From contig NZ_CP048834.1 of NCBI RefSeq assembly GCF_012971745.1, positions 62,001 to 126,000 of the forward strand: 64,000 nucleotides of DNA, written 5' to 3'. The notes below the pieces were generated by a model. That model did not search any database, had not been told where the DNA came from, and was given only the letters and a program-made list of their open reading frames with translations. Every line of letters starts with the position of its first letter. Positions within the stretch are counted from its first letter, which is position 1. Positions 1-64,000 of this stretch are shown here, one piece after another. The translations under genes were made by a program, and so were the position numbers. The stretch comes from Starkeya sp. ORNL1 (GTDB lineage: Bacteria > Pseudomonadota > Alphaproteobacteria > Rhizobiales > Xanthobacteraceae).

Positions 1-231
1 GCGCCCGTTCAGGCCGGCTTCGGGTTCAGTCCTGAAGCACCAGTCGGCGCGGGGATTGCCGATGGCGAACAGATAGCCGACCGGGATGTGGAACCAGATC
101 CAGTTGTCGCGCCCGCCCGCTTCCAGCACCAGCACGCGGTTCTTCGGATCGGCGGAAAGGCGATTGGCCAATACGCAACCGGCCGAGCCGGCGCCGACGA
201 CGATGTAATCGTAGATTTCGCTGTCCGGCAT
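1..231 (-). CDS. GMC-family FAD oxidoreductase, N-terminal part (cut by window edge)
   Basis: The reverse strand reads in frame from an ATG at 231 to the window edge (77 codons). It begins MPDSEIYDYIVVGAGSAG, the GxGxxG dinucleotide-binding turn, followed by CVLANRLS and VLVLEAGG. This is the standard start of glucose-methanol-choline oxidoreductases, which oxidise alcohols with bound FAD (choline dehydrogenase and relatives). The substrate-binding and catalytic His parts lie outside the window, so the substrate cannot be named. Its start is only 4 bases after the stop of the malonyl-CoA decarboxylase gene, so the two are probably cotranscribed. The family is confident; the specific function is unknown. 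Confidence 0.88.
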   Translation of the reverse strand, partial: MPDSEIYDYIVVGAGSAGCVLANRLSADPKNRVLVLEAGGRDNWIWFHIPVGYLFAIGNPRADWCFRTEPEAGLNGR

Positions 232-235
232 GATT

Positions 236-1618
236 TCAGTTCGACGCGGCCACGGTCAGCGCCTTTTGCTGGGTCTCGGGGCGCAACAGCTTCTTCACCG
301 CCGGGCTCGCCACCACCTCGGCCTTGTCGAAGAAGGCCTCGTGGTTCTCCTCGATGTCCTCGGGGATATAGCGGTAATTCACCATCAGTCCGGCCGCCTG
401 CCTGATGCCCTTGGCGCTCATGTCGCCGAACAGGTTGATGCGCTCCAGCCGCGCGCCATTGCCGAGATGGAAGCGCGCCACCGGATCGAGCGGCTTGCCC
501 TTGGCCGAGCGGGCGATGAGGAAGTAATGCGCCGCCAACGCGCCGAGCACCGGCCGCAGCGCCTTCTTGCGTGCCTCGTCCTCGGCAAGGCCGGGCGCGT
601 CGAGCCCCTCCAGCGCCGTGCGGTCGGCGTTGGTGAGCGCGATCGAGGCCTCGTTGCGCCGCTCGCCGTCGAGCCAGGCGCGGAAACCGGGCACCGGAGA
701 GAGCGTCACGAAAGTGGTGAGCTTGGGGAATTCGCGGGAGATCTCCTCGACCACCTGCTTGATCAGGAAATTGCCGAAGGTGACGCCGCCGAGCCCTTTC
801 TGGCAGTTCGATATGGAATAGAACACCGCAGTCTTGGCATTGGCCGGGTCCAGCGCCTCGCGCTTCTCGATGAGGATCGGAGCGATGGCGTCGGGAATGT
901 CGCGGGTCAGCGCCACCTCGACGAAGATCAGCGGCTCGTCGACGAGGGCGGGGTGGAAGAACGCGTAGCAGCGCCGGTCCGGACTATCGACGCGGGCGCG
1001 CAGGTCGTTCCAGTCACGGATTTCGTGCACCGCCTCATAGCGGATGATCTTCTCGAGGACATTCGCAGGGGTGGACCAGTCGATCCGGCGCAGCACGAGG
1101 AACCCCCGATTGAACCAGGACGTGAACAGATGGGTGAAATCGCGGTCGAGGTTGCCGAGGTCCGGCCGCCGCGTCATCACGTCGAGTAGGCTGGCGCGCA
1201 TGGCGACCAGCGTCGCGGTGGCGGAGGGTGCGAGGTTCAGCCGCCGGATCAGCTCCTGCCGGCGCGGCTCGCTGGCGGCGTGGAGTTCGGCGAGGCTACG
1301 CTCGGAGGAGGTGGCGGCATAGGCGGCGATCGCCTTGTCGAGCCGCGCCTTGTCAGGACCGAAGGTCTCGGCCAGCGCCTCGAAGAAGGCGACGCGCTCG
1401 CCGGTCTTCAAAGCGCGGTAGAGGATCAGGATCTCGCGGGCGAGTGCGACGCCCGAGGCCTCACCGCGGCCGGAGAGCAATTGCTCGCAGAGTTCGACGA
1501 TGTTGGCGGCGCGGATCGCTCCGGCAGGGCGGCGCTCGCGCCCCTCCAGCAAGGCGCGGCCGCGCTCGGCTATGGTGCCGAGCAGGTCGCCGAAGAAGCT
1601 GGTGTCGCCGTTCGCCAT
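236..1618 (-). CDS. malonyl-CoA decarboxylase
   Basis: 460 aa, the usual length for bacterial malonyl-CoA decarboxylase (malonyl-CoA to acetyl-CoA plus CO2). The N-terminal half is helical. The C-terminal half carries the GNAT-like catalytic fold, with SISNCQKGLGG at about residues 268-278 (the region of the family's catalytic Ser) and FHLGNGARLERIN at about 383-395 (the region of the catalytic His). In rhizobia this enzyme works with malonyl-CoA synthetase and a malonate carrier; neither is visible here. Instead it is followed at 4 bases by a GMC oxidoreductase. It could serve malonate use or control of malonyl-CoA pools. Family call is secure. Confidence 0.93.
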   Translation of the reverse strand: MANGDTSFFGDLLGTIAERGRALLEGRERRPAGAIRAANIVELCEQLLSGRGEASGVALAREILILYRALKTGERVAFFEALAETFGPDKARLDKAIAAYAATSSERSLAELHAASEPRRQELIRRLNLAPSATATLVAMRASLLDVMTRRPDLGNLDRDFTHLFTSWFNRGFLVLRRIDWSTPANVLEKIIRYEAVHEIRDWNDLRARVDSPDRRCYAFFHPALVDEPLIFVEVALTRDIPDAIAPILIEKREALDPANAKTAVFYSISNCQKGLGGVTFGNFLIKQVVEEISREFPKLTTFVTLSPVPGFRAWLDGERRNEASIALTNADRTALEGLDAPGLAEDEARKKALRPVLGALAAHYFLIARSAKGKPLDPVARFHLGNGARLERINLFGDMSAKGIRQAAGLMVNYRYIPEDIEENHEAFFDKAEVVASPAVKKLLRPETQQKALTVAASN

Positions 1619-1730
1619 GCCTCGTCCAACCCTCAGCCTCTTGCCCCGAATATGCAGTCCGTCCCTATGGGAAGGCGCAAATCACCGCGGTGACAAGACG
1701 TACCTTGGTTGGCCGGCTGCGGGGAAGGCC

Positions 1731-3071
1731 TCAGCCGGTCACAACATCGAACAGCATCTTCATGTTCAGCGCGATGATGAGCGCTGCGGCGATGCTGGCC
1801 AACACGATCTGCCAGCGCGGCGCGGCAAGGCCGCCCATCTTGCGCGAGTCCGCCGTGAACATGATCAGCGGCACCACGGCGAAGGGCAGCTGCAGGCTGA
1901 GAACCACCTGGCTCATGATGAGCAGCGAGCCGGCGCCGCTCTCGCCATAGGCGATCGTCACCGCCGCCGCCGGCACGATGGCGATGGAACGGGTGATGAG
2001 CCGCCGCAACCATGGCGCCAGCTTGATGCGCAGGAAGCCTTCCATCACCGCCTGTCCGGAAATGGTGGCGGTCACGGTGGAGTTGAGGCCGCAGCACAAT
2101 AGGGCGACGGCGAACAAGGTCGGCGCCAGCGCACTGCCGAGCAGCGGGTTCAAGAGTTCATGCGCCTTGCCGAGGTCGGCCACTTCGCCAACGCCGCCAT
2201 GGTGGAAGGCGGAGGCCGCCAGAATGAGGATGGAGGCATTGATGGTCAGCGCGAACATCAGCGCGAAGGTGGAATCGAAGGTGGCGAGCTTTATCGCCTC
2301 GCGCTTGCCGTCCATGGTGCCGTCATGGCGGCGGGTCTGCACGATGGCCGAGTGCAGATAGAGATTATGCGGCATCACCGTCGCGCCGAGGATGCCGAGC
2401 GCGAGATAGAGCATGTCCGGGTTGCGGACGATCTCGACGGTCGGGGCGAAGCCGCGGATCACCTGGCCCCAATCGGGATCGGCGAGCGCGATCTGGATGC
2501 CGAAGCACAGCGCGATGACGGCGAGCAGCGCGATCACCAGCGCCTCGACCCAGCGGAAGCCAAGCGTCTGCAACCACAGGATCAGGAACACGTCGAGCGC
2601 GGTGAGGATGACGCCGATTTCCAGCGGAATGCCGAACAGCAGGTTCAGGCCGATGGCGGTGCCGATCACCTCGGCAAGGTCGGTGGCGCAGATCGCCGCC
2701 TCGGCGAGGATCCAGAGAACGAAGGAGACCGGGCGCGGAAAGCTGTCGCGGCAGGCCTGGGCGAGGTCGCGCCCCGAGGCGACGCCGAGGCGCGAGCACA
2801 GCGCCTGCAGCAATATGGCGATGAGATTGGAAAGCAGGGCGACGGTGAGCAGGCTGTAGCCGAACTTCGAGCCGCCGGCGAGCGAGGTCGCCCAATTGCC
2901 GGGGTCCATATAGCCGGTGGCGACGAGATAGCCCGGTCCCATGAAGGCAAACAGGCGCCAGAGGCCGGGACGCTTCGGTACCGCGATGCTGCCGTGAACC
3001 TCGGAAAGCGGCGGTTCGCCACGCTCGCGCCGCCAGCCCGAAAGGCTCATCTCGTCCACCCGATCCAGCAT
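1731..3071 (-). CDS. mntH: MntH, NRAMP-type Mn2+/Fe2+ : H+ symporter
   Basis: 446 aa from the ATG at 3071. It shows the NRAMP signature DPGNW at about residues 56-60 in TM1 and MPHN at about 233-236 in TM6, the two broken helices that bind the metal, plus about eleven hydrophobic segments. The ATG at 3071 is preferred over the in-frame ATG at 3101. It has a GAGG ribosome site 5 bases upstream, whereas the 3101 codon lies within the promoter -10 region. The gene stands alone. A promoter flanked by two TGCGA-type dyads suggests metal-dependent repression. Manganese is the likely main substrate by analogy with rhizobial MntH; the sequence alone does not separate Mn from Fe. Confidence 0.95.
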
Positions 3072-3085
3072 GGATACCTCGCAAC

Positions 3086-3153
3086 TGCGAATTAGTCGCA
3101 ATATTAATAGGGAGGCGGTTGCATCGCGTCAATGAGACTGCGAACCATTCGCA
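3086..3153 (-). promoter_or_regulatory. mntH promoter with two flanking operator dyads
   Basis: On the reverse strand there is a -35 TTGACG (3127-3132), a 17-base spacer and a -10 TATTAA (3104-3109), a very good sigma-70 promoter placing the transcript start near 3097. Two related 15-bp dyads bracket it: TGCGAATTAGTCGCA (3086-3100, over the start point, one imperfect pair) and TGCGAACCATTCGCA (3139-3153, just upstream of the -35, perfect 6-3-6). Centres are 53 bp apart, about five helical turns. The layout suits a metal-sensing repressor such as Mur/Fur or MntR; which one is inference. Confidence 0.8.
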
Positions 3154-3228
3154 ACTGAATCGTCCAACTTTCGAAGAGAGTCGCCTGGCCCGGCGTGTTT
3201 TCGCCGGAATTTCCGGCACAGTCGCAGA

Positions 3229-3972
3229 ATGCTCCGCGCCGCCCGGTTCTCGCTCCTTGGATTCATGCTGCTCTTCGCCCTCTCGCTGGGGGGCCATGCA
3301 CTGGTCCAATGGAATACGGCTGACTGGACGCGTAGCTGGAGTGCTGCCGACTGGTCCAGCACCGGCACGCTGCCGCTGCCCGCGGTGAGCAAGCCGGCAA
3401 TGGTGCGCATCTATGCCGCCCGCGTCGGGCGTTGGCGTGGCATTTTCGCCGTCCATACCTGGATCGTGGTGAAGGGGGAGGGGGCATCCTCCTATGAGCG
3501 TTTCGACAAGGTCGGCTGGGGCCAGCCTATCCGCCGCAACGCCTATCCGCCGGACGGACGCTGGTACGGAAATGAGCCCACGATCGTGTTCGCGGCCGAT
3601 GGCGAGGAGGCGCGGGCGCTCATCCCGAAGCTCCGGCAGGCGGTCGATGACTACCCTTATGGCCATGCCGGCGACTATCGGGTCTGGCCCGGGCCGAATT
3701 CCAACACCTTCATCGCTTCGGTGGTCGCCGCGGTGCCGGAGATAAACGCCAGCCTGCCGCCGACCGCGATCGGCAAGGACTTCCCGGTGGACGGCAACTG
3801 GTTCGGCCTCGCGCCGTCGCGCACCGGGATCCGGCTGTCGCTCGGCGGTTATGGCGGCTTCACCCTCGCCTGGGTGGAGGGCATCGAGTTCAACATATTG
3901 GGCGCGGTGGCGGGGCTCGATGTGCGCCGGCCGGGCATCAAGCTGCCCGGTTTCGGGCGTATCGGCATATGA
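3229..3972 (+). CDS. DUF3750 family protein (membrane-anchored, unknown function)
   Basis: 247 aa. An N-terminal hydrophobic segment (about residues 7-25) serves as signal anchor. It is followed by a conserved soluble domain with VRIYAARVGRWRG, HTWIV, NSNTFIA and LPPTAIGKD, the pattern I associate with DUF3750. The HTW, NSN and related residues give it the look of a small hydrolase-like fold, but no reaction is known to me. The start ATG at 3229 has only a weak ribosome site. It diverges from mntH and precedes the lytic transglycosylase by 121 bases, so an envelope location is plausible. Confidence 0.8.
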   Translation: MLRAARFSLLGFMLLFALSLGGHALVQWNTADWTRSWSAADWSSTGTLPLPAVSKPAMVRIYAARVGRWRGIFAVHTWIVVKGEGASSYERFDKVGWGQPIRRNAYPPDGRWYGNEPTIVFAADGEEARALIPKLRQAVDDYPYGHAGDYRVWPGPNSNTFIASVVAAVPEINASLPPTAIGKDFPVDGNWFGLAPSRTGIRLSLGGYGGFTLAWVEGIEFNILGAVAGLDVRRPGIKLPGFGRIGI

Positions 3973-4093
3973 GGCAAGCATTTGCCGTACAACCGCAACA
4001 CGACGTTCACCGTGAAGATGTAAGCCGGGGACGCTCTCTTGCGTCGGCATCGCGGTGAGGCATAGGTTTGCAACGGTCACGGGGGGTGACAAC

Positions 4094-4918
4094 ATGATGC
4101 GCGCTTCTATCGGCTTTAAGGTTATGCGGCGCGCCGGCGCCGCTCTCGTGCTGGCGCTGGGCTTGGCCGCGCCTGCCGCTGCCGCAACCTGCGGCAATGA
4201 TGCCGGCGGCTTCAATGCCTGGCTCACCGCCTTCCGCCAGGAAGCGGCCGGGCAGGGTATCTCGGCCAACGCGCTGCGTGCGCTGGACGGCGTGAGCTAT
4301 GATACGCAGGTCATCCGCCTCGACCGCAACCAGGGGCACTTCAACCAGAGCTTCGAGCAGTTCGCGGCGAACCGCATCACCGCCGGCCGGCTCAGCAAGG
4401 GCCGCGCCATACTGAAGAGCCAGGCCGCGCTGTTCCAGCGCATCGAGCAGCGCTTTGGCGTGCCGGGTCCGGTTCTCGTGGCCATCTGGGCGATGGAGAC
4501 CGATTTCGGCGCCAACCAGGGCAAGATGCCGATATTCCGCTCGCTGGCCACGCTCGCCTATGATTGCCGCCGCAGCGCCTTCTTCACCGGCCAGTTGCTC
4601 GATGCACTGCGCATCGCGCAGCGCGGCGACCTCTCGATCGGCGAGATGCGCGGCGCCTGGGCCGGCGAACTCGGGCAGACCCAGTTCATGCCGACCTCCT
4701 ATGTGCGCTTCGCCGTCGATTTCGACGGCAATGGCCGTGCCGACCTGATCCGAAGCACGCCGGACGTGCTTGCTTCCACCGCCAATTACCTGAAGGGGTA
4801 TGGCTGGAGCGGCCGGTCCTGGGAGAACGGCGCCAATGCGGGTGCGTTGGCCGGCTGGAACAAGGCGGGTGTCTACCAGAAGACCATCGCGCTGTTCGCC
4901 ACCAAGCTGTCGCAGTAG
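4094..4918 (+). CDS. lytic murein transglycosylase, MltB-like
   Basis: 274 aa from the ATG at 4094, preceded by a GGGGGTGA ribosome site (an ATG 39 bases upstream is also in frame but lacks one). A signal peptide ends near AAPAAAA. The SLT_2/MltB catalytic domain shows AIWAMETDFG with the catalytic Glu, then GELGQTQFMPTSY and VDFDGNGRADLI, all typical of MltB. The enzyme cleaves the MurNAc-GlcNAc bond of peptidoglycan, forming 1,6-anhydro ends, and acts in the periplasm. It lacks the C-terminal peptidoglycan-binding domain of longer homologues. Monocistronic or with the following cfa gene (81-base gap). Confidence 0.92.
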   Translation: MMRASIGFKVMRRAGAALVLALGLAAPAAAATCGNDAGGFNAWLTAFRQEAAGQGISANALRALDGVSYDTQVIRLDRNQGHFNQSFEQFAANRITAGRLSKGRAILKSQAALFQRIEQRFGVPGPVLVAIWAMETDFGANQGKMPIFRSLATLAYDCRRSAFFTGQLLDALRIAQRGDLSIGEMRGAWAGELGQTQFMPTSYVRFAVDFDGNGRADLIRSTPDVLASTANYLKGYGWSGRSWENGANAGALAGWNKAGVYQKTIALFATKLSQ

Positions 4919-4999
4919 CAACGCACTACGCGTCGCCCGCCCCGCTTGACAGGCGGTGCGGGCACGTGCCCGATGCCGCCACTTCAAACAGGTAGTGGC

Positions 5000-6250
5000 A
5001 TGCGGCTTCTTTCCAATCTCCTCAAGCGCTTCATCGATAAGGGGCGCCTCGTCGTCCTCGCCGCCGACGGCACCCGCCACATCTATGGATCCGGCACTGA
5101 CGGGCCGGCCGTGACGATGCGCTTCCATGACCAGAAGCTGGAGCGCGAGCTGTTCTTCAATCCCGAACTGGTCGCAGCCGAAGCCTATATGGACGGCCGG
5201 CTGACCTTCGAGGACGGCTCCACGGTTTATGACCTGCTCTATCTGTTCTCGGTCAACCGCAAGGGCCTCGCCGCGCACCCGGTGCAGCAGGCGCTGCGCC
5301 GCGGCTGGCGGGCGCTGAAGCGCTGGCACCAGTCGAATCCGCTCGGCAAGGCGGCGAAGAACGCACAGAGCCACTACGACCACCCGCCGGATTTCTACGC
5401 CCTGTGGCTCGATCCCGGCATGATCTATTCCTGCGCCTATTTCCCGAAACCCGACGCCTCATTGGAGGAGGCTCAGCTCGCCAAGCTGCGCCACATCGCC
5501 GCCAAGCTGAAGCTGGAGCCGGGAATGACGGTGGCGGAGATCGGCTCCGGCTGGGGCGCGCTCGCCATCCACCTCGCCAAGGAATGCGGGGTGCATGTCA
5601 CAGCGATCAATGTCGCCACCGAACAGCTCGCCGAATCGAAGAAGCGGGCCGAGGCGGCCGGGGTGATGGACCGCATCACCTTCTTCGAGCGCGACTATCG
5701 CGAATTGACCGGCACCTTTGACCGCGTGGTCTCGGTCGGCATGATGGAACATGTCGGCGTCAATCATTTCGACGAGTATTTCGGCACGGTGAGGCGGCTA
5801 TTGGCGCCGAAGGGCTTTGCCATGATCCACGCCATCGGCCGGATGTCGCCGCCCGGCACGACGGGGCCTTTCATCCGCAAATACATCTTCCCCGGCGGCT
5901 ACGTGCCGGCGATGTCCGAGGTGTTCGCCTCGACCGAACGCGCCGGGCTGTGGGTGGCCGACTGCGAGATCCTGCGGCTGCATTATTACTGGACCATCCG
6001 CCAGTGGCGGCTGCGCTTCGAGGCGACGCGCGATGAAACCGTTGCGATGATGGGCGAGCGCTTCGCACGGATGTGGGAATTCTATCTCGCCGCTGTCGAG
6101 CTCGGCTTCCTGCACGGCTCCAACATGGTGTTCCAGCTGCTGCTGGCCAACGAGCGCGACGCCGTGCCGGTGATCCGGGATTACATCGTGGATGAAGAGC
6201 GGGCGATGGCGGAGAACCCGATAACGACAGCGGGTGGCGCGGACATCTGA
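5000..6250 (+). CDS. cfa: cyclopropane-fatty-acyl-phospholipid synthase
   Basis: 416 aa from ATG 5000. The N-terminal CFA-specific domain is followed by a class I SAM methyltransferase core with EIGSGWGALA (SAM-binding glycine loop). Residues matching the E. coli CFA active site are visible: Cys in YSCAYF, Glu in MMEHVG, His in IHAIG and Tyr in HYYWTIRQW. The enzyme methylenates cis double bonds of membrane phospholipid acyl chains. CFA-type lipids are abundant in rhizobia. The adjacent TetR gene is convergent, so it is not an obvious local regulator of cfa. An in-frame start at 4946 has no better ribosome site. Confidence 0.93.
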   Translation: MRLLSNLLKRFIDKGRLVVLAADGTRHIYGSGTDGPAVTMRFHDQKLERELFFNPELVAAEAYMDGRLTFEDGSTVYDLLYLFSVNRKGLAAHPVQQALRRGWRALKRWHQSNPLGKAAKNAQSHYDHPPDFYALWLDPGMIYSCAYFPKPDASLEEAQLAKLRHIAAKLKLEPGMTVAEIGSGWGALAIHLAKECGVHVTAINVATEQLAESKKRAEAAGVMDRITFFERDYRELTGTFDRVVSVGMMEHVGVNHFDEYFGTVRRLLAPKGFAMIHAIGRMSPPGTTGPFIRKYIFPGGYVPAMSEVFASTERAGLWVADCEILRLHYYWTIRQWRLRFEATRDETVAMMGERFARMWEFYLAAVELGFLHGSNMVFQLLLANERDAVPVIRDYIVDEERAMAENPITTAGGADI

Positions 6251-6293
6251 AAGGGCAGGCGGCCAGAAGCGCAGCGAGGTGGGCTGGGGCCAG

Positions 6294-6950
6294 CTACTGC
6301 GCTGCCTTCGCCCCATACGCCGCCATGAAAACCTTCACTGCGCTGTCCACCGTCTTCTCGATCTGAGCCGTCGTCGGCTTGTGTTCGCTGCCGAACAGCA
6401 GGCCCTTGGTGATATTGCCCTGGCACAGGTTCAGGAACTGGAAGGCGGCGGCTTCATAGTCGTCGATCTCGAGCCGGCCATGGCCGGCCTGGCGCGCCAG
6501 CAGTTCGGCGATGCGGCGGCCGCCGAGGCAGGGGCCGGTCTCGAAGAAGGTCTGGCCGATGCGCGGGAACTTCTCGGCGACGCCCATCACCATGCGCACC
6601 ATCTTGATGTGGTCGGGCCGCACCATCATCGTCATGAAGGACACGCCGATGCGCCGCAATTGCCGCGCGACATCGGGATCGTCGCCCTCGAACTCGAACA
6701 TGAGCTCTGCTGACTGGCGGCGGTCGACCTGCACGAGGGCCTCGAAAAGGTCCTCCTTGCTGTCGAAATAGACATAGATGGTCGCCTTGGAGACGCCGCC
6801 GGCGCGGGCGATCTCGTCCATGCTGGCGCCGTCGAAGCCCTTGTCGAAAAACACCCGGCGCGCGCCGTCAAGGACGTCGCGGCGCTTGCGCGATTCGATC
6901 TCCGCGGTCTCGGGAACCGGGGCGGCGGCGGCAATGCTGGCGCTGGACAT
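6294..6950 (-). CDS. TetR/AcrR-family repressor of the adjacent EmrAB pump
   Basis: 218 aa. The N-terminal TetR helix-turn-helix covers about residues 20-70 (ARRVFFDKGFDGASMDEIAR, then SKATIYVYFDSKEDLF). A helical ligand-binding domain of the AefR/TetR_C type follows. It is divergent from an emrA-emrB operon, and the 141-base intergenic region holds two near-identical inverted repeats overlapping promoter elements. This is the classical layout of a ligand-released local repressor that also controls itself. The inducing compound is not predictable from sequence. Confidence 0.9.
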   Translation of the reverse strand: MSSASIAAAAPVPETAEIESRKRRDVLDGARRVFFDKGFDGASMDEIARAGGVSKATIYVYFDSKEDLFEALVQVDRRQSAELMFEFEGDDPDVARQLRRIGVSFMTMMVRPDHIKMVRMVMGVAEKFPRIGQTFFETGPCLGGRRIAELLARQAGHGRLEIDDYEAAAFQFLNLCQGNITKGLLFGSEHKPTTAQIEKTVDSAVKVFMAAYGAKAAQ

Positions 6951-7004
6951 GGGCTTAATCTCCGATCTTTTCCTTAGGGTGCGCCGGAGGCGCTGTCAAA
7001 GCTC

Positions 7005-7062
7005 TTGACTAAACCGTTTAGTTTTGTATGGTCCGCAACATCGTTGAACTGAACGGTTTAGT
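7005..7062 (+). promoter_or_regulatory. emrAB-1 promoter and twin TetR operators
   Basis: A forward promoter TTGACT (7005-7010), 16-base spacer, TATGGT (7027-7032) is overlapped by the perfect dyad ACTAAACCGTTTAGT (7008-7022). A second, near-perfect copy ACTGAACGGTTTAGT lies at 7048-7062, 40 bp centre to centre. Read on the reverse strand, the second copy also overlaps a TTGACT hexamer that could serve the tetR gene. So each operator appears to cover one of two back-to-back promoters. Binding by the neighbouring TetR protein is inference from position. Confidence 0.8.
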
Positions 7063-7091
7063 CAAGACCGTTTCCCTAAAGGGGCGGAGCG

Positions 7092-8324
7092 ATGGCACTG
7101 GCAAGCAAGATAGAGACGACCGAGCCTGCGGATGCGGATCAGCAGGGTAAGGGCGAGCTTAACAAGGGTGGGGCACCGGTCGCATTGACCTTGCTCAAGA
7201 AGCCGGAGGCCGAGGCGCCGACTGCGCCGGCATCGGAAGCGCCCGCCGCCGCTCCGGCGAAGAAGCGCTCGCGCAAGCCGCTGGTGTTCGGTGCGCTGCT
7301 CGCGGCAGCGTTTGCCGGTGCCGGCTATTACGGGCTGAACTGGTGGCAGGTCGGCCGCTTCCAGGTCTCGACCGATGACGCCTATGTCGGTGCCGACACC
7401 TCCGTCCTTTCCGCCAAGGTCGGCGGCCACGTCACCAGCATCGATGTCACGGCCAACCAGGCGGTGAAGGCCGGCGATGTCATCGCCCGTATCGACGATG
7501 GCGATTACGCGCTGGCGCTGCGCGCCGCCGAGGGCAAGATCGCGACCCAGCAGGCCTCGCTCGCTCGCTTCGACGAGCAGATCAAGGCCGGGCAGGCCGC
7601 GGTTGACCAGGCGCAGGCGCAACTGCTTGCCAACCAGGCCGACGTCACCCGCGCCCAGCTCGAATTCGACCGCCAGGATCAACTGGCCCGCCAGAGCTAT
7701 TCCAGCCGCTCGACGCTCGACAACGCCCGCGCCGACCGCGACAAGGCTTTGGCCAACGTCAAGGCCGGGGAGGCGGCGGTGGCGTCGGCGAAGGCAGCGA
7801 TCTCGGTGCTGAAGGCGCAGCAGGTCGAGGCGGCGCGCACGCTCGACGAATACAAGACGGCGCGTGACCAGGCGCAGCGCGATCTCGACTTCACCGTTGT
7901 CCGCGCACCCTATGACGGCGTCGTCGGCAACCGTGCGGCGCAGGTCGGCCAATTGGTGCAGGCCGGCACCCGGCTCGCCGCTCTGGTGCCGCTCGGCGCG
8001 GTCTATGTCGACGCCAATTTCAAGGAGACCCAGCTCGGCGATCTCAAGCCCGGCCAGCGCGTGCGGGTCGAGGTCGACGCTTATCCGGGCGAGGACTTCG
8101 AAGGCACCGTCGCCAGCGTCGCGCCGGCGTCCGGCTCGGTGTTCAGCATGCTGCCGCCGGAGAACGCCACCGGCAATTTCACCAAGATCGTGCAGCGCGT
8201 GCCGGTGCGGGTGCAGCTCGACGCCAGCGCGCTCGCCAAGGGCGAGCTGCGGCCGGGCATGTCGGTGACCGCGGTCGTCGACACCCGCACCGGCGCGCCG
8301 ACCAGGACCGCGGGCAAATCCTGA
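7092..8324 (+). CDS. emrA: EmrA/HlyD-type membrane fusion protein (pump 1)
   Basis: 410 aa, preceded by a GGGGCGGAG ribosome site. A cytoplasmic Ala/Pro/Lys-rich leader of about 60 residues is followed by one TM helix (about 64-84). The HlyD core follows: VSTDDAYVGADT, the lipoyl half-motif GGHVTSIDVTANQAVKAGDV, a long alpha-helical hairpin rich in A, Q and K, and the second half with VRAPYDGVVGNRAAQVGQLV. It bridges the inner-membrane MFS pump to an outer-membrane channel; no TolC-like gene is in the window. First gene of an operon with emrB, under the divergent TetR repressor. Confidence 0.92.
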   Translation: MALASKIETTEPADADQQGKGELNKGGAPVALTLLKKPEAEAPTAPASEAPAAAPAKKRSRKPLVFGALLAAAFAGAGYYGLNWWQVGRFQVSTDDAYVGADTSVLSAKVGGHVTSIDVTANQAVKAGDVIARIDDGDYALALRAAEGKIATQQASLARFDEQIKAGQAAVDQAQAQLLANQADVTRAQLEFDRQDQLARQSYSSRSTLDNARADRDKALANVKAGEAAVASAKAAISVLKAQQVEAARTLDEYKTARDQAQRDLDFTVVRAPYDGVVGNRAAQVGQLVQAGTRLAALVPLGAVYVDANFKETQLGDLKPGQRVRVEVDAYPGEDFEGTVASVAPASGSVFSMLPPENATGNFTKIVQRVPVRVQLDASALAKGELRPGMSVTAVVDTRTGAPTRTAGKS

Positions 8325-8347
8325 CGCAGCCGCGAAGAATGACAGCT

Positions 8348-8478
8348 ACCCCCCTTTCCCTGCGGGAGAGGGGCACCCAAGCTCCGCAGCGGTCCGCCCC
8401 CACCGCGCCGCGGAGCCTGCCCCCGGGCTCGCCCGAATGCGAGACCCGGGGGCGGCCACCCATCCGGCCGGAGCCGGA
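8348..8478. repeat. GC-rich palindromic repeat inside the emrA-emrB gap (family A)
   Basis: The 213-base gap between emrA and emrB contains a CCCTTTCCCTGCGGGAGAGGG-type hairpin, related to the family A elements at 13917 and 40726. It is followed by a very strong stem-loop at 8419-8453 (arms around GCCCCCGGG and CCCGGGGGC, loop CCGAAT). Such an element between two pump genes could slow mRNA decay or lower emrB expression relative to emrA. That effect is inference. Confidence 0.65.
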
Positions 8479-8537
8479 GGACGGAACATCGCGGATCCAC
8501 TTGGGTCCGGACGCTTTGAACCCTTGAGACAACGGCG

Positions 8538-10109
8538 ATGTCAGACACGACGATGACTGCCGGCCGAGCGGTGCCGGGCGTGGAACGGCGGCGCATGTTC
8601 GCCTTCCTCTGCATGGTGTTCGGCATGTTCATGGCGATCCTGGACATCCAGATCGTCTCGGCCTCGCTTTCCGAGATCCAGGCCGGACTTGCCGCCAGCG
8701 CCGACGAGATTTCCTGGGTGCAGACCAGCTACCTCATCGCCGAGGTGGTGATGATCCCGCTGTCCGGCTTCCTGTCGCGCGGGTTGTCGACACGCTGGCT
8801 GTTCGTCGCCTCGGCGACCGGCTTCACCTTTATGAGCTTCATGTGCGCAACCGCGACGTCGATCGAGCAGATGATCGTCTATCGCGCGCTGCAGGGCTTC
8901 CTCGGCGGCGGCATGATCCCGACCGTGTTCGCCTCCGCCTATGCGGTTTTCCCGCGCGAGAAGCAGCCCATCGTCGCCCCGATGATCGGCCTCGTGGCAA
9001 CGCTGGCGCCGACCATCGGCCCGACGGTGGGCGGCTATCTCACAGACCTGTTCTCCTGGCACTGGCTGTTCCTGGTCAATATCGTGCCGGGCATCTTCGT
9101 CATCATTACCTCCTGGGCGCTGATCGATTTCGACGAGCCGGACTTCAAGCTGCTCGACCGCTTCGACTGGTGGGGCCTGATCTTCATGGCAGGCTTCCTC
9201 GGCAGCCTCGAATTCGTGCTGGAGGAAGGCCCGACCAATGACTGGTTCGAGGACCAGGCGATCTTCATCTTCGCCATTGTCGGCGCGGTCTCCGCGGTCG
9301 CCTTCTTCGCCCGCGTGCTGATGGCGGCGGAGCCGGTGGTCGACATCCGCGCCTTCCTGAACCGCAATTTCTCGACTGGCTCCGCCTTCAGCTTCGTGCT
9401 GGGTATCGGCCTCTATGGGCTGACCTATCTCTATCCGATCTATCTCGGCCGGGTGCGCGGCTACTCGGCGCTGATGATCGGCGAGACCATGTTCGTCACC
9501 GGTCTCGCCATGTTCGCCACCGCGCCGATCGCCGGCCGGCTGATGACCAAGGTCGATCCGCGCATCATGATCGGCATCGGCTTCGCCGGCTTCGCGCTCG
9601 GCACCTGGTGGGTGACCTTCATCACCAAGGACTGGGATTTCTGGGAGCTGCTGATCCCGCAGATACTGCGCGGCACCTCGCTGATGCTGGCGATGATCCC
9701 GATCAATAATCTCTCGCTCGGCACCATGCCGCCGGCGCAGTTGAAGAACGCCTCGGGCCTGTTCAACCTGATGCGCAATCTTGGCGGCGCGGTGGGGCTC
9801 GCCTTGATCAATACCGTGTTGAACGATCGCTGGGACCTACACCTCGCCCGGCTGCACGAGAATGTGCAGTGGGCCAGCCAGACCGCGAATGAGCGGCTGG
9901 CCAACATGACGGCGAACCTCTCGCAGTTCGGCTCGGACGCCGGCACGGTGGCGCTGAAGCAGATGGCGGCGATGGTGCGCACGCAGGCGCTGGTGATGTC
10001 CTTCGCCGACGTGTTCTACCTGCTTACCTTCCTGTTCCTCGGCCTCGTGCTCGCCGCGCCGCTGCTGCGCCGCCCGGCGCGGCTGGGTGCCGGCGGGGGA
10101 GGGCACTGA
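8538..10109 (+). CDS. emrB: EmrB-type DHA2 MFS multidrug transporter (pump 1)
   Basis: 523 aa with about 14 hydrophobic segments, as in the DHA2 (14-TM) drug:H+ antiporters. Typical motifs are MAILDIQIVSASL near TM1, WVQTSYLIAEV, RALQGFLGGGMIP, and the motif C-like GPTVGGYLTDLFSWHWLF. It exports hydrophobic toxic compounds through the EmrA adaptor. It is the second gene of the TetR-controlled operon and is followed by a good hairpin terminator. The substrate is not predictable. Confidence 0.93.
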   Translation: MSDTTMTAGRAVPGVERRRMFAFLCMVFGMFMAILDIQIVSASLSEIQAGLAASADEISWVQTSYLIAEVVMIPLSGFLSRGLSTRWLFVASATGFTFMSFMCATATSIEQMIVYRALQGFLGGGMIPTVFASAYAVFPREKQPIVAPMIGLVATLAPTIGPTVGGYLTDLFSWHWLFLVNIVPGIFVIITSWALIDFDEPDFKLLDRFDWWGLIFMAGFLGSLEFVLEEGPTNDWFEDQAIFIFAIVGAVSAVAFFARVLMAAEPVVDIRAFLNRNFSTGSAFSFVLGIGLYGLTYLYPIYLGRVRGYSALMIGETMFVTGLAMFATAPIAGRLMTKVDPRIMIGIGFAGFALGTWWVTFITKDWDFWELLIPQILRGTSLMLAMIPINNLSLGTMPPAQLKNASGLFNLMRNLGGAVGLALINTVLNDRWDLHLARLHENVQWASQTANERLANMTANLSQFGSDAGTVALKQMAAMVRTQALVMSFADVFYLLTFLFLGLVLAAPLLRRPARLGAGGGGH

Positions 10110-10134
10110 GCGAGCAACGCGCTGGCATTGCTGT

Positions 10135-10167
10135 AGCCCGCCTTGAGCATCGCTCGAGGCGGGCTTT
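10135..10167 (+). terminator. hairpin terminator after emrB
   Basis: AGCCCGCCT (10135-10143) pairs with AGGCGGGCT (10157-10165). An inner GAGC/GCTC pair extends the stem, and a short T-run follows. It lies 25 bases after the emrB stop. Confidence 0.75.
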
Positions 10168-10265
10168 GCCGTTGCTTCAGCAGGGCCTCGACTACCGCCC
10201 CTTGCCGATATCCGCAGCGTCCGCTAAACACGGCGGCATCGAGAGCCTTTCGCGAGAGCCGAGCC

Positions 10266-10367
10266 GTGACGCATCTGTCGCCGAGCCGCACCGCGACCCC
10301 GACCGCCAGGCGGTCTTCGGGGCACGCTCTCCTTTTCTCCGGTCTCCTTCTTCTTAGCCGCCCCTGA
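10266..10367 (+). CDS. leucine leader peptide (leuA attenuator)
   Basis: A 33-codon reading frame starting at GTG 10266 ends with Ala-Leu-Leu-Phe-Ser-Gly-Leu-Leu-Leu-Leu-Ser-Arg-Pro and a TGA at 10365. Six of its last 12 residues are Leu, four of them consecutive (CTC CTT CTT CTT at 10344-10355). The stop lies inside the 5' arm of a downstream hairpin. This is what a ribosome-mediated attenuation leader for leucine biosynthesis looks like, and leuA starts 125 bases further on. The exact start is uncertain: the GTG has only a weak GAGAG-type ribosome site, and the frame stays open upstream to 10143. Confidence 0.75.
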   Translation: MTHLSPSRTATPTARRSSGHALLFSGLLLLSRP

Positions 10368-10401
10368 GGGCCGGCCGGGCTGATGCCTGGGCGCTCAGGG
10401 G
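10361..10401 (+). promoter_or_regulatory. leuA leader: attenuator hairpin of the leuA leader
   Basis: CCCCTGAG (10361-10368) is complementary to CTCAGGGG (10394-10401), with GC-rich inner pairing. The leader peptide stop codon is in the 5' arm. An earlier inverted repeat, GACCGCC/GGCGGTC (10301-10315), lies inside the leader reading frame. No T-run follows the late hairpin, so termination may be inefficient or Rho-assisted. The pairing is visible; the mechanism is inferred from the leucine-rich leader. Confidence 0.6.
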
Positions 10402-10491
10402 ACGTTGCACAGACCGCCCATCATTGCAGACCGATAGCCGGACGATGCCCAATGGCGGCACCCGGCAGGACCGACGAGAAGGAACCGCCTG

Positions 10492-12042
10492 ATGTCTACC
10501 AATGACCGCGTCGTCATCTTCGACACCACCTTGCGCGACGGCGAGCAGTGCCCCGGCGCCTCCATGACCTTCGAGGAGAAACTGGAAGTCGCCGATCTGC
10601 TCGACGAGATGGGCGTCGACATCATCGAGGCCGGCTTTCCCATCGCCTCCAATGGCGATTTCGAGTCGGTGGCCGAAGTGGCGCGCCGCACCAAGAATGC
10701 GGTGGTCGCCGGCCTCGCCCGCGCCATTCCGGCCGATATCGCCCGCGCCGGCGAGGCGGTGAAGCATGCGCGGCGCCCGCGCATCCACACCTTCGTATCG
10801 ACCTCGCCGATCCATCTCGAGCACCAGATGCGCAAGTCGCAGGATCAGGTGATCGAGATCATCACCGCCACCGTCACCCAGGCGCGCAACCTCGTCGACA
10901 ATGTCGAATGGTCGGCGATGGACGCCACCCGCACCCCGATCGAGTATCTGGTGCGCTGCGTCGACACCGCCATCAAGGCCGGTGCCACCACCATCAACCT
11001 GCCGGACACCGTCGGCTATGCGACGCCGGCGGAATATGAGGCGATGTTCCGCGCGGTGCGCGAGCGCGTGCCCGGCGCCGACAAGGTGATCTTCTCCGCG
11101 CATTGCCACAATGATCTCGGCCTGGCGGTCGCCAACTCGCTGGCGGCCCTGGCCGGCGGCGCGCGGCAGATCGAATGCACCATCAACGGCCTCGGCGAGC
11201 GTGCCGGCAATGCCGCGCTGGAAGAACTCGTCATGGCGATCAAGACCCGCGGCGACGTGCTGCCCTACAAGACCGGCATCGAGAGCACCATGCTGGTGCG
11301 CGCCTCCAAGATGATCTCGGCGGTGACTTCGTTCCCGGTGCAGTACAACAAGGCCATCGTCGGCCGGAACGCCTTCGCCCATGAGAGCGGCATCCACCAG
11401 GATGGCATGCTGAAGAACAACACCACCTACGAGATCATGACGCCGGAGAGCGTCGGGGTCTCCAAGACCTCGCTGGTGATGGGCAAGCATTCCGGGCGCG
11501 CTGCCTTCCGCGACAAGCTGAAGGCGCTCGGCTACGAACTGGGCGAGAATGCGCTGAACGACGCCTTCACTCGGTTCAAGGATTTGGCCGACCGCAAGAA
11601 GGTCGTCTATGACGAGGACATCGAGGCGCTGGTCGACCAGGAGATCGCAGTCGCCCACGACCGCATCAAGCTGGTCACGCTCTCGGTCATCGCCGGCACC
11701 CGCGGCCCGCAGCGTGCCACCATGAAGCTGGAGGTCGACGGCCAGGTGTTCACCGAGGAATCGGAGGGCAACGGTCCGGTCGACGCCACCTTCAACTGCA
11801 TCAAGGCGATCGTGCCGCACGCGGCCAAGCTGGCGCTCTATCAGGTGCACGCCGTGACCGAGGGCACCGACGCGCAGGCCGAGGTCTCGGTGCGGCTGGA
11901 AGAGGACGGCAAGGCGGTGACCGCGCGCGGCTCCGACCCCGACACGCTGGTCGCCTCCGCGCAGGCCTACATTACCGCGCTCAACAAGCTGCAGGTGAAG
12001 CGGCAAAGCATGAACGCGCAGTCCCAGCCGGCCGCGGAGTGA
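10492..12042 (+). CDS. leuA: 2-isopropylmalate synthase
   Basis: 516 aa. It makes 2-isopropylmalate from acetyl-CoA and 2-oxoisovalerate, the first step of leucine synthesis. DTTLRDGEQCPGASM at about residues 10-24 is the HMGL-like catalytic start, HCHNDLG is the metal-binding motif and NGLGERAGNAALEE is family-typical. The C-terminal allosteric LeuA domain (leucine feedback) covers roughly 380-505. The start has a GAAGGAA ribosome site. Control is probably by the leucine leader immediately upstream. The stop overlaps the GTG start of the next gene (GTGA). Confidence 0.96.
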   Translation: MSTNDRVVIFDTTLRDGEQCPGASMTFEEKLEVADLLDEMGVDIIEAGFPIASNGDFESVAEVARRTKNAVVAGLARAIPADIARAGEAVKHARRPRIHTFVSTSPIHLEHQMRKSQDQVIEIITATVTQARNLVDNVEWSAMDATRTPIEYLVRCVDTAIKAGATTINLPDTVGYATPAEYEAMFRAVRERVPGADKVIFSAHCHNDLGLAVANSLAALAGGARQIECTINGLGERAGNAALEELVMAIKTRGDVLPYKTGIESTMLVRASKMISAVTSFPVQYNKAIVGRNAFAHESGIHQDGMLKNNTTYEIMTPESVGVSKTSLVMGKHSGRAAFRDKLKALGYELGENALNDAFTRFKDLADRKKVVYDEDIEALVDQEIAVAHDRIKLVTLSVIAGTRGPQRATMKLEVDGQVFTEESEGNGPVDATFNCIKAIVPHAAKLALYQVHAVTEGTDAQAEVSVRLEEDGKAVTARGSDPDTLVASAQAYITALNKLQVKRQSMNAQSQPAAE

Positions 12043-13091
12043 GGCGGGCGACGGTGCGGATCGCGCTCGGCGTGCTGCTGGTCGCCACTATGGTGACAGG
12101 CGTGCGTGCCGAGCCGACTACCGCGCCGAACGCCTCGGTGCCCGGCGTTTCCTGGCACAGCATCGATCCCGCCGGCGCCGGCTGGTCGACCGAGCGCCTT
12201 GCCGCGGCGAAGACGTTCGCCGACCGGCTGGGCGTCACCGCCCACATGGTCGTGTGGAAGGGCGAGGTGGTCGCTTCCTGGGGCGATGTCCGCCGCAAGG
12301 TGGATGTCGCCTCGGTGCGCAAGAGCCTGCTCAGCGCGCTCTACGGCATCGCGGTCGCGGACGGCAAGATCCACCTCGACAGTACGCTGGCGCAACTCGA
12401 CATCGACGACAAGCCACCGTCGCTCACCTCAGCCGAGAAGAAGGCGACGGTGCGCGACCTCCTGATGGCGCGCTCCGGTGTCTATCATCAGGCAGCGCAC
12501 GAGACCGCCGCCATCAAACGCAACCGGCCGGAGCGCGGCAGCCACGCGCCGGGCAGCTTCTGGTTCTACAATAATTGGGACTTCAACGTCCTCGGTGCGA
12601 TCTACAGGCAGGCTACCGGCGAGGACATTTTCTGGAGCTTCGCCAAACACATCGCGTCACCGATCGGCATGGAGGACTTCAATGCCGGCGATGGGCGCTA
12701 TGTGTTCGATCCATCATCCAGTTATCCCGCCTATCCATTCCGCCTGAGTGCGCGCGACGCCGCGCGGTTCGGCCTGCTCTACCTCGATGGCGGGCGATGG
12801 GGGGACCGGCAGATCGTGCCGGAAGCCTGGGTGCGGGAATCGACCTCCACCTATTCCTGGTCCAATCGCGGGCGGCAGGGCTATGGCTATATGTGGTGGA
12901 CGTTGCCGGCCGATGTGTGGGGCGAAGGTGCCGCCTATGCGGCCGGCCATGGCGGCGAGATCATCGCCTTCGTGCCGGCGAAGCAACTCGTCGTGGTGCA
13001 GACGGTGGACCGCGATGAGGATGCGAAGCGCGTGCGTACGTCGGTGTTCCTTGAACTGCTGCGGATGATCGCGGACGCGGCGCCTAATTGA
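12039..13091 (+). CDS. secreted beta-lactamase-family serine hydrolase
   Basis: 350 aa with a GTG start overlapping the leuA stop by 4 bases. A signal peptide ends near VRAEP. The class C/esterase-type beta-lactamase fold shows SVRK (SxxK nucleophile motif, about residue 91), FYNNWDFN (Tyr-x-Asn motif) and GHGG in place of the KTG box. That pattern is common in D-aminopeptidases, esterases and lactonases rather than true beta-lactamases. The translational coupling to leuA is odd because no link to leucine synthesis is evident. The physiological substrate is unknown. Confidence 0.85.
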   Translation: MRRATVRIALGVLLVATMVTGVRAEPTTAPNASVPGVSWHSIDPAGAGWSTERLAAAKTFADRLGVTAHMVVWKGEVVASWGDVRRKVDVASVRKSLLSALYGIAVADGKIHLDSTLAQLDIDDKPPSLTSAEKKATVRDLLMARSGVYHQAAHETAAIKRNRPERGSHAPGSFWFYNNWDFNVLGAIYRQATGEDIFWSFAKHIASPIGMEDFNAGDGRYVFDPSSSYPAYPFRLSARDAARFGLLYLDGGRWGDRQIVPEAWVRESTSTYSWSNRGRQGYGYMWWTLPADVWGEGAAYAAGHGGEIIAFVPAKQLVVVQTVDRDEDAKRVRTSVFLELLRMIADAAPN

Positions 13092-13899
13092 CGGCGCGCG
13101 GGTCCGACCCGCACTCCGCCTCGGCCCGGGCGAGAAGCGCCATCCGCAGTTGCTCCAGCACGTCACGGGCGCGATCGGGCAGGGTGATGCCGTCGAGCGT
13201 CGTGACCCGCCGGATGAAACGCACGCTGTTGGTGGCGAACACCGCATCCGCCTCGCGCAGATCGCCGGGGAGCAGCGGGGTTTCGTCGACCACGAGCCCG
13301 AGCGCCGGTGCCAGCTCAAGCACCAGCGCGCGGACAATGCCGGGCAGGCAGCCTTCGCGCAGCGGCGGGGTGGCGAGACGGCCATCCTTCAGCACGAACA
13401 CGTTGGCGATGGTGGTGCAGGCGACGCGCCCGCCGGTGTTGAGGATCAGCGCGTCGTCGGCGCCGTGCTCGGCGGCCTCGCGGGCGGCGAGGATATGGTC
13501 GAGATAGCCCAGCGCCTTCAGGTTGGAGACCGGCGAGCGCTCATTGCGCGGCACGGTCGCGGTGACGAGCCGGAGCGGCTGGCCGAGCAGGGCGGGGCTC
13601 CACGGTACGCTCGTGACGACGATGGTGGGTTCGCCGGGCTGTGCCGGCCACAGTCCGAGTGCAGCCGAGCCGCGGGTGACGGTGGTGCGGATGATGGAGG
13701 GTTCGGACGTCAGCGCGGTGTCGACCGCCGCCTCGATGGATGCACGCTCGACCTTGATGCCGATCGCCACCGCCGCTGCGCACAGGCGGTCGAGATGCGC
13801 CGCGCGGCCGAACATCACGCCATTCAGGGCGAGCGCGGTGTCGAACACGCCGTCGCCAAGCGTGAAGCCGCGGTCCTCGACGCTGACGGCCCGGGTCAC
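13084..13899 (-). CDS. pabC: 4-amino-4-deoxychorismate lyase-like class IV PLP enzyme
   Basis: 271 aa, fold-type IV PLP aminotransferase family. It starts GTG at 13899, overlapping the pabA stop. The N-terminal SVEDRGFTLGDGVFDT motif and SNLKALGYLD, holding the PLP-lysine, are present. TGGRVACTTIANVFV is the family's C-terminal signature. Third gene of pabB-pabA-pabC, so the likely reaction is aminodeoxychorismate to p-aminobenzoate plus pyruvate for folate. A D-amino-acid aminotransferase-like role is possible from sequence alone; context favours PabC. It is convergent with, and overlaps by 8 bases, the serine hydrolase gene. Confidence 0.87.
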   Translation of the reverse strand: MTRAVSVEDRGFTLGDGVFDTALALNGVMFGRAAHLDRLCAAAVAIGIKVERASIEAAVDTALTSEPSIIRTTVTRGSAALGLWPAQPGEPTIVVTSVPWSPALLGQPLRLVTATVPRNERSPVSNLKALGYLDHILAAREAAEHGADDALILNTGGRVACTTIANVFVLKDGRLATPPLREGCLPGIVRALVLELAPALGLVVDETPLLPGDLREADAVFATNSVRFIRRVTTLDGITLPDRARDVLEQLRMALLARAEAECGSDPRAVN

Positions 13900-14594
13900 G
13901 GAAGACCGCTTTCCTTACCTTTCCCCGTGGGGGAGAGGTCGGCGCGTAGCGCCGGGTGAGGGGCCTTCGCCATAGGTGATTCAGTGCCTTCCCAGCCCTC
14001 TCCCCATTGGGGAGAGGGGGTAGAGAGGCCGCGCGCCAGTCGCAGGAAATTCTCCAGCAGGGCGTAACCGTGCTCGGTCAGCACGGACTCGGGGTGGAAC
14101 TGCACGCCGTAGGTCGGATGTTCGACATGGGCGAGGCCCATGATTTCGCCATCCTCGCTCCAGGCTGTGGCCACCAGCGGCTCGTCGCCGTCAAGTTCCA
14201 CCGCCAGCGAATGATAGCGCCCGGCAGGGAAGGGCGAGGGCAGGCCGACGAACACATCCGTGCCGTCATGGCGGATGCGCGAGGCGCGCCCGTGCATCGG
14301 TGTCTTCGCCCGCACCACGCGTCCGCCGAAGGCTTGGCCGATGCATTGATGGCCGAGGCAGATGCCGAGGATCGGGAGACGGCCGGACAGTTCGCGGATG
14401 ACATCCAGCGAGACGCCCGCCTCGTTCGGCGAGCAGGGGCCGGGCGAGATGACCAGGGCCTGCGCCCCCCGCGCCGCAATGCCGGCGACGTCGAGCGAAT
14501 CATTGCGAATCACTTCAACGTCTTCGCCGAGTTCTTTCAGGTAACGCGCGACGTTGAAGACGAAGCTGTCATAATTGTCGATGACGAGGATCAT
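13896..14594 (-). CDS. pabA: aminodeoxychorismate/anthranilate synthase glutaminase subunit, with repeat-derived C-terminus
   Basis: 232 aa class I glutamine amidotransferase. ISPGPCSPNEAG is followed by GICLGHQCIGQAFGG with the catalytic Cys, and VQFHPES with the catalytic His. It supplies ammonia to PabB. The ATG at 14594 overlaps the pabB stop (ATGA). The normal protein ends near LLENFLRLARG. Here about 40 further residues, starting STPSPQWGEGWEG and containing APHPALRADLSPTG, are encoded by a family A palindromic repeat (13917-14018). The gene then runs on to overlap pabC. The catalytic part looks intact. Confidence 0.9.
   Translation of the reverse strand: MILVIDNYDSFVFNVARYLKELGEDVEVIRNDSLDVAGIAARGAQALVISPGPCSPNEAGVSLDVIRELSGRLPILGICLGHQCIGQAFGGRVVRAKTPMHGRASRIRHDGTDVFVGLPSPFPAGRYHSLAVELDGDEPLVATAWSEDGEIMGLAHVEHPTYGVQFHPESVLTEHGYALLENFLRLARGLSTPSPQWGEGWEGTESPMAKAPHPALRADLSPTGKGKESGLP
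13917..14018. repeat. palindromic repeat element, family A, within the pabA 3' end
   Basis: Bounded by hairpins ACCTTTCCCCGTGGGGGAGAGGT-type (13917-13939) and CCCTCTCCCCATTGGGGAGAGGG-type (13996-14018), with GGGTGAGGGG between them. The same architecture appears at 40726-40831, and related sequence lies in the emrA-emrB gap. Here it is translated as the tail of PabA and forms the junction to pabC. Confidence 0.75.
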
Positions 14595-15997
14595 CGGGTC
14601 ACCTCGCGAAACGCACGGAACAGCCGCTCGGCCTTGGTCAGGCTCTCGGCGCGTTCCTGCGCCGGGTCGGACAGCATCGTGATGCCGCCGCCGACGCCGA
14701 AGCTGGCCTCGCCATTCTCCACCGTCACGGTGCGGATGGCGATGTTCAGATCCATCGCGCCATCGAAGCCGATATAGCCGATCGAGCCGCAATAAAGCCC
14801 GCGCGGACGGCCTTCCAGCTCGGCGATGATCTCCATGGCGCGGATCTTCGGGGCGCCGGTGATGGAGCCGCCAGGGAAGCTCGCCTTCAGCAGGTCGAGC
14901 CCGTCATGGCCGTTGTCCAGTTCGCCGGTCACTACCGAGACGAGGTGATGGACATTGGCATAGGTCTCCAGTCCGCACAGCCGCGGCACCTGCACCGTGC
15001 CGGGCTTGCAGACGCGCGAGAGATCGTTGCGCAGCAGGTCCACGATCATGACGTTCTCGGCGCGGTCCTTCTCGCTGGCGATCAGTTCGCGGCCGCGGAA
15101 GGCGTCGAGCGTCGGCTCCACCGAGCGCGGCACCGTGCCCTTGATCGGGCGGGTCTCGACGAGGTTGCCCTCCAACTGCACGAAGCGCTCCGGCGAGGAG
15201 GACGCGACGACACGGTCGTCAGTGAGGATCAGTGCGGCGAAGGTCGCGGGATTGGCGCGGCGCAGCCGGTCATAGAGCGCGAGTGGGTCGATCTCGCCGA
15301 CCGCGGCGCGGAATTGCTGGGTGAAATTGGCCTGGAAGATGTCGCCGGCGCGGATGTATTCGATCACCCGGGCGACCGCCGCCTCATAGGCTGTGGGGGT
15401 GAAGTTCGAGGTCCAGGCCGGCTCGATGACCGCGTCGTCGAGCGCGGGCGGTGCGTTCTCCAGCCGCTCGGTCACTGCCAGCAACCGGTCGCGCGCGCGG
15501 CCCTGGCGCTGGGCGACGTTCTCTTCGGGCCAGCCGGTGGAGATGGCATAAGCGCGCTTCGCCACCTGGTCGAAGGCGAGCACGACATCATAGAAACCTA
15601 GGTCGATCTCCGGGCCTTCCTCGTCGGGCCGGGCGCCGGCCGGGAAGCGATCGAACAGCCGGCCCGCCTCATAGGCGACATAGCCGGCGGCGCCGCCCTG
15701 GAAGCCGGCTTCGACCGGCAGCCGCGCCTGCTTGTAGCGCGCCAGCCGAGCACGCAGGGCCTCGATCGGCGGCGCCTGCTCCACCACGTCGTTCCAGAAG
15801 GCGCGGCTGCCTTCGACACGGAAGCGGCCGAACGGCTCGGCCATCACATAGGACCAGCGGCCGAGCGTCGGGTGCACCATGGCGCTGTCGAGGAAGACGA
15901 GACCCGTCGCACGCTCGCTGCCCGCGAGCCGGCGGGCGGCGTCCCATGGGTCACGGTAGGCGATCTCGACGGCAAGGGGCGGCGGCTCGTGAATCAT
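14591..15997 (-). CDS. pabB: aminodeoxychorismate synthase component I
   Basis: 468 aa chorismate-binding enzyme. The C-terminal domain carries the conserved PIKGTVPRS, LLRNDLSRVC and GGSITGAPKIRAMEII segments of PabB/TrpE-type enzymes. The N-terminal WSYVMAEPFGRF region is typical of PabB. With PabA it aminates chorismate to 4-amino-4-deoxychorismate for folate. It is first in pabB-pabA-pabC, which are overlapped throughout. An isolated TrpE role is unlikely given the PabC neighbour and the absence of other trp genes. Confidence 0.92.
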   Translation of the reverse strand: MIHEPPPLAVEIAYRDPWDAARRLAGSERATGLVFLDSAMVHPTLGRWSYVMAEPFGRFRVEGSRAFWNDVVEQAPPIEALRARLARYKQARLPVEAGFQGGAAGYVAYEAGRLFDRFPAGARPDEEGPEIDLGFYDVVLAFDQVAKRAYAISTGWPEENVAQRQGRARDRLLAVTERLENAPPALDDAVIEPAWTSNFTPTAYEAAVARVIEYIRAGDIFQANFTQQFRAAVGEIDPLALYDRLRRANPATFAALILTDDRVVASSSPERFVQLEGNLVETRPIKGTVPRSVEPTLDAFRGRELIASEKDRAENVMIVDLLRNDLSRVCKPGTVQVPRLCGLETYANVHHLVSVVTGELDNGHDGLDLLKASFPGGSITGAPKIRAMEIIAELEGRPRGLYCGSIGYIGFDGAMDLNIAIRTVTVENGEASFGVGGGITMLSDPAQERAESLTKAERLFRAFREVTR

Positions 15998-16200
15998 GAG
16001 CCGAATATGGGATGGCGCGGCGGCAATGCCTAGCGGTGACGAAATCCCGCGTTGAAACCCACGCCGACCCTGTGTCCTAGCCGTTGTAACGACTTGACGG
16101 CAGGTGAGCCGAATGGTCGCTTAGCGGAGCGTCAAGCGGGCCGCTGGGAACGGGCGGGCCCGTGCTACCAAAACGTTCGTCCAGTCTCGGGAGGGAAGTA

Positions 16201-17181
16201 ATGAGTTTCTGGAAAAAGGCCGCCATTTCGGCCTTCGCACTGGCAGCGCTGCCGCTCGCCTCGGCAAACGCACAGACCTATCCGTCGCGTCCCATCACCA
16301 TGGTCGTGCCCTTCGCCGCCGGCGGGCCGACCGACACGGTGGCCCGCCTGGTGTCGGAATCGATGTCGCGTACGCTCGGCCAGCAGATCGTGGTGGAGAA
16401 TGTCGGCGGCGCCGGCGGCACCCGCGGCGCCGGCCAGGTCGCAAAGGCCGCGCCCGACGGCTACACCATACTGATGCACCATATCGGCCACGCCACCGCG
16501 GCGAGCCTCTATCGCAAGCTGCCCTACAACGTGCTGACCGATTTCGAGACCGTCGGCCTCGTCACTGATGTGCCGATGACGCTGATCGGCAAGTCCGGCC
16601 TCGAGCCCAAGAACATCACCGAGCTTGTCGCCTATGTGAAGGACAAGAAGGACGCGGTGATCTACGGCAATGCCGGCGTCGGTTCGGCCTCGCATCTGTG
16701 CGGCATGCTGTTCATGTCGGCAATCGGTACGCAGGTGACCACGGTTCCGTATCAGGGCACCGGCCCGGCGATGAACGACCTCGTCGGCGGCCAGATCGAC
16801 CTGCTGTGTGACCAGACCACCAACACCACCGGCCAGATCAAGGCCGGAAAGGTGAAGGCCTATGGCGTGACGACGGCGAACCGGCTGAAGTCCATGCCGG
16901 ACCTGCCGACCCTGCAGGAAGGCGGCTTGAAAGACTTCCAGGTCGCCGTGTGGCACGGCATCTACGTGCCGAAGGGAACGCCTGCCGACGTCATCGCCAA
17001 ACTGAATGCCGCGCTCAAGACCGCGCTGCAGGATCCCAAGGTGATTTCGCGCTTCGCCGACCTCGGTACCGAGCCGGTCTCGCAGGACCGCGCCACGCCC
17101 GAGGTGCACAAGGCATTCGTGGCGGCCGAAGTCGCCAAATGGAAGCCGATCATCGAGGCTGCCGGCGTCTACGCCGACTGA
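16201..17181 (+). CDS. tctC: TctC/Bug-family periplasmic solute-binding protein
   Basis: 326 aa from ATG 16201, which has a GGGAGGGAAG ribosome site; the frame's upstream start at 16162 would cut into it. A signal peptide ends in SANAQ. The mature protein begins TYPSRPITMVVPFAAGGPTD, the Bug-family hallmark, with later NAGVGSASHLCG and YQGTGPAMNDLVGGQID. It delivers a carboxylate (citrate, tricarballylate, aromatic acids and others in the family) to the TctAB permease encoded next. The ligand cannot be assigned. Confidence 0.93.
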   Translation: MSFWKKAAISAFALAALPLASANAQTYPSRPITMVVPFAAGGPTDTVARLVSESMSRTLGQQIVVENVGGAGGTRGAGQVAKAAPDGYTILMHHIGHATAASLYRKLPYNVLTDFETVGLVTDVPMTLIGKSGLEPKNITELVAYVKDKKDAVIYGNAGVGSASHLCGMLFMSAIGTQVTTVPYQGTGPAMNDLVGGQIDLLCDQTTNTTGQIKAGKVKAYGVTTANRLKSMPDLPTLQEGGLKDFQVAVWHGIYVPKGTPADVIAKLNAALKTALQDPKVISRFADLGTEPVSQDRATPEVHKAFVAAEVAKWKPIIEAAGVYAD

Positions 17182-17254
17182 CTGTCCGACAAGCCATCAA
17201 GACCACGGCCGGCGACGCATAGCCGGCCGATGGTGGCGCACACAAGACGCTCGG

Positions 17255-17359
17255 GCATGTACCGCAAAAGGTGGAACGCTTTTGCGCCGGGAACATGCTC
17301 CAACTTATTGAATCCAGAGATCTATCGACGGATGATTTCACCCGGCGATGGGGCTCCGG
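17255..17359. repeat. dispersed repeat, family C (between tctC and tctB)
   Basis: About 105 bp aligning by eye with 41501-41612: GCATGT.CCGC.AAGG, TTTTGCGC, GAACATGCTCCAAC.TATTGAATC.AGAG and GG.GCTCCGG occur in the same order. It separates tctC from tctB by 203 bases and ends at the tctB ribosome-site region. An inverse-oriented relative is at 29550. Confidence 0.65.
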
Positions 17360-17384
17360 GAGGGCGGGCAATCGAGGGGGTGGC

Positions 17385-17858
17385 ATGAGTCTCATCAAGA
17401 ACCCGAAAGACGTCATCACCGGGCTGCTGCTGGTCGCGACCGCGGCCATGTTCGCGCTGCTCACGGCCGATCTGCCGATGGGCTCGGCGATCCGCATGGG
17501 GCCGGGCTATTTCCCGCTGGTGCTGGCCGGCATTCTCGGCGGGCTCGGTCTGATCGTCCTCGTCACCGGGCTGCGTTTTCCCGATGAGGGCACGCCGGTG
17601 AAGCTCGCCGAGCTGCCGTGGCGGGCGTTGATCCTGGTGACGCTCGCGGTGGTCGTGTTCGGGTTCGGCATCCGTCCGCTGGGGCTCGGTCTGTCGATCG
17701 GGCTCGCGGTGTTCATCTCCGCTGCGGCGAGCCAGCGCTTCCATTTGCTCACCGCACTCGCCCTCACCGCGCTGATGGTGGCGTTCGCCTGGGGCGTGTT
17801 CATCAAGGGGCTCGGCCTGCCGCTGCCCATGCTCGGGCCTTGGCTCGGCGGCTATTGA
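17385..17858 (+). CDS. tctB: TctB-family small permease subunit
   Basis: 157 aa with four hydrophobic segments (about residues 9-25, 43-60, 80-110, 120-145), the typical size of TctB. MGSAIRMGPGYFPLVLAG is characteristic. The start ATG at 17385 follows GAGGGGGTGG; the upstream in-frame start lies inside the family C repeat and is rejected. It forms the membrane complex with TctA for proton- or sodium-coupled carboxylate uptake. It is 15 bases before tctA. Confidence 0.88.
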   Translation: MSLIKNPKDVITGLLLVATAAMFALLTADLPMGSAIRMGPGYFPLVLAGILGGLGLIVLVTGLRFPDEGTPVKLAELPWRALILVTLAVVVFGFGIRPLGLGLSIGLAVFISAAASQRFHLLTALALTALMVAFAWGVFIKGLGLPLPMLGPWLGGY

Positions 17859-17873
17859 GCAGGAGCGAAACCC

Positions 17874-19373
17874 TTGGACATCATCCATAATCTGGAGCTC
17901 GGCTTTTCGGTCGCGCTCACCTTCCAGAACCTCCTCTATTGCTTCATCGGCGTGCTGCTCGGCACCCTGATCGGGGTGCTGCCCGGCCTTGGCCCGGTCG
18001 CCACCATCGCCATGCTGCTGCCGATCACCTTCGGCCTGCCGCCGGTCTCGGCGCTGATCATGCTCGCCGGCATCTATTACGGCGCACAATATGGCGGCTC
18101 GACCACGGCGATCCTCATCAATCTGCCGGGAGAGAGCTCCTCGGTGGTCACCGCCATCGACGGCTACCAGATGGCGCGGCAGGGCAGGGCGGGGCCGGCC
18201 CTCGCCACCGCGGCGCTCGGCTCCTTCTTCGCCGGCTCGGTCGCAACCTTCCTGCTCGCGGTGTTCGCGCCGCCGCTCTCCAATCTCGCCCTGAAGTTCG
18301 GCGCACCGGAATATTTCGCGCTGATGGTGCTGGGCCTCGTCGCCTCGGTGACGCTGGCCTCCGGCTCGGTGGTGAAGGCGCTGGCCATGGTCGTGCTCGG
18401 CATCCTGCTCGGGCTCTCCGGGCAGGACGTCTATACCGGCGCGCCGCGCTTCACTTTCGACATCGTCGAACTGGCCGACGGCATCGAGTTCGTCGCGCTC
18501 GCCATGGGCGTGTTCGGCCTGGGCGAGATCGTGCGCAATCTCGAGGACGAGCATACGCGCACTGTGCTGGTGCAGAAGATCAAGAGCCTGATGCTGAGCA
18601 GGGACGATTTCCGGCGAATCATCTGGCCGGTGCTGCGTGGCACCACGCTCGGCTCCTTCCTCGGCATATTGCCGGGAGGCGGGGCGATGCTCTCGTCCTT
18701 CGCCGCCTATTCCATCGAAAAGAAGATGTCGAAGGAGCCGCAGCGATTCGGCAAGGGCGCCATCGAGGGCGTCGCCGGTCCGGAGAGCGCCAACAATGCC
18801 GGCGCGCAGACCTCCTTCATCCCCATGCTCACCCTCGGCATCCCCTCCAACCCGGTGATGGCGCTGATGATCGGCGCGCTCATCATCCAGGGCATCGTGC
18901 CGGGGCCGAATGTGGTGAAGGAACAGCCCGACCTGTTCTGGGGCATCATCGCCTCGATGTGGATCGGCAACCTGATGCTGGTGCTGCTGAACCTGCCGCT
19001 GATCGGCATATGGGTGCGCCTGCTCACCGTGCCGTACCACGTGCTGTTTCCGCTCATCGTCGGCTTCTGCTGCATCGGCGTCTACAGCGTGAACAACAAC
19101 ACCTTCGACGTCTATGCGATGGGGCTCTTCGGGGTGATCGGCTACGTGCTGGTGAAGCTCGATTGCGAGCCGGCGCCGCTGCTGCTCGGCTTTATCATCG
19201 GGCCGATGCTGGAGGAGTATCTGCGCCGCGCCATGCTGATCTCGCGCGGCGATCCGACGGTGTTCTTCACCCGCCCGCTGTCGGCCACGCTGCTCGCCAT
19301 CGCGGCCGTCGCTTTGGTGGTGGTTTTGCTGCCTTCGGTGCGAAAGACGCGGGAGGAGGCGTTCAAGGAATAG
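17874..19373 (+). CDS. tctA: TctA-family large permease subunit
   Basis: 499 aa, about 12 TM segments. Family signatures are GVLPGLGPVATIAMLLPITFG in the first repeat and GILPGGGAMLSSF in the second, plus YYGAQYGGSTTAILINLPGE and FIPMLTLGIPSN. It uses a TTG start at 17874 with a GGAGCG ribosome site 8 bases upstream. With TctB and TctC it forms a complete tripartite tricarboxylate transporter. No TctDE two-component pair is adjacent. Confidence 0.95.
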   Translation: MDIIHNLELGFSVALTFQNLLYCFIGVLLGTLIGVLPGLGPVATIAMLLPITFGLPPVSALIMLAGIYYGAQYGGSTTAILINLPGESSSVVTAIDGYQMARQGRAGPALATAALGSFFAGSVATFLLAVFAPPLSNLALKFGAPEYFALMVLGLVASVTLASGSVVKALAMVVLGILLGLSGQDVYTGAPRFTFDIVELADGIEFVALAMGVFGLGEIVRNLEDEHTRTVLVQKIKSLMLSRDDFRRIIWPVLRGTTLGSFLGILPGGGAMLSSFAAYSIEKKMSKEPQRFGKGAIEGVAGPESANNAGAQTSFIPMLTLGIPSNPVMALMIGALIIQGIVPGPNVVKEQPDLFWGIIASMWIGNLMLVLLNLPLIGIWVRLLTVPYHVLFPLIVGFCCIGVYSVNNNTFDVYAMGLFGVIGYVLVKLDCEPAPLLLGFIIGPMLEEYLRRAMLISRGDPTVFFTRPLSATLLAIAAVALVVVLLPSVRKTREEAFKE

Positions 19374-19459
19374 CAAACTGGGTGACCGGCCTATGGACAG
19401 GCCGGAACACCTCTGCTACACGACCGCGGCTCGCAGGGCTGAGGCCTTTCGCAGCGTTC

Positions 19460-19535
<76 letters not shown>

Positions 19536-19636
19536 TTCCGCCCCATCTACATGGGCCGGTTTTCCCGAACCTTCCTTGCAAGCGATCGCGATGCGGTTGA
19601 CCCTCATCCTGGGGGCGTGCGGTCGGGAGATTCCAG

Positions 19637-19834
19637 ATGCTGTGTGCCGAATGCCTGCGCTGCGGGCGCCGGTCGATTATTGGCCGTGGCAATACGCTCG
19701 CCGACGAGCGCGAACAGCCGACCCCGGCCCCGGCCGAGCGGCTGCGCTGCGACATGTGCGGCGGACGCCGGGTGCGACTGGTGCGCACTGAGAGTCCCAC
19801 GGCGATGATTGCTTTCATCGCCGGACGGACGTGA
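19637..19834 (+). CDS. small four-cysteine zinc-ribbon-like protein
   Basis: 65 aa. CAECLRCGRR near the N-terminus and CDMCGGRR about 35 residues later give paired CxxC knuckles, as in small zinc ribbons. A GGGAGA ribosome site precedes the ATG. No known family can be named with confidence. It directly follows tRNA-Lys. A metal-bound structural or nucleic-acid role is possible but unproven. Confidence 0.5.
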   Translation: MLCAECLRCGRRSIIGRGNTLADEREQPTPAPAERLRCDMCGGRRVRLVRTESPTAMIAFIAGRT

Positions 19835-19923
19835 GCGAGGGCTGGTCGCGAACGAAACCCGTGCTGGGGCGTTAGGGGCGCGAGGACAGTCCAGATCCCG
19901 AGTCTCGCGCGAGGAGCGACGTC

Positions 19924-20151
19924 ATGGCCATCGAACCGAAAACCAATGTCACCGATCTCGGCACCGGCAAGCCGGCGAGCCGCGCCGCCAAGACCGTCGA
20001 GAACACCATCAAGGAAGACCTTGCGGCGAGTGCCGAGGCCGAGCTCGACGAATTCGCCGATTCGACGTTGCCGGAGCGCAAATACTCGCTGAACGCACTC
20101 ATCGCGGCGGGTGTGGTCGGCTTCGTGCTGGGGCGCCTGTTCAGTCGCTGA
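19924..20151 (+). CDS. small C-tail-anchored protein
   Basis: 75 aa with a GAGGAG ribosome site. A charged helical N-terminal part (Lys/Glu/Ala-rich, about residues 1-53) is followed by one TM segment, ALIAAGVVGFVLGRLF, near the end. The layout resembles ElaB/YqjD/DUF883 proteins, which are tail-anchored and in E. coli bind stationary-phase ribosomes. The similarity is architectural only. It is 37 bases before the transglutaminase gene, so cotranscription is possible. Confidence 0.7.
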   Translation: MAIEPKTNVTDLGTGKPASRAAKTVENTIKEDLAASAEAELDEFADSTLPERKYSLNALIAAGVVGFVLGRLFSR

Positions 20152-20188
20152 GCGAGCTGAATGGCCACGGGGGAGAGAGTAGAGCGAT

Positions 20189-21085
20189 ATGCAGACCCTG
20201 ACCGTGCGCCACGCGACGCGCTACACCTACGCCAACCCCGTCATCTTCCACCCGCACCGGCTGATGCTGCGGCCGCGCGACAGCCATGATCTGCGGCTGG
20301 TGCGCGCCGAACTCGCATTGTCGCCGCATGGCGAGTTGCGCTGGATGCACGACGTGTTCGGCAATTCCGTCGCCACCGTTGAATTCCTCGAGCCCGGCAA
20401 TGAGCTGATCGTGGAGAGCGTTTTGACGCTTGAGCGCTACGGCATGGGCTCTCAGGTGTTCGACATCGAGGAAGCGGCGCAAATCTATCCGTTCGTCTAT
20501 TCGACCGATGACCGTACCGATCTCGGTCGCATGCTCGAATGCCACTATCCCGATCCGCAGGGCGAGCTTTCCGCCTGGGCGCAAGGCTTCGTGGCGGCGC
20601 GGCCGACCGACACCATGGCACTGCTGACCGACCTCAATAACGGCATCCGCAACGGCTTCGCCTACCAGGTGCGCTATGAGCAGGGCACGCAGCCTCCTCT
20701 GGAGACGCTGCGGCTCGGCTCAGGCTCGTGCCGGGACTTCGCGCTGCTGCTGATCGAGGCGGTGCGCGCGCTCGGCTTCGGCGCCCGTTTCGTCACCGGC
20801 TATCTTTATGACCCGGCGCTCGATGGCGAGAGGCCTGCCGTGGTCGGGGCTGGGGCGACGCATGCCTGGGCTGATATCTATCTGCCTGGCGCCGGCTGGA
20901 TCGAGTTCGACCCGACCAACGGCACCATCGCCGCCGACAATCTCATCCGTGTCGCGGTGACCCGCGACCCGTCGCAGGCGGTGCCTGTGGCCGGCGGCTT
21001 CACCGGCATGCTCGGCGACTATCTCGGCATGAGCGTCGATGTTTCGGTTCGCGCCCACGATCCCGAGCCGGCTCTGGCGGCTTAA
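20189..21085 (+). CDS. transglutaminase-like cysteine hydrolase
   Basis: 298 aa. A bacterial transglutaminase-like N-terminal domain (about residues 1-80, starting LTVRHATRYTYANPV) is followed by the papain-like core. The catalytic triad is visible: Cys in GSGSCRDFA, His in GATHAWADIYLPG and Asp in FDPTNGT. Such proteins are probably proteases or amidases rather than true transglutaminases; the substrate is unknown. A strong bidirectional terminator follows. Confidence 0.9.
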   Translation: MQTLTVRHATRYTYANPVIFHPHRLMLRPRDSHDLRLVRAELALSPHGELRWMHDVFGNSVATVEFLEPGNELIVESVLTLERYGMGSQVFDIEEAAQIYPFVYSTDDRTDLGRMLECHYPDPQGELSAWAQGFVAARPTDTMALLTDLNNGIRNGFAYQVRYEQGTQPPLETLRLGSGSCRDFALLLIEAVRALGFGARFVTGYLYDPALDGERPAVVGAGATHAWADIYLPGAGWIEFDPTNGTIAADNLIRVAVTRDPSQAVPVAGGFTGMLGDYLGMSVDVSVRAHDPEPALAA

Positions 21086-21089
21086 ATGA

Positions 21090-21115
21090 AAACGGCGCCC
21101 CGAAGGGCGCCGTTT
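21090..21115. terminator. bidirectional hairpin terminator
   Basis: AAACGGCGCCC, loop CGAA, GGGCGCCGTTT: a perfect 11-bp stem between the convergent transglutaminase and Old Yellow Enzyme genes. A/T-rich flanks serve either direction. Confidence 0.85.
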
Positions 21116-21119
21116 GGTA

Positions 21120-22220
21120 TCAGGCTCCGACGCCTTCGAGCGCCGGATAGTCGGTGTAGCCCTTGGCGCCGCCGCCATAGAGGCGGTCGCGGTCGAGTTC
21201 GTTAAGCGGGGCGCCCGCCTTGAGCCGAGTGACCAGGTCCGGGTTCGAGATGAACAGTTTGCCGAAGGCGACGAGGTCGGCCTTGTGCTCGTCGACTGCC
21301 TTCGCCGCGCTCGGCAGGTCATAGCCGTTATTGACCAGCCAGGTGCCGCGGAAGCGCTTGTGCAAGGCCTCGAAATCGAAGTCCGGTACGATGTCGCGCG
21401 CCCCGCCCGTGGCGCCCTCGATCATGTGGATATAGACCGGCTTCAAGGAGTCCAGCACCTCGACCGCATGCTCGAACAGCTTCTGCGGATTGCTGTCGGA
21501 GAGGTCGCCCGCCGGGGTGACCGGCGAGATCCGTATCCCGGTGCGGCTGGCACCGACCTCCTTGGTGACCGCCTCGACCACTTCCTTCATGAAGCGGGTG
21601 CGGTTCTCGATCGAGCCGCCATAGGCGTCGGTGCGCTTGTTGGCGCCGTCGCGAAGGAACTGGTCGATCAGGTAGCCATTGGCGCCATGAATCTCGACGC
21701 CGTCGAAGCCGGCCTTCATTGCCTGGTTCGCGGCATGGCGGAAATCATCGACGATGCCCGGGATCTCGGCGAGTTCGAGGGCGCGTGGCGCGTCGGTGGC
21801 GACGAAGCTGTTGTTCGCGAAGGTCTTGGCGTTGGCGAGCACCGCGGACGGGGCGAGGGGAGCCGCGCCGCCGGGCTGGAGCGAGCGCACCGAGATGCGA
21901 CCGACATGCCAGATCTGCACGAAGATCCGCCCACCCTTGGCGTGAACCGCATCGGTCACCCGGCGCCAGCCTTCGACCTGCTCGGACGTGTAGACGCCGG
22001 GCGTGTCCTGATAGCCCTGCGCGGTGTCGGAGATCTGCGTCGCCTCGGTGACGATGAGGCCGGCGCCAGCGCGCTGGCCGTAATATTCGGCCATCAGCGG
22101 CGTCGGCACCAGGCCGGCACCGGCGCGGTTGCGGGTGAGCGGCGCCATCACGATGCGGTTCTGCAGGGTGATGTCGCCAAGTCGGTAGGGCTCGAAGAGC
22201 GAGGAGTGGGCTGCTGTCAT
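21120..22220 (-). CDS. Old Yellow Enzyme family alkene reductase
   Basis: 366 aa from ATG 22220 (the frame is open further upstream, but homologues begin near SLFEPYRLGDITLQNRIVMAPLTR). An FMN-dependent TIM barrel. HGANGYLIDQFL holds the conserved His, Asn and Tyr of the substrate pocket, and DAYGGSIENR is the family motif. These enzymes reduce activated alkenes, N-ethylmaleimide or nitro-compounds with NAD(P)H. It is divergent from a marR-emrA-emrB operon, with a 16-bp palindrome between. It is plausibly co-regulated as a detoxification enzyme. Confidence 0.93.
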   Translation of the reverse strand: MTAAHSSLFEPYRLGDITLQNRIVMAPLTRNRAGAGLVPTPLMAEYYGQRAGAGLIVTEATQISDTAQGYQDTPGVYTSEQVEGWRRVTDAVHAKGGRIFVQIWHVGRISVRSLQPGGAAPLAPSAVLANAKTFANNSFVATDAPRALELAEIPGIVDDFRHAANQAMKAGFDGVEIHGANGYLIDQFLRDGANKRTDAYGGSIENRTRFMKEVVEAVTKEVGASRTGIRISPVTPAGDLSDSNPQKLFEHAVEVLDSLKPVYIHMIEGATGGARDIVPDFDFEALHKRFRGTWLVNNGYDLPSAAKAVDEHKADLVAFGKLFISNPDLVTRLKAGAPLNELDRDRLYGGGAKGYTDYPALEGVGA

Positions 22221-22351
22221 GCTGCGATCCTTCGCGGCGGGTTGCTGTGTCGCGGGAGGAGATAGGTGCCGCATACCACTGGCGCCATAGCTACGCATTC
22301 GCGCATAGGCTGCCATGCAGAAATGCAATCACCAATCATATAGACCCATAT

Positions 22352-22367
22352 CATAACGTACGTTATG
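22352..22367. promoter_or_regulatory. probable MarR operator palindrome
   Basis: CATAACGTACGTTATG is a perfect 16-bp palindrome in the 169-base gap between the OYE gene and marR. It ends 22 bases before the marR ATG, in an AT-rich stretch where the marR promoter must lie. Position and symmetry point to MarR autoregulation with control of the downstream pump. Control of the divergent reductase is possible. Confidence 0.75.
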
Positions 22368-22389
22368 TTATCCTGCGTGAGGATAAGCT

Positions 22390-22860
22390 ATGCCTAGAGC
22401 CGTTCCCGACGACATTCTGACCGTGATCCATGAGCTGGCGCATCTCATGCGCATCCGTTTCGACCAGCGTGCCCGCCTGCATGACATGACCCGCGCGCAA
22501 TGGGTGATCCTCTACAAGCTGGAGCGCAGCCCAGGTCTCACCCAGAACGAACTGGCGGCCATTGTCGAAGTCGAACCCATCACCGTTGCCCGGCTGATCG
22601 ATCGGCTGGAGGCCAAGGGCCTCGTCGAACGCCGGCACGATCCGCAGGACCGGCGGGTCTGGCGGCTGCATTTGCGGCCCGAAGCCGAGCCGATGATCGA
22701 AGAGATCGAAGTCGCGCGGCGCGAGATGCTCGAACTGCTGCTGGGCGAGACGGTCAGCCCGGAAAAGGCGGCTGCGGCGGAAGCCGCGTTGCGCCAGATG
22801 AAATCCAACCTGACTGCCGATGGACGCTTGTGCCCGCAGCCGGCTGCCAAAGCTTCCTGA
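22390..22860 (+). CDS. MarR-family regulator of pump 2
   Basis: 156 aa winged-helix MarR protein. LTQNELAAIVEVEPITVARLIDRLEAKGLVERR is the recognition region and DPQDRRVWRLHL the wing. The first gene of marR-emrA-emrB; its stop is 10 bases from the emrA start. It likely represses its own operon through the adjacent palindrome and is released by phenolic or other drug-like ligands, as known for the family. Confidence 0.92.
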   Translation: MPRAVPDDILTVIHELAHLMRIRFDQRARLHDMTRAQWVILYKLERSPGLTQNELAAIVEVEPITVARLIDRLEAKGLVERRHDPQDRRVWRLHLRPEAEPMIEEIEVARREMLELLLGETVSPEKAAAAEAALRQMKSNLTADGRLCPQPAAKAS

Positions 22861-22870
22861 GGGGGCCTCA

Positions 22871-24046
22871 ATGCTCGACCGTACCAAAGAGCCGCGCGAC
22901 CCGGAGATTGTCGAGGATGTGCCGGCCATTGCGGCCCCCCCGGCTGCGCCCGTTGCCGCCCCGGGCAATGTCGCGCGGGCGGTCCAGGCGAAGCCGGCCC
23001 GCAAGCGGCGGCTGCGCCTGGTGCTGATGCTGGGCGGCATCGCCGCGGTGGCCATCGGCTCCGGCTATTTCTGGCTTACCGGCGGGCGCTACGTCTCAAC
23101 CGACGACGCCTATGTGCGTGCCGCCAAGCTGATGGTCTCGACCGACGTCTCCGGCATCGTCTCCGACGTCGACGTCAAGGAAGGCCAGACCGTCAAGGCC
23201 GGCGAGATTCTTTTCCGCATCGATCCCCTGCAGTACCGGATCGCGCTGCAGAACGCGAAGGCAAGCCTCGCCGAGACCGCTCTGAACCTTGAGGCCGCGA
23301 AGGTCGACTACCAGCGCATGCTGAGCGACATCGCCTCGCAGGAAGCCGTCGTGCACAACGACCAGGCAACCTTCGACCGCTACAGCGCGCTGGTGAAAGA
23401 CAGTGCCGCGCTCTCCAGGGCACAGTACGATCAGGGGCGCTACACGCTCGATGCCGACCAGCGCAAGCTGGACTCGCTCAAGCAGCAGGCGCAGGTCGCG
23501 CTCGCCAAGCTCGGCGGCAAGCCGGATCTCGTCGTCGAGACCCACCCGCAATATCTCCAGGGCAAGGCCGCAGTCGACGAAGCGCAGCGCCAGTACGACC
23601 ACGCGGTGGTGCGCGCGCCGTTCGGCGGCGTGGTCACCGAGGTCGACAGCCTGCAGCCCGGCCTCTATCTCGTCGCCGCCACCGCGGCGCTGACCAATCA
23701 GGGTGCCGTCGGCCTCGTCTCCAACGACAAGGTCTGGATCGATGCCAACCTCAAGGAGACCGACCTCACTTATGTGAAGCCGGGCGACGAGGCGGACGTC
23801 ACCGTCGATGCCTATCCCGGCCGCACCTGGAAGGGCAGGGTGGAGAGCATCGCTCCCGCCAGCGGCTCCGAGTTTTCGATCCTTCCCGCCCAGAATGCCA
23901 GCGGCAACTGGGTGAAGGTGGTGCAGCGCGTGCCGGTGCGCGTCGTCGTCGAGGCCAAGCCCGACGATCCGCCGCTGCGTTCCGGCATGAGCGTGGTGGT
24001 CGATATCGATACCGGCCATTCCCGCAAGCTGCGCGACGTATTTTAG
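22871..24046 (+). CDS. emrA: EmrA/HlyD-type membrane fusion protein (pump 2)
   Basis: 391 aa from ATG 22871 with a GAGGGGG ribosome site. A Pro/Ala-rich cytoplasmic leader precedes one TM helix (around residues 59-77). Next come YVSTDDAYVRA, the half-lipoyl VSGIVSDVDVKEGQTVKAGE, a helical hairpin, then VVRAPFGGVVTEVDSLQPG. It is paralogous to pump 1 EmrA but clearly diverged, with a different regulator class. It links EmrB to an outer-membrane channel encoded elsewhere. Confidence 0.92.
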   Translation: MLDRTKEPRDPEIVEDVPAIAAPPAAPVAAPGNVARAVQAKPARKRRLRLVLMLGGIAAVAIGSGYFWLTGGRYVSTDDAYVRAAKLMVSTDVSGIVSDVDVKEGQTVKAGEILFRIDPLQYRIALQNAKASLAETALNLEAAKVDYQRMLSDIASQEAVVHNDQATFDRYSALVKDSAALSRAQYDQGRYTLDADQRKLDSLKQQAQVALAKLGGKPDLVVETHPQYLQGKAAVDEAQRQYDHAVVRAPFGGVVTEVDSLQPGLYLVAATAALTNQGAVGLVSNDKVWIDANLKETDLTYVKPGDEADVTVDAYPGRTWKGRVESIAPASGSEFSILPAQNASGNWVKVVQRVPVRVVVEAKPDDPPLRSGMSVVVDIDTGHSRKLRDVF

Positions 24047-24160
24047 CTTCCCAACCGTCCGTCTTCGCCCCCCTGACAGGACGGTTTGGGGCAGGCGGGC
24101 GGGAGGCGCCGGCAATGACCCCGGCCGCTTTCCGCCCGCCGACTTCTCGAGGCAACGACC

Positions 24161-25720
24161 ATGAGTTCCGCGTCGCTCACCATGGATCCACCGGCCGCAG
24201 CCGCCGGTTCGACCCGCACCATCATCACCATCTGCGCGATGATCGCGACGCTGATGCAGGCGCTGGACGCCACCATCGCCAATGTCGCGCTGCCTTACAT
24301 GCAGGGCTCGCTGTCGACGACCGCGGACCAGATCACCTGGGTGCTCACCTCCTATATCGTCGCCGCCGCCATCATGACGGCGCCGGTCGGCTGGCTGTCG
24401 GCGCGGTTCGGGCGCAAGAACATCTTCATCGTCAGCCTGGTCGGCTTCACCGTCGCCTCGATGCTGTGCGGCATCGCGCAGTCGCTGGCGGAGATGGTGA
24501 TCTTCCGCCTGGCGCAGGGCGTGTTCGGCGCCGCGCTGGTGCCGCTGTCACAGGCCACCATGCTCGACCTCTATCCCGCCGAACAGCGCGGCCAGGCGAT
24601 GGCGATCTGGGGCATGGGCGTGATGCTCGGGCCGATCCTGGGTCCGACGCTCGGCGGCTGGCTGACCGACGTCTACAATTGGCGCTTCGTGTTCTATGTG
24701 AACCTGCCGTTCGGCATCCTCGCCATTGCCGGCCTCGCCATCTTCCTGAAGGACGAGAACCGCAACGCCGAATTGCGCTTCGACTGGATCGGCTTCGGTG
24801 TGCTCGCTCTCGGCATCGGCGCCTTCCAGATGATGCTCGACCGCGGCGAGCAGAAAGACTGGTTCGGCTCAACCGAGATCATCGCCGAGACCGTGCTGGC
24901 CGGGCTCGGGCTCTATCTGTTCGCCGTGCACATGATGACGGCGGAAAAGCCCTTCCTCAGCCCGCGTCTGTTCAAGGATCGCAATTTCGTCGCCGGCCTC
25001 GTCGTCATGTTCGCCATCGGCATGGTGCTGCTGGCGACCTCGGCGCTGCTCGCGCCGTATCTCCAGAACCTCGGCGGCTATCCGGTGCGCACCGCAGGCT
25101 TGCTGATGGCGCCGCGCGGCTTCGGCACCTTGCTGGCGATGATGGTAGCCGGGCGCATCGTCTCGAAGGCCGAGCCGCGCCTCATCATGCTGTTCGGCCT
25201 CGGCATGATCGGCTGGAGCCTGTGGGACATGACGGGGTGGACGCCGGACGTCTCGCGCTTCCAGCTGATCATGAACAGCATGGTGCAAGGTGCTGGACTT
25301 GGATTCGTCTTCACACCGCTGACCGTCATCGCCTTCGCGACGCTGACGAGCGACTTGCGCACCGACGGCACTGCGCTGTTCAGCCTGGTGCGCAATGTCG
25401 GCTCGGCGATCGGCGTCTCGGTGACCTCGTTCCTGCTGGCGCAGAACACCCAGATCATGCATGCCGCGCTCGCCGAGCACGTCAACCCGTTCAATCGCAT
25501 GCTGCAGTTCGGCGGCGCCTACCAGTACTGGAACATCGCCAACCCGCTGACGCTCGGCGCGTTGAACACGGAGATCACCCGGCAGTCGACCATCATCGCC
25601 TATGTCGACGACTTCAAGCTGATGATGCTGGTGACGCTGCCGACCGCGCTGCTGCTGCTGTTGATGAGCACACCCAAGGCCAAGCCGGGCGCGGAGAGCC
25701 ACGTCGAGGTACTCGACTGA
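24161..25720 (+). CDS. emrB: EmrB-type DHA2 MFS multidrug transporter (pump 2)
   Basis: 519 aa, about 14 TM segments. LMQALDATIANVALPYMQG and QITWVLTSYIVAAAI mark the start of DHA2 transporters, and GPILGPTLGGWLTDVYNWRF is motif C. It probably exports hydrophobic toxic compounds. Third gene of the MarR operon, 114 bases after emrA. Confidence 0.93.
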   Translation: MSSASLTMDPPAAAAGSTRTIITICAMIATLMQALDATIANVALPYMQGSLSTTADQITWVLTSYIVAAAIMTAPVGWLSARFGRKNIFIVSLVGFTVASMLCGIAQSLAEMVIFRLAQGVFGAALVPLSQATMLDLYPAEQRGQAMAIWGMGVMLGPILGPTLGGWLTDVYNWRFVFYVNLPFGILAIAGLAIFLKDENRNAELRFDWIGFGVLALGIGAFQMMLDRGEQKDWFGSTEIIAETVLAGLGLYLFAVHMMTAEKPFLSPRLFKDRNFVAGLVVMFAIGMVLLATSALLAPYLQNLGGYPVRTAGLLMAPRGFGTLLAMMVAGRIVSKAEPRLIMLFGLGMIGWSLWDMTGWTPDVSRFQLIMNSMVQGAGLGFVFTPLTVIAFATLTSDLRTDGTALFSLVRNVGSAIGVSVTSFLLAQNTQIMHAALAEHVNPFNRMLQFGGAYQYWNIANPLTLGALNTEITRQSTIIAYVDDFKLMMLVTLPTALLLLLMSTPKAKPGAESHVEVLD

Positions 25721-25875
25721 CGCATCGGCTGCCGTAGCGATCGCAAGTCGGCGCCGCCACCTCCTTATGCGCTCTTTATGGAGCGGGGCCGCGTTCCCAA
25801 TCGAAAGCAGATGCCGCGGCTCCTAGCTTCCAGGGTGCGACGCACACATCGCGTCGTGAACCTTCGAAGAGAGCC

Positions 25876-26193
25876 ATGAGCACTCACGATAATCGCACTC
25901 ACGAGCCGAGTATTTCCGAGAAGCACGCCCCCGAAGACCGCTCGGCGCGCAACAAGGTCCGCCGCCGCACGCTGCGCCGGGCCGCCGCCGACGGCATCGC
26001 CTCGGTCGCCAATCGCCTGCGCTTCCTGGTGGGCCGCGATGAGGCCGGCCGCTGGCTGGCGCTCGAGGACCACGGCCTCGCCGGCGGCATCTTCGCCAGC
26101 AAGGAAGCCGCTCTGCACTATGCGAGCGCAGAGACCGGCCGCCGTCCCGGCGGCGTGCGGCTCGCCCGCCGCGCCATTTCCTTCCGCATCTGA
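25876..26193 (+). CDS. hypothetical basic protein
   Basis: 105 aa, rich in Arg and Ala, no signal peptide or TM segment. The central part (NRLRFLVGRDEAGRWLALEDHGLAGGIFASKEAALHYA, read in pieces) looks like a small alpha/beta module. A GAAGAGAG ribosome site precedes the ATG. I recognise no family. It is 35 bases before the DapA-like gene, so an operon is possible. Confidence 0.6.
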   Translation: MSTHDNRTHEPSISEKHAPEDRSARNKVRRRTLRRAAADGIASVANRLRFLVGRDEAGRWLALEDHGLAGGIFASKEAALHYASAETGRRPGGVRLARRAISFRI

Positions 26194-26228
26194 CGCGGCC
26201 GCAAGGCCGCGACCTGAGGGAGGACATC

Positions 26229-27140
26229 ATGTTCAGCGGACTTTTCACTACCCTCGTCACGCCGTTCCTCGGCACCGGGATCGACGAGGATTCCTTTTCC
26301 GAGCTCGCGCAATGGCAAATGAGCGAAGGCGTCGATGGCCTCGTCACCGGTGCCATTGCCGGCGAAGGGCCGACGCTGTCGCCGGCCGAGCGCTACCGCC
26401 TCACCTGCCTTGCCGTTGAAGCGGCCGCCGGGCGCATCCCAGTGCTGGCGGTGACAGGCACCAACTCAACCGCCACCAGTGTCGAGTTCACCCGCGCCGC
26501 CAAGACGGCGGGAGCGGCGGCAGCGGTGCTGATGACGCCCTATTACAACAAACCCAGCCAAGAGGGCATCTACCGCCACTGCGAGGCGGTGGCGCGGGCG
26601 GTCGACCTGCCCCTCATCATCAATAATTGCCCGGCGCGGACCAATATCGAGATCGCGCCGGCGACCATGGAGCGGCTCGCCCGCCTGCCGGCGATAGTCG
26701 GCGTGGTGGATGAGGCGTCCGATCCGGATCGGCTGATGGCGGATATTGCCACCGATGCCCGGCTGGCGCGGTTCGCGGCGCGGGAATGCGCGCGGCTGCC
26801 GTTCCATTCGGCCTCGACCGGCGCGTTCTCACTCGCCGCCAATGTCGCGCCGTCCTTCGCCCGTGAGGCGTGGCGGCGCCGCGCAGGCGGCGACCACGGC
26901 GCTGCGGCGCGGCTCGATCTGCTGTACCGCGCCTTCGACATGGAGGCCGAACCGGCGGCGGCGAAATATGCCGTCTCGCTGCTATGGCCGAACTTCTCGC
27001 CCCTGCCGCGGCTGCCGCTCACCGCGGCAAGCGAGGAGACCGGGGCGATGGTGCGGGTGGCGCTGGCACGGCTCGCCGGCGCGCTCGATGCGGTGCCGGC
27101 TGCCGGCGAGCATCCTGCCATGACCCGTAAGGCAAGCTGA
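26229..27140 (+). CDS. DapA-family protein lacking the Schiff-base lysine
   Basis: 303 aa (beta/alpha)8 DHDPS-like protein with a GGGAGGAC ribosome site. It keeps the GxxGE-like GAIAGEGPTLSPAER loop and the Tyr-containing MTPYYNKPSQEGIYRH. The strand that normally reads VGxKEAS(G)D, with the Schiff-base Lys, reads VGVVDEASDPDR instead. The usual YNxPxRT is NNCPARTN. So class I aldolase or DHDPS chemistry by the normal mechanism is not expected. It may be a pseudo-enzyme, a regulator or a changed hydro-lyase. It is followed at 10 bases by a small membrane protein gene. Confidence 0.82.
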   Translation: MFSGLFTTLVTPFLGTGIDEDSFSELAQWQMSEGVDGLVTGAIAGEGPTLSPAERYRLTCLAVEAAAGRIPVLAVTGTNSTATSVEFTRAAKTAGAAAAVLMTPYYNKPSQEGIYRHCEAVARAVDLPLIINNCPARTNIEIAPATMERLARLPAIVGVVDEASDPDRLMADIATDARLARFAARECARLPFHSASTGAFSLAANVAPSFAREAWRRRAGGDHGAAARLDLLYRAFDMEAEPAAAKYAVSLLWPNFSPLPRLPLTAASEETGAMVRVALARLAGALDAVPAAGEHPAMTRKAS

Positions 27141-27150
27141 GGAGGAGATC

Positions 27151-27330
27151 ATGCATCGTCGTCGTTACGATTATGGCCATGAGGTCCTGGCGCGTGCCGC
27201 GCTGGTGCTGAGCCTGGTGTTCCTCACCGCCATGGCGCTGTCCTGGATGGGACGCAGTCTCCCGTCAGGCATAGATATCGATCCGCAAACCCACATGGGC
27301 ACGGCAATTCCGGCGCCTGCATCCAGGTAA
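27151..27330 (+). CDS. small single-span membrane protein
   Basis: 59 aa from an ATG at 27151 with an excellent GGAGGAG ribosome site, starting 10 bases after the DapA-like gene. A basic N-terminus (MHRRRYDYGHEV) is followed by one TM helix (about residues 14-33, ARAALVLSLVFLTAMALSW) and a short polar tail ending PAPASR. No family recognised. The tight spacing argues for translation with the DapA-like protein. The last codons contain the first copy of a repeated GCATCCAGGT sequence. Confidence 0.6.
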   Translation: MHRRRYDYGHEVLARAALVLSLVFLTAMALSWMGRSLPSGIDIDPQTHMGTAIPAPASR

Positions 27331-27349
27331 TCGGAATCGATCAGCTTTT

Positions 27350-27379
27350 CTGCATCCAGGTGATTTCGCCTGGATGCAG
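27350..27379. promoter_or_regulatory. 11-bp inverted repeat upstream of pncB
   Basis: CTGCATCCAGG (27350-27360) and CCTGGATGCAG (27369-27379) form a perfect stem with loop TGATTTCG, flanked by GATCA and TTGATC. A third GCATCCAGGT copy occurs at about 27319-27328. It could be the terminator of the DapA-like operon or an RNA or protein regulatory site for pncB, which starts 40 bases later. Confidence 0.55.
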
Positions 27380-27419
27380 CTTGATCTAGAAGGAACGGCC
27401 AAGCTTGGGGCCGTTCTCG

Positions 27420-28712
27420 ATGATCGATATCGCCACGCGCGTCTATAATCACACCTGGAAGATCGATCCCATCGTGCGCTCCGTGCTCGACACGGATTTC
27501 TACAAGTTGCTGATGGCGCAGACCATCTACCGGCGGCATTTCCAGACGCGGGTGACATTCGGCATCATCAACCGCACCCATCAGGTGCGCATCGCCGACT
27601 TCGTCGATGAAGGCCAGTTGCGCGAACAGCTTGACCATGTGCGCACGCTGTCGCTGACGCGGGGCGAATCCACCTGGCTGCGCGGCAACATGTTCTACGG
27701 CAAGCGCCAGATGTTCTCGCCGGACTTCATCGCCTGGCTCGAGGGTTTCCGCTTCCCGGCCTATCACCTCGAGAAGCGCGACGGCCAATATGAGCTGACC
27801 TTCGAGGGCCCTTGGATCGAGACCACCATGTGGGAGATCCCGGCGCTCGCCATCATCAACGAATTGCGCTCGCGCGCCGTGCTCAAGGATATGGGCCGCT
27901 TCGGCCTCCAGGTGCTCTACGCCAAGGCGATGACACGGGTTTGGGAGAAAGTTGAGCGGCTGCGGGCGCTGGAGGGCGTCAATGTCGCGGACTTCGGCAC
28001 GCGCCGGCGCCACGGCTTCCTGTGGCAGGACTGGTGCGTGCAGGCGATGATGGAAGGATTGGGGCCGAGCTTCCTCGGCACCTCCAACTGTCTGATCGCG
28101 CTGCGCCGCGAGGTCGAGGCCACCGGCACCAACGCCCACGAACTGCCGATGGTCTATGCGGCGCTGGCGAAGGACGACGCGGAACTCGCGAGCGCGCCCT
28201 ACACGGTGCTGGCGGATTGGCAGCAGGACTATGAGGGCAATCTGCGCGTCATACTGCCCGACACTTTCGGCACCTCGGGTTTCCTGCAGAATGCGCCGGA
28301 CTGGGTGGCGCGCTGGACCGGCATCCGCATCGACAGCAAGGAGCCGATCGAAGGCGGCGAGGAGGCCATCGCCTGGTGGCTGGAGCGCGGGCAGGACCCG
28401 ATGACCAAGCTCGCCATCTTCTCCGACGGGCTCGACATCGACGACATCGAGCAGATCTACCGCCATTTCCGCGGCCGCATGCGCATGGGCTTCGGCTGGG
28501 GTACGCTGCTGACGAACGACTTCCGCGGCTTCGCGCCGAATGGTGCGCTCGATCCGATCTCCATCGTCTGCAAGGTGATTTCTGCGGACGGCCACCCGAC
28601 CGTGAAGCTCTCCGACAACCCGACCAAGGCGATGGGGCCGCCCGACGAGATCGCGCGTTACAAGCGGGTATTCGAGATCGGTGCGCAGCAGCCCCGGGAC
28701 GTGCTGGTCTAG
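27420..28712 (+). CDS. pncB: nicotinate phosphoribosyltransferase
   Basis: 430 aa, converts nicotinate plus PRPP to nicotinate mononucleotide in NAD salvage. [30 protein letters not shown] is a diagnostic start (segments DTDFYKLLM and FGTRRRHG are family motifs), with LLTNDFRG near the C-terminus. An in-frame TTG at 27405 with AGGAA upstream is an alternative start; homologues favour 27420. The TAG stop (28710-28712) lies inside the target duplication of an IS element, so the stop is preserved and the protein appears complete. Confidence 0.94.
28709..28712. repeat. target-site duplication, left copy (CTAG)
   Basis: CTAG directly precedes the IS left end and recurs at 29550-29553 after the right end. 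It supplies the TAG stop of pncB on the forward strand and of the transposase on the reverse strand. Confidence 0.75.
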
Positions 28713-29478
28713 GTGACCGACTCATAACTTCGCAGCCAGATGCGAATTGAAGCGAGCTGGATTGAGGCGAGGAAATTGTCGTCTCGCTTGTCGTAGCGGG
28801 TGGCGACGGCCCTGAAGTGTTTGAGTTTGTTGAAGAAGCGCTCGACAGCGTTGCGTTGGCGGTAGAGCCAGGCGCTGAAGGCGAGGGTTTTGACCCTGTT
28901 GGGCATGGCGCGAACGTTGGCCCATGCGCCGCGCCCAGCCATCTCGTCTCGCAAGGCGTCGCTGTCATAAGCCCTGTCGGCGAGAAGGATGTTTCCCGGC
29001 TCGACCGCGTCCAGCATGTCGGTGGCCGAGCGCCCGTCGTGAGCTTGGCCCTCGGTGAGCTTCAGGCGGATCGGGCGGCCTTCGGCGTCGACGAGCGCGT
29101 GGATCTTGGTGGTCAGGCCGCCGCGCGAGCGACCCATGCAACGGGATCGCTCGTCTTTTTTTGGCCGTTGGCGGCATGCTGGTGAACGCGGATCGACGAG
29201 GCGTCGATCATCTGGATATCGCCATCGTAAGCAGCTGATACGGCTTTCAGAATGCGCGCCCAGTGGCCGGCCTTGCGCCACCGGTTGAAGCGGTTCACGC
29301 AGGTCGTATGAGGGCCATAGCGCGAAGGGATATCGGCCCATGGCGCCCCGGTGCGCAGGCGCCAGAAGATGCCGTTCAGAACGCGACGGTCATCCACGCG
29401 TGCAACCCCGCGCACCTTCGTCGGCAGAAGTGGCTCGATCACCGACCACTCGAAATCCGTCAGGTCAAATCGCGCCAT
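28709..29478 (-). CDS. IS5-family DDE transposase, made by -1 frameshift
   Basis: Frame A (29478 to 29113) begins [19 protein letters not shown] after a GGAGG site and contains the first catalytic Asp in [16 protein letters not shown]. At seven consecutive A (29156-29162, reverse strand) a -1 slip enters frame B, which continues [26 protein letters not shown] (second Asp) and [15 protein letters not shown] (Glu). The joined product is about 256 aa. The stop TAG at 28709-28711 is not in the IS itself but in the CTAG target duplication. Confidence 0.87.
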
Positions 29479-29549
29479 CTCAACCTCCAACGCTGAGATC
29501 AGTGAATCAGAACACCGGGCCGCAGGGAATCCCCTTATGGGTATGTGAC
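28713..29549 (-). mobile_element. IS5-family insertion sequence (IS427-like group), 837 bp
   Basis: The ends are imperfect inverted repeats: left GTGACCGACTCATAAC and right (reverse complement) GTCACATACCCATAAG, about 11 of the first 15 positions matching. Both are flanked by CTAG. It carries one transposase split into two overlapping frames on the reverse strand, joined by a slippery A-run. Size, DDE motifs, split frame and short target duplication fit the IS427 group. It appears intact and inserted within, or at the edge of, a family C repeat. Confidence 0.87.
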
Positions 29550-29730
29550 CTAGAGCCCTTTCCGTTCGGATGGAACATCCGAACGACAAGAAAGTGCTCT
29601 AGATTCAATAAGCTGGAGCAATTCCTCTTCGATCAGATGATTCCATCTGATCGGGAAATGCTCTAGCGCCTTCGGTTCGGACGAAATCATCTGAACGGTA
29701 TCAGAGCGCTCTGGATTCGAGCGCCAGGGC
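29550..29730. repeat. dispersed repeat, family C, inverse orientation
   Basis: Contains GTGCTCTAGATTCAATAAGC, the reverse complement of the GCTTATTGAATCTAGAGCAC core seen near 17303 and 41553. It also has several nested dyads, including TTCGGATG...CATCCGAA and GATCAGATG...CATCTGATC. The IS inserted at its CTAGAG boundary. Confidence 0.6.
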
Positions 29731-30085
29731 GTGTTCCTATTACGAAAGTCATTCAACTTTGCGGAACATGTCCAGGCTATGCGAGGGCGGTTTGGAGATG
29801 GTCTGCGCTGCCATGTTTTCGCCGGACGCGCTATCCGCCGAATCGGACAGGCGCCGCAAGGCCGCACCAGTACTGGATTCTGCCGCTTGGCTCGGCGTCT
29901 TATTCTCGGCCCACACTTGCCGCATTCGACGGGCAGGATGAATTCACTTAACCGTGACCATAATGCAACTATTGCCATAGACTAAAGTACATTGAAGCAA
30001 CGTTGATTGTCGGACGCGGGGGAATACAAAGCAAGACTGGAAGCGGATGGGGGGCTATCTGCTAAAGCGAGCTAGATACTAAGTC
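29731..30085. other. intergenic region without a supported gene
   Basis: About 355 bases between the repeat and the TM/SH3 gene. Short open frames exist on both strands but lack ribosome sites or recognisable protein features. The last 100 bases are less GC-rich than the surroundings (ATAATGCAACTATTGCCATA and similar) and probably carry the promoter of the next gene. No clear -35/-10 pair could be fixed. Confidence 0.5.
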
Positions 30086-32026
30086 ATGAGAAGCGCCCTC
30101 AAACGTGATCTTGACGAGAACGTCTTTCCGCGGCCGGCTGATGAGGGCGGCGCTTCGGCGGAAGGACAGGAAAATCTGCCGAAGGCGATGCGCGCCTATG
30201 CGCGTCCCCGGATCGTCGAGACCAAAGCGCGCGGCGCTGACGCCAGCGTGCCCGAAGATATTGCGGAGGCGGTCCAGCCGCCGGCCGAGCCGGTCGACGC
30301 GCTGATGAGCGATCTGCAGCGCATCATGGCCTCGCTCGACGCGCAGCGTCGCAGCGACGTGCCGTCCGCGGAGTCGGTCCCCGTCGCATCTCCCAAACCG
30401 GTTGCGCCGGCCCTGGGCGATGCGGCCCAGCCGCTCGGCACGGTTGCCGCCGCCGCCCTGCGCGCGTTCCGCGACGCCGAGACCAACGCACGCAGCAATA
30501 CGAGCTCGGGTGCTGGTGCACGCCTGCTCGCCGAGGAGGCCGCCCGCATCGCCGCAGAGCGACGCGGTGCGTCCCCGCCGGTTTCGCGGGAGGCCGCCAT
30601 GGATAGACCAGCCGACGAGATGCTGCTCGCCGCGCCGCCCAGTGACGAACCTTATGTCTATGGGGCGGGCGAGACGGCGGCGCCGGTCGCTGCGCCCGAG
30701 ATTTCGCCATTGGCGGAGCCGGTCCGCGACGAGGCGTATGTCGCCCAGGACTTCGTACCGGCGCGTCACCGCCCGGTGGAGACGGCCCACGCAGCCGTCC
30801 CCGCGGCGACCGCGACGGGTGAAGGCTTTGCCTTCGACATCAACGCCTTCGTCGACGAGCTGGAACGCGAGGCGGAAAGCGCCGGCCGCGAATGGAGCGG
30901 CGAGGATGGCGAAGCCATGTTCGCCGGCGGCCGCACCGAGCTCGACGCCCGGGAGACGCTGCCGCCTCCCGCTCCGCCTGCCGAGGCTTCCATCCCGGCG
31001 GTCGCGGCGGCTCCTGCCGTCGATACGGCGCTCGCCAGGGCCCTGACGGTCGACGAGAAGGCCCCGCAGCCGTCGCTCGCGACACTTTCCCTCGAGAGCT
31101 GGGAGCCGGAGGCGCGGGAACCTGCCGCTCCGACCATTGCGCCTCCGCCGGTGCGGCACGTGCGGACCGACAGCTTCACCTGGAAGCGGTTTGCGCTGCT
31201 CGGCCTGTTCGTGGTCGGCGCGATTGGCGCCGGCGTCGCCTTGCAGTCCGTTGCGGCACGTAATGATTCCGGGGGCGGAGAGGCGGCCGGGAGCGCGGCG
31301 GTGGCGAGTGTGGCTCCGAGCGGCGACACCGCCGATCTGCGTGGCACGAGCGACGCGGCGACGCCCGCGCAGCCGGCTGTCGCCGTGCGCACCGTGACCC
31401 CCAAGGTGGCGGATCAGGTTGCGCAGGACGATTCCGCGCCCGCGGCGACCGGCTCCGTGGCGCCGTCGGTAGAGCTCGCGGCGACCGCTCAGCCCGCTAA
31501 TCAAGCGATGGACCCGGCGCTGTCGGCGGATGGACTCGATGCCTCGTCCGTCGCCACTCCGGAGAGCGCTGCCCCCGGTGCCGAACTCGCCGACGCGTCA
31601 AACGGCGAAGCCCAGGCACCGGAGACCGCGGCGCCCGAGGTTTCGGCGGACGAGATCCAGGCGAGCGACGCCCAGTCGGCCGACGCACCAGCGCCCCGGC
31701 AGCCGGTGGCTGTGGTGTCCGCGAAGCCCCAGTCCGCTGCCAAGCCTGCAGTCGCAGCTGCCAAGCCTGTACTCGCCGCCGCCGCTCCGGCCGCGCGCCT
31801 GCCGGTGGCAGCAGTCTCGAATGCGCCGCCGAAGGGCAGCGCGACCATCAAGAGCGGCGTGACGCTGCGCGGCGGGCCGGACAACAAGGCGGCTTCGCTG
31901 GGCACGCTCAAGACCGGCCAGAAGGTCGATCTGGTGAGCTGCAAGGTGTGGTGCGAGATCGTCGCCGACGGCAAGCGCGGCTTCGTCTTCAAGAAGTTCG
32001 TCGAAGCCGGCGCACCGGCACAATGA
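30086..32026 (+). CDS. membrane protein with Ala/Pro-rich cytoplasmic region and periplasmic SH3b domain
   Basis: 646 aa. A long low-complexity acidic, Ala/Pro-rich N-terminal region (about 1-360) is followed by one TM helix, FALLGLFVVGAIGAGVALQ (about 368-386). A second Ala/Pro-rich stretch (to about 580) precedes a C-terminal bacterial SH3 domain with VTLRGGPDNKAASLGTLKTG and CKVWCEIVADGKRGFV. The SH3b end probably contacts peptidoglycan in the periplasm. Upstream of gnnA-gnnB-murJ on the same strand. The start has a poor ribosome site. No specific function is known. Confidence 0.82.
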   Translation: MRSALKRDLDENVFPRPADEGGASAEGQENLPKAMRAYARPRIVETKARGADASVPEDIAEAVQPPAEPVDALMSDLQRIMASLDAQRRSDVPSAESVPVASPKPVAPALGDAAQPLGTVAAAALRAFRDAETNARSNTSSGAGARLLAEEAARIAAERRGASPPVSREAAMDRPADEMLLAAPPSDEPYVYGAGETAAPVAAPEISPLAEPVRDEAYVAQDFVPARHRPVETAHAAVPAATATGEGFAFDINAFVDELEREAESAGREWSGEDGEAMFAGGRTELDARETLPPPAPPAEASIPAVAAAPAVDTALARALTVDEKAPQPSLATLSLESWEPEAREPAAPTIAPPPVRHVRTDSFTWKRFALLGLFVVGAIGAGVALQSVAARNDSGGGEAAGSAAVASVAPSGDTADLRGTSDAATPAQPAVAVRTVTPKVADQVAQDDSAPAATGSVAPSVELAATAQPANQAMDPALSADGLDASSVATPESAAPGAELADASNGEAQAPETAAPEVSADEIQASDAQSADAPAPRQPVAVVSAKPQSAAKPAVAAAKPVLAAAAPAARLPVAAVSNAPPKGSATIKSGVTLRGGPDNKAASLGTLKTGQKVDLVSCKVWCEIVADGKRGFVFKKFVEAGAPAQ

Positions 32027-32192
32027 AGCGTTGCGGCGGGCGCCTTTGTCCGCCGCCGCTCGCCTTCATCGGTAACATCGCGAAGCAATTCTTGAAGCTT
32101 GCCGCGCGCCTTATCGAATCCCTGACTCTCGCGCAGGCCCGGTGCGCATGCTAGACCGCGCCGGAAATGCCAATGAGTTAAGGGATTCTTAG

Positions 32193-33185
32193 ATGGCTCA
32201 GAGCGCAGTTCCGGCGGCAAGGGCGCCGATCCGTGTCGGCGTCGTCGGCGTCGGTGTCATGGGATCGAACCATGCCCGCGTGCTGGCCGACCTACCGGGC
32301 GCCTCGCTGATCGGCATCGCCGATCCCGATCTTGCGCAGAGCAAGAAGGTCGCGGAATTCCTCGGCTGCAAGGCGGTCGCCGATGTCGACGAATTGCTGG
32401 CACTGAAGCTGGATGCGGTCATCGTCGCCGCGCCCTCGCATCTGCACCACGACATCGCGCTCTCCGCCATCCGTGCCGGCGCCCATGTGCTCGTGGAAAA
32501 GCCGATCGCGCCCACGGTGGAGGAGGGCGAGGCCATCGTCGGTGCCGCCAAGGCTGCCGGCGTCACGCTGATGATCGGCCATGTGGAGCGCTTCAACCCG
32601 GCGGTCGAGGCGATCCGCAACGCCATTCGCGGCGAGGATATCCTGTCGATCGGCATCACCCGGGTCGGTCCGTTCCCGCCGCGCATGTCCAATGTCGGCG
32701 TGGTCATCGACCTCGCGGTCCACGACATCGACCTGATCTGCCATTTCACCAATTCGCACATTGTCGACGTCCAGCCGCAGGTGCGCGCCGCGGTGGCGGA
32801 CCGCGAGGATATCGCGCTGCTGCAGTTCCGCACCGCCAATGGCGTGCTGGCGCACATCAACACCAACTGGCTGACCCCCTTCAAAGCTCGCACCGTGCAC
32901 GTGGCGACGCGCAAGAAGTACGTCATCGGCGACCTGCTCACCCGTCAGGTGACGGAGTGCTCGGACTACAAGCCGGATGGCAGCTACTCGATGCGCCACC
33001 TTTCGGTCGCCTATGCCGAACCGCTGCGGGTCGAGCTGACGCGTTTCCTCGACGCCATCCGCACCGGCGGACGGCCGGACGTCACCGGCGAGGATGGCGT
33101 CTTGAGCCTCGCCACCGCGATCAAGTGCCTGGCGGACCACGGCAGCCCCGGCGATCGGCCGGCACTGCTGCGCGCCGCCGGCTGA
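32193..33185 (+). CDS. gnnA: GnnA-like UDP-GlcNAc 3-dehydrogenase (Gfo/Idh/MocA family)
   Basis: 330 aa NAD(P)-dependent oxidoreductase. GVVGVGVMGSNH is the Rossmann motif, VEKPIAPT the family Lys motif and VIDLAVHDIDLI the catalytic His region. It is paired 12 bases before a PLP sugar aminotransferase. In Acidithiobacillus, Leptospira and rhizobia such a pair (GnnA/GnnB) oxidises and aminates C3 of UDP-GlcNAc for 2,3-diaminoglucose lipid A. WbpB/WlbA-type activity on a uronic acid is the alternative. The family is certain; the exact substrate is inference from lineage and partner. Confidence 0.85.
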   Translation: MAQSAVPAARAPIRVGVVGVGVMGSNHARVLADLPGASLIGIADPDLAQSKKVAEFLGCKAVADVDELLALKLDAVIVAAPSHLHHDIALSAIRAGAHVLVEKPIAPTVEEGEAIVGAAKAAGVTLMIGHVERFNPAVEAIRNAIRGEDILSIGITRVGPFPPRMSNVGVVIDLAVHDIDLICHFTNSHIVDVQPQVRAAVADREDIALLQFRTANGVLAHINTNWLTPFKARTVHVATRKKYVIGDLLTRQVTECSDYKPDGSYSMRHLSVAYAEPLRVELTRFLDAIRTGGRPDVTGEDGVLSLATAIKCLADHGSPGDRPALLRAAG

Positions 33186-33197
33186 CAGGACATATTC

Positions 33198-34352
33198 ATG
33201 AACTCGCATGTGAAGATCGACGCCGCTCCGGTTCCCTTCATCGACGTCGCCGCTCAGCGCGCCCGGCTCGGCAACCGGATCGACGAGGCGGTGGCGCGGG
33301 TGCTGGCCCATTGCCGGTTCCTCAACGGCCCGGAAGTTACCGAGTTCGAAGGCAAGCTCGCGGCCTTCGCCGGAGCGAAGCACGCCATCTCCTGCTCCTC
33401 GGGCACCGATGCGCTCGCCATGATCCTGATGGCTTGGGGTGTGAAAGCGGGCGACGCCGTGTTCTGCCCGGCCTTCACCTTCTGCGCCACCGCGGAAGTG
33501 GTGCCTTGGGTCGGCGCGACGCCGGTGTTCGTCGACGTGCTGCCCGACACCTTCAACATGGACCCGGCGAGCCTGGAAGCTGCCATCAAGGTCGCCGAGC
33601 GCGAGGGGCTTAACCCCAAAGCGGTGATCCCGGTAGACCTGTTCGGCCAGCCGGCGGATCTCGACGCCATCCTCGCCATTGCCAAGGCGCATGGCCTGAA
33701 GGTGCTGTGCGACACCGCGCAGGGTTTCGGCGCGACCTGGAACGGCAAGCGCACCGGTTCGTTCGGCGACGCCACCGCGACAAGCTTTTTCCCTGCCAAG
33801 CCGCTGGGCTGCTTCGGCGACGGCGGCGCCATCCTCACCGATGACGACGATCTGGTGCCGGTGCTGAAGAGCGTGCGCGAGCACGGCCAGGGCGTCGACA
33901 AATACGAGAATGTCCGCATCGGCATGACCGGGCGGCTCGATACCATCCAGGCGGCGATCCTCTTGGAGAAGCTCGCTATCTTCGAGGACGAGATCGCCGC
34001 CCGCGATGCTGTCGCCACCCGCTACAACGCTGCCCTGGCGGATGTGTGCACCGTGCCGGTGGTCGATCCGCGCGCGACCTCGATCTGGGCGCAATACACC
34101 ATCCGCCTGCCGCACGGCGTGCGCGACGGGCTCGCCGCCGCGCTGCAGAAGGAAGGCGTGCCGACGGCGGTGTACTATCGCATCCCGATGCACCGCCAGC
34201 CGGCCTATGCGCATTTCCCCGCCGCCGGCAACGGCCTGCCGATCTCCGAGCAGCTCAGCGGCGAGGTCATCAGCCTGCCGATGCACGCCTATCTCGACGA
34301 GGCGACGCAGGACCGCGTGATCGCCGCGGTGCGACGGGCGCTTGCCGGCTGA
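33198..34352 (+). CDS. gnnB: GnnB-like UDP-sugar C3 aminotransferase (DegT/DnrJ/EryC1)
   Basis: 384 aa PLP enzyme. SSGTDALAMILMAWGV binds the cofactor phosphate, FTFCATAEVV is family-typical, CDTAQGFGA carries the Asp and SFFPAKPLGCFGDGG carries the PLP-lysine. It would transaminate the 3-keto sugar made by the upstream oxidoreductase, probably giving UDP-GlcNAc3N for amide-linked lipid A. WbpE-like polysaccharide roles are not excluded. It forms an operon with gnnA. Confidence 0.87.
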   Translation: MNSHVKIDAAPVPFIDVAAQRARLGNRIDEAVARVLAHCRFLNGPEVTEFEGKLAAFAGAKHAISCSSGTDALAMILMAWGVKAGDAVFCPAFTFCATAEVVPWVGATPVFVDVLPDTFNMDPASLEAAIKVAEREGLNPKAVIPVDLFGQPADLDAILAIAKAHGLKVLCDTAQGFGATWNGKRTGSFGDATATSFFPAKPLGCFGDGGAILTDDDDLVPVLKSVREHGQGVDKYENVRIGMTGRLDTIQAAILLEKLAIFEDEIAARDAVATRYNAALADVCTVPVVDPRATSIWAQYTIRLPHGVRDGLAAALQKEGVPTAVYYRIPMHRQPAYAHFPAAGNGLPISEQLSGEVISLPMHAYLDEATQDRVIAAVRRALAG

Positions 34353-34367
34353 AGTCAACGAGATGGT

Positions 34368-34466
34368 GTCATCCCGGACGGCCGCAGGTCGATCCGGGAT
34401 CGTAAGAAGCTGATGCAGGGGACTTCACGCGATCCCGGCTCTCCGCTGCGCTGCGGCCGGGATGAC
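34368..34466. repeat. palindromic repeat, family B
   Basis: About 99 bp bounded by GTCATCCCGG and CCGGGATGAC, with internal GATCCGGGATCGTAAGAAG and GCGATCCCGG. Close relatives lie at 43296-43385 and 51140-51245, always just downstream of a gene end. Here it lies between gnnB and murJ. Confidence 0.75.
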
Positions 34467-34575
34467 GACGCAAGGCACGAATGTTAGGCGGCCATGCCTG
34501 CGCTTTCCCGACCCGCTGGCGGGCGAGACCGCGCTTGGGTAGGTTCCGGCACCGCGTTCGGCAGCCGGACCTTTC

Positions 34576-36108
34576 ATGATTCGCTCCATCTTCTCCGTCG
34601 GCGGCTGGACGCTTGTGTCCCGGCTTACCGGCTTCGTCCGCGATATCGTCATGGCTGCGGTGCTCGGCGCCGGGCCGGTCGCGGATGCCTTCTACATCGC
34701 CTTCCGCCTGCCGAACCATTTCCGTGCCATCTTCGCCGAGGGCGCTTTCAACGCGGCGTTCGTGCCGGCCTATGCACGGGTGAAGACGCAGGAAGGGCCG
34801 GTCAGCGCGCGGCTGTTCGCCGATCGCATGCTGACCGCGGTCGTCGTCGTGCAGTTCGCCTTCCTCGGCCTGGCGCTGGCGGCGACGCCCTGGGTGGTCG
34901 CCATACTGGCGCCCGGCCTGTCCGACGACCCTCAGCGCTTCGACCTCGCCGTCGCCTTTACCCGCATCACCTTCCCCTATCTCGGGCTGATCGCGGTGGT
35001 GACGCTGGTCGGCGGCGTGCTCAACGCCAATGACCGGTTCTGGGCCGCGGCGGCGGCCTCGATCCTGCTCAACGTCGCTATGGTCGGCACGCTCAGCGCC
35101 GTCGGCCTGTTCCCGACCCCAGGCCACGCGGCGGCCTGGGGCGTGCTGATCTCCGGCTTCCTGCAAGTCGGGCTGCTGTTGTTCGACGCCGGCACGCACG
35201 GGCTCGGGCTGCGTTTCGGCCGGCCTCGGCTCGATCCGGAGACACGGCGTTTCCTCAAGGCGCTGGGGCCTGCCATTCTCGGCTCGGCAGGCGTCCAGCT
35301 CGCCATCTTCGCCGACACGCTGATCGCTTCGTTCCTGCCGCAAGGCGCGATCGCCGCGCTGTTTTACGCCGATCGCATCAACCAGCTGCCGATCGGCGTC
35401 GTCGGCATAGCTGCCGGCATCGTGCTGCTGCCGGAAATGTCGCGTCGCCTTGCCGCCGGCGACGATGACGGCGCCCGGCACGCGCAGGCACGGGCAATCG
35501 AGCTGACGCTGCTGCTCGCGCTGCCATTCATGGCCGGCGCACTTGCTGTCCCGGAGCTGACGATGCGCGCGCTGTTCATGCGCGGCGCCTTCACCGCCGA
35601 GGCTGCCGCGGCGGCGGGGATGACGCTTGCCGCCTATGGTGTCGGGCTGGTGCCCTTCGTCATCATGCGTGCCTTCATGGCACCGTTCTACGCGCGCGGC
35701 GACACTCGTACGCCGGTGATCGCCACGCTGCTGGCGGCCGGCGTCAACATCGCCCTCAAGATCGCGCTGATGGACCAGTTCGCGCAGGTCGGGCTGGCCT
35801 TCGCCACCTCGGTCGGCGGCTGGGTGAATCTGGCGCTGCTGATCTGGTTTGCACGGCGGCAGGGCATATTGGCGGGGGATGCCGCGCTCATGCGCGCGCT
35901 GCCGCGGCTCGCCTTGGCGACGCTGCTGCTGGCGGGCGTGCTCTATGGCGTCGCCAGGGGGGCGCTGCCGTTCACAAACGCGTTGCCGGTGTTCCGTGAG
36001 GAGACACGCCTCTTCCTCTGCCTCATCATCGGGGGCGCGGTCTATGCCGCGACAATCTGGCTTACCTTAGGGCGCCGGCAGCTGCGGGCGTTGGTACGCG
36101 GCGGTTAA
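34576..36108 (+). CDS. murJ: MurJ, lipid II flippase
   Basis: 510 aa MviN-type MOP-superfamily protein, about 14 TM segments. LVSRLTGFVRDIVMAAVLGA and ADAFYIAFRLPNHFRAIFAEGAFNAAFVPAYA (read in parts) are the diagnostic N-terminal segments. It flips lipid II across the inner membrane for peptidoglycan synthesis. It starts 223 bases after gnnB, with a family B repeat between. Confidence 0.94.
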   Translation: MIRSIFSVGGWTLVSRLTGFVRDIVMAAVLGAGPVADAFYIAFRLPNHFRAIFAEGAFNAAFVPAYARVKTQEGPVSARLFADRMLTAVVVVQFAFLGLALAATPWVVAILAPGLSDDPQRFDLAVAFTRITFPYLGLIAVVTLVGGVLNANDRFWAAAAASILLNVAMVGTLSAVGLFPTPGHAAAWGVLISGFLQVGLLLFDAGTHGLGLRFGRPRLDPETRRFLKALGPAILGSAGVQLAIFADTLIASFLPQGAIAALFYADRINQLPIGVVGIAAGIVLLPEMSRRLAAGDDDGARHAQARAIELTLLLALPFMAGALAVPELTMRALFMRGAFTAEAAAAAGMTLAAYGVGLVPFVIMRAFMAPFYARGDTRTPVIATLLAAGVNIALKIALMDQFAQVGLAFATSVGGWVNLALLIWFARRQGILAGDAALMRALPRLALATLLLAGVLYGVARGALPFTNALPVFREETRLFLCLIIGGAVYAATIWLTLGRRQLRALVRGG

Positions 36109-36261
36109 CGCCACCTCGAAGGTGCCGTGATCCGACTTACGCGGTGCAGCAAAATTGTGCTATCGCCACTCGCCGAAGCGTTACCCGTGGCGGGACGGAT
36201 GCGCGGAGTTCCCGGCTCTAGAGCCGGAAAGCCATGTTGTTCGTTCGTCCGGAGGCCTTCC

Positions 36262-37488
36262 ATGAAAGTCGCGTTCCCGCGTCTCGGCTTTGTCGCGTTT
36301 GCGATGGCCGCGCTGCTCGCCGGTTGCGGTGACAACCAGCAGGCGCAGCAGGCGCCGCCTTCGCCTCCGGTCACCGTTGCACTGCCGACCAAGAAGACCA
36401 TCACCGACTATGACGAATATGTCGGGCGCTTCACCGCGGTGGACCTGATCCAGGTCTATGCGCGCGTCTCCGGTTATCTCGACAAGATCGGCTTCATCGA
36501 TGGCCAGATCGTCAAGCAGAATGACCTGCTCTTCACCATCGACAAGCGGCCCTTCCAGGTGGCGCTCGAGCAGGCGCAGGCCAACCTCGCCAGGTCGCAG
36601 GCGGACCTCGATTTCGCGATCTCCGACCTGCAGCGCGCGCAGACCCTGCTCCAGGACAAGACCTCGACCGCCATCTCCAAGCAGACCTTCGACCAGCGCC
36701 AGCAGGTCGAGCGCTCGGCGCGCGCGCAGGTCGCTGCGAATGATGCGGCGGTACGTGCCGCCCAGCTCGACCTCGAATTCACCGAGCTGCGCTCGCCGGT
36801 CAATGGCCGCATCGGTGACCGCCGCGTCGCGGTCGGCAATCTCGTTACCGGCGGGCAGGGCGGTACCAACACCAATACGTTGCTCGCCACCGTCGTCTCG
36901 ATCGACCCGATCTATTTCGAGTTCACCTTCGACGAGGCCTCCTACATCCGCTACCAGCGCATGACCAACAAGCGGGACCGCGTGGCGGGCGGACCGGGCG
37001 ATCCGATCCCGGTACAGCTCGAGCTCATCGACGAGACCGGCTTCCCGCATCAGGGCACGATGGATTTCATCGACAATGTGATCCAGGAGAGCACGGGCAC
37101 CATCCGCGGCCGTGCCAAGTTCGCCAACCCCACCGCCCAGTTCACGCCCGGCATGTTCGGCCGCATCCGTGTGCCGTCGTCCGATCCGCACGAAGCGATC
37201 CTTGTGCCGGACGTCGCCATCGGCACCGAACAGACTCGCAAGTTCGTCTATGTGATGGCCCCCGGCAGCGATCCGCAGGCGCCGCAGATGAAGTACGTCA
37301 CGCTCGGCCGCGTCGTTGACGGGCTGCGCGTCATCACCACCGGTATCACCGGCGAGGATCGCGTGGTGGTCAACGGGCTGGTCCGCATCCGGCCGGGCGC
37401 CAAGGTGGTCGCCCAGGAAGAGCAGGCCAAGCCGCCGGCCGGGACTCCGCCGGCTGGCGCTGCCGCCAAACCCGCTGCAGCGAACTGA
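36262..37488 (+). CDS. RND efflux periplasmic adaptor lipoprotein
   Basis: 408 aa from ATG 36262 with GGAGG 6 bases upstream; the frame is open further upstream but has no signal sequence there. The lipobox LLAGCG anchors it to the inner membrane. The adaptor core has VQVYARVSGYLDKIGFIDGQIVKQ (read as VYARVSGYLDKIGF), a coiled-coil hairpin and VGNLVTGG. The C-terminus is Pro/Ala-rich. AcrA/MexE type. It is 17 bases before the RND pump gene. No dedicated outer-membrane channel or regulator is adjacent. Confidence 0.92.
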   Translation: MKVAFPRLGFVAFAMAALLAGCGDNQQAQQAPPSPPVTVALPTKKTITDYDEYVGRFTAVDLIQVYARVSGYLDKIGFIDGQIVKQNDLLFTIDKRPFQVALEQAQANLARSQADLDFAISDLQRAQTLLQDKTSTAISKQTFDQRQQVERSARAQVAANDAAVRAAQLDLEFTELRSPVNGRIGDRRVAVGNLVTGGQGGTNTNTLLATVVSIDPIYFEFTFDEASYIRYQRMTNKRDRVAGGPGDPIPVQLELIDETGFPHQGTMDFIDNVIQESTGTIRGRAKFANPTAQFTPGMFGRIRVPSSDPHEAILVPDVAIGTEQTRKFVYVMAPGSDPQAPQMKYVTLGRVVDGLRVITTGITGEDRVVVNGLVRIRPGAKVVAQEEQAKPPAGTPPAGAAAKPAAAN

Positions 37489-37505
37489 TCGCGGGAGGTC
37501 GGCAC

Positions 37506-40500
37506 ATGCGCTTCTCGCACTTCTTCATCGATCGCCCGATCTTCGCCTCGGTGGTTTCCATCGTGGTGATGATCCTTGGCGGCGTGGCGTTCTTCTCGTT
37601 GCCGGTCGCGCAGTATCCGGATATCGCGCCACCAGTCATCAACGTGACCGGCCAGTATCCCGGCGCCAGCGCCGAGACGGTGGCCGACACCGTGGTCTCG
37701 CCGATCGAGCAGCAGATCAACGGCGTCGAGAAGATGATCTATCTGTCGTCGAACTCGACGGCGGACGGGCGCTTCTCCATCGCCGTGACCTTCGAGGTCG
37801 GCACCGATCTCGATATCGCGCAGGTCCAGGTGCAGAACCGCGTCGCCATTGCGGCGCCGCGCCTGCCGCAGGAAGTTCAGCAGATCGGCGTCATCACGGC
37901 GAAGAGCTCGCCGGACATATTGATGGCGGTGAGCCTCTACTCGCCGGACGATTCCCGCGACTCGCTGTTCATCTCGAACTACGCCAACCTGCAGATCAAG
38001 GATCAGCTGCAGCGCGTGAAGGGCGTCGGCTCGATCACCGTGTTCGGCAGCCGCGACTATGCCATGCAGGTCTGGCTCGACCCGACCAAGCTGCAGGCGC
38101 TGAACCTCGCCGCGACTGACGTCGTCGCCGCATTGCAGGCGCAGAACATCCAGGTCGCCTCCGGCGTGCTGAATGCGCCGCCGGTGCCGAAGCAACTCGC
38201 CTTCCAGGTGGCGGTACGCACGCTCGGGCGCCTGTCGACGCCCGAGCAGTTCGGCAACATCGTGGTGCGGCAGGTCGGTAATGCCGTGGTGCGCATGCGC
38301 GACGTCGCGCGCATCGAGATCGCGGCGCAGGACAATTCGTCCAACTCCTATTTCGATTCAAAGCCCGCGGTGGTGCTTGGCATCTTCCAGCTGCCGGGTT
38401 CGAACGCGCTCGCCACCGGCCAGGCCATCGAGGCCGAGATTGCGCGTATCTCCACGAGCTTCCCTGCCGGCGTCGCCTATTCGACCGCCTATAATCCGAC
38501 GCGCTTCATCGCCCAGTCGGTGGAGGCGGTGGAACACACCATCATCGAGGCGATCATCCTCGTCATCATCGTGGTGGTGCTGTTCCTGCAGACATGGCGC
38601 GCCGCGATCATCCCGATCCTGGCGATACCGGTGTCGCTCATCGGCACCTTCTTCGTCATGAGCCTGTTCGGCTTCTCGCTGAACAACCTCTCGCTGTTCG
38701 GTCTGGTGCTCGCCATCGGCATCGTGGTGGACGACGCCATCGTCGTGGTGGAGAGCGTCGAGCACAATATCTCGACCGGACTCTCGCCGCGTGACGCCGC
38801 CTACAAGACCATGGATGAGGTGGGCGGCGCGCTCGTCGCCATCTCGCTGGTGCTGGCCTCGGTCTTTATTCCCTCGGCCTTCATCACCGGCATATCCGGT
38901 GAGTTCTATCGCCAGTTCGCACTGACCATTGCCGGCTCGACGCTGATCTCGCTGCTGGTGTCGCTGACGCTGTCGCCCGCCATGTGTGCGCTGCTGCTGA
39001 AGCCGCATCACACCGAACGCAAGACGGCCTGGTACGCCTGGCCGGTGGTTGGCTTCTTCCGCATCTTCAACAAGGGCTTCGACGGCGTCTCGCGCGGCTA
39101 TGGCTGGCTCACCGGCCGGCTGGTGCGCTTCGCCGTCATCGTGCTCATCGTCTATGCGGGCATCCTCGCCTATGGCTTCACGGTGTTCCGCGACACGCCG
39201 CAGGGCTTCATCCCGGCGCAGGACCGCGGCTACCTGATCGTCGCCTCCCAGCTTCCGGGCGGCGCCGCACTCGAGCGCACCAACACGGTGATGACGCGGG
39301 CGGCGGAGATCGCGCTGAAGGTTCCCGGCGTCGAGCATGTGGTGAATATCGTCGGCTTCTCCGGCGCCACCTTCACCAACGCGCCGAACGCCGGCGCCAT
39401 GTTCGTCATCCTCGGGCCGGCGGAAGATCGGGCGAAGGATCCGCGCCAATCCGCGACCGCAATCCAGGGGGCGCTGTTCCAGCAGCTCGCCGGGATCGAG
39501 GAAGCGTTCATGATCGTGGTGCAGCCTCCGCCGGTGTCCGGCATCGGCAATGCCGGCGGCTTCCGCATGATGATCGAGGACCGTGGTGGCCGCGGCTTCG
39601 ACGCCTTGCAGGGCGCGGTCTATGCGATGATGGGCCGGGCCAACCAGACGCCCGGGCTGTCCCAGGTCTACTCGCTGTTCGAGACCTCGACGCCCCAGCT
39701 CTTCCTCGACATCGATCGCACCAAGGCGCAACTGCTCGGCATCAACATGGCCGACGCGTTCGCCGCGCTGCAGATCTATATCGGCTCGTCCTATGTCAAC
39801 GACTTCAACCTGTTCGGCCGCACTTACCGGGTCCAGGCCCAGGCGGACGCGCCATTCCGCCTTACCCCGGAGGACGTGCTGAGGCTCAGGGTAAAAAATA
39901 CCAATGGCGACACCGTGCCGTTCGGCTCCTTCACCACGGTGCGGGACATTTCCGGGCCGTACCGCGTGCCCCGGTACAATCTCTATCCAGCGGCGGAACT
40001 CGACGGCAACACGGCACCCGGCACCTCGCAGGGCCAGGCAATCCAGCTGATGCAGCAGATCGCCAAGGAGACCCTGCCCGAGGGCTTCGCCTTCGAATGG
40101 ACGACGCTGGCCTATCAGCAGATCAATGCCGGCAACACCGCCATCTTCGCCTTCGCGCTCGGCGTGGTGTTCGTGTTCCTGGTGCTGGCGGCGCAGTATG
40201 AGAGCCTGACATTGCCGCTGGCGGTCATCCTCATCGTGCCGATGTGTCTGATCGCCGCCGTCACCGGAATCCTGATACGCGGGATGGACAACAACATCCT
40301 CAGCCAGGTCGGCTTCATCGTGCTGATCGGGCTCGCGGCCAAGAACGCCATCCTGATCGTCGAGTTCGCCAAGCAACTCGAGGATCGCGGCGAACCGCGG
40401 CAGCAGGCGGCGACGCATGCTGCGCAGCTGCGACTGCGGCCGATCATCATGACGTCGCTCGCCTTCATCCTCGGCGTGGTGCCGCTGGTGCGGGCGACCG

Positions 40501-40697
40501 GGGCGGGCGCCGAACTGCGCCAGGCGCTCGGCACCGCGGTGTTCTCCGGCATGATCGGCGTGACCGTGTTCGGCCTGCTGTTCACGCCGACTTTCTATGT
40601 GGTGTGCCGTTGGCTGGCCAGTCTCGGCGAGCGCCGTCGGCCCGCACCGAACGTCGAGCCGCCAGCGCCGCCGGCGGAAGTGCAGCCGTCAGCGTGA
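37506..40697 (+). CDS. RND multidrug efflux permease, HAE1 (AcrB/MexF) family
   Basis: 1063 aa, the expected length. 12 TM segments and two periplasmic porter halves. MRFSHFFIDRPIFASVVSIV and LPVAQYPDIAPP mark the N-terminus, GIVVDDAIVVVE holds the proton-relay Asp pair and GLAAKNAILIVEFA the TM10 Lys. Proton-driven tripartite drug export with the upstream adaptor. A family A repeat follows the stop. Confidence 0.95.
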   Translation: MRFSHFFIDRPIFASVVSIVVMILGGVAFFSLPVAQYPDIAPPVINVTGQYPGASAETVADTVVSPIEQQINGVEKMIYLSSNSTADGRFSIAVTFEVGTDLDIAQVQVQNRVAIAAPRLPQEVQQIGVITAKSSPDILMAVSLYSPDDSRDSLFISNYANLQIKDQLQRVKGVGSITVFGSRDYAMQVWLDPTKLQALNLAATDVVAALQAQNIQVASGVLNAPPVPKQLAFQVAVRTLGRLSTPEQFGNIVVRQVGNAVVRMRDVARIEIAAQDNSSNSYFDSKPAVVLGIFQLPGSNALATGQAIEAEIARISTSFPAGVAYSTAYNPTRFIAQSVEAVEHTIIEAIILVIIVVVLFLQTWRAAIIPILAIPVSLIGTFFVMSLFGFSLNNLSLFGLVLAIGIVVDDAIVVVESVEHNISTGLSPRDAAYKTMDEVGGALVAISLVLASVFIPSAFITGISGEFYRQFALTIAGSTLISLLVSLTLSPAMCALLLKPHHTERKTAWYAWPVVGFFRIFNKGFDGVSRGYGWLTGRLVRFAVIVLIVYAGILAYGFTVFRDTPQGFIPAQDRGYLIVASQLPGGAALERTNTVMTRAAEIALKVPGVEHVVNIVGFSGATFTNAPNAGAMFVILGPAEDRAKDPRQSATAIQGALFQQLAGIEEAFMIVVQPPPVSGIGNAGGFRMMIEDRGGRGFDALQGAVYAMMGRANQTPGLSQVYSLFETSTPQLFLDIDRTKAQLLGINMADAFAALQIYIGSSYVNDFNLFGRTYRVQAQADAPFRLTPEDVLRLRVKNTNGDTVPFGSFTTVRDISGPYRVPRYNLYPAAELDGNTAPGTSQGQAIQLMQQIAKETLPEGFAFEWTTLAYQQINAGNTAIFAFALGVVFVFLVLAAQYESLTLPLAVILIVPMCLIAAVTGILIRGMDNNILSQVGFIVLIGLAAKNAILIVEFAKQLEDRGEPRQQAATHAAQLRLRPIIMTSLAFILGVVPLVRATGAGAELRQALGTAVFSGMIGVTVFGLLFTPTFYVVCRWLASLGERRRPAPNVEPPAPPAEVQPSA

Positions 40698-40725
40698 GCG
40701 GCGGCTCGCGAATGCTGACCTTCTG

Positions 40726-40831
40726 CCTCTCCCCGTCGGGGAGAGGGCAGGGGTGAGGGGCTCGCCGCTCCGCAATCGTGTCACCCCTCACCGACCCGCT
40801 TCGCGGGCCACCTCTCCCCAACGGGGAGAGG
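40726..40831. repeat. palindromic repeat, family A
   Basis: CCTCTCCCCGTCGGGGAGAGG at one end and CCTCTCCCCAACGGGGAGAGG at the other. Between them GGTGAGGGG and CCCCTCACC are complementary, so the 106 bp can fold as one long nested hairpin. It lies between the convergent RND and XRE-cupin genes and may act as a terminator. Confidence 0.8.
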
Positions 40832-40849
40832 AAAGCCAAGCGTCGCCCG

Positions 40850-41470
40850 TCAGTCCAGGACGGCCGCCTTCAACAGGCACACCATGGTGGCGTGAGCCGG
40901 CTTGGTACCGAGATTGCGGATGACGTGCCGGCGGTCGCAGCGATAGCGCAGCGTCTCGCCGGCGCGGGCCACCTCGACGACGTCCGCGCACTCGACCTCC
41001 AGTTCGCCCGACAGCACCGACAGGCACTCGATCGAGCCGCGCTGGTGGCCGTCGGAGACCAGCTCGCCGCCCGGTTCGGCGACGAAGTCGAACCATTGCA
41101 GCCATTCCACCGTCTTGATCCAGCCGGTGATGGTGAGGCGGCATTTGCCGTCCTCGGAGACCAGGATCGGCGTGTCGCCCCGGCTCAGATGCTCGACGAA
41201 CGGCTCGTCGTCGGTGGCGGCGAGGAAGCGCTCGATGGAGACGTCCAGCGCCTGCGACAGCCGCCAGACGGTGGCGAGCGTCGGGTTGGTCTCGTTGCGC
41301 TCGATCTGGCTGATGATCGACTTGGCGACGCCGGATTGCTCGGAGAGGTCAGCCAGCGAGAGATTATAGGCCTTGCGCAGCCGCTGGATGGTGCGGCCGA
41401 GCTGGCCAGTGATGGCCTGCGCACCGGCATCCATGCCGTCCCGGTCGAGAATTCGCGTGCGGCCCGACAT
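40850..41470 (-). CDS. XRE-family regulator with C-terminal cupin sensor
   Basis: 206 aa from ATG 41470 with an AGGAGG ribosome site; a longer frame exists but reads through a repeat. The HTH_3 domain (about residues 22-78) contains LSLADLSEQSGVAKSIISQIE. The C-terminal cupin (about 110-190) contains LSVLSGELEVEC and a metal-site-like arrangement. Members regulate amino-acid, polyamine or sugar catabolism and usually control adjacent genes. It is convergent with the RND genes and divergent from the SRPBCC gene, so a target is not obvious. Confidence 0.9.
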   Translation of the reverse strand: MSGRTRILDRDGMDAGAQAITGQLGRTIQRLRKAYNLSLADLSEQSGVAKSIISQIERNETNPTLATVWRLSQALDVSIERFLAATDDEPFVEHLSRGDTPILVSEDGKCRLTITGWIKTVEWLQWFDFVAEPGGELVSDGHQRGSIECLSVLSGELEVECADVVEVARAGETLRYRCDRRHVIRNLGTKPAHATMVCLLKAAVLD

Positions 41471-41500
41471 GTACCCTCCTGTGCCTGGCCGGACATTAGC

Positions 41501-41612
41501 GCATGTTCCGCGAAGGTTGGAAGACTTTTGCGCTCCGAACATGCTCCAACATATTGAATCTAGAGCACTATCTTGTCGCTCGGATGATTCGTCCGAGCGA
41601 ATGGTGCTCCGG
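41501..41612. repeat. dispersed repeat, family C
   Basis: 112 bp with GCATGTTCCGC, TTTTGCGCTCCGAACATGC, ATTGAATCTAGAGCAC and CGGATGATTCGTCCGAGCG, alignable with 17255-17359. It sits in the divergent promoter region between the XRE-cupin and SRPBCC genes. Confidence 0.7.
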
Positions 41613-41754
41613 GTTGCGCCCGCGCGACAGCGCAAGGCTGTGAGCTGCCAAAACGTCTCACGTCCACGCGCCTTGCGGGGTTTGCGCGTTGCGATAGCCT
41701 CACGCCATGGCAGCCGGAGAGCTGCCGACAAGGCCAACGCCTGGGAGGAAGCCC

Positions 41755-42228
41755 ATGTCCTATCGTCACCTGCTTGCCGCAGGGCTGCTCGTCTGTGCCG
41801 CTACGCCTGCCTTCGCCGTCGAGATCACCCGCTCGGTCGAGGTCTCCACGAACCCCGCCAAGACCTGGGAAGCGATCGGCGCCTTCTGCGGCATCGGGGT
41901 CTGGCATCCCGCCATCGCTAAATGCGAACTCGGCATGCGGAAGGCGCATGCGGCGCGTACGCTTTCGTTGAAGGGCGGCGGCACCATCCTGGAAGAGGAG
42001 CTTGAGCGCAGCGACCGCGGCATGAGCTATACCTATGCCATCCTTGAGAGCCCGCTGCCGGTCGAAGACTACAAGTCCACAATCTCGGTGAAGGAGCACG
42101 GCACCGGTTCGACCATCACCTGGGCCGGCAACTTCAAGGCCAAGGGCGCCAGCGATGCCAAGGCGGCCGAAGTCATTACCGGCATCTATGACGCCGGGCT
42201 CGGCGGCCTGAAGGCCAAGCTGAAATAA
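41755..42228 (+). CDS. secreted SRPBCC-family protein
   Basis: 157 aa from ATG 41755. A signal peptide (LLAAGLLVCAATPAFA) precedes one SRPBCC/START-like domain. ITRSVEVSTNPAKTWEAIGAFCGIGVWHPAI is typical of polyketide-cyclase/MxaD-like periplasmic members. It probably binds a small hydrophobic ligand. It is 57 bases before the dehydratase gene; no functional link is clear. Confidence 0.85.
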   Translation: MSYRHLLAAGLLVCAATPAFAVEITRSVEVSTNPAKTWEAIGAFCGIGVWHPAIAKCELGMRKAHAARTLSLKGGGTILEEELERSDRGMSYTYAILESPLPVEDYKSTISVKEHGTGSTITWAGNFKAKGASDAKAAEVITGIYDAGLGGLKAKLK

Positions 42229-42285
42229 GCGGCACTCGCCATGAAGCGGGGTGCGGATGCCGCCTCGGCGGATTAGGATGTCGCC

Positions 42286-43290
42286 ATGACCGCACATCAA
42301 CACCCCCTTCTGCCGACCTTCGCCGATGTCGCCTCCGCGGCCGAGCGCCTTGCGCCGGTCGCGGTGCGCACGCCGCTGCTCGCCGTTCCCAAGCTCGACG
42401 AGCTGACCGGCGGGCGCGTCTTCGTGAAGCCGGAGCCGCTGCAGCGCACCGGCTCCTTCAAGTTCCGCGGTGCCTATAACCGAATCTCCCGCATCGACGC
42501 GGCCGACCGGGCCGGCGGCGTCGTCGCCTGTTCCTCCGGCAACCATGCGCAGGGCGTCGCCGCGGCGGCGACGCTGCTCGGCATGCCGTCGGTCATCGTC
42601 ATGCCGAAGGATGCGCCGGCGCTGAAGAAGGCGCGCACCATCGCGTTCGGCGGTGAGGTGGTCGAGTATGACCGCGTTACCGAGGATCGCGAGGCGATCG
42701 CGCTCGATATCGCGCAGCGGCGCGGCGCTATCTATGTGCCGCCTTATGACGATTTCCACATCATCGCCGGGCAGGGCACGGTCGGGCTGGAGATCGCCGA
42801 GGATCTCGCCCGTCTCGGCCTCGCCCCGGACTACGTGCTGGCCAATGCCTCGGGCGGCGGGCTGGTGTCCGGCATCGCGCTGGCGGTGAAGCAGCATTTT
42901 CCGCATGCCCATGTGCTGACCGCCGAGCCTGCCGGCTTCGACGACCATGCGCGCTCGTTCCGTGCCGGTCATCGCGAGCGCAACGCGCAGGCCTCCGGCT
43001 CGTTCTGCGACGCGCTGCTGGCGCCGACGCCTGGCAAGCTGACCTTCGAGATCAGCTCGAAGCTGGTCGGCGAGGGCGTGGTGGCGAGTGACGAGGAAGT
43101 GGCGCGCGCCGTCGCCTTCGCCTTCGAGGAACTGAAGATCGTGGTGGAGCCGGGCGGCGCGGTCGGGCTTGCGGCAGTGCTGGCCGGGCGGCTCGACCTC
43201 AGGGGCATGACCGCCGCCATCGTGCTGTCAGGCGGCAATGTCGATGCAGCGACCTTCCTCCAATGCCTGAAGATCGCGGGACGGGCCTAG
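42286..43290 (+). CDS. threonine/serine dehydratase-like fold-type II PLP enzyme
   Basis: 334 aa. FKFRGAYNRI carries the PLP-lysine, SSGNHAQGVA binds the cofactor phosphate environment and ASGGGLVSGIA is the glycine loop. It lacks the C-terminal ACT-like regulatory domain of biosynthetic IlvA, so it is a short, catabolic-type threonine ammonia-lyase or a serine racemase-like enzyme. It would convert threonine to 2-oxobutyrate plus ammonia. A family B repeat follows. Confidence 0.88.
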   Translation: MTAHQHPLLPTFADVASAAERLAPVAVRTPLLAVPKLDELTGGRVFVKPEPLQRTGSFKFRGAYNRISRIDAADRAGGVVACSSGNHAQGVAAAATLLGMPSVIVMPKDAPALKKARTIAFGGEVVEYDRVTEDREAIALDIAQRRGAIYVPPYDDFHIIAGQGTVGLEIAEDLARLGLAPDYVLANASGGGLVSGIALAVKQHFPHAHVLTAEPAGFDDHARSFRAGHRERNAQASGSFCDALLAPTPGKLTFEISSKLVGEGVVASDEEVARAVAFAFEELKIVVEPGGAVGLAAVLAGRLDLRGMTAAIVLSGGNVDAATFLQCLKIAGRA

Positions 43291-43295
43291 GTTTC

Positions 43296-43385
43296 GTCAT
43301 CCCGGCCGAAGACCCGGGATCGTAAGAAGGGGATGCGCAACACCTTCCTACGATCCCGGATCGGCCTTCGGCCGTCCGGGATGAC
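43296..43385. repeat. palindromic repeat, family B
   Basis: GTCATCCCGGCCGAAGACCC to CCGTCCGGGATGAC, with GGGATCGTAAGAAG and CTACGATCCCGG as inner complementary arms. It lies between the convergent dehydratase and glycosyltransferase genes. Confidence 0.75.
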
Positions 43386-43408
43386 GACATTTGCGGCTTA
43401 ACGCGCCC

Positions 43409-44473
43409 TTATCCCACCGCGGCGGCGAGGCGCTGCACACGGCTCTGCGCTTCACTGATATTGGCGAGGAACTGCTCGGTGCAGGCGCGCCAGCTGTGGC
43501 GTAGCGCGAATTGCCGTGCGGCGTCGCGATCGAGCGTGAGCGCTTCCAATGCCGCGGCGCGAAGGTCGTTGCTGAGCACGCCGACCCGGTCTGCCCCTTC
43601 GGCCGTCGGGCCGATCACGTCAACCGGTCCGGTGACCGGGAAGGCAGCGACCGGGAGGCCGCTCGCCAGCGCTTCCAGCAACACGATGCCGAAGGTGTCG
43701 GTGAGGCTCGGGAATACGAAGACGTCGGCGGCGGAGTAAGCCTGGGCAAGGCTCTCGCCCTCGCGCAGGCCGAGGAAGCGGGCGGCCGGATAGCGCGCCT
43801 GCAATTCGCCGCGCGCCGGGCCTTCGCCGACGATGAGCTTGGTGCCGGGCAGATCGAGCGCGAGGAACGCCTCGATGTTCTTCTCCACCGACACCCGGCC
43901 GACATAGAGGAAGACCGGGCGCGGCAGATCGTGCAGCGCGGGGTCGGTGATCTCGTCCATCGTGCGGGGGCGGAACAGGTCGGCATGCACGCCGCGCGAC
44001 CAGCGCATGATGTTGCGGAAGCCGCGGCCGCGCAGCTCGGTCTCCAGCGTGTCGGTCGAGACCATCATGCCGGCGGCGGCATTGTGGAAGCGGCGCAGCC
44101 ACGCATAGGACAGGCGCTGCGGCACCGGGGCGCGCGCGGCAAGATATTCCGGGAAGCGGGTATGGTAGCTGGTGGTGAAGATCCGCCCCTGCGCGAGGCA
44201 GGCGCCGCGCGTCATAATGCCGATCGGCCCTTCGGTCGCGATGTGCACGAAATCCGGGGCCTGCTGGCGCAGCCGCCGGGCGATCATCCGCGAGGTGGTC
44301 AGCGCCAGCCGGATCTCCGGATAGGTCGGCATCGGAAGGGTGCGGAATTCCTTCGGGGTGAGGAATTCTATTGTTGCGCCGAGTTGCGTCGCCTCGCGCG
44401 CGGTGTGCTCGAGCGAGCGCACCACGCCATTGACTTGCGGATGCCAGGCGTCCGTCGCGATCAGTATGCGCAT
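43409..44473 (-). CDS. GT4-family glycosyltransferase
   Basis: 354 aa GT-B fold. It begins MRILIATDAWHPQVNGVVRS; FTTSYHTRFPEY is typical of lipid-linked mannosyl- or glucosyltransferases. The C-terminal domain has LYVGRVSVEKNIEAFL and FPSLTDTFGIVLLEALASGLPV, with the sugar-nucleotide Glu motif. Its ATG overlaps the stop of the phosphoesterase by one base. The conserved pairing suggests membrane glycolipid synthesis; donor and acceptor are unknown. Confidence 0.9.
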   Translation of the reverse strand: MRILIATDAWHPQVNGVVRSLEHTAREATQLGATIEFLTPKEFRTLPMPTYPEIRLALTTSRMIARRLRQQAPDFVHIATEGPIGIMTRGACLAQGRIFTTSYHTRFPEYLAARAPVPQRLSYAWLRRFHNAAAGMMVSTDTLETELRGRGFRNIMRWSRGVHADLFRPRTMDEITDPALHDLPRPVFLYVGRVSVEKNIEAFLALDLPGTKLIVGEGPARGELQARYPAARFLGLREGESLAQAYSAADVFVFPSLTDTFGIVLLEALASGLPVAAFPVTGPVDVIGPTAEGADRVGVLSNDLRAAALEALTLDRDAARQFALRHSWRACTEQFLANISEAQSRVQRLAAAVG

Positions 44474-45330
44474 CAGGCAGCGACCCGCGGGCGTTCGAGC
44501 AGGAGCGGAGCATCAGCACCGGAGCGGAAACGCCGCGCCCAGTCAATCAGTTCGAAGCGGCCATCCTCATGCTCGACAATGGCGGTGCAGCTTTCCACCC
44601 AGTCGCCGGTATTGAGATAGGCGATGCCGAAGCGGTCATGCATCACGGCGTGGTGGATGTGGCCGCAAATGACGCCGTCAACCTTGTGGCGCCGCGCCTC
44701 ATTGGCCACGGCTTCCTCGAAGCGGCCGATGAAGTTCACCGCGTTCTTCACCCGGAGCTTGGCCCATTGGCTCAGCGACCAATAAGGGAAGCCGAGCTTG
44801 CGGCGGACCCAGTTGAGGTAGGTGTTGACGCCGAGCGCGAAGGTGTAGGCGCCGTCGCCGAGGAAGGCGAGCCATTTGGCGTGGCGCACCACCACGTCGA
44901 ACACGTCGCCATGGATGATGAGATACTTCTTGCCGTCCGCCGCTTCGTGGATCGCGGTCTCGACCACCTCGATGCCGCCGAAGTGGCTGCCATAATAGTC
45001 GCGCAGGAACTCGTCATGGTTGCCGGGCAGATAGAAGATGCGCGCGCCCTTGCGGGCCTTGCGGAGCACCTTCTGCACCACGTCATTGTGCGTCTGCGGC
45101 CAGTACCAGCCGGCGCGCAGGCGCCAGCCGTCGATGATGTCGCCGACCAGATAGATATTGTCGGCGTCATGGTGTTTCAGGAAATCCAGAAACAACTCGG
45201 CTTGGCAGCCCTTGGTCCCGAGATGAACATCGGAAATAAAGAGGCTGCGGAAGCGTCGCGCGTCGGGTTCGTCGTTCACCTCGGGCGGTCTCCCCGCGGG
45301 GCCCTGATCCAGGCTCAGAGAATGATTCAT
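44473..45330 (-). CDS. LpxH-like calcineurin-type phosphoesterase
   Basis: 285 aa with all metallophosphatase motifs: ISDVHLGT, VGDIIDGW, LPGNHDEF and GHIHHA. It belongs to the UDP-2,3-diacylglucosamine diphosphatase-like family common in alphaproteobacteria. Because most alphaproteobacteria are known to use LpxI for lipid A, this copy may instead act in another lipid pathway with the coupled glycosyltransferase. That is inference. It is the first gene of the two-gene unit. Confidence 0.9.
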   Translation of the reverse strand: MNHSLSLDQGPAGRPPEVNDEPDARRFRSLFISDVHLGTKGCQAELFLDFLKHHDADNIYLVGDIIDGWRLRAGWYWPQTHNDVVQKVLRKARKGARIFYLPGNHDEFLRDYYGSHFGGIEVVETAIHEAADGKKYLIIHGDVFDVVVRHAKWLAFLGDGAYTFALGVNTYLNWVRRKLGFPYWSLSQWAKLRVKNAVNFIGRFEEAVANEARRHKVDGVICGHIHHAVMHDRFGIAYLNTGDWVESCTAIVEHEDGRFELIDWARRFRSGADAPLLLERPRVAA

Positions 45331-45387
45331 GAAGGGCAGATAAGCCCGAGTCGGGTCACGCTTTTATGACGCCGGGGAAACTGCCTT

Positions 45388-45981
45388 TTAGACGAACAGC
45401 ATAAGCACGCTTGCGGCGACCAGGGCCGCCATTAGGAGATTGACGATCCGGCGCTGGCGATCATCCGACAAGGTGCGCGCCAGCACGACACCGAATCCGG
45501 CCCACACAGCAAGCGCCGGAAATGTGACTATGCCCATCACCAGCGCGATCAGCAACACTTCTGCGACGAGATCGCCGCCGACGGTGGTGAAGGCCGGCAC
45601 CACGCCGAGCGCCAGCGTCCACGCCTTGGGATTGACCCACTGGAACAAGGCGGCCTGCAGCACGGTCAGCGGCCGGGCGATCGGATCGGAGCCGTGCGGG
45701 CCTCCGGCATTGGCGATTTTCCAAGCGAGATAAAGCAGATAGGCGGCGCCGATGACTTTCAGAATCACATGGAGCTGGGGGATGGCGGTGAAGATGCCGC
45801 CGAGGCCGAAGCCGACGGCAAGGATCATCACCGGGTAACCAAGCGCGACGCCCCAGATCTGAGGCAGCGTGCGGCGAAAGCCGAAGGCGGCGCCAGATGC
45901 CGCCGAGATCATGTTGTTCGGCCCCGGCGTGAAGGCGCCGGCTATGGCGAACAGCGTGAGGGAGAGCAGGGAACTGACCAC
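45388..45981 (-). CDS. LysE/RhtB-family exporter
   Basis: 197 aa with six hydrophobic segments. The N-terminal FTPGPNNMISAASGAAFGFRR motif is diagnostic of LysE/RhtB amino-acid exporters, with GAAYLLYLAWKI and QWVNPKAWTLALG following. It exports an amino acid or related metabolite; substrate unknown. Single gene. Confidence 0.92.
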   Translation of the reverse strand: MVSSLLSLTLFAIAGAFTPGPNNMISAASGAAFGFRRTLPQIWGVALGYPVMILAVGFGLGGIFTAIPQLHVILKVIGAAYLLYLAWKIANAGGPHGSDPIARPLTVLQAALFQWVNPKAWTLALGVVPAFTTVGGDLVAEVLLIALVMGIVTFPALAVWAGFGVVLARTLSDDRQRRIVNLLMAALVAASVLMLFV

Positions 45982-46186
45982 GGCCGCAACTCGCTGCAGG
46001 AGGCGTTAGGGCAGTATGCCTGCCCTAATCGTCGGTTGTCTCTTCGCTAGACCTGCCGGCGTCGAGGCGCAATCCGAAATCGCGGCAATCCGAAATCGCC
46101 AGTAGTGTGTCCGCTGATGTCGGCTGCGCTGCTGTCGGAGCGTCCTTGAGGCGCCCGCTGAAGCGATGCGGGGAAAGGGGAGGTCG

Positions 46187-46588
46187 ATGCTCTACGCCAT
46201 TCTCGCCTATCATGTGGAAGAGACGGTCGCGTCCTGGACGCCGGAGGAGGACGCGGCGGTGATGGACGGCCTGCTCAAGGTCCATGACCGGCTCGACAAG
46301 GAGGGCTGCCTCGGTCCGGCGGCACGGCTCGGGCCGACGGGGCGGGCCTGCACGCTGCGTGGTCCCGGCGCCGGCGTCGTCATTGACGGCCCGTTCGCCG
46401 AGACCAAGGAGCAACTGCTCGGCCTCTATGTCGTCGACCGCGAGACGCGCGAAGAGGTGATCGCCGTCGCGCGCGACCTGCGCCGGGTCAATCCCACCGC
46501 GGTGTATGAGATCAGGCCCATCCTGCTCTATCTGCCTGGGGCGCCGTTCCCGGTCACCGAAGCGCCGGCCGGGAGCGAGCAAGGCTGA
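46187..46588 (+). CDS. YCII-related (DGPF) domain protein
   Basis: 133 aa from ATG 46187 with a GGGGAGG ribosome site. The central DGPFAETKEQLLG gives the DGPF name, and a dimeric alpha/beta barrel fold is expected. YciI-like proteins often act beside ECF sigma factors or as small-molecule enzymes, with catalytic activity mostly unproven. It is 64 bases before the FAH-family gene. The 200-base region upstream contains a tandem 16-bp duplication. Confidence 0.85.
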   Translation: MLYAILAYHVEETVASWTPEEDAAVMDGLLKVHDRLDKEGCLGPAARLGPTGRACTLRGPGAGVVIDGPFAETKEQLLGLYVVDRETREEVIAVARDLRRVNPTAVYEIRPILLYLPGAPFPVTEAPAGSEQG

Positions 46589-46652
46589 TACGCCGCGTTG
46601 CCTCCCCTGATCGGCGGGGACATGATCCGCACCGATCAGGGGAGGACACACC

Positions 46653-47501
46653 ATGAAGCTCGTCCGCTTCGGCGCTGCCGGCATGGAGAAGCCCGGCCTC
46701 ATCGATGCCAGCGGAGTGGTGCGCGATCTCTCCGGCATCGTTGCAGACATTGGTGGGGACACGCTCACGCCGGCCGGTCTCGACCGGCTGCGCGCGCTCG
46801 ACCCAGCTTCGTTACCCGAAGCGCCGGCCGGCGTGCGGCTCGGCGCCTGCGTCACGCGGCCCGGGCATTTCATCGCCGTCGGGCTCAATTATGCCCACCA
46901 CGCCGAGGAGGCGGGCATGGCGATCCCGACCGAGCCGGTGCTGTTCTCCAAGGCGCCGAACTGCATCGTCGGCCCGGACGACGACATCATCCAGCCCATG
47001 GGCTCGACCAAGCTCGATTGGGAGGTCGAACTCGGCATCGTCATCGGCAGCCGCGCCCGCTATGTCGAGGAAGCCGACGCCGGTCGGTATATAGCCGGCT
47101 TCTGCCTCGCCAATGACGTCTCCGAGCGCGCCTTCCAGATCGAGCGCGGCGGGCAATGGATCAAGGGCAAGAGCTGCGAGACCTTCGGCCCACTCGGCCC
47201 CTGGCTGGTGACGCCCGACGAGATCACCGACGTGCAGAACCTCTCCATGTGGTGCGACGTCAATCACGAGAAGCGCCAGCGCGGCTCGACCCGCACCATG
47301 ATCTTCGGCGTGAACTTCCTCGTCGCCTACATCAGCCGCTTCATGGTGCTCGATGTCGGCGATGTCATCATCACCGGCACGCCGCCGGGCGTTGGCCTCG
47401 GCATGAAGCCACCGGTCTATCTCAAGCCGGGCGACGTGGTGACGCTCGGCATGGACGGGCTCGGCGAGCAGCGCCAGACGGTGGTGGCGTTTCCCGGCTG
47501 A
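46653..47501 (+). CDS. fumarylacetoacetate hydrolase-family protein
   Basis: 282 aa. The FAH fold has FIAVGLNYAHHAEEAG, the metal-ligand region KLDWEVELGIVIG (Glu/Asp) and DVGDVIITGTPPGVGLGM near the end. It is closest in style to ureidoglycolate lyase or 2,4-diketo-3-deoxy-L-fuconate hydrolase-type enzymes, which split C-C bonds of 2-oxo or diketo acids with Mg2+. The specific substrate is not set by context. Confidence 0.9.
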   Translation: MKLVRFGAAGMEKPGLIDASGVVRDLSGIVADIGGDTLTPAGLDRLRALDPASLPEAPAGVRLGACVTRPGHFIAVGLNYAHHAEEAGMAIPTEPVLFSKAPNCIVGPDDDIIQPMGSTKLDWEVELGIVIGSRARYVEEADAGRYIAGFCLANDVSERAFQIERGGQWIKGKSCETFGPLGPWLVTPDEITDVQNLSMWCDVNHEKRQRGSTRTMIFGVNFLVAYISRFMVLDVGDVIITGTPPGVGLGMKPPVYLKPGDVVTLGMDGLGEQRQTVVAFPG

Positions 47502-47641
47502 CACACCCTGCCGGAACATGTTCCAGCGTCAATCACGAGCGCGCGAGAGCGCCCGGGATGCGATTGCTCCGCTTATTGGAAGCTCTCTATGTTGCGGCGC
47601 AGCGGAGTCGGGAGTGCTTCCGCGTAACCGGGAGCCTGTTC

Positions 47642-48073
47642 ATGATCCGCCGCCTTGTGCTTGCCGCCATGCTCGCCCTCAGCGCCATCACCGTGGTGTC
47701 CGCGCAGTCCAACATCGTCGAGCAGCGCGAGGCGCTGTTCAAGGCAATGAACCGCGAGGTGCGGCCGGTCGGCGCCATGCTGAAGGGCGAGACCGCGTTC
47801 GATGCTGCCAAGGTGCAGGCGGCGCTCGACCTCGTCATCAAGAATGCGCAGGTGCTGCCGACCATGTTCCCGGCCGGCTCGCAGGACGGCAGCGAAGCGC
47901 TTCCGGTGGTGTGGGAGCGCAATGACGAGTTCAAGGCGCTGTTCGCCAAGCTGGGCGATGAGGCGGCGAAGGCCAAGGTCGCGATCACCGACGATGCCAG
48001 CCTCAAGGCGAACTTCCCGAATGTGCTGCGCGCCTGCGGCAATTGCCACCAGACCTTCCGCAAGAAGAGCTGA
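47642..48073 (+). CDS. cytochrome c' / c-556 family protein
   Basis: 143 aa from ATG 47642. A signal peptide (LVLAAMLALSAITVVSA) is followed by a four-helix bundle, with the haem c attachment CGNCH six residues from the C-terminal helix end, as in cytochromes c'. Such proteins bind NO or carry electrons in the periplasm. It is immediately followed by a cytochrome b561 gene, a frequent pairing, but that gene is frameshifted here. Confidence 0.92.
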   Translation: MIRRLVLAAMLALSAITVVSAQSNIVEQREALFKAMNREVRPVGAMLKGETAFDAAKVQAALDLVIKNAQVLPTMFPAGSQDGSEALPVVWERNDEFKALFAKLGDEAAKAKVAITDDASLKANFPNVLRACGNCHQTFRKKS

Positions 48074-48076
48074 TCC

Positions 48077-48804
48077 ATGGATGCGGTGTCCAAGGCGCGC
48101 TCCGGCACCGCACTGGCGGGCCAGGCGCCGGCGGTGCTCGCCTGGGACCTGCCGACCCGGCTGGCGAAATGGACGCTCGCGGTGCTGGTGGGGCTCGCCT
48201 TCGCCAGCAAATATATGGCGATGTCGGCCTCGTCTGGCACATGTGGAACGGCCTCGCCATCCTCACACTCGTGGTGTTCCGCCTGTTGTGGGGGCTGGTC
48301 GGCGGCTCGACCGCTCGTTTCGCCTGGTTCCTTGCCGGGCCCGCCGCGGCGCTGCGCTATGCGGCCGATCTCGTGCGCGGGCGCTCGCCGCGCTATCTCG
48401 GCCACAATCCGCTCGGCGGCTGGATGGTGGTGGCGCTGCTGGCGCTCGTCGCGGCGCAGGGCGTGGCCGGGCTGTTCACCACCGACGACATCATCGTCGA
48501 CGGGCCGCTGGTACGAGTGGCGGGAGAAGACTGGATCAAGCGCGCCTCGGCGCTGCATCAGGACATCTATTGGTGGCTCCTGGGTCTGATAGCGCTGCAC
48601 GCGCTGGCCAATCTCGCCTATTCGCTGTTCGGCAAGGATAACCTGATCCTCGCCATGTTCACCGGTCACAAGCCGCGCGCGGCCTATGCCGACCAGGCGT
48701 CCGCGACGGCTGGCTCGGTCGTGCTGGCGATCGCGTGCCTCGCCGTTTCGGCGGGCATCGTGTTCGGCGGCATCGCGCTCGCCGGGGGCGATCCGTTTCC
48801 CTAG
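48077..48804 (+). pseudogene. cytochrome b561 family, frameshifted
   Basis: The N-terminus reads from ATG 48077 (MDAVSKARSG, then LAWDLPTRLAKWTLAVL). The homologous continuation YGDVGLVWHMWNGLAILT is in another frame from about 48215, so one base is missing (or two extra) near 48205-48225. The rest (to 48804) encodes the remaining TM helices, with HQDIYWWLLGLIALHA. The first haem-ligand position, normally RLFHW, is RLAKW, so a ligand His is also lost. This suggests decay rather than a mere read error, but sequencing error cannot be excluded. Confidence 0.75.
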
Positions 48805-48884
48805 CTGAGATCGCGCGGCGGCGCACGGCAGCCATGTAAAGCCGTGCCTTGCCGCAACGGCGCGAACATGCTCCAAGCCGCCGC

Positions 48885-49805
48885 ATGAACGCGCTCAAGG
48901 GGATCGCGCTGCAGGTCGGCGCGACCTTCCTATTCACCATCATGTCGGCTTTGGTGCGCATCGTCTCGGAACGGGTTCCGACCGGCGAAGTGATCTTCTC
49001 GCGCGCCTTCTTCGCGCTGTTCCCGCTGCTGGCGCTGCTGGCGTTCCGGCGCGAGATCAGCGCCGCGGTGCGCACCGCCAATCCGGTCGGCCACATCATC
49101 CGCGGCACCATCGGCGTGTGCTCGATGTTCCTGACATTCTCCGCACTTGCCCGCATTCCGCTGGCAGACGCCACCGCCATCGGCTTCACCGCGCCGCTGG
49201 TCACCGTGATCCTCGCCGCGATCTTCCTGCGCGAGACTGTGCAGCTCTATCGCTGGGCCGCGGTGCTGGTCGGCCTGGGCGGCGTGGTGGTGATGCTGTG
49301 GCCGCATTTCGAGGGCGGCTTCGAGACGCGCGAGCGTGCGCTCGGCGCCACATTCGCGCTGATGGCGGCGGTGTGCACGGCGAGCGCCATGGTGCAGATT
49401 CGCCGCCTGACCGCGACCGAGACCACGCCGGCCATCGTGTTCTATTTCCAGGCATTGGCGTCGCTGGCAGGGCTTGCCACGGCGGCGTGGGGCTGGACGC
49501 TGCCGAGCGCGGGCGATGCGGCGCTGCTGCTCACCATCGGCATTCTCGGCGGCATCGGGCAGATCCTGCTCACCGAGAGCTACCGCTATGCGCCGGCTTC
49601 GCTGGTGGCGCCCTTCACCTACTCGGCGATGCTGTGGGCGGTGCTGCTGGGCTTCATACTGTTCGCCGAGACGCCCCCGCTGCTGGTGCTGGTGGGCGCG
49701 GGGATCGTCATCACGGCCGGCATGTTCGTCATCTGGCGCGAGCGCCGATCGGCGCGGGATGCCGAGGCGGATGCGGCATCGTCGCCCTCCGGCCCGTCGG
49801 CCTGA
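48885..49805 (+). CDS. EamA/DMT-family transporter
   Basis: 306 aa from ATG 48885, ten TM segments in two EamA repeats. VGHIIRGTIGVCSMFLTFSAL and PLADATAIGFTAPLVTVILA are typical of RhaT/YdcZ-like and S-adenosylmethionine-uptake-like DMT members. Substrate unknown. The stop is 2 bases from the stop of the convergent Lrp-type gene. Confidence 0.9.
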   Translation: MNALKGIALQVGATFLFTIMSALVRIVSERVPTGEVIFSRAFFALFPLLALLAFRREISAAVRTANPVGHIIRGTIGVCSMFLTFSALARIPLADATAIGFTAPLVTVILAAIFLRETVQLYRWAAVLVGLGGVVVMLWPHFEGGFETRERALGATFALMAAVCTASAMVQIRRLTATETTPAIVFYFQALASLAGLATAAWGWTLPSAGDAALLLTIGILGGIGQILLTESYRYAPASLVAPFTYSAMLWAVLLGFILFAETPPLLVLVGAGIVITAGMFVIWRERRSARDAEADAASSPSGPSA

Positions 49806-49807
49806 AA

Positions 49808-50044
49808 TCAGAACGCCTTGTAGGTGACGATGGTGCGGGTGTCCTGGATGCCCGGCACGGTCTGTACCTTCTCATTGATGAAGTGACCGATATCGGTGCC
49901 TTCCGCGACATAGAACTTCACCAGCAGGTCGAAATCGCCCGCGGTGGAATAGATCTCGGAGGCGATCTCGGCGTCGGCGATGGCGTTGGCCACCTCATAG
50001 GAACGGCCGAGCTGGCATTTGATCTGGACGAAGAAAGGGATCAT
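49808..50044 (-). CDS. stand-alone Lrp/AsnC ligand-binding (RAM) domain protein
   Basis: 78 aa from ATG 50044. It has the alpha/beta RAM fold sequence IPFFVQIKCQLGRSYEVANA, then YSTAGDFDLLVKFYV and PGIQDTRTIVTYK, with no DNA-binding HTH. Such isolated domains oligomerise and bind amino acids, and may modulate full-length Lrp proteins. It is divergent from the TPP riboswitch-thiD unit. ATG 50053 is an alternative start. Confidence 0.87.
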   Translation of the reverse strand: MIPFFVQIKCQLGRSYEVANAIADAEIASEIYSTAGDFDLLVKFYVAEGTDIGHFINEKVQTVPGIQDTRTIVTYKAF

Positions 50045-50165
50045 GGCGCGCATCCGTATTTTCAGCGCGCCAAGGGAACAGAAGGGCACGATGCTGGCAA
50101 CCCCCATAGTCGGTGTTCGCGCTGTACTTGAAAGCGGGTCCCGCTTCGCTTAATTCGACGGGTAA

Positions 50166-50253
50166 CGATCTCGTTGGGGTGTCCGAAAGGGCTGAGAGGC
50201 GGTTCCGCCAACCCACGAACCTGATCCGGATCATGCCGGCGGAGGGAACGGGT
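50166..50253 (+). promoter_or_regulatory. TPP riboswitch (THI box)
   Basis: Contains the conserved TPP aptamer pieces in order: GGGGTGTCC (about 50175), GGCTGAGA (50190-50197), AACCTGATCCGGATCATGCC and GGCGGAGGGAA. They end about 75 bases before thiD. A later GGCGGGGAGG overlaps the thiD ribosome site, so control of translation initiation is plausible. Confidence 0.93.
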
Positions 50254-50322
50254 CGCGCTCATGCCGGGACTTATGCGTCCGGCGTCCGGCGCGTCGCATC
50301 CTCCCGGCGGGGAGGACGCCTG

Positions 50323-51126
<804 letters not shown>

Positions 51127-51139
51127 AATTCATCCATTG

Positions 51140-51245
51140 CCATTCCGGAACGGCCGTGAGGCCGTATCCGGGATGGCAAGAAGGTGTTGCGCATCAGCGT
51201 CTTACGATCCCGGCTCTTCGCCCTTCGGGCTACGGCCGGGATGAC
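51140..51245. repeat. palindromic repeat, family B
   Basis: CATTCCGGAACGGCCGTGAGG to GGCCGGGATGAC, with inner ATCCGGGATGGCAAGAAGG and CTTACGATCCCGG. Third copy of the family, between the convergent thiD and epimerase genes. Confidence 0.7.
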
Positions 51246-51269
51246 GACATAAAGTTGGTCTCGCGTGTG

Positions 51270-52247
51270 TCAGCCCCACAGTTCGGGCTTCGGCGGGTAG
51301 ACCAGGCTGCCTTCATAGTGCAGCGCCGGCTCGCGGTCGCGGGCGAGCAGCAGCGGGCCGTCGAGATCGACATAGCGCGCCGCGCCCGCCAGCAGCAGCG
51401 CCGGGGCCATGGCGAGCGAGGTCGCGACCATGCAGCCGACCATGATGTCGAGCCCGGCGGCGCGCGCCGCCTCGGCCAAAGCGAGCGCCTCGGTCAGCCC
51501 GCCGGTCTTGTCGAGCTTGATATTGATGGCGTCATAGCGCCCGGCGAGATGGCTGAGGCTCTCCAGCCCATGCGCGCTCTCATCGGCGCAGACCGGGACC
51601 GGCCGGATGATCCGCTCCAGCAGGCCGTCATCGGTAGCCGGAAGCGGCTGCTCGACCAGGGTGACGCCGGCGCTGGCACAGGCGGCGAGGTTTGCCTCGA
51701 GATTCGCGGCGGTCCAGCCCTCATTGGCATCGATGATGAGTTCGCATTCCGGCACCGCCGCGCGGATCGCGGCCAACCGCTCGGCGTCGCCCTCCTTGCC
51801 CAGCTTCAGCTTGAGCAGCGGGCGGCCGGCCACCCGCGCCGCCTCGGCCATGGCCTGCGCGGTGCCGAGGCTGATCGTATAGGCGGTGGTTACCGGCGCT
51901 GGAGCGGGGAGGCCGGCAAGTTCGAAAGCGCGGCGCCCGGTGCGCTTTGCCTCGAAATCCCAGAAGGCGCAATCAAGCGCGTTGCGCGCCGCGCCGGGCG
52001 GCAGGCGCTCCTGCAGATCGGCGCGGTCGAGGCCGGCTGCGACCTCCGATGCCACGGAGGCGATGAGCGCGGCGACGCCATCGACGGTTTCATCGTAACG
52101 GGCATAGGGCACGCATTCGCCGCGCCCGGTCGTCGCGCCGTCGGCAAGTTCCGCCACTACCACCACCGCCTCGGTCTTCGAGCCGCGGGCAATGGTGAAG
52201 GCGCCCGCTATGGGAAAGCGCTCGATGCGCACGGAAAGTGTCGGCAT
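51270..52247 (-). CDS. L-Ala-D/L-Glu-type dipeptide epimerase (enolase superfamily)
   Basis: 325 aa from ATG 52247. Muconate-lactonising subgroup with all catalytic positions: LKLKLGK (Lys-x-Lys), IIDANEGW (Asp), VEQPLP (Glu), CADESAHG (Asp-Glu) and NIKLDKTGG (Lys). The short Asp-x-Asp-like end (YVDLDGP) matches dipeptide epimerases of the YcjG type. It would epimerise the D-Glu residue of L-Ala-D-Glu from recycled murein peptides. Other dipeptide substrates are possible. Confidence 0.9.
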   Translation of the reverse strand: MPTLSVRIERFPIAGAFTIARGSKTEAVVVVAELADGATTGRGECVPYARYDETVDGVAALIASVASEVAAGLDRADLQERLPPGAARNALDCAFWDFEAKRTGRRAFELAGLPAPAPVTTAYTISLGTAQAMAEAARVAGRPLLKLKLGKEGDAERLAAIRAAVPECELIIDANEGWTAANLEANLAACASAGVTLVEQPLPATDDGLLERIIRPVPVCADESAHGLESLSHLAGRYDAINIKLDKTGGLTEALALAEAARAAGLDIMVGCMVATSLAMAPALLLAGAARYVDLDGPLLLARDREPALHYEGSLVYPPKPELWG

Positions 52248-52441
52248 GGCGGGGATCCGCGAGGCTGGTTGGCCGGGGAATCGGCGGTCGAGGCGCAATC
52301 ATAGCAATGCCGGCGAAGCTTCTGTCCTGTAACGTCGCCGGGAAAGCACACAATGGCCAAGAGTTTGCGCTATCATTACCTTGATACCGTCAAGTTGCCC
52401 TATGGTCTCGACGGAATCGAGGCGTCCGGATAAGAGGTTGA

Positions 52442-53650
52442 GTGCCCCGGACCGCCTTGGCGAGCTGGATTAGGAGGCGTTGTTGGGAGCCCGATTTGGG
52501 AGCCGCTGAAGCCCCGCTGCTGGCGATGGCCCGCCATGGGCGTGAGTTGGTGTTCGTCGGCAACGGCCGATGGACGGCGGCGCATTCGCACGCGCTCGAA
52601 TCCGTGGTGGATGCGTGCCTCGAGGAATCCCGTTCCTCCACCGGGCCGACAAGCGCCGCGCGGGTCGACCTGTCCGGCGTCCGCATCATCGACACAGTCG
52701 GCGCGTTGCTGCTCGACCGCGTGCTGCGCACGCTCGAGGAAGACGGGGTGCACTCGCAACTGGTCGGGCTTGACCGGCGTTTCCAGCCCTTGCTGGACGA
52801 GGTGCAGCGGGGCTGCCACGAGGTGCCGCCGCCACGCCAGCACCGCAACCCGCTGGTAGGCAGCCTCTATGTCACCGGCCGGTCGGTGATGGGTGGCTAC
52901 GAGGACGCGGTCCAGTTCCTGGGTTTCGTCGGTGCGGTGGTGATCGCGTTCCTGCGGGTGCTGATACGCCCGCAGAATTTCCGCTGGACCTCGATGGTCT
53001 ATCATCTGGAGCGGGTAGGGCTCAGGGCGGTGCCGATCATCGCCCTCATCACCTTCCTGATCGGCTGCATCATCGCGCAGCAGGGCATCTTCAATTTCCG
53101 CAGGTTCGGTGCGACCACCTATGTGGTCGACATGGTCGGCATCCTCACGCTGCGCGAACTCGGCGTGCTGATTGTCTCCATCATGGTCGCCGGCCGTTCC
53201 GGCAGCGCCTTCACCGCCGAACTCGGCTCGATGAAGATGCGCGAGGAGGTGGACGCGCTGCGGGTGATGGGGTTCGACCCCAACGAGGTGCTGGTGCTGC
53301 CGCGACTGGTCGCGCTGATCATTGCGGTGCCGCTGCTCACCTTCATCGGCAACATGTGCGCGCTGTTCGGCGGTGGCCTGGTGTCGTGGCTCTACGGCAG
53401 CATCACGCCGACTATCTTCATGGCCCGGCTGCAGGAAGCCATCGGGCTGAACACCTTCGAGGTCGGCATGATCAAGGCGCCGTTCATGGCGGCCATCATC
53501 GGCCTCATCTCCTGCATGGAGGGCATGCGGGTCGGCGGCAGCGCGGAATCGCTTGGCGCCAAGACCACCGCCGCGGTGGTGAAGTCGATCTTCCTGGTGA
53601 TCGTGGTGGACGGACTGTTCGCCATGTTCTTCGCCGCCGTGAATCTGTGA
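52442..53650 (+). CDS. mlaE: MlaE-type lipid ABC transporter permease with N-terminal STAS domain
   Basis: 402 aa with a GTG start and AAGAGG ribosome site. The N-terminal STAS domain (about residues 30-120) contains ARVDLSGVRIIDTVGALLLD and plays the MlaB role in cis. The C-terminal MlaE permease has IALITFLIGCIIAQQG, ELGVLIVSIMVAGRSGSAFTAELGSMKMREEVDAL (read in parts) and FMAAIIGLISCMEG. First gene of mlaE-mlaF-mlaD-lipoprotein. It moves phospholipids between the membranes. Confidence 0.93.
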   Translation: MPRTALASWIRRRCWEPDLGAAEAPLLAMARHGRELVFVGNGRWTAAHSHALESVVDACLEESRSSTGPTSAARVDLSGVRIIDTVGALLLDRVLRTLEEDGVHSQLVGLDRRFQPLLDEVQRGCHEVPPPRQHRNPLVGSLYVTGRSVMGGYEDAVQFLGFVGAVVIAFLRVLIRPQNFRWTSMVYHLERVGLRAVPIIALITFLIGCIIAQQGIFNFRRFGATTYVVDMVGILTLRELGVLIVSIMVAGRSGSAFTAELGSMKMREEVDALRVMGFDPNEVLVLPRLVALIIAVPLLTFIGNMCALFGGGLVSWLYGSITPTIFMARLQEAIGLNTFEVGMIKAPFMAAIIGLISCMEGMRVGGSAESLGAKTTAAVVKSIFLVIVVDGLFAMFFAAVNL

Positions 53651-53657
53651 GGCGAGC

Positions 53658-54485
53658 GTGGCGCAGGGCATGAACGGCACCAATGGCGCGCATCACGCGG
53701 GCGTGCACCCGGGCGAGCCGATCATCCGCGTGCGCGACCTCGTGGTCGGCTTCGGCGACCGCATCATCCTCGATCATTTGTCGCTCGACGTGATGCCGGG
53801 CGAGATCCTCGGCTTCGTCGGCGCTTCGGGCGGCGGCAAGTCGGTGCTGACCCGCACCATTCTCGGCCTGGTGCCGAAGCGCGCCGGAACCGTCGAGGTG
53901 TTCAGCGAGGATCTCGATACGCTCGGCTTTGAGCAAAAGCGCCTGCTGGAGCAGCGCTGGGGCGTGCTGTTCCAGCAGGGCGCGCTGTTCTCCTCGCTGA
54001 GCGTGAAGCAGAACATTCAGTTCCCGATGCGGGAATATCTCGATTTGTCGCCACGGCTGATGGACGAACTCGCCATCGCCAAGATCGAGATGGTGGGCCT
54101 CTCGCCGGACGTTGCCGAGAAGGCGCCCTCCGAGCTTTCCGGCGGCATGATCAAGCGCGCCGCGCTGGCGCGCGCGCTGGCGCTCGATCCGGAGATATTG
54201 TTCCTCGACGAGCCGACCTCGGGCCTCGATCCGATCGGTGCCGGCGAGTTCGACGAACTTATCGGCACATTGCAGCAGACTTTGGGGCTGACCGTATTCA
54301 TGGTAACCCACGATCTGGACAGCCTTCACACGGTGTGCGACCGCATCGCGGCGCTGGCCGAAGGCAAGGTGATCGCGGTCGGGCCCATCGAGACGATGCT
54401 GGCCTCCGATCATCCCTGGATCTCCGCCTATTTCCGCGGCAAGCGGGCACGGGCGGTGGGTATCGCAAACGAAGGGCGGCGGTGA
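53658..54485 (+). CDS. mlaF: MlaF-type ABC transporter ATPase
   Basis: 275 aa, GTG start 7 bases after mlaE. Walker A GASGGGKS, Q-loop FQQGALFSSLSV, signature LSGGMIKRAALARA, Walker B ILFLDEPTSGLDP and switch His VTHDLDS. The Q-loop GALFSSL pattern is characteristic of Mla/Ttg2A ATPases. It powers lipid transport by MlaE. Confidence 0.95.
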   Translation: MAQGMNGTNGAHHAGVHPGEPIIRVRDLVVGFGDRIILDHLSLDVMPGEILGFVGASGGGKSVLTRTILGLVPKRAGTVEVFSEDLDTLGFEQKRLLEQRWGVLFQQGALFSSLSVKQNIQFPMREYLDLSPRLMDELAIAKIEMVGLSPDVAEKAPSELSGGMIKRAALARALALDPEILFLDEPTSGLDPIGAGEFDELIGTLQQTLGLTVFMVTHDLDSLHTVCDRIAALAEGKVIAVGPIETMLASDHPWISAYFRGKRARAVGIANEGRR

Positions 54486-54495
54486 GACGTAACGC

Positions 54496-55788
54496 ATGGA
54501 AACACGCGCCAATTACACCATCATCGGCCTTTTCACCCTCGCCATCGTCGCGGGAGCGTTCGCCTTCGTGTGGTGGTTCACCGGATCGAGCAATCGCGGC
54601 CCGCGCGTCTCCTATGACGTCATTTTCGACGGTACGGTGGGCGGCCTGCAGCGTGGCTCGGCCGTTACCTTCAACGGCATACCGGTCGGCGAAGTGACGG
54701 GATTGCGGCTCGATGCCGCCGATCCGCGCCGGGTGATCGCCACCATCGCGGTGCCGCCGGGCACGCCGGTGAAGGCCGACACCCGCGCCGAGCTCAATGT
54801 GACGGTGCTGACCGGCCTCGGCTCGGTCGGCCTCGTCGGCGGCAGTCCCAATGCGCCGCCGCTGCCGGCGCCGCCTGACGGCCAGTTGCAGACGCTGCGG
54901 GCCGACGCCTCGGGCGTTCAGGACCTGATGCAGGGTGCCAAGGAGGTGATGGGCCGGGTCGACGCCATTGCCCGCCGGGTCGACAATCTGCTCGCCGACA
55001 ACGAGACCAAGATCAATTCGGTCATCACCAATTTCGATAAATTCTCCCAGGCGCTCGGCAATAATTCCGACAACATCAACGGCTTCCTGTCCGACATCGG
55101 CGGTGCTGCCAAGCGGATCGACACGCTGGCGCAGACACTCGACAAGATCGCCACCGCCATCGACCCGAACAAGGTCGGCGACACCATCGACAATGTGCAG
55201 AAATTCACCAAGCAGCTTGGCGATTCGAGCGACAAGATCCGCTCCTTCATCGACGATGCCAGTGCGATTGCGTCGACCTTCCGCGGCTTCTCCGCCCAGC
55301 TCGAGACCACCTTCAACCGGGTCGACCAGATCACCCAGGCCATCGACCCCAACAAGATCGGCAAGGCGGTCGGCAATTTCGAGACCTTCTCGCAGACGCT
55401 GGCCAATCGCGCGCCCGATACCGATTCGCTGCTGAAGAACGCCTCCGAGTTGTCCGCCAAGCTCAACGGCATGGCCAACAAGCTCGACACCATCCTCGAC
55501 AACGTCAATTCAATGACGACCAGCGAGGAAGGCAAGGGCATGTTCGCGCAAGTGTCCAGCGCGGCCGAGGAAGTGCGCAAGCTCGCCGCCAATCTCGACG
55601 TGCGCACCGCCGAGCTCTCCAAGAACCTCAACCAGTTCGCCGGGCCGGGTTTGCGTCAATATGAGGCGCTGGCCTCGGACGGACGGCGCACGCTGGCCGA
55701 AATCGAGCGGGTTTTCCGCAATCTTGAGCGCAATCCCCGTCAGTTCATCTTTGGCGGCTCATCCGTTCCCAGCTACAGTGGGCGGTAA
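54496..55788 (+). CDS. mlaD: MlaD-type MCE protein with long helical extension
   Basis: 430 aa. One N-terminal TM (about residues 8-27) precedes a single MCE domain (about 35-115) with YDVIFDGTVGGLQRGSAVTFNGIPVGEV (read in parts). It is followed by roughly 300 residues of Asn/Asp/Lys-rich amphipathic helix. Two copies of a unit starting AIDPNK (about residues 222 and 284) are internal duplications. E. coli MlaD is about 180 aa, so this protein is closer in build to PqiB/LetB-like or actinobacterial Mce proteins. It could form a longer periplasmic tunnel or bundle. Confidence 0.93.
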   Translation: METRANYTIIGLFTLAIVAGAFAFVWWFTGSSNRGPRVSYDVIFDGTVGGLQRGSAVTFNGIPVGEVTGLRLDAADPRRVIATIAVPPGTPVKADTRAELNVTVLTGLGSVGLVGGSPNAPPLPAPPDGQLQTLRADASGVQDLMQGAKEVMGRVDAIARRVDNLLADNETKINSVITNFDKFSQALGNNSDNINGFLSDIGGAAKRIDTLAQTLDKIATAIDPNKVGDTIDNVQKFTKQLGDSSDKIRSFIDDASAIASTFRGFSAQLETTFNRVDQITQAIDPNKIGKAVGNFETFSQTLANRAPDTDSLLKNASELSAKLNGMANKLDTILDNVNSMTTSEEGKGMFAQVSSAAEEVRKLAANLDVRTAELSKNLNQFAGPGLRQYEALASDGRRTLAEIERVFRNLERNPRQFIFGGSSVPSYSGR

Positions 55789-55835
55789 GCGATGGGGTGG
55801 CGCTTGACGTCTATCTGGGGCAGGGAGCTTAACGC

Positions 55836-56465
55836 GTGACCGGGTTTGAGCGTTTCGGGCGGACGGCGCGCATTGCGGCCGTCATTACGCTCCAGTTGTC
55901 GCTCGCGTCCGCGCTGGGCGGTTGCGCTGCCTTGCTGGGCGGCGGCAGCAAGGCGGTGCCGACCTTCGACCTCACCGCGCCGAGCAATTTCACCGCGCCG
56001 CGCACCGGCACCGGCCAGCTTCTGGTCGGTGCGCCGACCGCGCTCGCCGTGCTCGATACCGAGAAGATCCTGGTCGAGCCGGCGCCGGGCCAGATCACCT
56101 ATCTGTCCGACGCGCAATGGAGCGACCGGCTGCCGGCGCTGTTCCAGGCTCGGCTGATCGAATCCTTCGAAAACGGCAATCGCGCCCGCTCGGTATCACG
56201 CCCCGGCAGCGGCGTGACCGCCGACTATGCGCTGCTGACCGACCTGCGCTCCTTCGGCATCCAGGCCTACCAGGGCAATGAGGCGGTGGTCGAGGTCTCC
56301 GCCAAGATCGTGAACGACCGCACCGGCCGCATCGCCGCGGCGCAGGTGTTCAAGGCGCGCGTCGCGGCCGAGGGCACGGCCGGGGCGCAGGCCACCAGGG
56401 CGCTCGACCAGGCCTCTGACCAGGTGTTCGTCGAAATGGTGAAGTGGGCCTCCGCCCGGTTCTGA
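55836..56465 (+). CDS. ABC-type transport auxiliary lipoprotein (PqiC/DUF330-like)
   Basis: 209 aa, GTG start 47 bases after mlaD. The lipobox LGGCAALLG makes it a lipoprotein. The ABC_trans_aux-like fold is indicated by FDLTAPSNF, RTGTGQLLVGAPTALAVLDTEKILVEP (read in parts), WSDRLPALFQARLIESF and the C-terminal FVEMVKWASA. In the outer membrane it probably completes the lipid pathway, as PqiC does for PqiB, replacing the MlaA/MlaC parts not found here. Confidence 0.88.
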   Translation: MTGFERFGRTARIAAVITLQLSLASALGGCAALLGGGSKAVPTFDLTAPSNFTAPRTGTGQLLVGAPTALAVLDTEKILVEPAPGQITYLSDAQWSDRLPALFQARLIESFENGNRARSVSRPGSGVTADYALLTDLRSFGIQAYQGNEAVVEVSAKIVNDRTGRIAAAQVFKARVAAEGTAGAQATRALDQASDQVFVEMVKWASARF

Positions 56466-56572
56466 TGGTCTTCGACGCCGCTGAACGCCCGCTCGCGCGG
56501 ACGTGAAATGCCGTAACGGCAATGCACGCTAGCCTGCGCGGCGAGACGCTCGCCTCGTCAGGAGTTCGCGCC

Positions 56573-56959
56573 ATGTCCGGCAATCCCGCTCCCCGCCCCA
56601 TGATCCACCGCGCCGGTCCGCTGCTCGCCGCGGGTTTCCTTGCTTTGGCCGGCACCGGCGCCGCATTCGCCCATCATGGCTGGGGCAGCTACGACGCGAA
56701 CACCGTCGTCACGCTCGAAGGGCCGATCCTCCAGGCCGCCTACGAGTTCCCGCACGGCCACGTCATCATGGAAGGGCGCGGCAAGCGCTGGGACGTGGTG
56801 CTGGCCCCGCCTTCGCGGATGAACTCCCGCGGCCTGCCGCGCGAGGAACTAACCGTCGGCAAGGTGGCGAAGGTCGAGGGCTATCCGAGCAAGGTGACGC
56901 CGACCGAGATGCGCGCCGAGCGCATCACCATCGACGGCAAGACCATCGAATTGCGCTGA
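56573..56959 (+). CDS. secreted DUF6152-type protein
   Basis: 128 aa from ATG 56573. A signal peptide ends at TGAAFAHHGW; the mature start HHGWGSYD is the hallmark of this small periplasmic family. It is followed by an OB-like beta barrel (TLEGPILQAAYEFPHGHVIME). The His-rich N-terminus could bind a metal. It sits 26 bases before a DUF6644-like membrane protein gene, a pairing that suggests they act together. Function unknown. Confidence 0.78.
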   Translation: MSGNPAPRPMIHRAGPLLAAGFLALAGTGAAFAHHGWGSYDANTVVTLEGPILQAAYEFPHGHVIMEGRGKRWDVVLAPPSRMNSRGLPREELTVGKVAKVEGYPSKVTPTEMRAERITIDGKTIELR

Positions 56960-56985
56960 GCGGTCGGAAGGGGCGGGGCGGGGCG

Positions 56986-57477
56986 ATGGAGCACGGCGTC
57001 GGGCCGGAATGGGCGTTCGCGCTCCAGCAATCGTGGCTTGGCGCCCTCATCCGGGATTCGCTCTGGATCTATCCGGTGGCGAACCTCGTGCATCTGCTCG
57101 GCCTGGTCATGCTGGTCGGCCCGATCGCGGCGCTGGATCTGCGCATCCTGGGCGTCGGCCGGCACAACATCACGGTGCCGGCGGCGTCGCACTTCCTTAC
57201 GCCATTCGCCGTCTGCGGCATCCTCTTGCTGCTGCCGAGCGGTGCCATGCTGTTCGCGGCGGACGCGGCCTCGCTGGCAGGCAGCGGGCTGATGCAGATC
57301 AAGATCGCGCTGGTGGTGCTGGCGCTGGCGAACGCCGTGCTGTTCCGGCTGCTCTGGAGCCGGCAACTCGGGAGTTGGGATGCGATGCCGCCGGTGCTCG
57401 GGCGGCTGCAGGCGGCGGCCTCGATCGGGCTGTGGCTCAGCGTGGGCTATTGCGGGCGGATGATCGCCTATCTCTGA
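56986..57477 (+). CDS. DUF6644-like integral membrane protein
   Basis: 163 aa with about four TM helices. HLLGLVMLVGPIAALDLRILG, with a His in TM2, and FLTPFAVCGILLLLPSGAMLF are typical of this membrane family. A conserved His could be a haem or metal ligand, but no family chemistry is established. Convergent with the secreted NTF2-like gene. Probably cotranscribed with the DUF6152 gene. Confidence 0.75.
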   Translation: MEHGVGPEWAFALQQSWLGALIRDSLWIYPVANLVHLLGLVMLVGPIAALDLRILGVGRHNITVPAASHFLTPFAVCGILLLLPSGAMLFAADAASLAGSGLMQIKIALVVLALANAVLFRLLWSRQLGSWDAMPPVLGRLQAAASIGLWLSVGYCGRMIAYL

Positions 57478-57488
57478 TCGGCTCGCCG

Positions 57489-57935
57489 TCATTCCTCATA
57501 GGCGATGTAGCGGATGATCTTCCAAGTCCCGTCCGACTGGCGGCGGAACACGTCCATGCCGGGCTCCTCGGAGGTGGCCTCGGCGGCGCCTTCCCGCGTG
57601 ACCTTGAGGATCCACACCAGCCGCACCACGGCGAGGTCGCGGGCGACCAGCACCTCCTTGATGTCCAGCGCATAGCGGAAGCGGCGTGCCGGATCAGTCA
57701 GCGAGCGCTTGAGCAGCGTGCAGATGTCCTGATAGCCGCGCTCCATAAAGCCGCGATAATCGTAACGCAACTCGGGCGCGAACAGGTCGCAGATGCGTTC
57801 CGGACGGCGCGCGTTGAAGTCCTCGGTCCAGGTCTTGAGCGCGGTGCGGATCTGCTGCTCGGCATCAGGGGTTGCGGCGGCAGGCGTCGCCGCGGCGAGA
57901 GCCGCGATCAGAGCGAGGGCAGGGCGCACGGACAC
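57489..57935 (-). CDS. secreted SnoaL/NTF2-like protein
   Basis: 148 aa from GTG 57935, which has GAGGAG 9 bases upstream. The frame is open upstream but only as a shadow of the giant gene. A signal peptide (RPALALIAALAAATPAAA) is followed by one NTF2-like domain (ALKTWTEDFNARRPERICDLFAPELRYDY, in parts) ending TWKIIRYIAYEE. Typical of DUF4440/ketosteroid-isomerase-like secreted proteins. It lies downstream of the giant gene, separated by a terminator. Confidence 0.8.
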   Translation of the reverse strand: MSVRPALALIAALAAATPAAATPDAEQQIRTALKTWTEDFNARRPERICDLFAPELRYDYRGFMERGYQDICTLLKRSLTDPARRFRYALDIKEVLVARDLAVVRLVWILKVTREGAAEATSEEPGMDVFRRQSDGTWKIIRYIAYEE

Positions 57936-57987
57936 GGCTAAGGGCTCCTCTCGGTACGTCCATGAACCTATCGGAACGGCACCAATG

Positions 57988-58013
57988 AAAAAGGGCCCTG
58001 TCGGGGGCCCTTT
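57988..58013 (-). terminator. terminator of the giant growth-pole gene
   Basis: On the reverse strand AAAGGGCCC, a short GC loop and GGGCCCTTTTTC form a 9-bp stem plus T-run, 24 bases after the stop at 58037. Confidence 0.85.
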
Positions 58014-58036
58014 CACATTGTCCAGCCCGGCGCCGC

Positions 58037-61000
58037 TCAGTCGAAGCGGCCGGCGGCGTGGGCGAGCAGGGTGTAGACCTTGCCGGTATCCGACGTCAGG
58101 TAGGTCTTGGTCAGCACCTGGCCACGATCGTCGCGTGCCACCTGGTCGAGCAGGCGCTCGAACTCGGCGATGTAGCGGTCGACCGTCTCGTGGAACTCCG
58201 GATCGCGGCGGTATTTGCGGCGGATTTCCTCGAAGGTCTGCTGGCCCTGCATGGTGTAGAGCCGGCGGGTGAAGACGTTGCGCTCGCCGCGCTTGTAGCG
58301 CTCCCACAGCTCCACCGCGGCCTCATGATCAATCATGCGGGCGATGTCGACCGAGAGCGAGTCGAGCGACTCGATGGTGTGGTGCACCGGACGCTCCGGC
58401 TGGCCGGCCAGCGGATCCTCGGTGCGCGCCGCCGGGCGTGCCGGGGCGGGTTGCTCGACGGGGGCGGCAGGCGCCGTCTCCGCGCTGTCGCCCGACGCCC
58501 GGGCCAGCAGTTCGGAGAGCCAGCCGCCGCGGGTATCGGCCAGCGGCGGGGCGGCGGTGCGCGGAGCCGCAGCTGCCGATGCGGCGGGCGGGGTTGCCGC
58601 GGCCGGGGCAGGGGTGGGAGCAGGCGTCGGCGGAGCCGCCGGACGCGGAGCCGGCTGTGCGGGCGCGGCCTGCGTGGGAGCGGGCTGCGCGGCGACTGGC
58701 GCCGGGGCGGCGGGCTCGGGACGCGGGGCCGGTGCCGCAGCAGGCTCGCTGCGGCTGTAGCTGCTGAAGCGCGCCGGGGCGACCGGACCGCTCTCCGCGA
58801 CAGCGGCCGAGGTGGCGCCGAGACGGTTGCGCGGTGCCGGCTCGGCGATGTCGAGCGCGCGACCCTGGCGGGCCACGATCTCGTTGAGCTCGGCGAGCGC
58901 CTTGATCTGCTCGGCGACGGCGCGACGCATGGTGGCGGCGCTGGCTTCCGTCTCGGTCGGCAGTTCGAGCACGCCGCGCTTCAGTTCCTGGCGCGTCGTC
59001 TCCAGCACGCGCTGGACGTCGGCGGCCGAGTCCTTCAGCTCCTTTGCGGCTTCGCCGAAGCCCTGGGTCGCCTTGCCCATCAGCGCGCTGACCTCGCCGA
59101 CCGTCTTCTCATAGGCGGCACGCAGCGCGGCGGCGGTGCGCTCGCGCTCCTCCTCCGAAGTCTTGCGCACCTGGTCCTGCTGATTGGCGATGGCTTCGGT
59201 GGAGCGGGCGGTGGAGTCGGCGACCACGCGCGAAATTTCGTGCGCGCGGCCCTCGGCGCTCTGCAGGGCGTCCTGCAGCAGCGAGGCGAAATGCGCGAGC
59301 CGGGTGTCCAGTTCCTCGGCCTTGGCGGCGAGGGCGTCGGACAGTCCGGTGATCGACTCGCGGCGGTCGACCAGCGTCGAGTCGATGCGCAGATGCGTGT
59401 CGTTGAGCGCGCCGGCAACGCCGGAGATCACCCCGGCCTGCTCGGTGAAGCGCTGGGTGAGCCCGGCGACTTCCTCCAGCACCCCGGTCGAGACGCCGCG
59501 CAGATCCTTGATCTGGTCTTCGAGGCGGTCGGAGGTGAGGCGGGTGGCGTCCTCGACATGGGCAACGGTGTTGCGGAACACGTCGAGCCGCTCGGAGATG
59601 GCGCCCTCGATGCTGGCGAGATTGGCGGCGGCGCCTGCCAGCACCTGCTGGAGCAGCCCGTTCATCTCGCCGAGACGATCGAGCACGCCATTGACGTCGC
59701 CCTTGACGGCGTCGTTGGTGGCCGCGATCCCGGCGATGGCGTTGCGGCCGCTCTCCGAGATGGCCTCGATCAGGCCGGAACCGCGATTCTCCAGCGCGCC
59801 GAGCAGGTCGTCGCCGACGCGGCTGAACTCGGTCGCGGTGGTGCCCGCGGTCAGGCGCAGGGTGTCGACCAGCGCGCCGGCCCGGGCCTCGATGGCACCG
59901 AGCAGTTCGTCGCTGGCGCGGGTGATGTCGCCCGTCGCCTGGCCGGCGGTCTGCTGCACCGCGCCGACGAGGCTGACCGCGCGGCCATCGAGGCCGGAGA
60001 GCAGTTCCTCGCCGATGCGGGCGATCTCGCCACCAGTCTCGCCGGCGGTCAGGCGCATCGCCTCGATGAGGGCGCCAGCGCGCCCGTCAATGCCGGCGAC
60101 CAGCTCTTCGCCGATGCGGGCGAGTTCGCCGGAGGCTTCCCCGGCGGTGTCGCGCACCACGCTGACGAGGTTGCTGGTGCGGGTGTCGAGGCCGGCGGCG
60201 AACTCTTCGCTGAGCCGCGCAAGCTCGCCGGTAGCGCCGCCCGTGCTCTGCTGCACGGCGCTGACGAGGTTGCCGGCGCGGTTGTCGAACTCGGCGATGA
60301 AGGCCTCGCCAATGCGGGCGATCTCGCCCGTCGTGTTGCCGGTGGTCTCCTGCATGACGGCGAGCAGATTGCCGGTACGGGTATCGAGGCTGCTGACGAA
60401 TTCCTCGCTGAGACGGGCGATCTCGCCGGAGGCGCCACCCGTGCTCTGCTGGATGGCGGCGACGATGTTGCCGGTGCGGCTGTCGAGGTCGGCGACGAAA
60501 GCCTCGCTGAGGCGGGCGATCTCGCCGGAAGCGCCGCCGGTGCTCTGCTGGATCGCGGCGACGATGTTGCCGGCGCGGTTGTCGAGGTCGGCGACGAAAG
60601 CCTCGCTGAGGCGGGCGATCTCGCCCGAGGCGCCGCCGGTGCTCTGCTGGATCGCGGTGACGATGTTGCCGGCGCGGTCGTCAAGGCTGGCGACGAAGGC
60701 TTCGCTGAGGCGCGCCAGCTCGCCGATGGTGCCGCCGGTGGTCTGCTGCACGGCGGCCACCAGGCTGCCGGTGCGGCCATCGAGGCTGCTCACCAGCTCC
60801 TCGCCGATGCGGGCGATCTCGCCGGCGACCGAGCCGGTGGCCTGCTGCACGGCGGACACCAGCCCGCTGGTGCGGCTCTCCAGATTGGTAAGCAGGTCGT
60901 CGCTGAAGCGGGCGACCTCGCCGGCGGCGTCGCCGGTGGAGCGCTGGAGCGCCGCGACGAGTTCGCCGGTGCGGTTCTCCATATTGCCGAGCAGGGTCTC

Positions 61001-64000
61001 GCCGAGGCGGGCCAACTCGCCGTTGGTTTCAGTCGAGGTGCGCTGGAAGGTCTCCAGCACGCCGGAACTGCGGCTCTCGATGGAATCGAGCAAGGTCTCG
61101 CCGAGGCGGGCGAGCTCGGCATTGGTTTCGGTCGAGGTGCGCTGGAAGGTTTGCAGCACGCCGGCACTGCGGCTGTCGATGGTATCGAGCAGAGTTTCGC
61201 CGATGCGGGCGAGCTCGCTGTTGGTCTCGCCGGAGGTGCGCTGGAAGGCCTCCAGCACGCCGGCGCTGCGGCTCTCGATGGTATCGAGCAGGGTCTCGCC
61301 GACGCGGGTGAGCTCGCTGTTGGTCTCGCCGGAGGTGCGCTGGAAGGCCTCGAGAACGCCGGCGCTGCGGCTCTCGATGGTATCGAGCAGGGTCTCGCCG
61401 ACGCGGGTGAGCTCGCTATTGGTCGCGTTAGAGGTGCGCTGGAAGCTCTCCAGCACGCCGGCGGCGCGGCTCTCGATGGTCTCGATCATCGCACCGCTGG
61501 CGCGCAGCATCTCGTCGGCGCGGCCGGCGGTCGCCGCCTCGAAGGCAGTGACGACGCCGTTGGAGCGGGTCTCCAGCGTGTGCAGCAAGGTGTCGCTGGC
61601 ACGCAGGATATCGTCGACGGCGCCGCCGCGGGTGTGCTCCAGGGCCTGGAGCAGGCCGGCGCGGTGATTGTCGATCGCGGCGAGCACTTCGCCACTGGCG
61701 CGGGTGATCTCGCTGGCAATGCCGACGCTGCGGTCATTGAGCGCGCCGAGGAAGCCATTGCCGCTGTCGTCGACCAGGCGCGCCAGTTCGGCGGTGCGGG
61801 CGTCGAACAGGGTGGCGACTTCGCCGGCGCGATCGAGCAGATGGCGGCTGACATTGTCGGCCAGCAGATTGAGCGTGCGCTCCATCGCGCCGGTCTCGTC
61901 GCGCAGTTGCCCGCTGACCGACTCGATGCGGTGGGCGAGCGAGTCGGCGAGGCCGGCGCCGCGCACCTCGATCGAGGTGGCGACGGTTTCCAGGCGGCCG
62001 ACCACCAGCTCCTCGAAGCGGCTGACGCGCGCATCGAGCGTGCCGGCGACTTCCAGCGCGCGGTTGCCGAGGGTGCGGTCGGCGAAGTCGAGCCGCTCTG
62101 TCAGCGCATCGGTCACCACCTTGGTGCGGTCGACGAAGAAGCCGTCGAGGGTGCGCAGCGAACCGTCCATGGTTTCGCTGGCGAGCTTGGTGCCGTCGGT
62201 CACGGTGCGGGCGAACTCGACGGTGCGGTTGGCCAGCGTCTCGTTGAGGCTGTGCACGCGGCGGTCGAGCGCGGCCTCGATATTGGCGAGGCGCTCGTCG
62301 AGCGCGTTGCTGACGCTGAGGACGCGGGTGTCGAGCACGTTCTCGACGATGCCGAGCCGCTGGTCGAGCGCGATCGCGACTTCCGAGGTCTTGCTGGAGA
62401 CGCGTTCGTCGAAGCCGGCGAGATTGACCTCCATGCTCCGGGTGACGGCATCGACCCGCTGGGTGATCTGGTTGACCAGGCCGCCGCCGTGGGTCTTCAC
62501 GGTCTCGTCGAAGCTGCGCAGCCCATCCGTGATCTGGCGGCCGAGCACGCCGGAATCATTGCCGATGCGGTTGGCGAGCTCGCCGCCGCGCACCGAGATG
62601 GTCTCCTCGAACGCCTTGAGGCGGGCGTTCAGCATCTCCTTCATCGCCTCGCCCTTGGCGCCGATGGTGGAGGAGAGCATTTCCGCGGTTTCGCGGAACT
62701 GGTCGGTGACCTTGCCGCCGCGGGTGCCGATCGCCTGCGCCACATTGGCGCCGATCTGCTCCATGCGCTCGGTCATCATGTCGCTCTTCGACGACAGGTC
62801 GATCGCCCACCGCTCTGCCGCGCTTTCCAGCGACTGGGTCACGCCCGCGCCGGCGTCGGAGAGCTGGTCGGTAACGCGCTGGCCGGTCTCGGCCAGCAGG
62901 CGCTCCAGTTCGACGCCGCGCACCGCGACGGTGTCGTAGATGCGGTTGCCGGTGTCGGCGATGCGGTCGGCGAGGTCGCCGCCACGTACCGTGATGGTCT
63001 CGGCGACGCGGGTGCCGGTCTCCTCGAGCTTGCGCACGACGTCGCCGCCGCGCAGCGACAGGTCGAGCACCAGAGCTTCGCCGGTGCTCTTGAGGGTATG
63101 GTTGACCTCGTTGGCACGCACCGCGATCTCGTCGGCGAGGCGGGTGCCGGTGTCGACCAGGGCGTTGGTGATCTCGTCCGAGCGCGAGGTCAGCGTCTCG
63201 GTCAGCGTCAGCGTGGTCGCGGTGAGCTTGGCGCCCATCTCGTCGGTGCGGCTGGTGACGACGTCGGACAGCTCGGTCGCGGTACGCAGCAGATGCGAGC
63301 CGATCTCGTCGGTACGCGCCGCCAGCGTCTCGGCGAGGTCGGAGGTGACACCCGAAAGCCGACGGCTGATGTCGTCGGTCTTCGAGGTCAGGGTGGTGAT
63401 GAGGTGCTCGCTGGCGCCGGTGAGGTTCTCGTTCACCTCGGTGCCGGTGACGTGCAGGCGGTCGATCAGGTCGCCGCCCTTGTCGGTGAGCGCATCGATG
63501 ATGGTGTCGCCCACGCGGCCGAGCGCCAGAGTGATGTGCTCGCCCTTGTCCGCCAGCGTATGGGTGACGCGGTCGGCGGCCTCCATCACGCTCGCATTGA
63601 TGCGCTCGCTGACGCCTTCGACCTCGTGGGAGAAGGAGACGTGGGCGCCGGCGATGGAATCGCGGATGCGGTCGGCATGCGAGAGGATGGTCTCGCGCTC
63701 GGACACCAGCTCCTCGATGAGGCTGCGCACGCGCATCTCGTTTTCGTCATAGGCGCGCTCGAGCACGGCGACTTCGCTGCGCACCATGGCTTCGAGTTCG
63801 CCGGCGCGGGCAATGGTGCGCTCGACGCCGTCGCCCATGGCGGCGACCTCGCGACGGATGGCTTCGCCGACGGTGACGACGGAATCCATCGCCACTGCAT
63901 CGGGCTCGGCGAGGCGGACGGCGACCTGCGCCATGGAATGCGCGACGATGCGCATTTCCTGGGTGCGGCTGACCATGCCGGCGAGCACGAAGAAGAAGAT
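58037..64000 (-). CDS. giant repetitive membrane-anchored protein, growth pole ring (GPR)-like; N-terminus outside window
   Basis: 1987 aa visible, entering from the right edge within a hydrophobic segment (IFFFVLAGMV), so the N-terminus and part of a TM region are missing. From about 150 to 1500 it is amphipathic helix built from 22-residue units (GTRVAETITVRGGDLADR type) and then about twenty 33-residue units (LSEAFVADLDNRAGNI type), all multiples of 11 as in apolipoprotein-like helices. A coiled coil, a Pro/Ala-rich linker (about 1690-1850) and a conserved C-terminal domain (ESLDSLSVDIARMIDHEAA, VFTRRLYTMQGQ, YRRDPEFHETVDRY) follow. Size and layout match the Agrobacterium GPR protein, needed for polar growth in Hyphomicrobiales. 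The identity is inferred from architecture. Confidence 0.85.
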   Translation of the reverse strand: MFFFVLAGMVSRTQEMRIVAHSMAQVAVRLAEPDAVAMDSVVTVGEAIRREVAAMGDGVERTIARAGELEAMVRSEVAVLERAYDENEMRVRSLIEELVSERETILSHADRIRDSIAGAHVSFSHEVEGVSERINASVMEAADRVTHTLADKGEHITLALGRVGDTIIDALTDKGGDLIDRLHVTGTEVNENLTGASEHLITTLTSKTDDISRRLSGVTSDLAETLAARTDEIGSHLLRTATELSDVVTSRTDEMGAKLTATTLTLTETLTSRSDEITNALVDTGTRLADEIAVRANEVNHTLKSTGEALVLDLSLRGGDVVRKLEETGTRVAETITVRGGDLADRIADTGNRIYDTVAVRGVELERLLAETGQRVTDQLSDAGAGVTQSLESAAERWAIDLSSKSDMMTERMEQIGANVAQAIGTRGGKVTDQFRETAEMLSSTIGAKGEAMKEMLNARLKAFEETISVRGGELANRIGNDSGVLGRQITDGLRSFDETVKTHGGGLVNQITQRVDAVTRSMEVNLAGFDERVSSKTSEVAIALDQRLGIVENVLDTRVLSVSNALDERLANIEAALDRRVHSLNETLANRTVEFARTVTDGTKLASETMDGSLRTLDGFFVDRTKVVTDALTERLDFADRTLGNRALEVAGTLDARVSRFEELVVGRLETVATSIEVRGAGLADSLAHRIESVSGQLRDETGAMERTLNLLADNVSRHLLDRAGEVATLFDARTAELARLVDDSGNGFLGALNDRSVGIASEITRASGEVLAAIDNHRAGLLQALEHTRGGAVDDILRASDTLLHTLETRSNGVVTAFEAATAGRADEMLRASGAMIETIESRAAGVLESFQRTSNATNSELTRVGETLLDTIESRSAGVLEAFQRTSGETNSELTRVGETLLDTIESRSAGVLEAFQRTSGETNSELARIGETLLDTIDSRSAGVLQTFQRTSTETNAELARLGETLLDSIESRSSGVLETFQRTSTETNGELARLGETLLGNMENRTGELVAALQRSTGDAAGEVARFSDDLLTNLESRTSGLVSAVQQATGSVAGEIARIGEELVSSLDGRTGSLVAAVQQTTGGTIGELARLSEAFVASLDDRAGNIVTAIQQSTGGASGEIARLSEAFVADLDNRAGNIVAAIQQSTGGASGEIARLSEAFVADLDSRTGNIVAAIQQSTGGASGEIARLSEEFVSSLDTRTGNLLAVMQETTGNTTGEIARIGEAFIAEFDNRAGNLVSAVQQSTGGATGELARLSEEFAAGLDTRTSNLVSVVRDTAGEASGELARIGEELVAGIDGRAGALIEAMRLTAGETGGEIARIGEELLSGLDGRAVSLVGAVQQTAGQATGDITRASDELLGAIEARAGALVDTLRLTAGTTATEFSRVGDDLLGALENRGSGLIEAISESGRNAIAGIAATNDAVKGDVNGVLDRLGEMNGLLQQVLAGAAANLASIEGAISERLDVFRNTVAHVEDATRLTSDRLEDQIKDLRGVSTGVLEEVAGLTQRFTEQAGVISGVAGALNDTHLRIDSTLVDRRESITGLSDALAAKAEELDTRLAHFASLLQDALQSAEGRAHEISRVVADSTARSTEAIANQQDQVRKTSEEERERTAAALRAAYEKTVGEVSALMGKATQGFGEAAKELKDSAADVQRVLETTRQELKRGVLELPTETEASAATMRRAVAEQIKALAELNEIVARQGRALDIAEPAPRNRLGATSAAVAESGPVAPARFSSYSRSEPAAAPAPRPEPAAPAPVAAQPAPTQAAPAQPAPRPAAPPTPAPTPAPAAATPPAASAAAAPRTAAPPLADTRGGWLSELLARASGDSAETAPAAPVEQPAPARPAARTEDPLAGQPERPVHHTIESLDSLSVDIARMIDHEAAVELWERYKRGERNVFTRRLYTMQGQQTFEEIRRKYRRDPEFHETVDRYIAEFERLLDQVARDDRGQVLTKTYLTSDTGKVYTLLAHAAGRFD
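59725..61705 (-). repeat. array of about twenty 99-bp coding repeats
   Basis: In-frame 33-codon units of the giant gene. Neighbouring copies are nearly identical in places, for example 60414-60710 (LSEAFVADLD units) and 61222-61419 (VGETLLDTIES units). Others have diverged to about half identity. The period is exactly 99 bp across the array. Confidence 0.8.

Follow-up and report, generated by a model that had tools for sequence, protein, structure and literature searches.

A large gene at the edge of the window

The window is a stretch of 64,000 nucleotides (G000:C1:62001-126000) from a genome assembled as one contig of 6,286,188 bases. On its minus strand a frame at 58037..64000 is open up to the window edge and represents the C-terminal part of one gene. 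Because the window sits within a one-contig genome, the N-terminus – which the initial annotation had left to adjacent DNA – could be read directly: the gene starts with an ATG at L004:14744 (G000:C1:126744), in the adjoining stretch beyond the window, and the full protein has 2235 amino acids. Its start resembles that of named relatives (KK.QDP.EAALSAI.EAL-like).

From N- to C-terminus the protein consists of a Pro/Arg/Glu-rich N-terminus, two transmembrane segments (residues ∼197–221 and 228–261 by hydropathy), a conserved block, a hendecad rod, a neck, a Pro/Ala linker carrying a W motif and a C-terminal domain. The linker and the conserved C-terminal domain had been proposed from the visible residues and both are present. 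The features within the window are:

58037..64000, minus strand: visible part of the gpr/rgsE-like gene (residues 249–2235 and stop); the gene start is outside the window
63647..63973, minus strand: conserved block (residues 258–366) that follows the second transmembrane segment, with the N anchor LE.AY..NE; the transmembrane segments are mostly outside the window
59750..63646, minus strand: hendecad rod in a single unbroken 11/3 register (∼residues 367–1665)
62651..63310, minus strand: 22-residue repeat zone (residues 479–698), lag-22 identity 0.27
60011..61330, minus strand: 33-residue repeat zone (residues 1139–1578), lag-33 identity 0.61–0.64
58715..59977, minus strand: neck (∼residues 1590–2010) of predicted long helices, for the most part lacking a hendecad register; close to its end lies the C anchor MRR.V..QI.AL
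58400..58714, minus strand: Pro/Ala-rich linker (∼residues 2011–2115)
58493..58528, minus strand: W motif GGWLSELLARAS within the linker; most named relatives, among them Rhizobiaceae, have a counterpart
58040..58387, minus strand: C-terminal domain (residues 2120–2235), seven predicted helices, the family hallmark

An AlphaFold2 model of the C-terminal domain, built on 32 sequences, has seven helices (pLDDT 83, pTM 0.76). No solved structure is convincingly like it, and the local Pfam copy returned no family match for it at E 0.01.

On the plus strand an antisense frame of 2260 codons (window 58058–64000; L004:8058–14840) stays open opposite the gene. The two frames are aligned codon by codon, and the openness follows from the gene's codon usage: TTA, CTA and TCA account for 0 of 2236 codons, at a GC content of 70%.

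A member of the GPR/RgsE family

The initial annotation had called the protein GPR-like. Comparison with a 2089-amino-acid homolog from S. meliloti Ak57 (L267:3160–9429, in a record from a plasmid collection, where it is annotated as a kinesin) agrees: 83 of 116 residues (72%) are identical in the C-terminal domain, 91 of 177 in the block of transmembrane segments plus anchor, and 55 of 161 in the neck. Membership of this known family is, on these alignments, well supported. The 3.7-Mb record that holds the homolog is labelled pSymB, although a replicon this large has chromosome size. From its match in species, length and anatomy the 2089-residue protein is taken to be RgsE (SMc00190), which excerpts of PMC7327166 describe as a growing-pole protein of 2089 amino acids with 42% identity to GPR.

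RgsE and the protein described here share two N-terminal transmembrane segments, a rod matching PF01442 (257.8 bits over 12 stretches in S. meliloti; 148.1 bits over nine stretches here, against a cutoff of 90), a Pro-rich linker, the C-terminal domain and a nearby ferredoxin gene. They differ in length (2089 versus 2235 residues), in the Hpt gene, which was not found upstream of the present gene, and in the purity of the rod. Within the S. meliloti rod, residues 1081–1300 contain a 29-residue repeat (lag identity 0.39), and an Ensifer relative has one likewise; the S. meliloti rod middle has a period of 3.657 and the neck one of 3.618. GPR itself (Agrobacterium tumefaciens Atu1348, 2115 amino acids) has by its published anatomy the same two transmembrane segments, a helix of ∼1700 residues, a P-rich region and an essential C-terminus; it is tied to the present protein only through RgsE and through Pararhizobium and Ensifer relatives.

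Among the matches listed for the C-terminal domain, Ancylobacter, Azorhizobium, Aquabacter and Xanthobacteraceae bacterium 501b are the closest that carry a name, which suggests that the present organism belongs to this group. Within the order the domain occurs in 284 of 297 genomes, as a single copy in 282 of the 284; five of the 13 genomes without it are of good quality. One genome (G054) gave a match in the first survey and none with the profile. Of 385 genomes in a class-wide sample, 139 gave a match to the domain, five of the 139 being from the same order. Distant holders already in print belong to Emcibacterales and Rhodospirillales (PMC7327166, excerpts); Sphingomonas parapaucimobilis, also outside the order, has a homolog of 774 amino acids with a C-terminal domain 39% identical.

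A ferredoxin gene lies within 10 kb on either side of the gene in 69 of 80 named loci, as it does in S. meliloti and here, where it is 3.7 kb upstream and encodes a product 62.9% identical to that of S. meliloti. It is a supporting trait, and in print not a defining one. Other neighbors in S. meliloti, namely the Hpt, folP and DUF922 genes, were not detected around the present gene.

Searches of NCBIfam gave no other identity. ZorA2 scored just 61 of the 700 bits needed, and a literature search on the ZorA tail returned nothing relevant; of two coiled-coil models, SpiroCoCo reached 36.3 of 75 bits, and LA_3659, at its cutoff (36.3 against 36), covered the rod alone. Nine homologs from outside the order likewise drew no polarity-protein name, only similar weak coiled-coil matches.

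A single hendecad register

Across residues 259–2020 hydrophobicity has a period of 3.666 with a power of 151, where 200 shuffles reached at most 10.1 and the power at 3.5 is 0.2. In each of 19 windows 110 residues long (starts 367–1555) the phase of the 11/3 wave lies between −15 and +9 degrees, so that the wave holds in phase over ∼1300 residues, ∼118 hendecads without slip. The regular hendecad period noted at the outset is therefore real, and runs in one phase throughout the rod.

The reported shift from 22- to 33-residue repeats is visible in the lag identities of the two zones, where composition alone predicts 0.084. However, the 33-residue units are not the exact copies first described: successive units are 61–64% identical, and TRF finds a 99-base DNA repeat family with 74–84% matches. 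Repeat type varies among relatives. A strong 33-residue zone is present in four of 12 (Ancylobacter defluvii, A. sonchi, A. radicis and Aquabacter sp. P-9; local identity 0.61–0.69), while others have a 22-residue zone in its place, among them L036 and L116, the latter in the same genus by the tool's code.

Residues 1579–2018 leave the 11/3 wave. Their best periods of 3.61–3.62 rule out a heptad coil for the neck, of which the structure model is weak (pTM 0.23).

Rod length changes in steps of eleven

The analysis covered genes at 232 loci (the present one, 80 named, 111 others of the order and 40 outside it), of which 12 were cut off at the 5′ end. Rod length was expressed as the distance from the motif after the second transmembrane segment to the motif at the end of the neck. 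This anchor distance was obtained for 184 of 220 genes (71 named, including the present one, 108 others of the order and five outside). In the present protein it is 1617 residues, that is, 147 hendecads, or about 240 nm as an α-helix; in the 179 sequences of the order it ranges from 315 to 2350 residues.

Taken modulo 11, the 179 distances are far from uniform (χ² 166.4, 10 df, p about 1e-30). The sequences are related and not independent, and other moduli serve as the control for kinship: 11 of them (7–10, 12–15, 18, 25 and 29) gave χ²/df of 0.5–1.8, the lowest p values being 0.017 (25) and 0.058 (10), the rest higher. A first test with plain motifs agrees (χ² 91.4, 10 df, 52 named sequences including the present one); it left out 16 complete sequences in which the motif was missed, nine cut off and four not parsed.

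The steps are apparent among close relatives. In 16 Bosea-type genomes 12 distinct distances, between 1430 and 1701 residues, fall into residue classes 0 (ten) and 7 (two) only, and 87 of 115 differing pairs are apart by a multiple of 11. The 14 Microvirga genomes give nine distinct distances, in classes 10 (six) and 6 (three), with multiples of 11 in 52 of 85 pairs; three of four Ancylobacter distances share a class, as do two of three in Hoeflea. In both Bosea and Microvirga the two residue classes are one heptad apart. Rod length therefore changes by whole hendecads and now and then by a heptad, as is required if the helix is to stay in register. The suggestion that length is set by repeat number thus finds support.

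The variable part can be localized. At distances of at least 700 residues the middle of the rod has a period of 3.65–3.68 in 150 of 153 sequences. Below 700 (n = 26) there was too little middle to measure in 19 sequences, and two of the other seven are at 3.65–3.68. For the 380 residues leading up to the C anchor, the median period is 3.606–3.618 in all four size classes. The part that varies is thus a hendecad module between fixed ends.

The modulo-11 length structure in 179 sequences of the order is new here. In the literature searched, with subscription papers and preprints outside its scope, we found neither the length rule nor the change of period across the class nor the short homologs beside MreB described below; in the main text of PMC8262873 the words repeat, hendecad and periodic each occur zero times. 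The GPR family thereby gains a measurable design rule: constant ends, and a helical module with 11-residue increments.

The rod period inside and outside the order

In a set of 118 homologs from the order, weighted to divergent families, 93 are at 11/3, 17 near 29/8 and six at 3.57–3.60, with two not measured; in another set four of 129 are off 11/3. Outside the order none of 40 loci has an 11/3 rod. Here 35 are at 3.55–3.60, most at 3.57 (near 25/7) and a few nearer 18/5, and five are near 29/8; in several, identity peaks at a lag of 25, 50 or 75. These outside homologs have a median length of 1121 amino acids and, in 27 of 39, two predicted transmembrane segments in the N-terminal part. A tree of the conserved block, made by a quick method and with long branches, sets the order apart by a branch of support 98 and requires 14 changes of period class. 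Independent pairs showed no significant relation between period class and rod length.

A helical period above ∼3.63 gives a right-handed supercoil and one below it a left-handed supercoil. The handedness of a supercoil formed by these proteins would therefore be expected to differ between the order and its outside relatives.

Long rods and MreB

No MreB was found in the present genome: the best match is partial, at 59.6 bits, where full-length MreB elsewhere scores 379–510 bits. Outside the order full-length MreB is present in 37 of the 40 genomes tested (40 of 43 with further genomes). Inside it the count is 0 of 38 in the first set, the present genome included, and three of 22 and 16 of 60 in further sets, together with one split and one partial copy.

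Of 112 genomes of the order with a fetched gene (the present one included), 98 were searched for MreB, three of them without a distance; the other 14 have long genes. MreB is present in 13 of the 95 whose rod was measured, always at distances of 440–891 residues. MreB thus occurs in 13 of 30 genomes below a distance of 900 and in 0 of 65 at or above it, a cut picked after the data were seen. The median distance is 510 with MreB (n = 13) and 1337.5 without (n = 82; Mann–Whitney p 1.4e-5). Taken by family the difference has p 0.001 (8 versus 36); on supported branches only four independent pairs are available, and a sign test on these is not significant. That long rods occur only without MreB is an association, and may be a phylogenetic one.

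The converse does not hold. Short rods without MreB exist in families f3, f4, f15, f31, f34, f46 and f51 and in single genomes of f2 and f32; losing MreB is thus not in itself enough for a long rod. Six further MreB-bearing genomes of the order, and G009 with a piece of MreB, lack a measured rod. The genomes of the order without the C-terminal domain have no full-length MreB in its stead; one has MreB in two pieces. Six of these genomes, G036, G078 and G113 (f36) and G068, G135 and G208 (f23), have neither a detectable C-terminal domain nor full-length MreB.

The four MreB-bearing Rhizobiales species are said to lack Rgs homologs (PMC7327166). In contrast, such genomes here hold a short homolog. 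The published picture is refined accordingly: RgsE relatives stand alongside full-length MreB in most genomes tested outside the order, and inside it in the 13 with a measured rod.

A probable pole scaffold with a rod of variable length

The family bears on how bacteria that lack MreB position and size their growth zone. On the observed family membership, anatomy, register and length steps, and an MreB search that found none, we think it probable that the gene is orthologous to GPR/RgsE and belongs to an MreB-less bacterium of the Hyphomicrobiales (Rhizobiales), close to Ancylobacter, and that its product is an anchored pole scaffold with a hendecad rod. The two transmembrane helices would hold the protein in the inner membrane. 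Between the conserved ends would run a continuous helix of variable length in strict 11/3 register, most likely pairing with itself to give a right-handed coiled-coil rod. Anchor and rod together would assemble the scaffold at the growing pole, while the neck, the flexible Pro/Ala linker and the small helical domain at the free end would carry the recruiting function and act on partners. This division of labor comes from putting the GPR truncation phenotypes together with the anatomy: in excerpts of PMC8262873, GPR without its C-terminal 332 residues still forms paired foci or a ring and loses function, and removal of the last ten residues gives curved cells. Rod length would evolve as whole hendecads are gained and lost, since steps of any other size would break the register. 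By analogy with Agrobacterium a polar ring may form in the present organism too; our search found no papers on polar growth in Ancylobacter.

Whether the length itself matters is less certain. Repeat number could be a neutral by-product of slippage and recombination, with selection keeping the register and length having no function, and we put this at somewhat below an even chance. Wide variation among close relatives speaks for it, as in the distances of Bosea, and near relatives differ even in repeat type (22 residues in L116 and L036, 33 in L042–L044); drift does not, however, predict that the longest rods are found only in MreB-less genomes, although relatedness may explain this.

A different reading of the same period is that it marks a single amphipathic helix lying on the membrane, apolipoprotein-like, in a protein that sorts lipids at the pole. 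Both PF01442 (Apolipoprotein) and PF07464 exceed their cutoffs in the present protein. Human apolipoprotein A-IV, a soluble lipid carrier with 11/22-residue periodicity, matches the same Pfam family; it is not known to have transmembrane helices or the C-terminal domain of the GPR family. However, PF01442 may reward any 11/22 periodicity, and the composition of the rod leans the other way: large hydrophobic residues make up 26.6%, Pro 0.23%, net charge is −1.33 per 22 residues, the hydrophobic moment is modest and 0.8% of windows pass a lipid-binding threshold. In residues 479–1138 large hydrophobics dominate (92–100%) at just two of 11 positions, and in the 33-residue zone (65–100%) at three of 11. 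A stripe this narrow, an acidic surface and few prolines are more in keeping with a coiled coil than with a helix bound to lipid. Of the two forms offered by the initial annotation, a long rod or a membrane-hugging helix, we therefore favor the first; the second appears unlikely.

The dimensions tell against a straight rod. An α-helix rises 0.15 nm per residue, and 1700 residues would thus span 255 nm. Excerpts of PMC8262873 give the 1700 extended residues of GPR as 600 nm; its authors favor a lipid role and view GPR as a folded-up apolipoprotein-like protein, with foci just 50 nm wide. A straight 240-nm rod does not fit foci of that width unless it is folded.

A bolder version of the scaffold reading has GPR act as a strut whose number of hendecads determines growth-zone geometry. 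In this version an ancestral left-handed 25/7 rod beside MreB would have become a right-handed 11/3 rod in the Hyphomicrobiales, with long versions only where MreB was lost. This is speculative, and we would not expect it to hold in full; if true, species with more repeats should have a proportionately larger ring or wider growth zone. That the protein is instead a TipN-like marker of the new pole, and not a growth scaffold, is very improbable: TipN of Caulobacter, compared by description only, is presented as the analogous protein (882 amino acids; PMC13170164, excerpts) and resembles the family in polar role and in the size class of the shorter homologs, and the length and paired transmembrane segments of the outside homologs speak for it, but the direct similarity is to RgsE.

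The anchor distances in the order constitute a natural length series, which makes a length-to-geometry test possible; insertions of 11 residues would keep the register, and insertions of 3–5 would break it.

Gene neighborhood

The neighborhood offers several minor observations. A gene similar to that of the S. meliloti Hpt-domain protein was matched in 42 of the 80 named loci (L036–L115); in the 40 matches listed it is divergent to the gpr-like gene, ∼90–1200 bases upstream in 39 and 5 kb away in one, and Sphingomonas too has an annotated Hpt gene at this place. Three neighbors of the present gene other than the ferredoxin gene were compared with the named loci (L004:16602–17909, L004:14987–15229 and L004:7492–7929): neither the S8-type protease nor the SnoaL-like gene (names assigned by eye) has a match in the 80, and the small divergent upstream gene matches in five, against the 69 of the ferredoxin gene. 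A cluster of the Mla/MCE type (permease, ATPase, MCE protein and lipoprotein, also named by eye) occupies 52442–56465 of the window and ends ∼1.6 kb from the gene.
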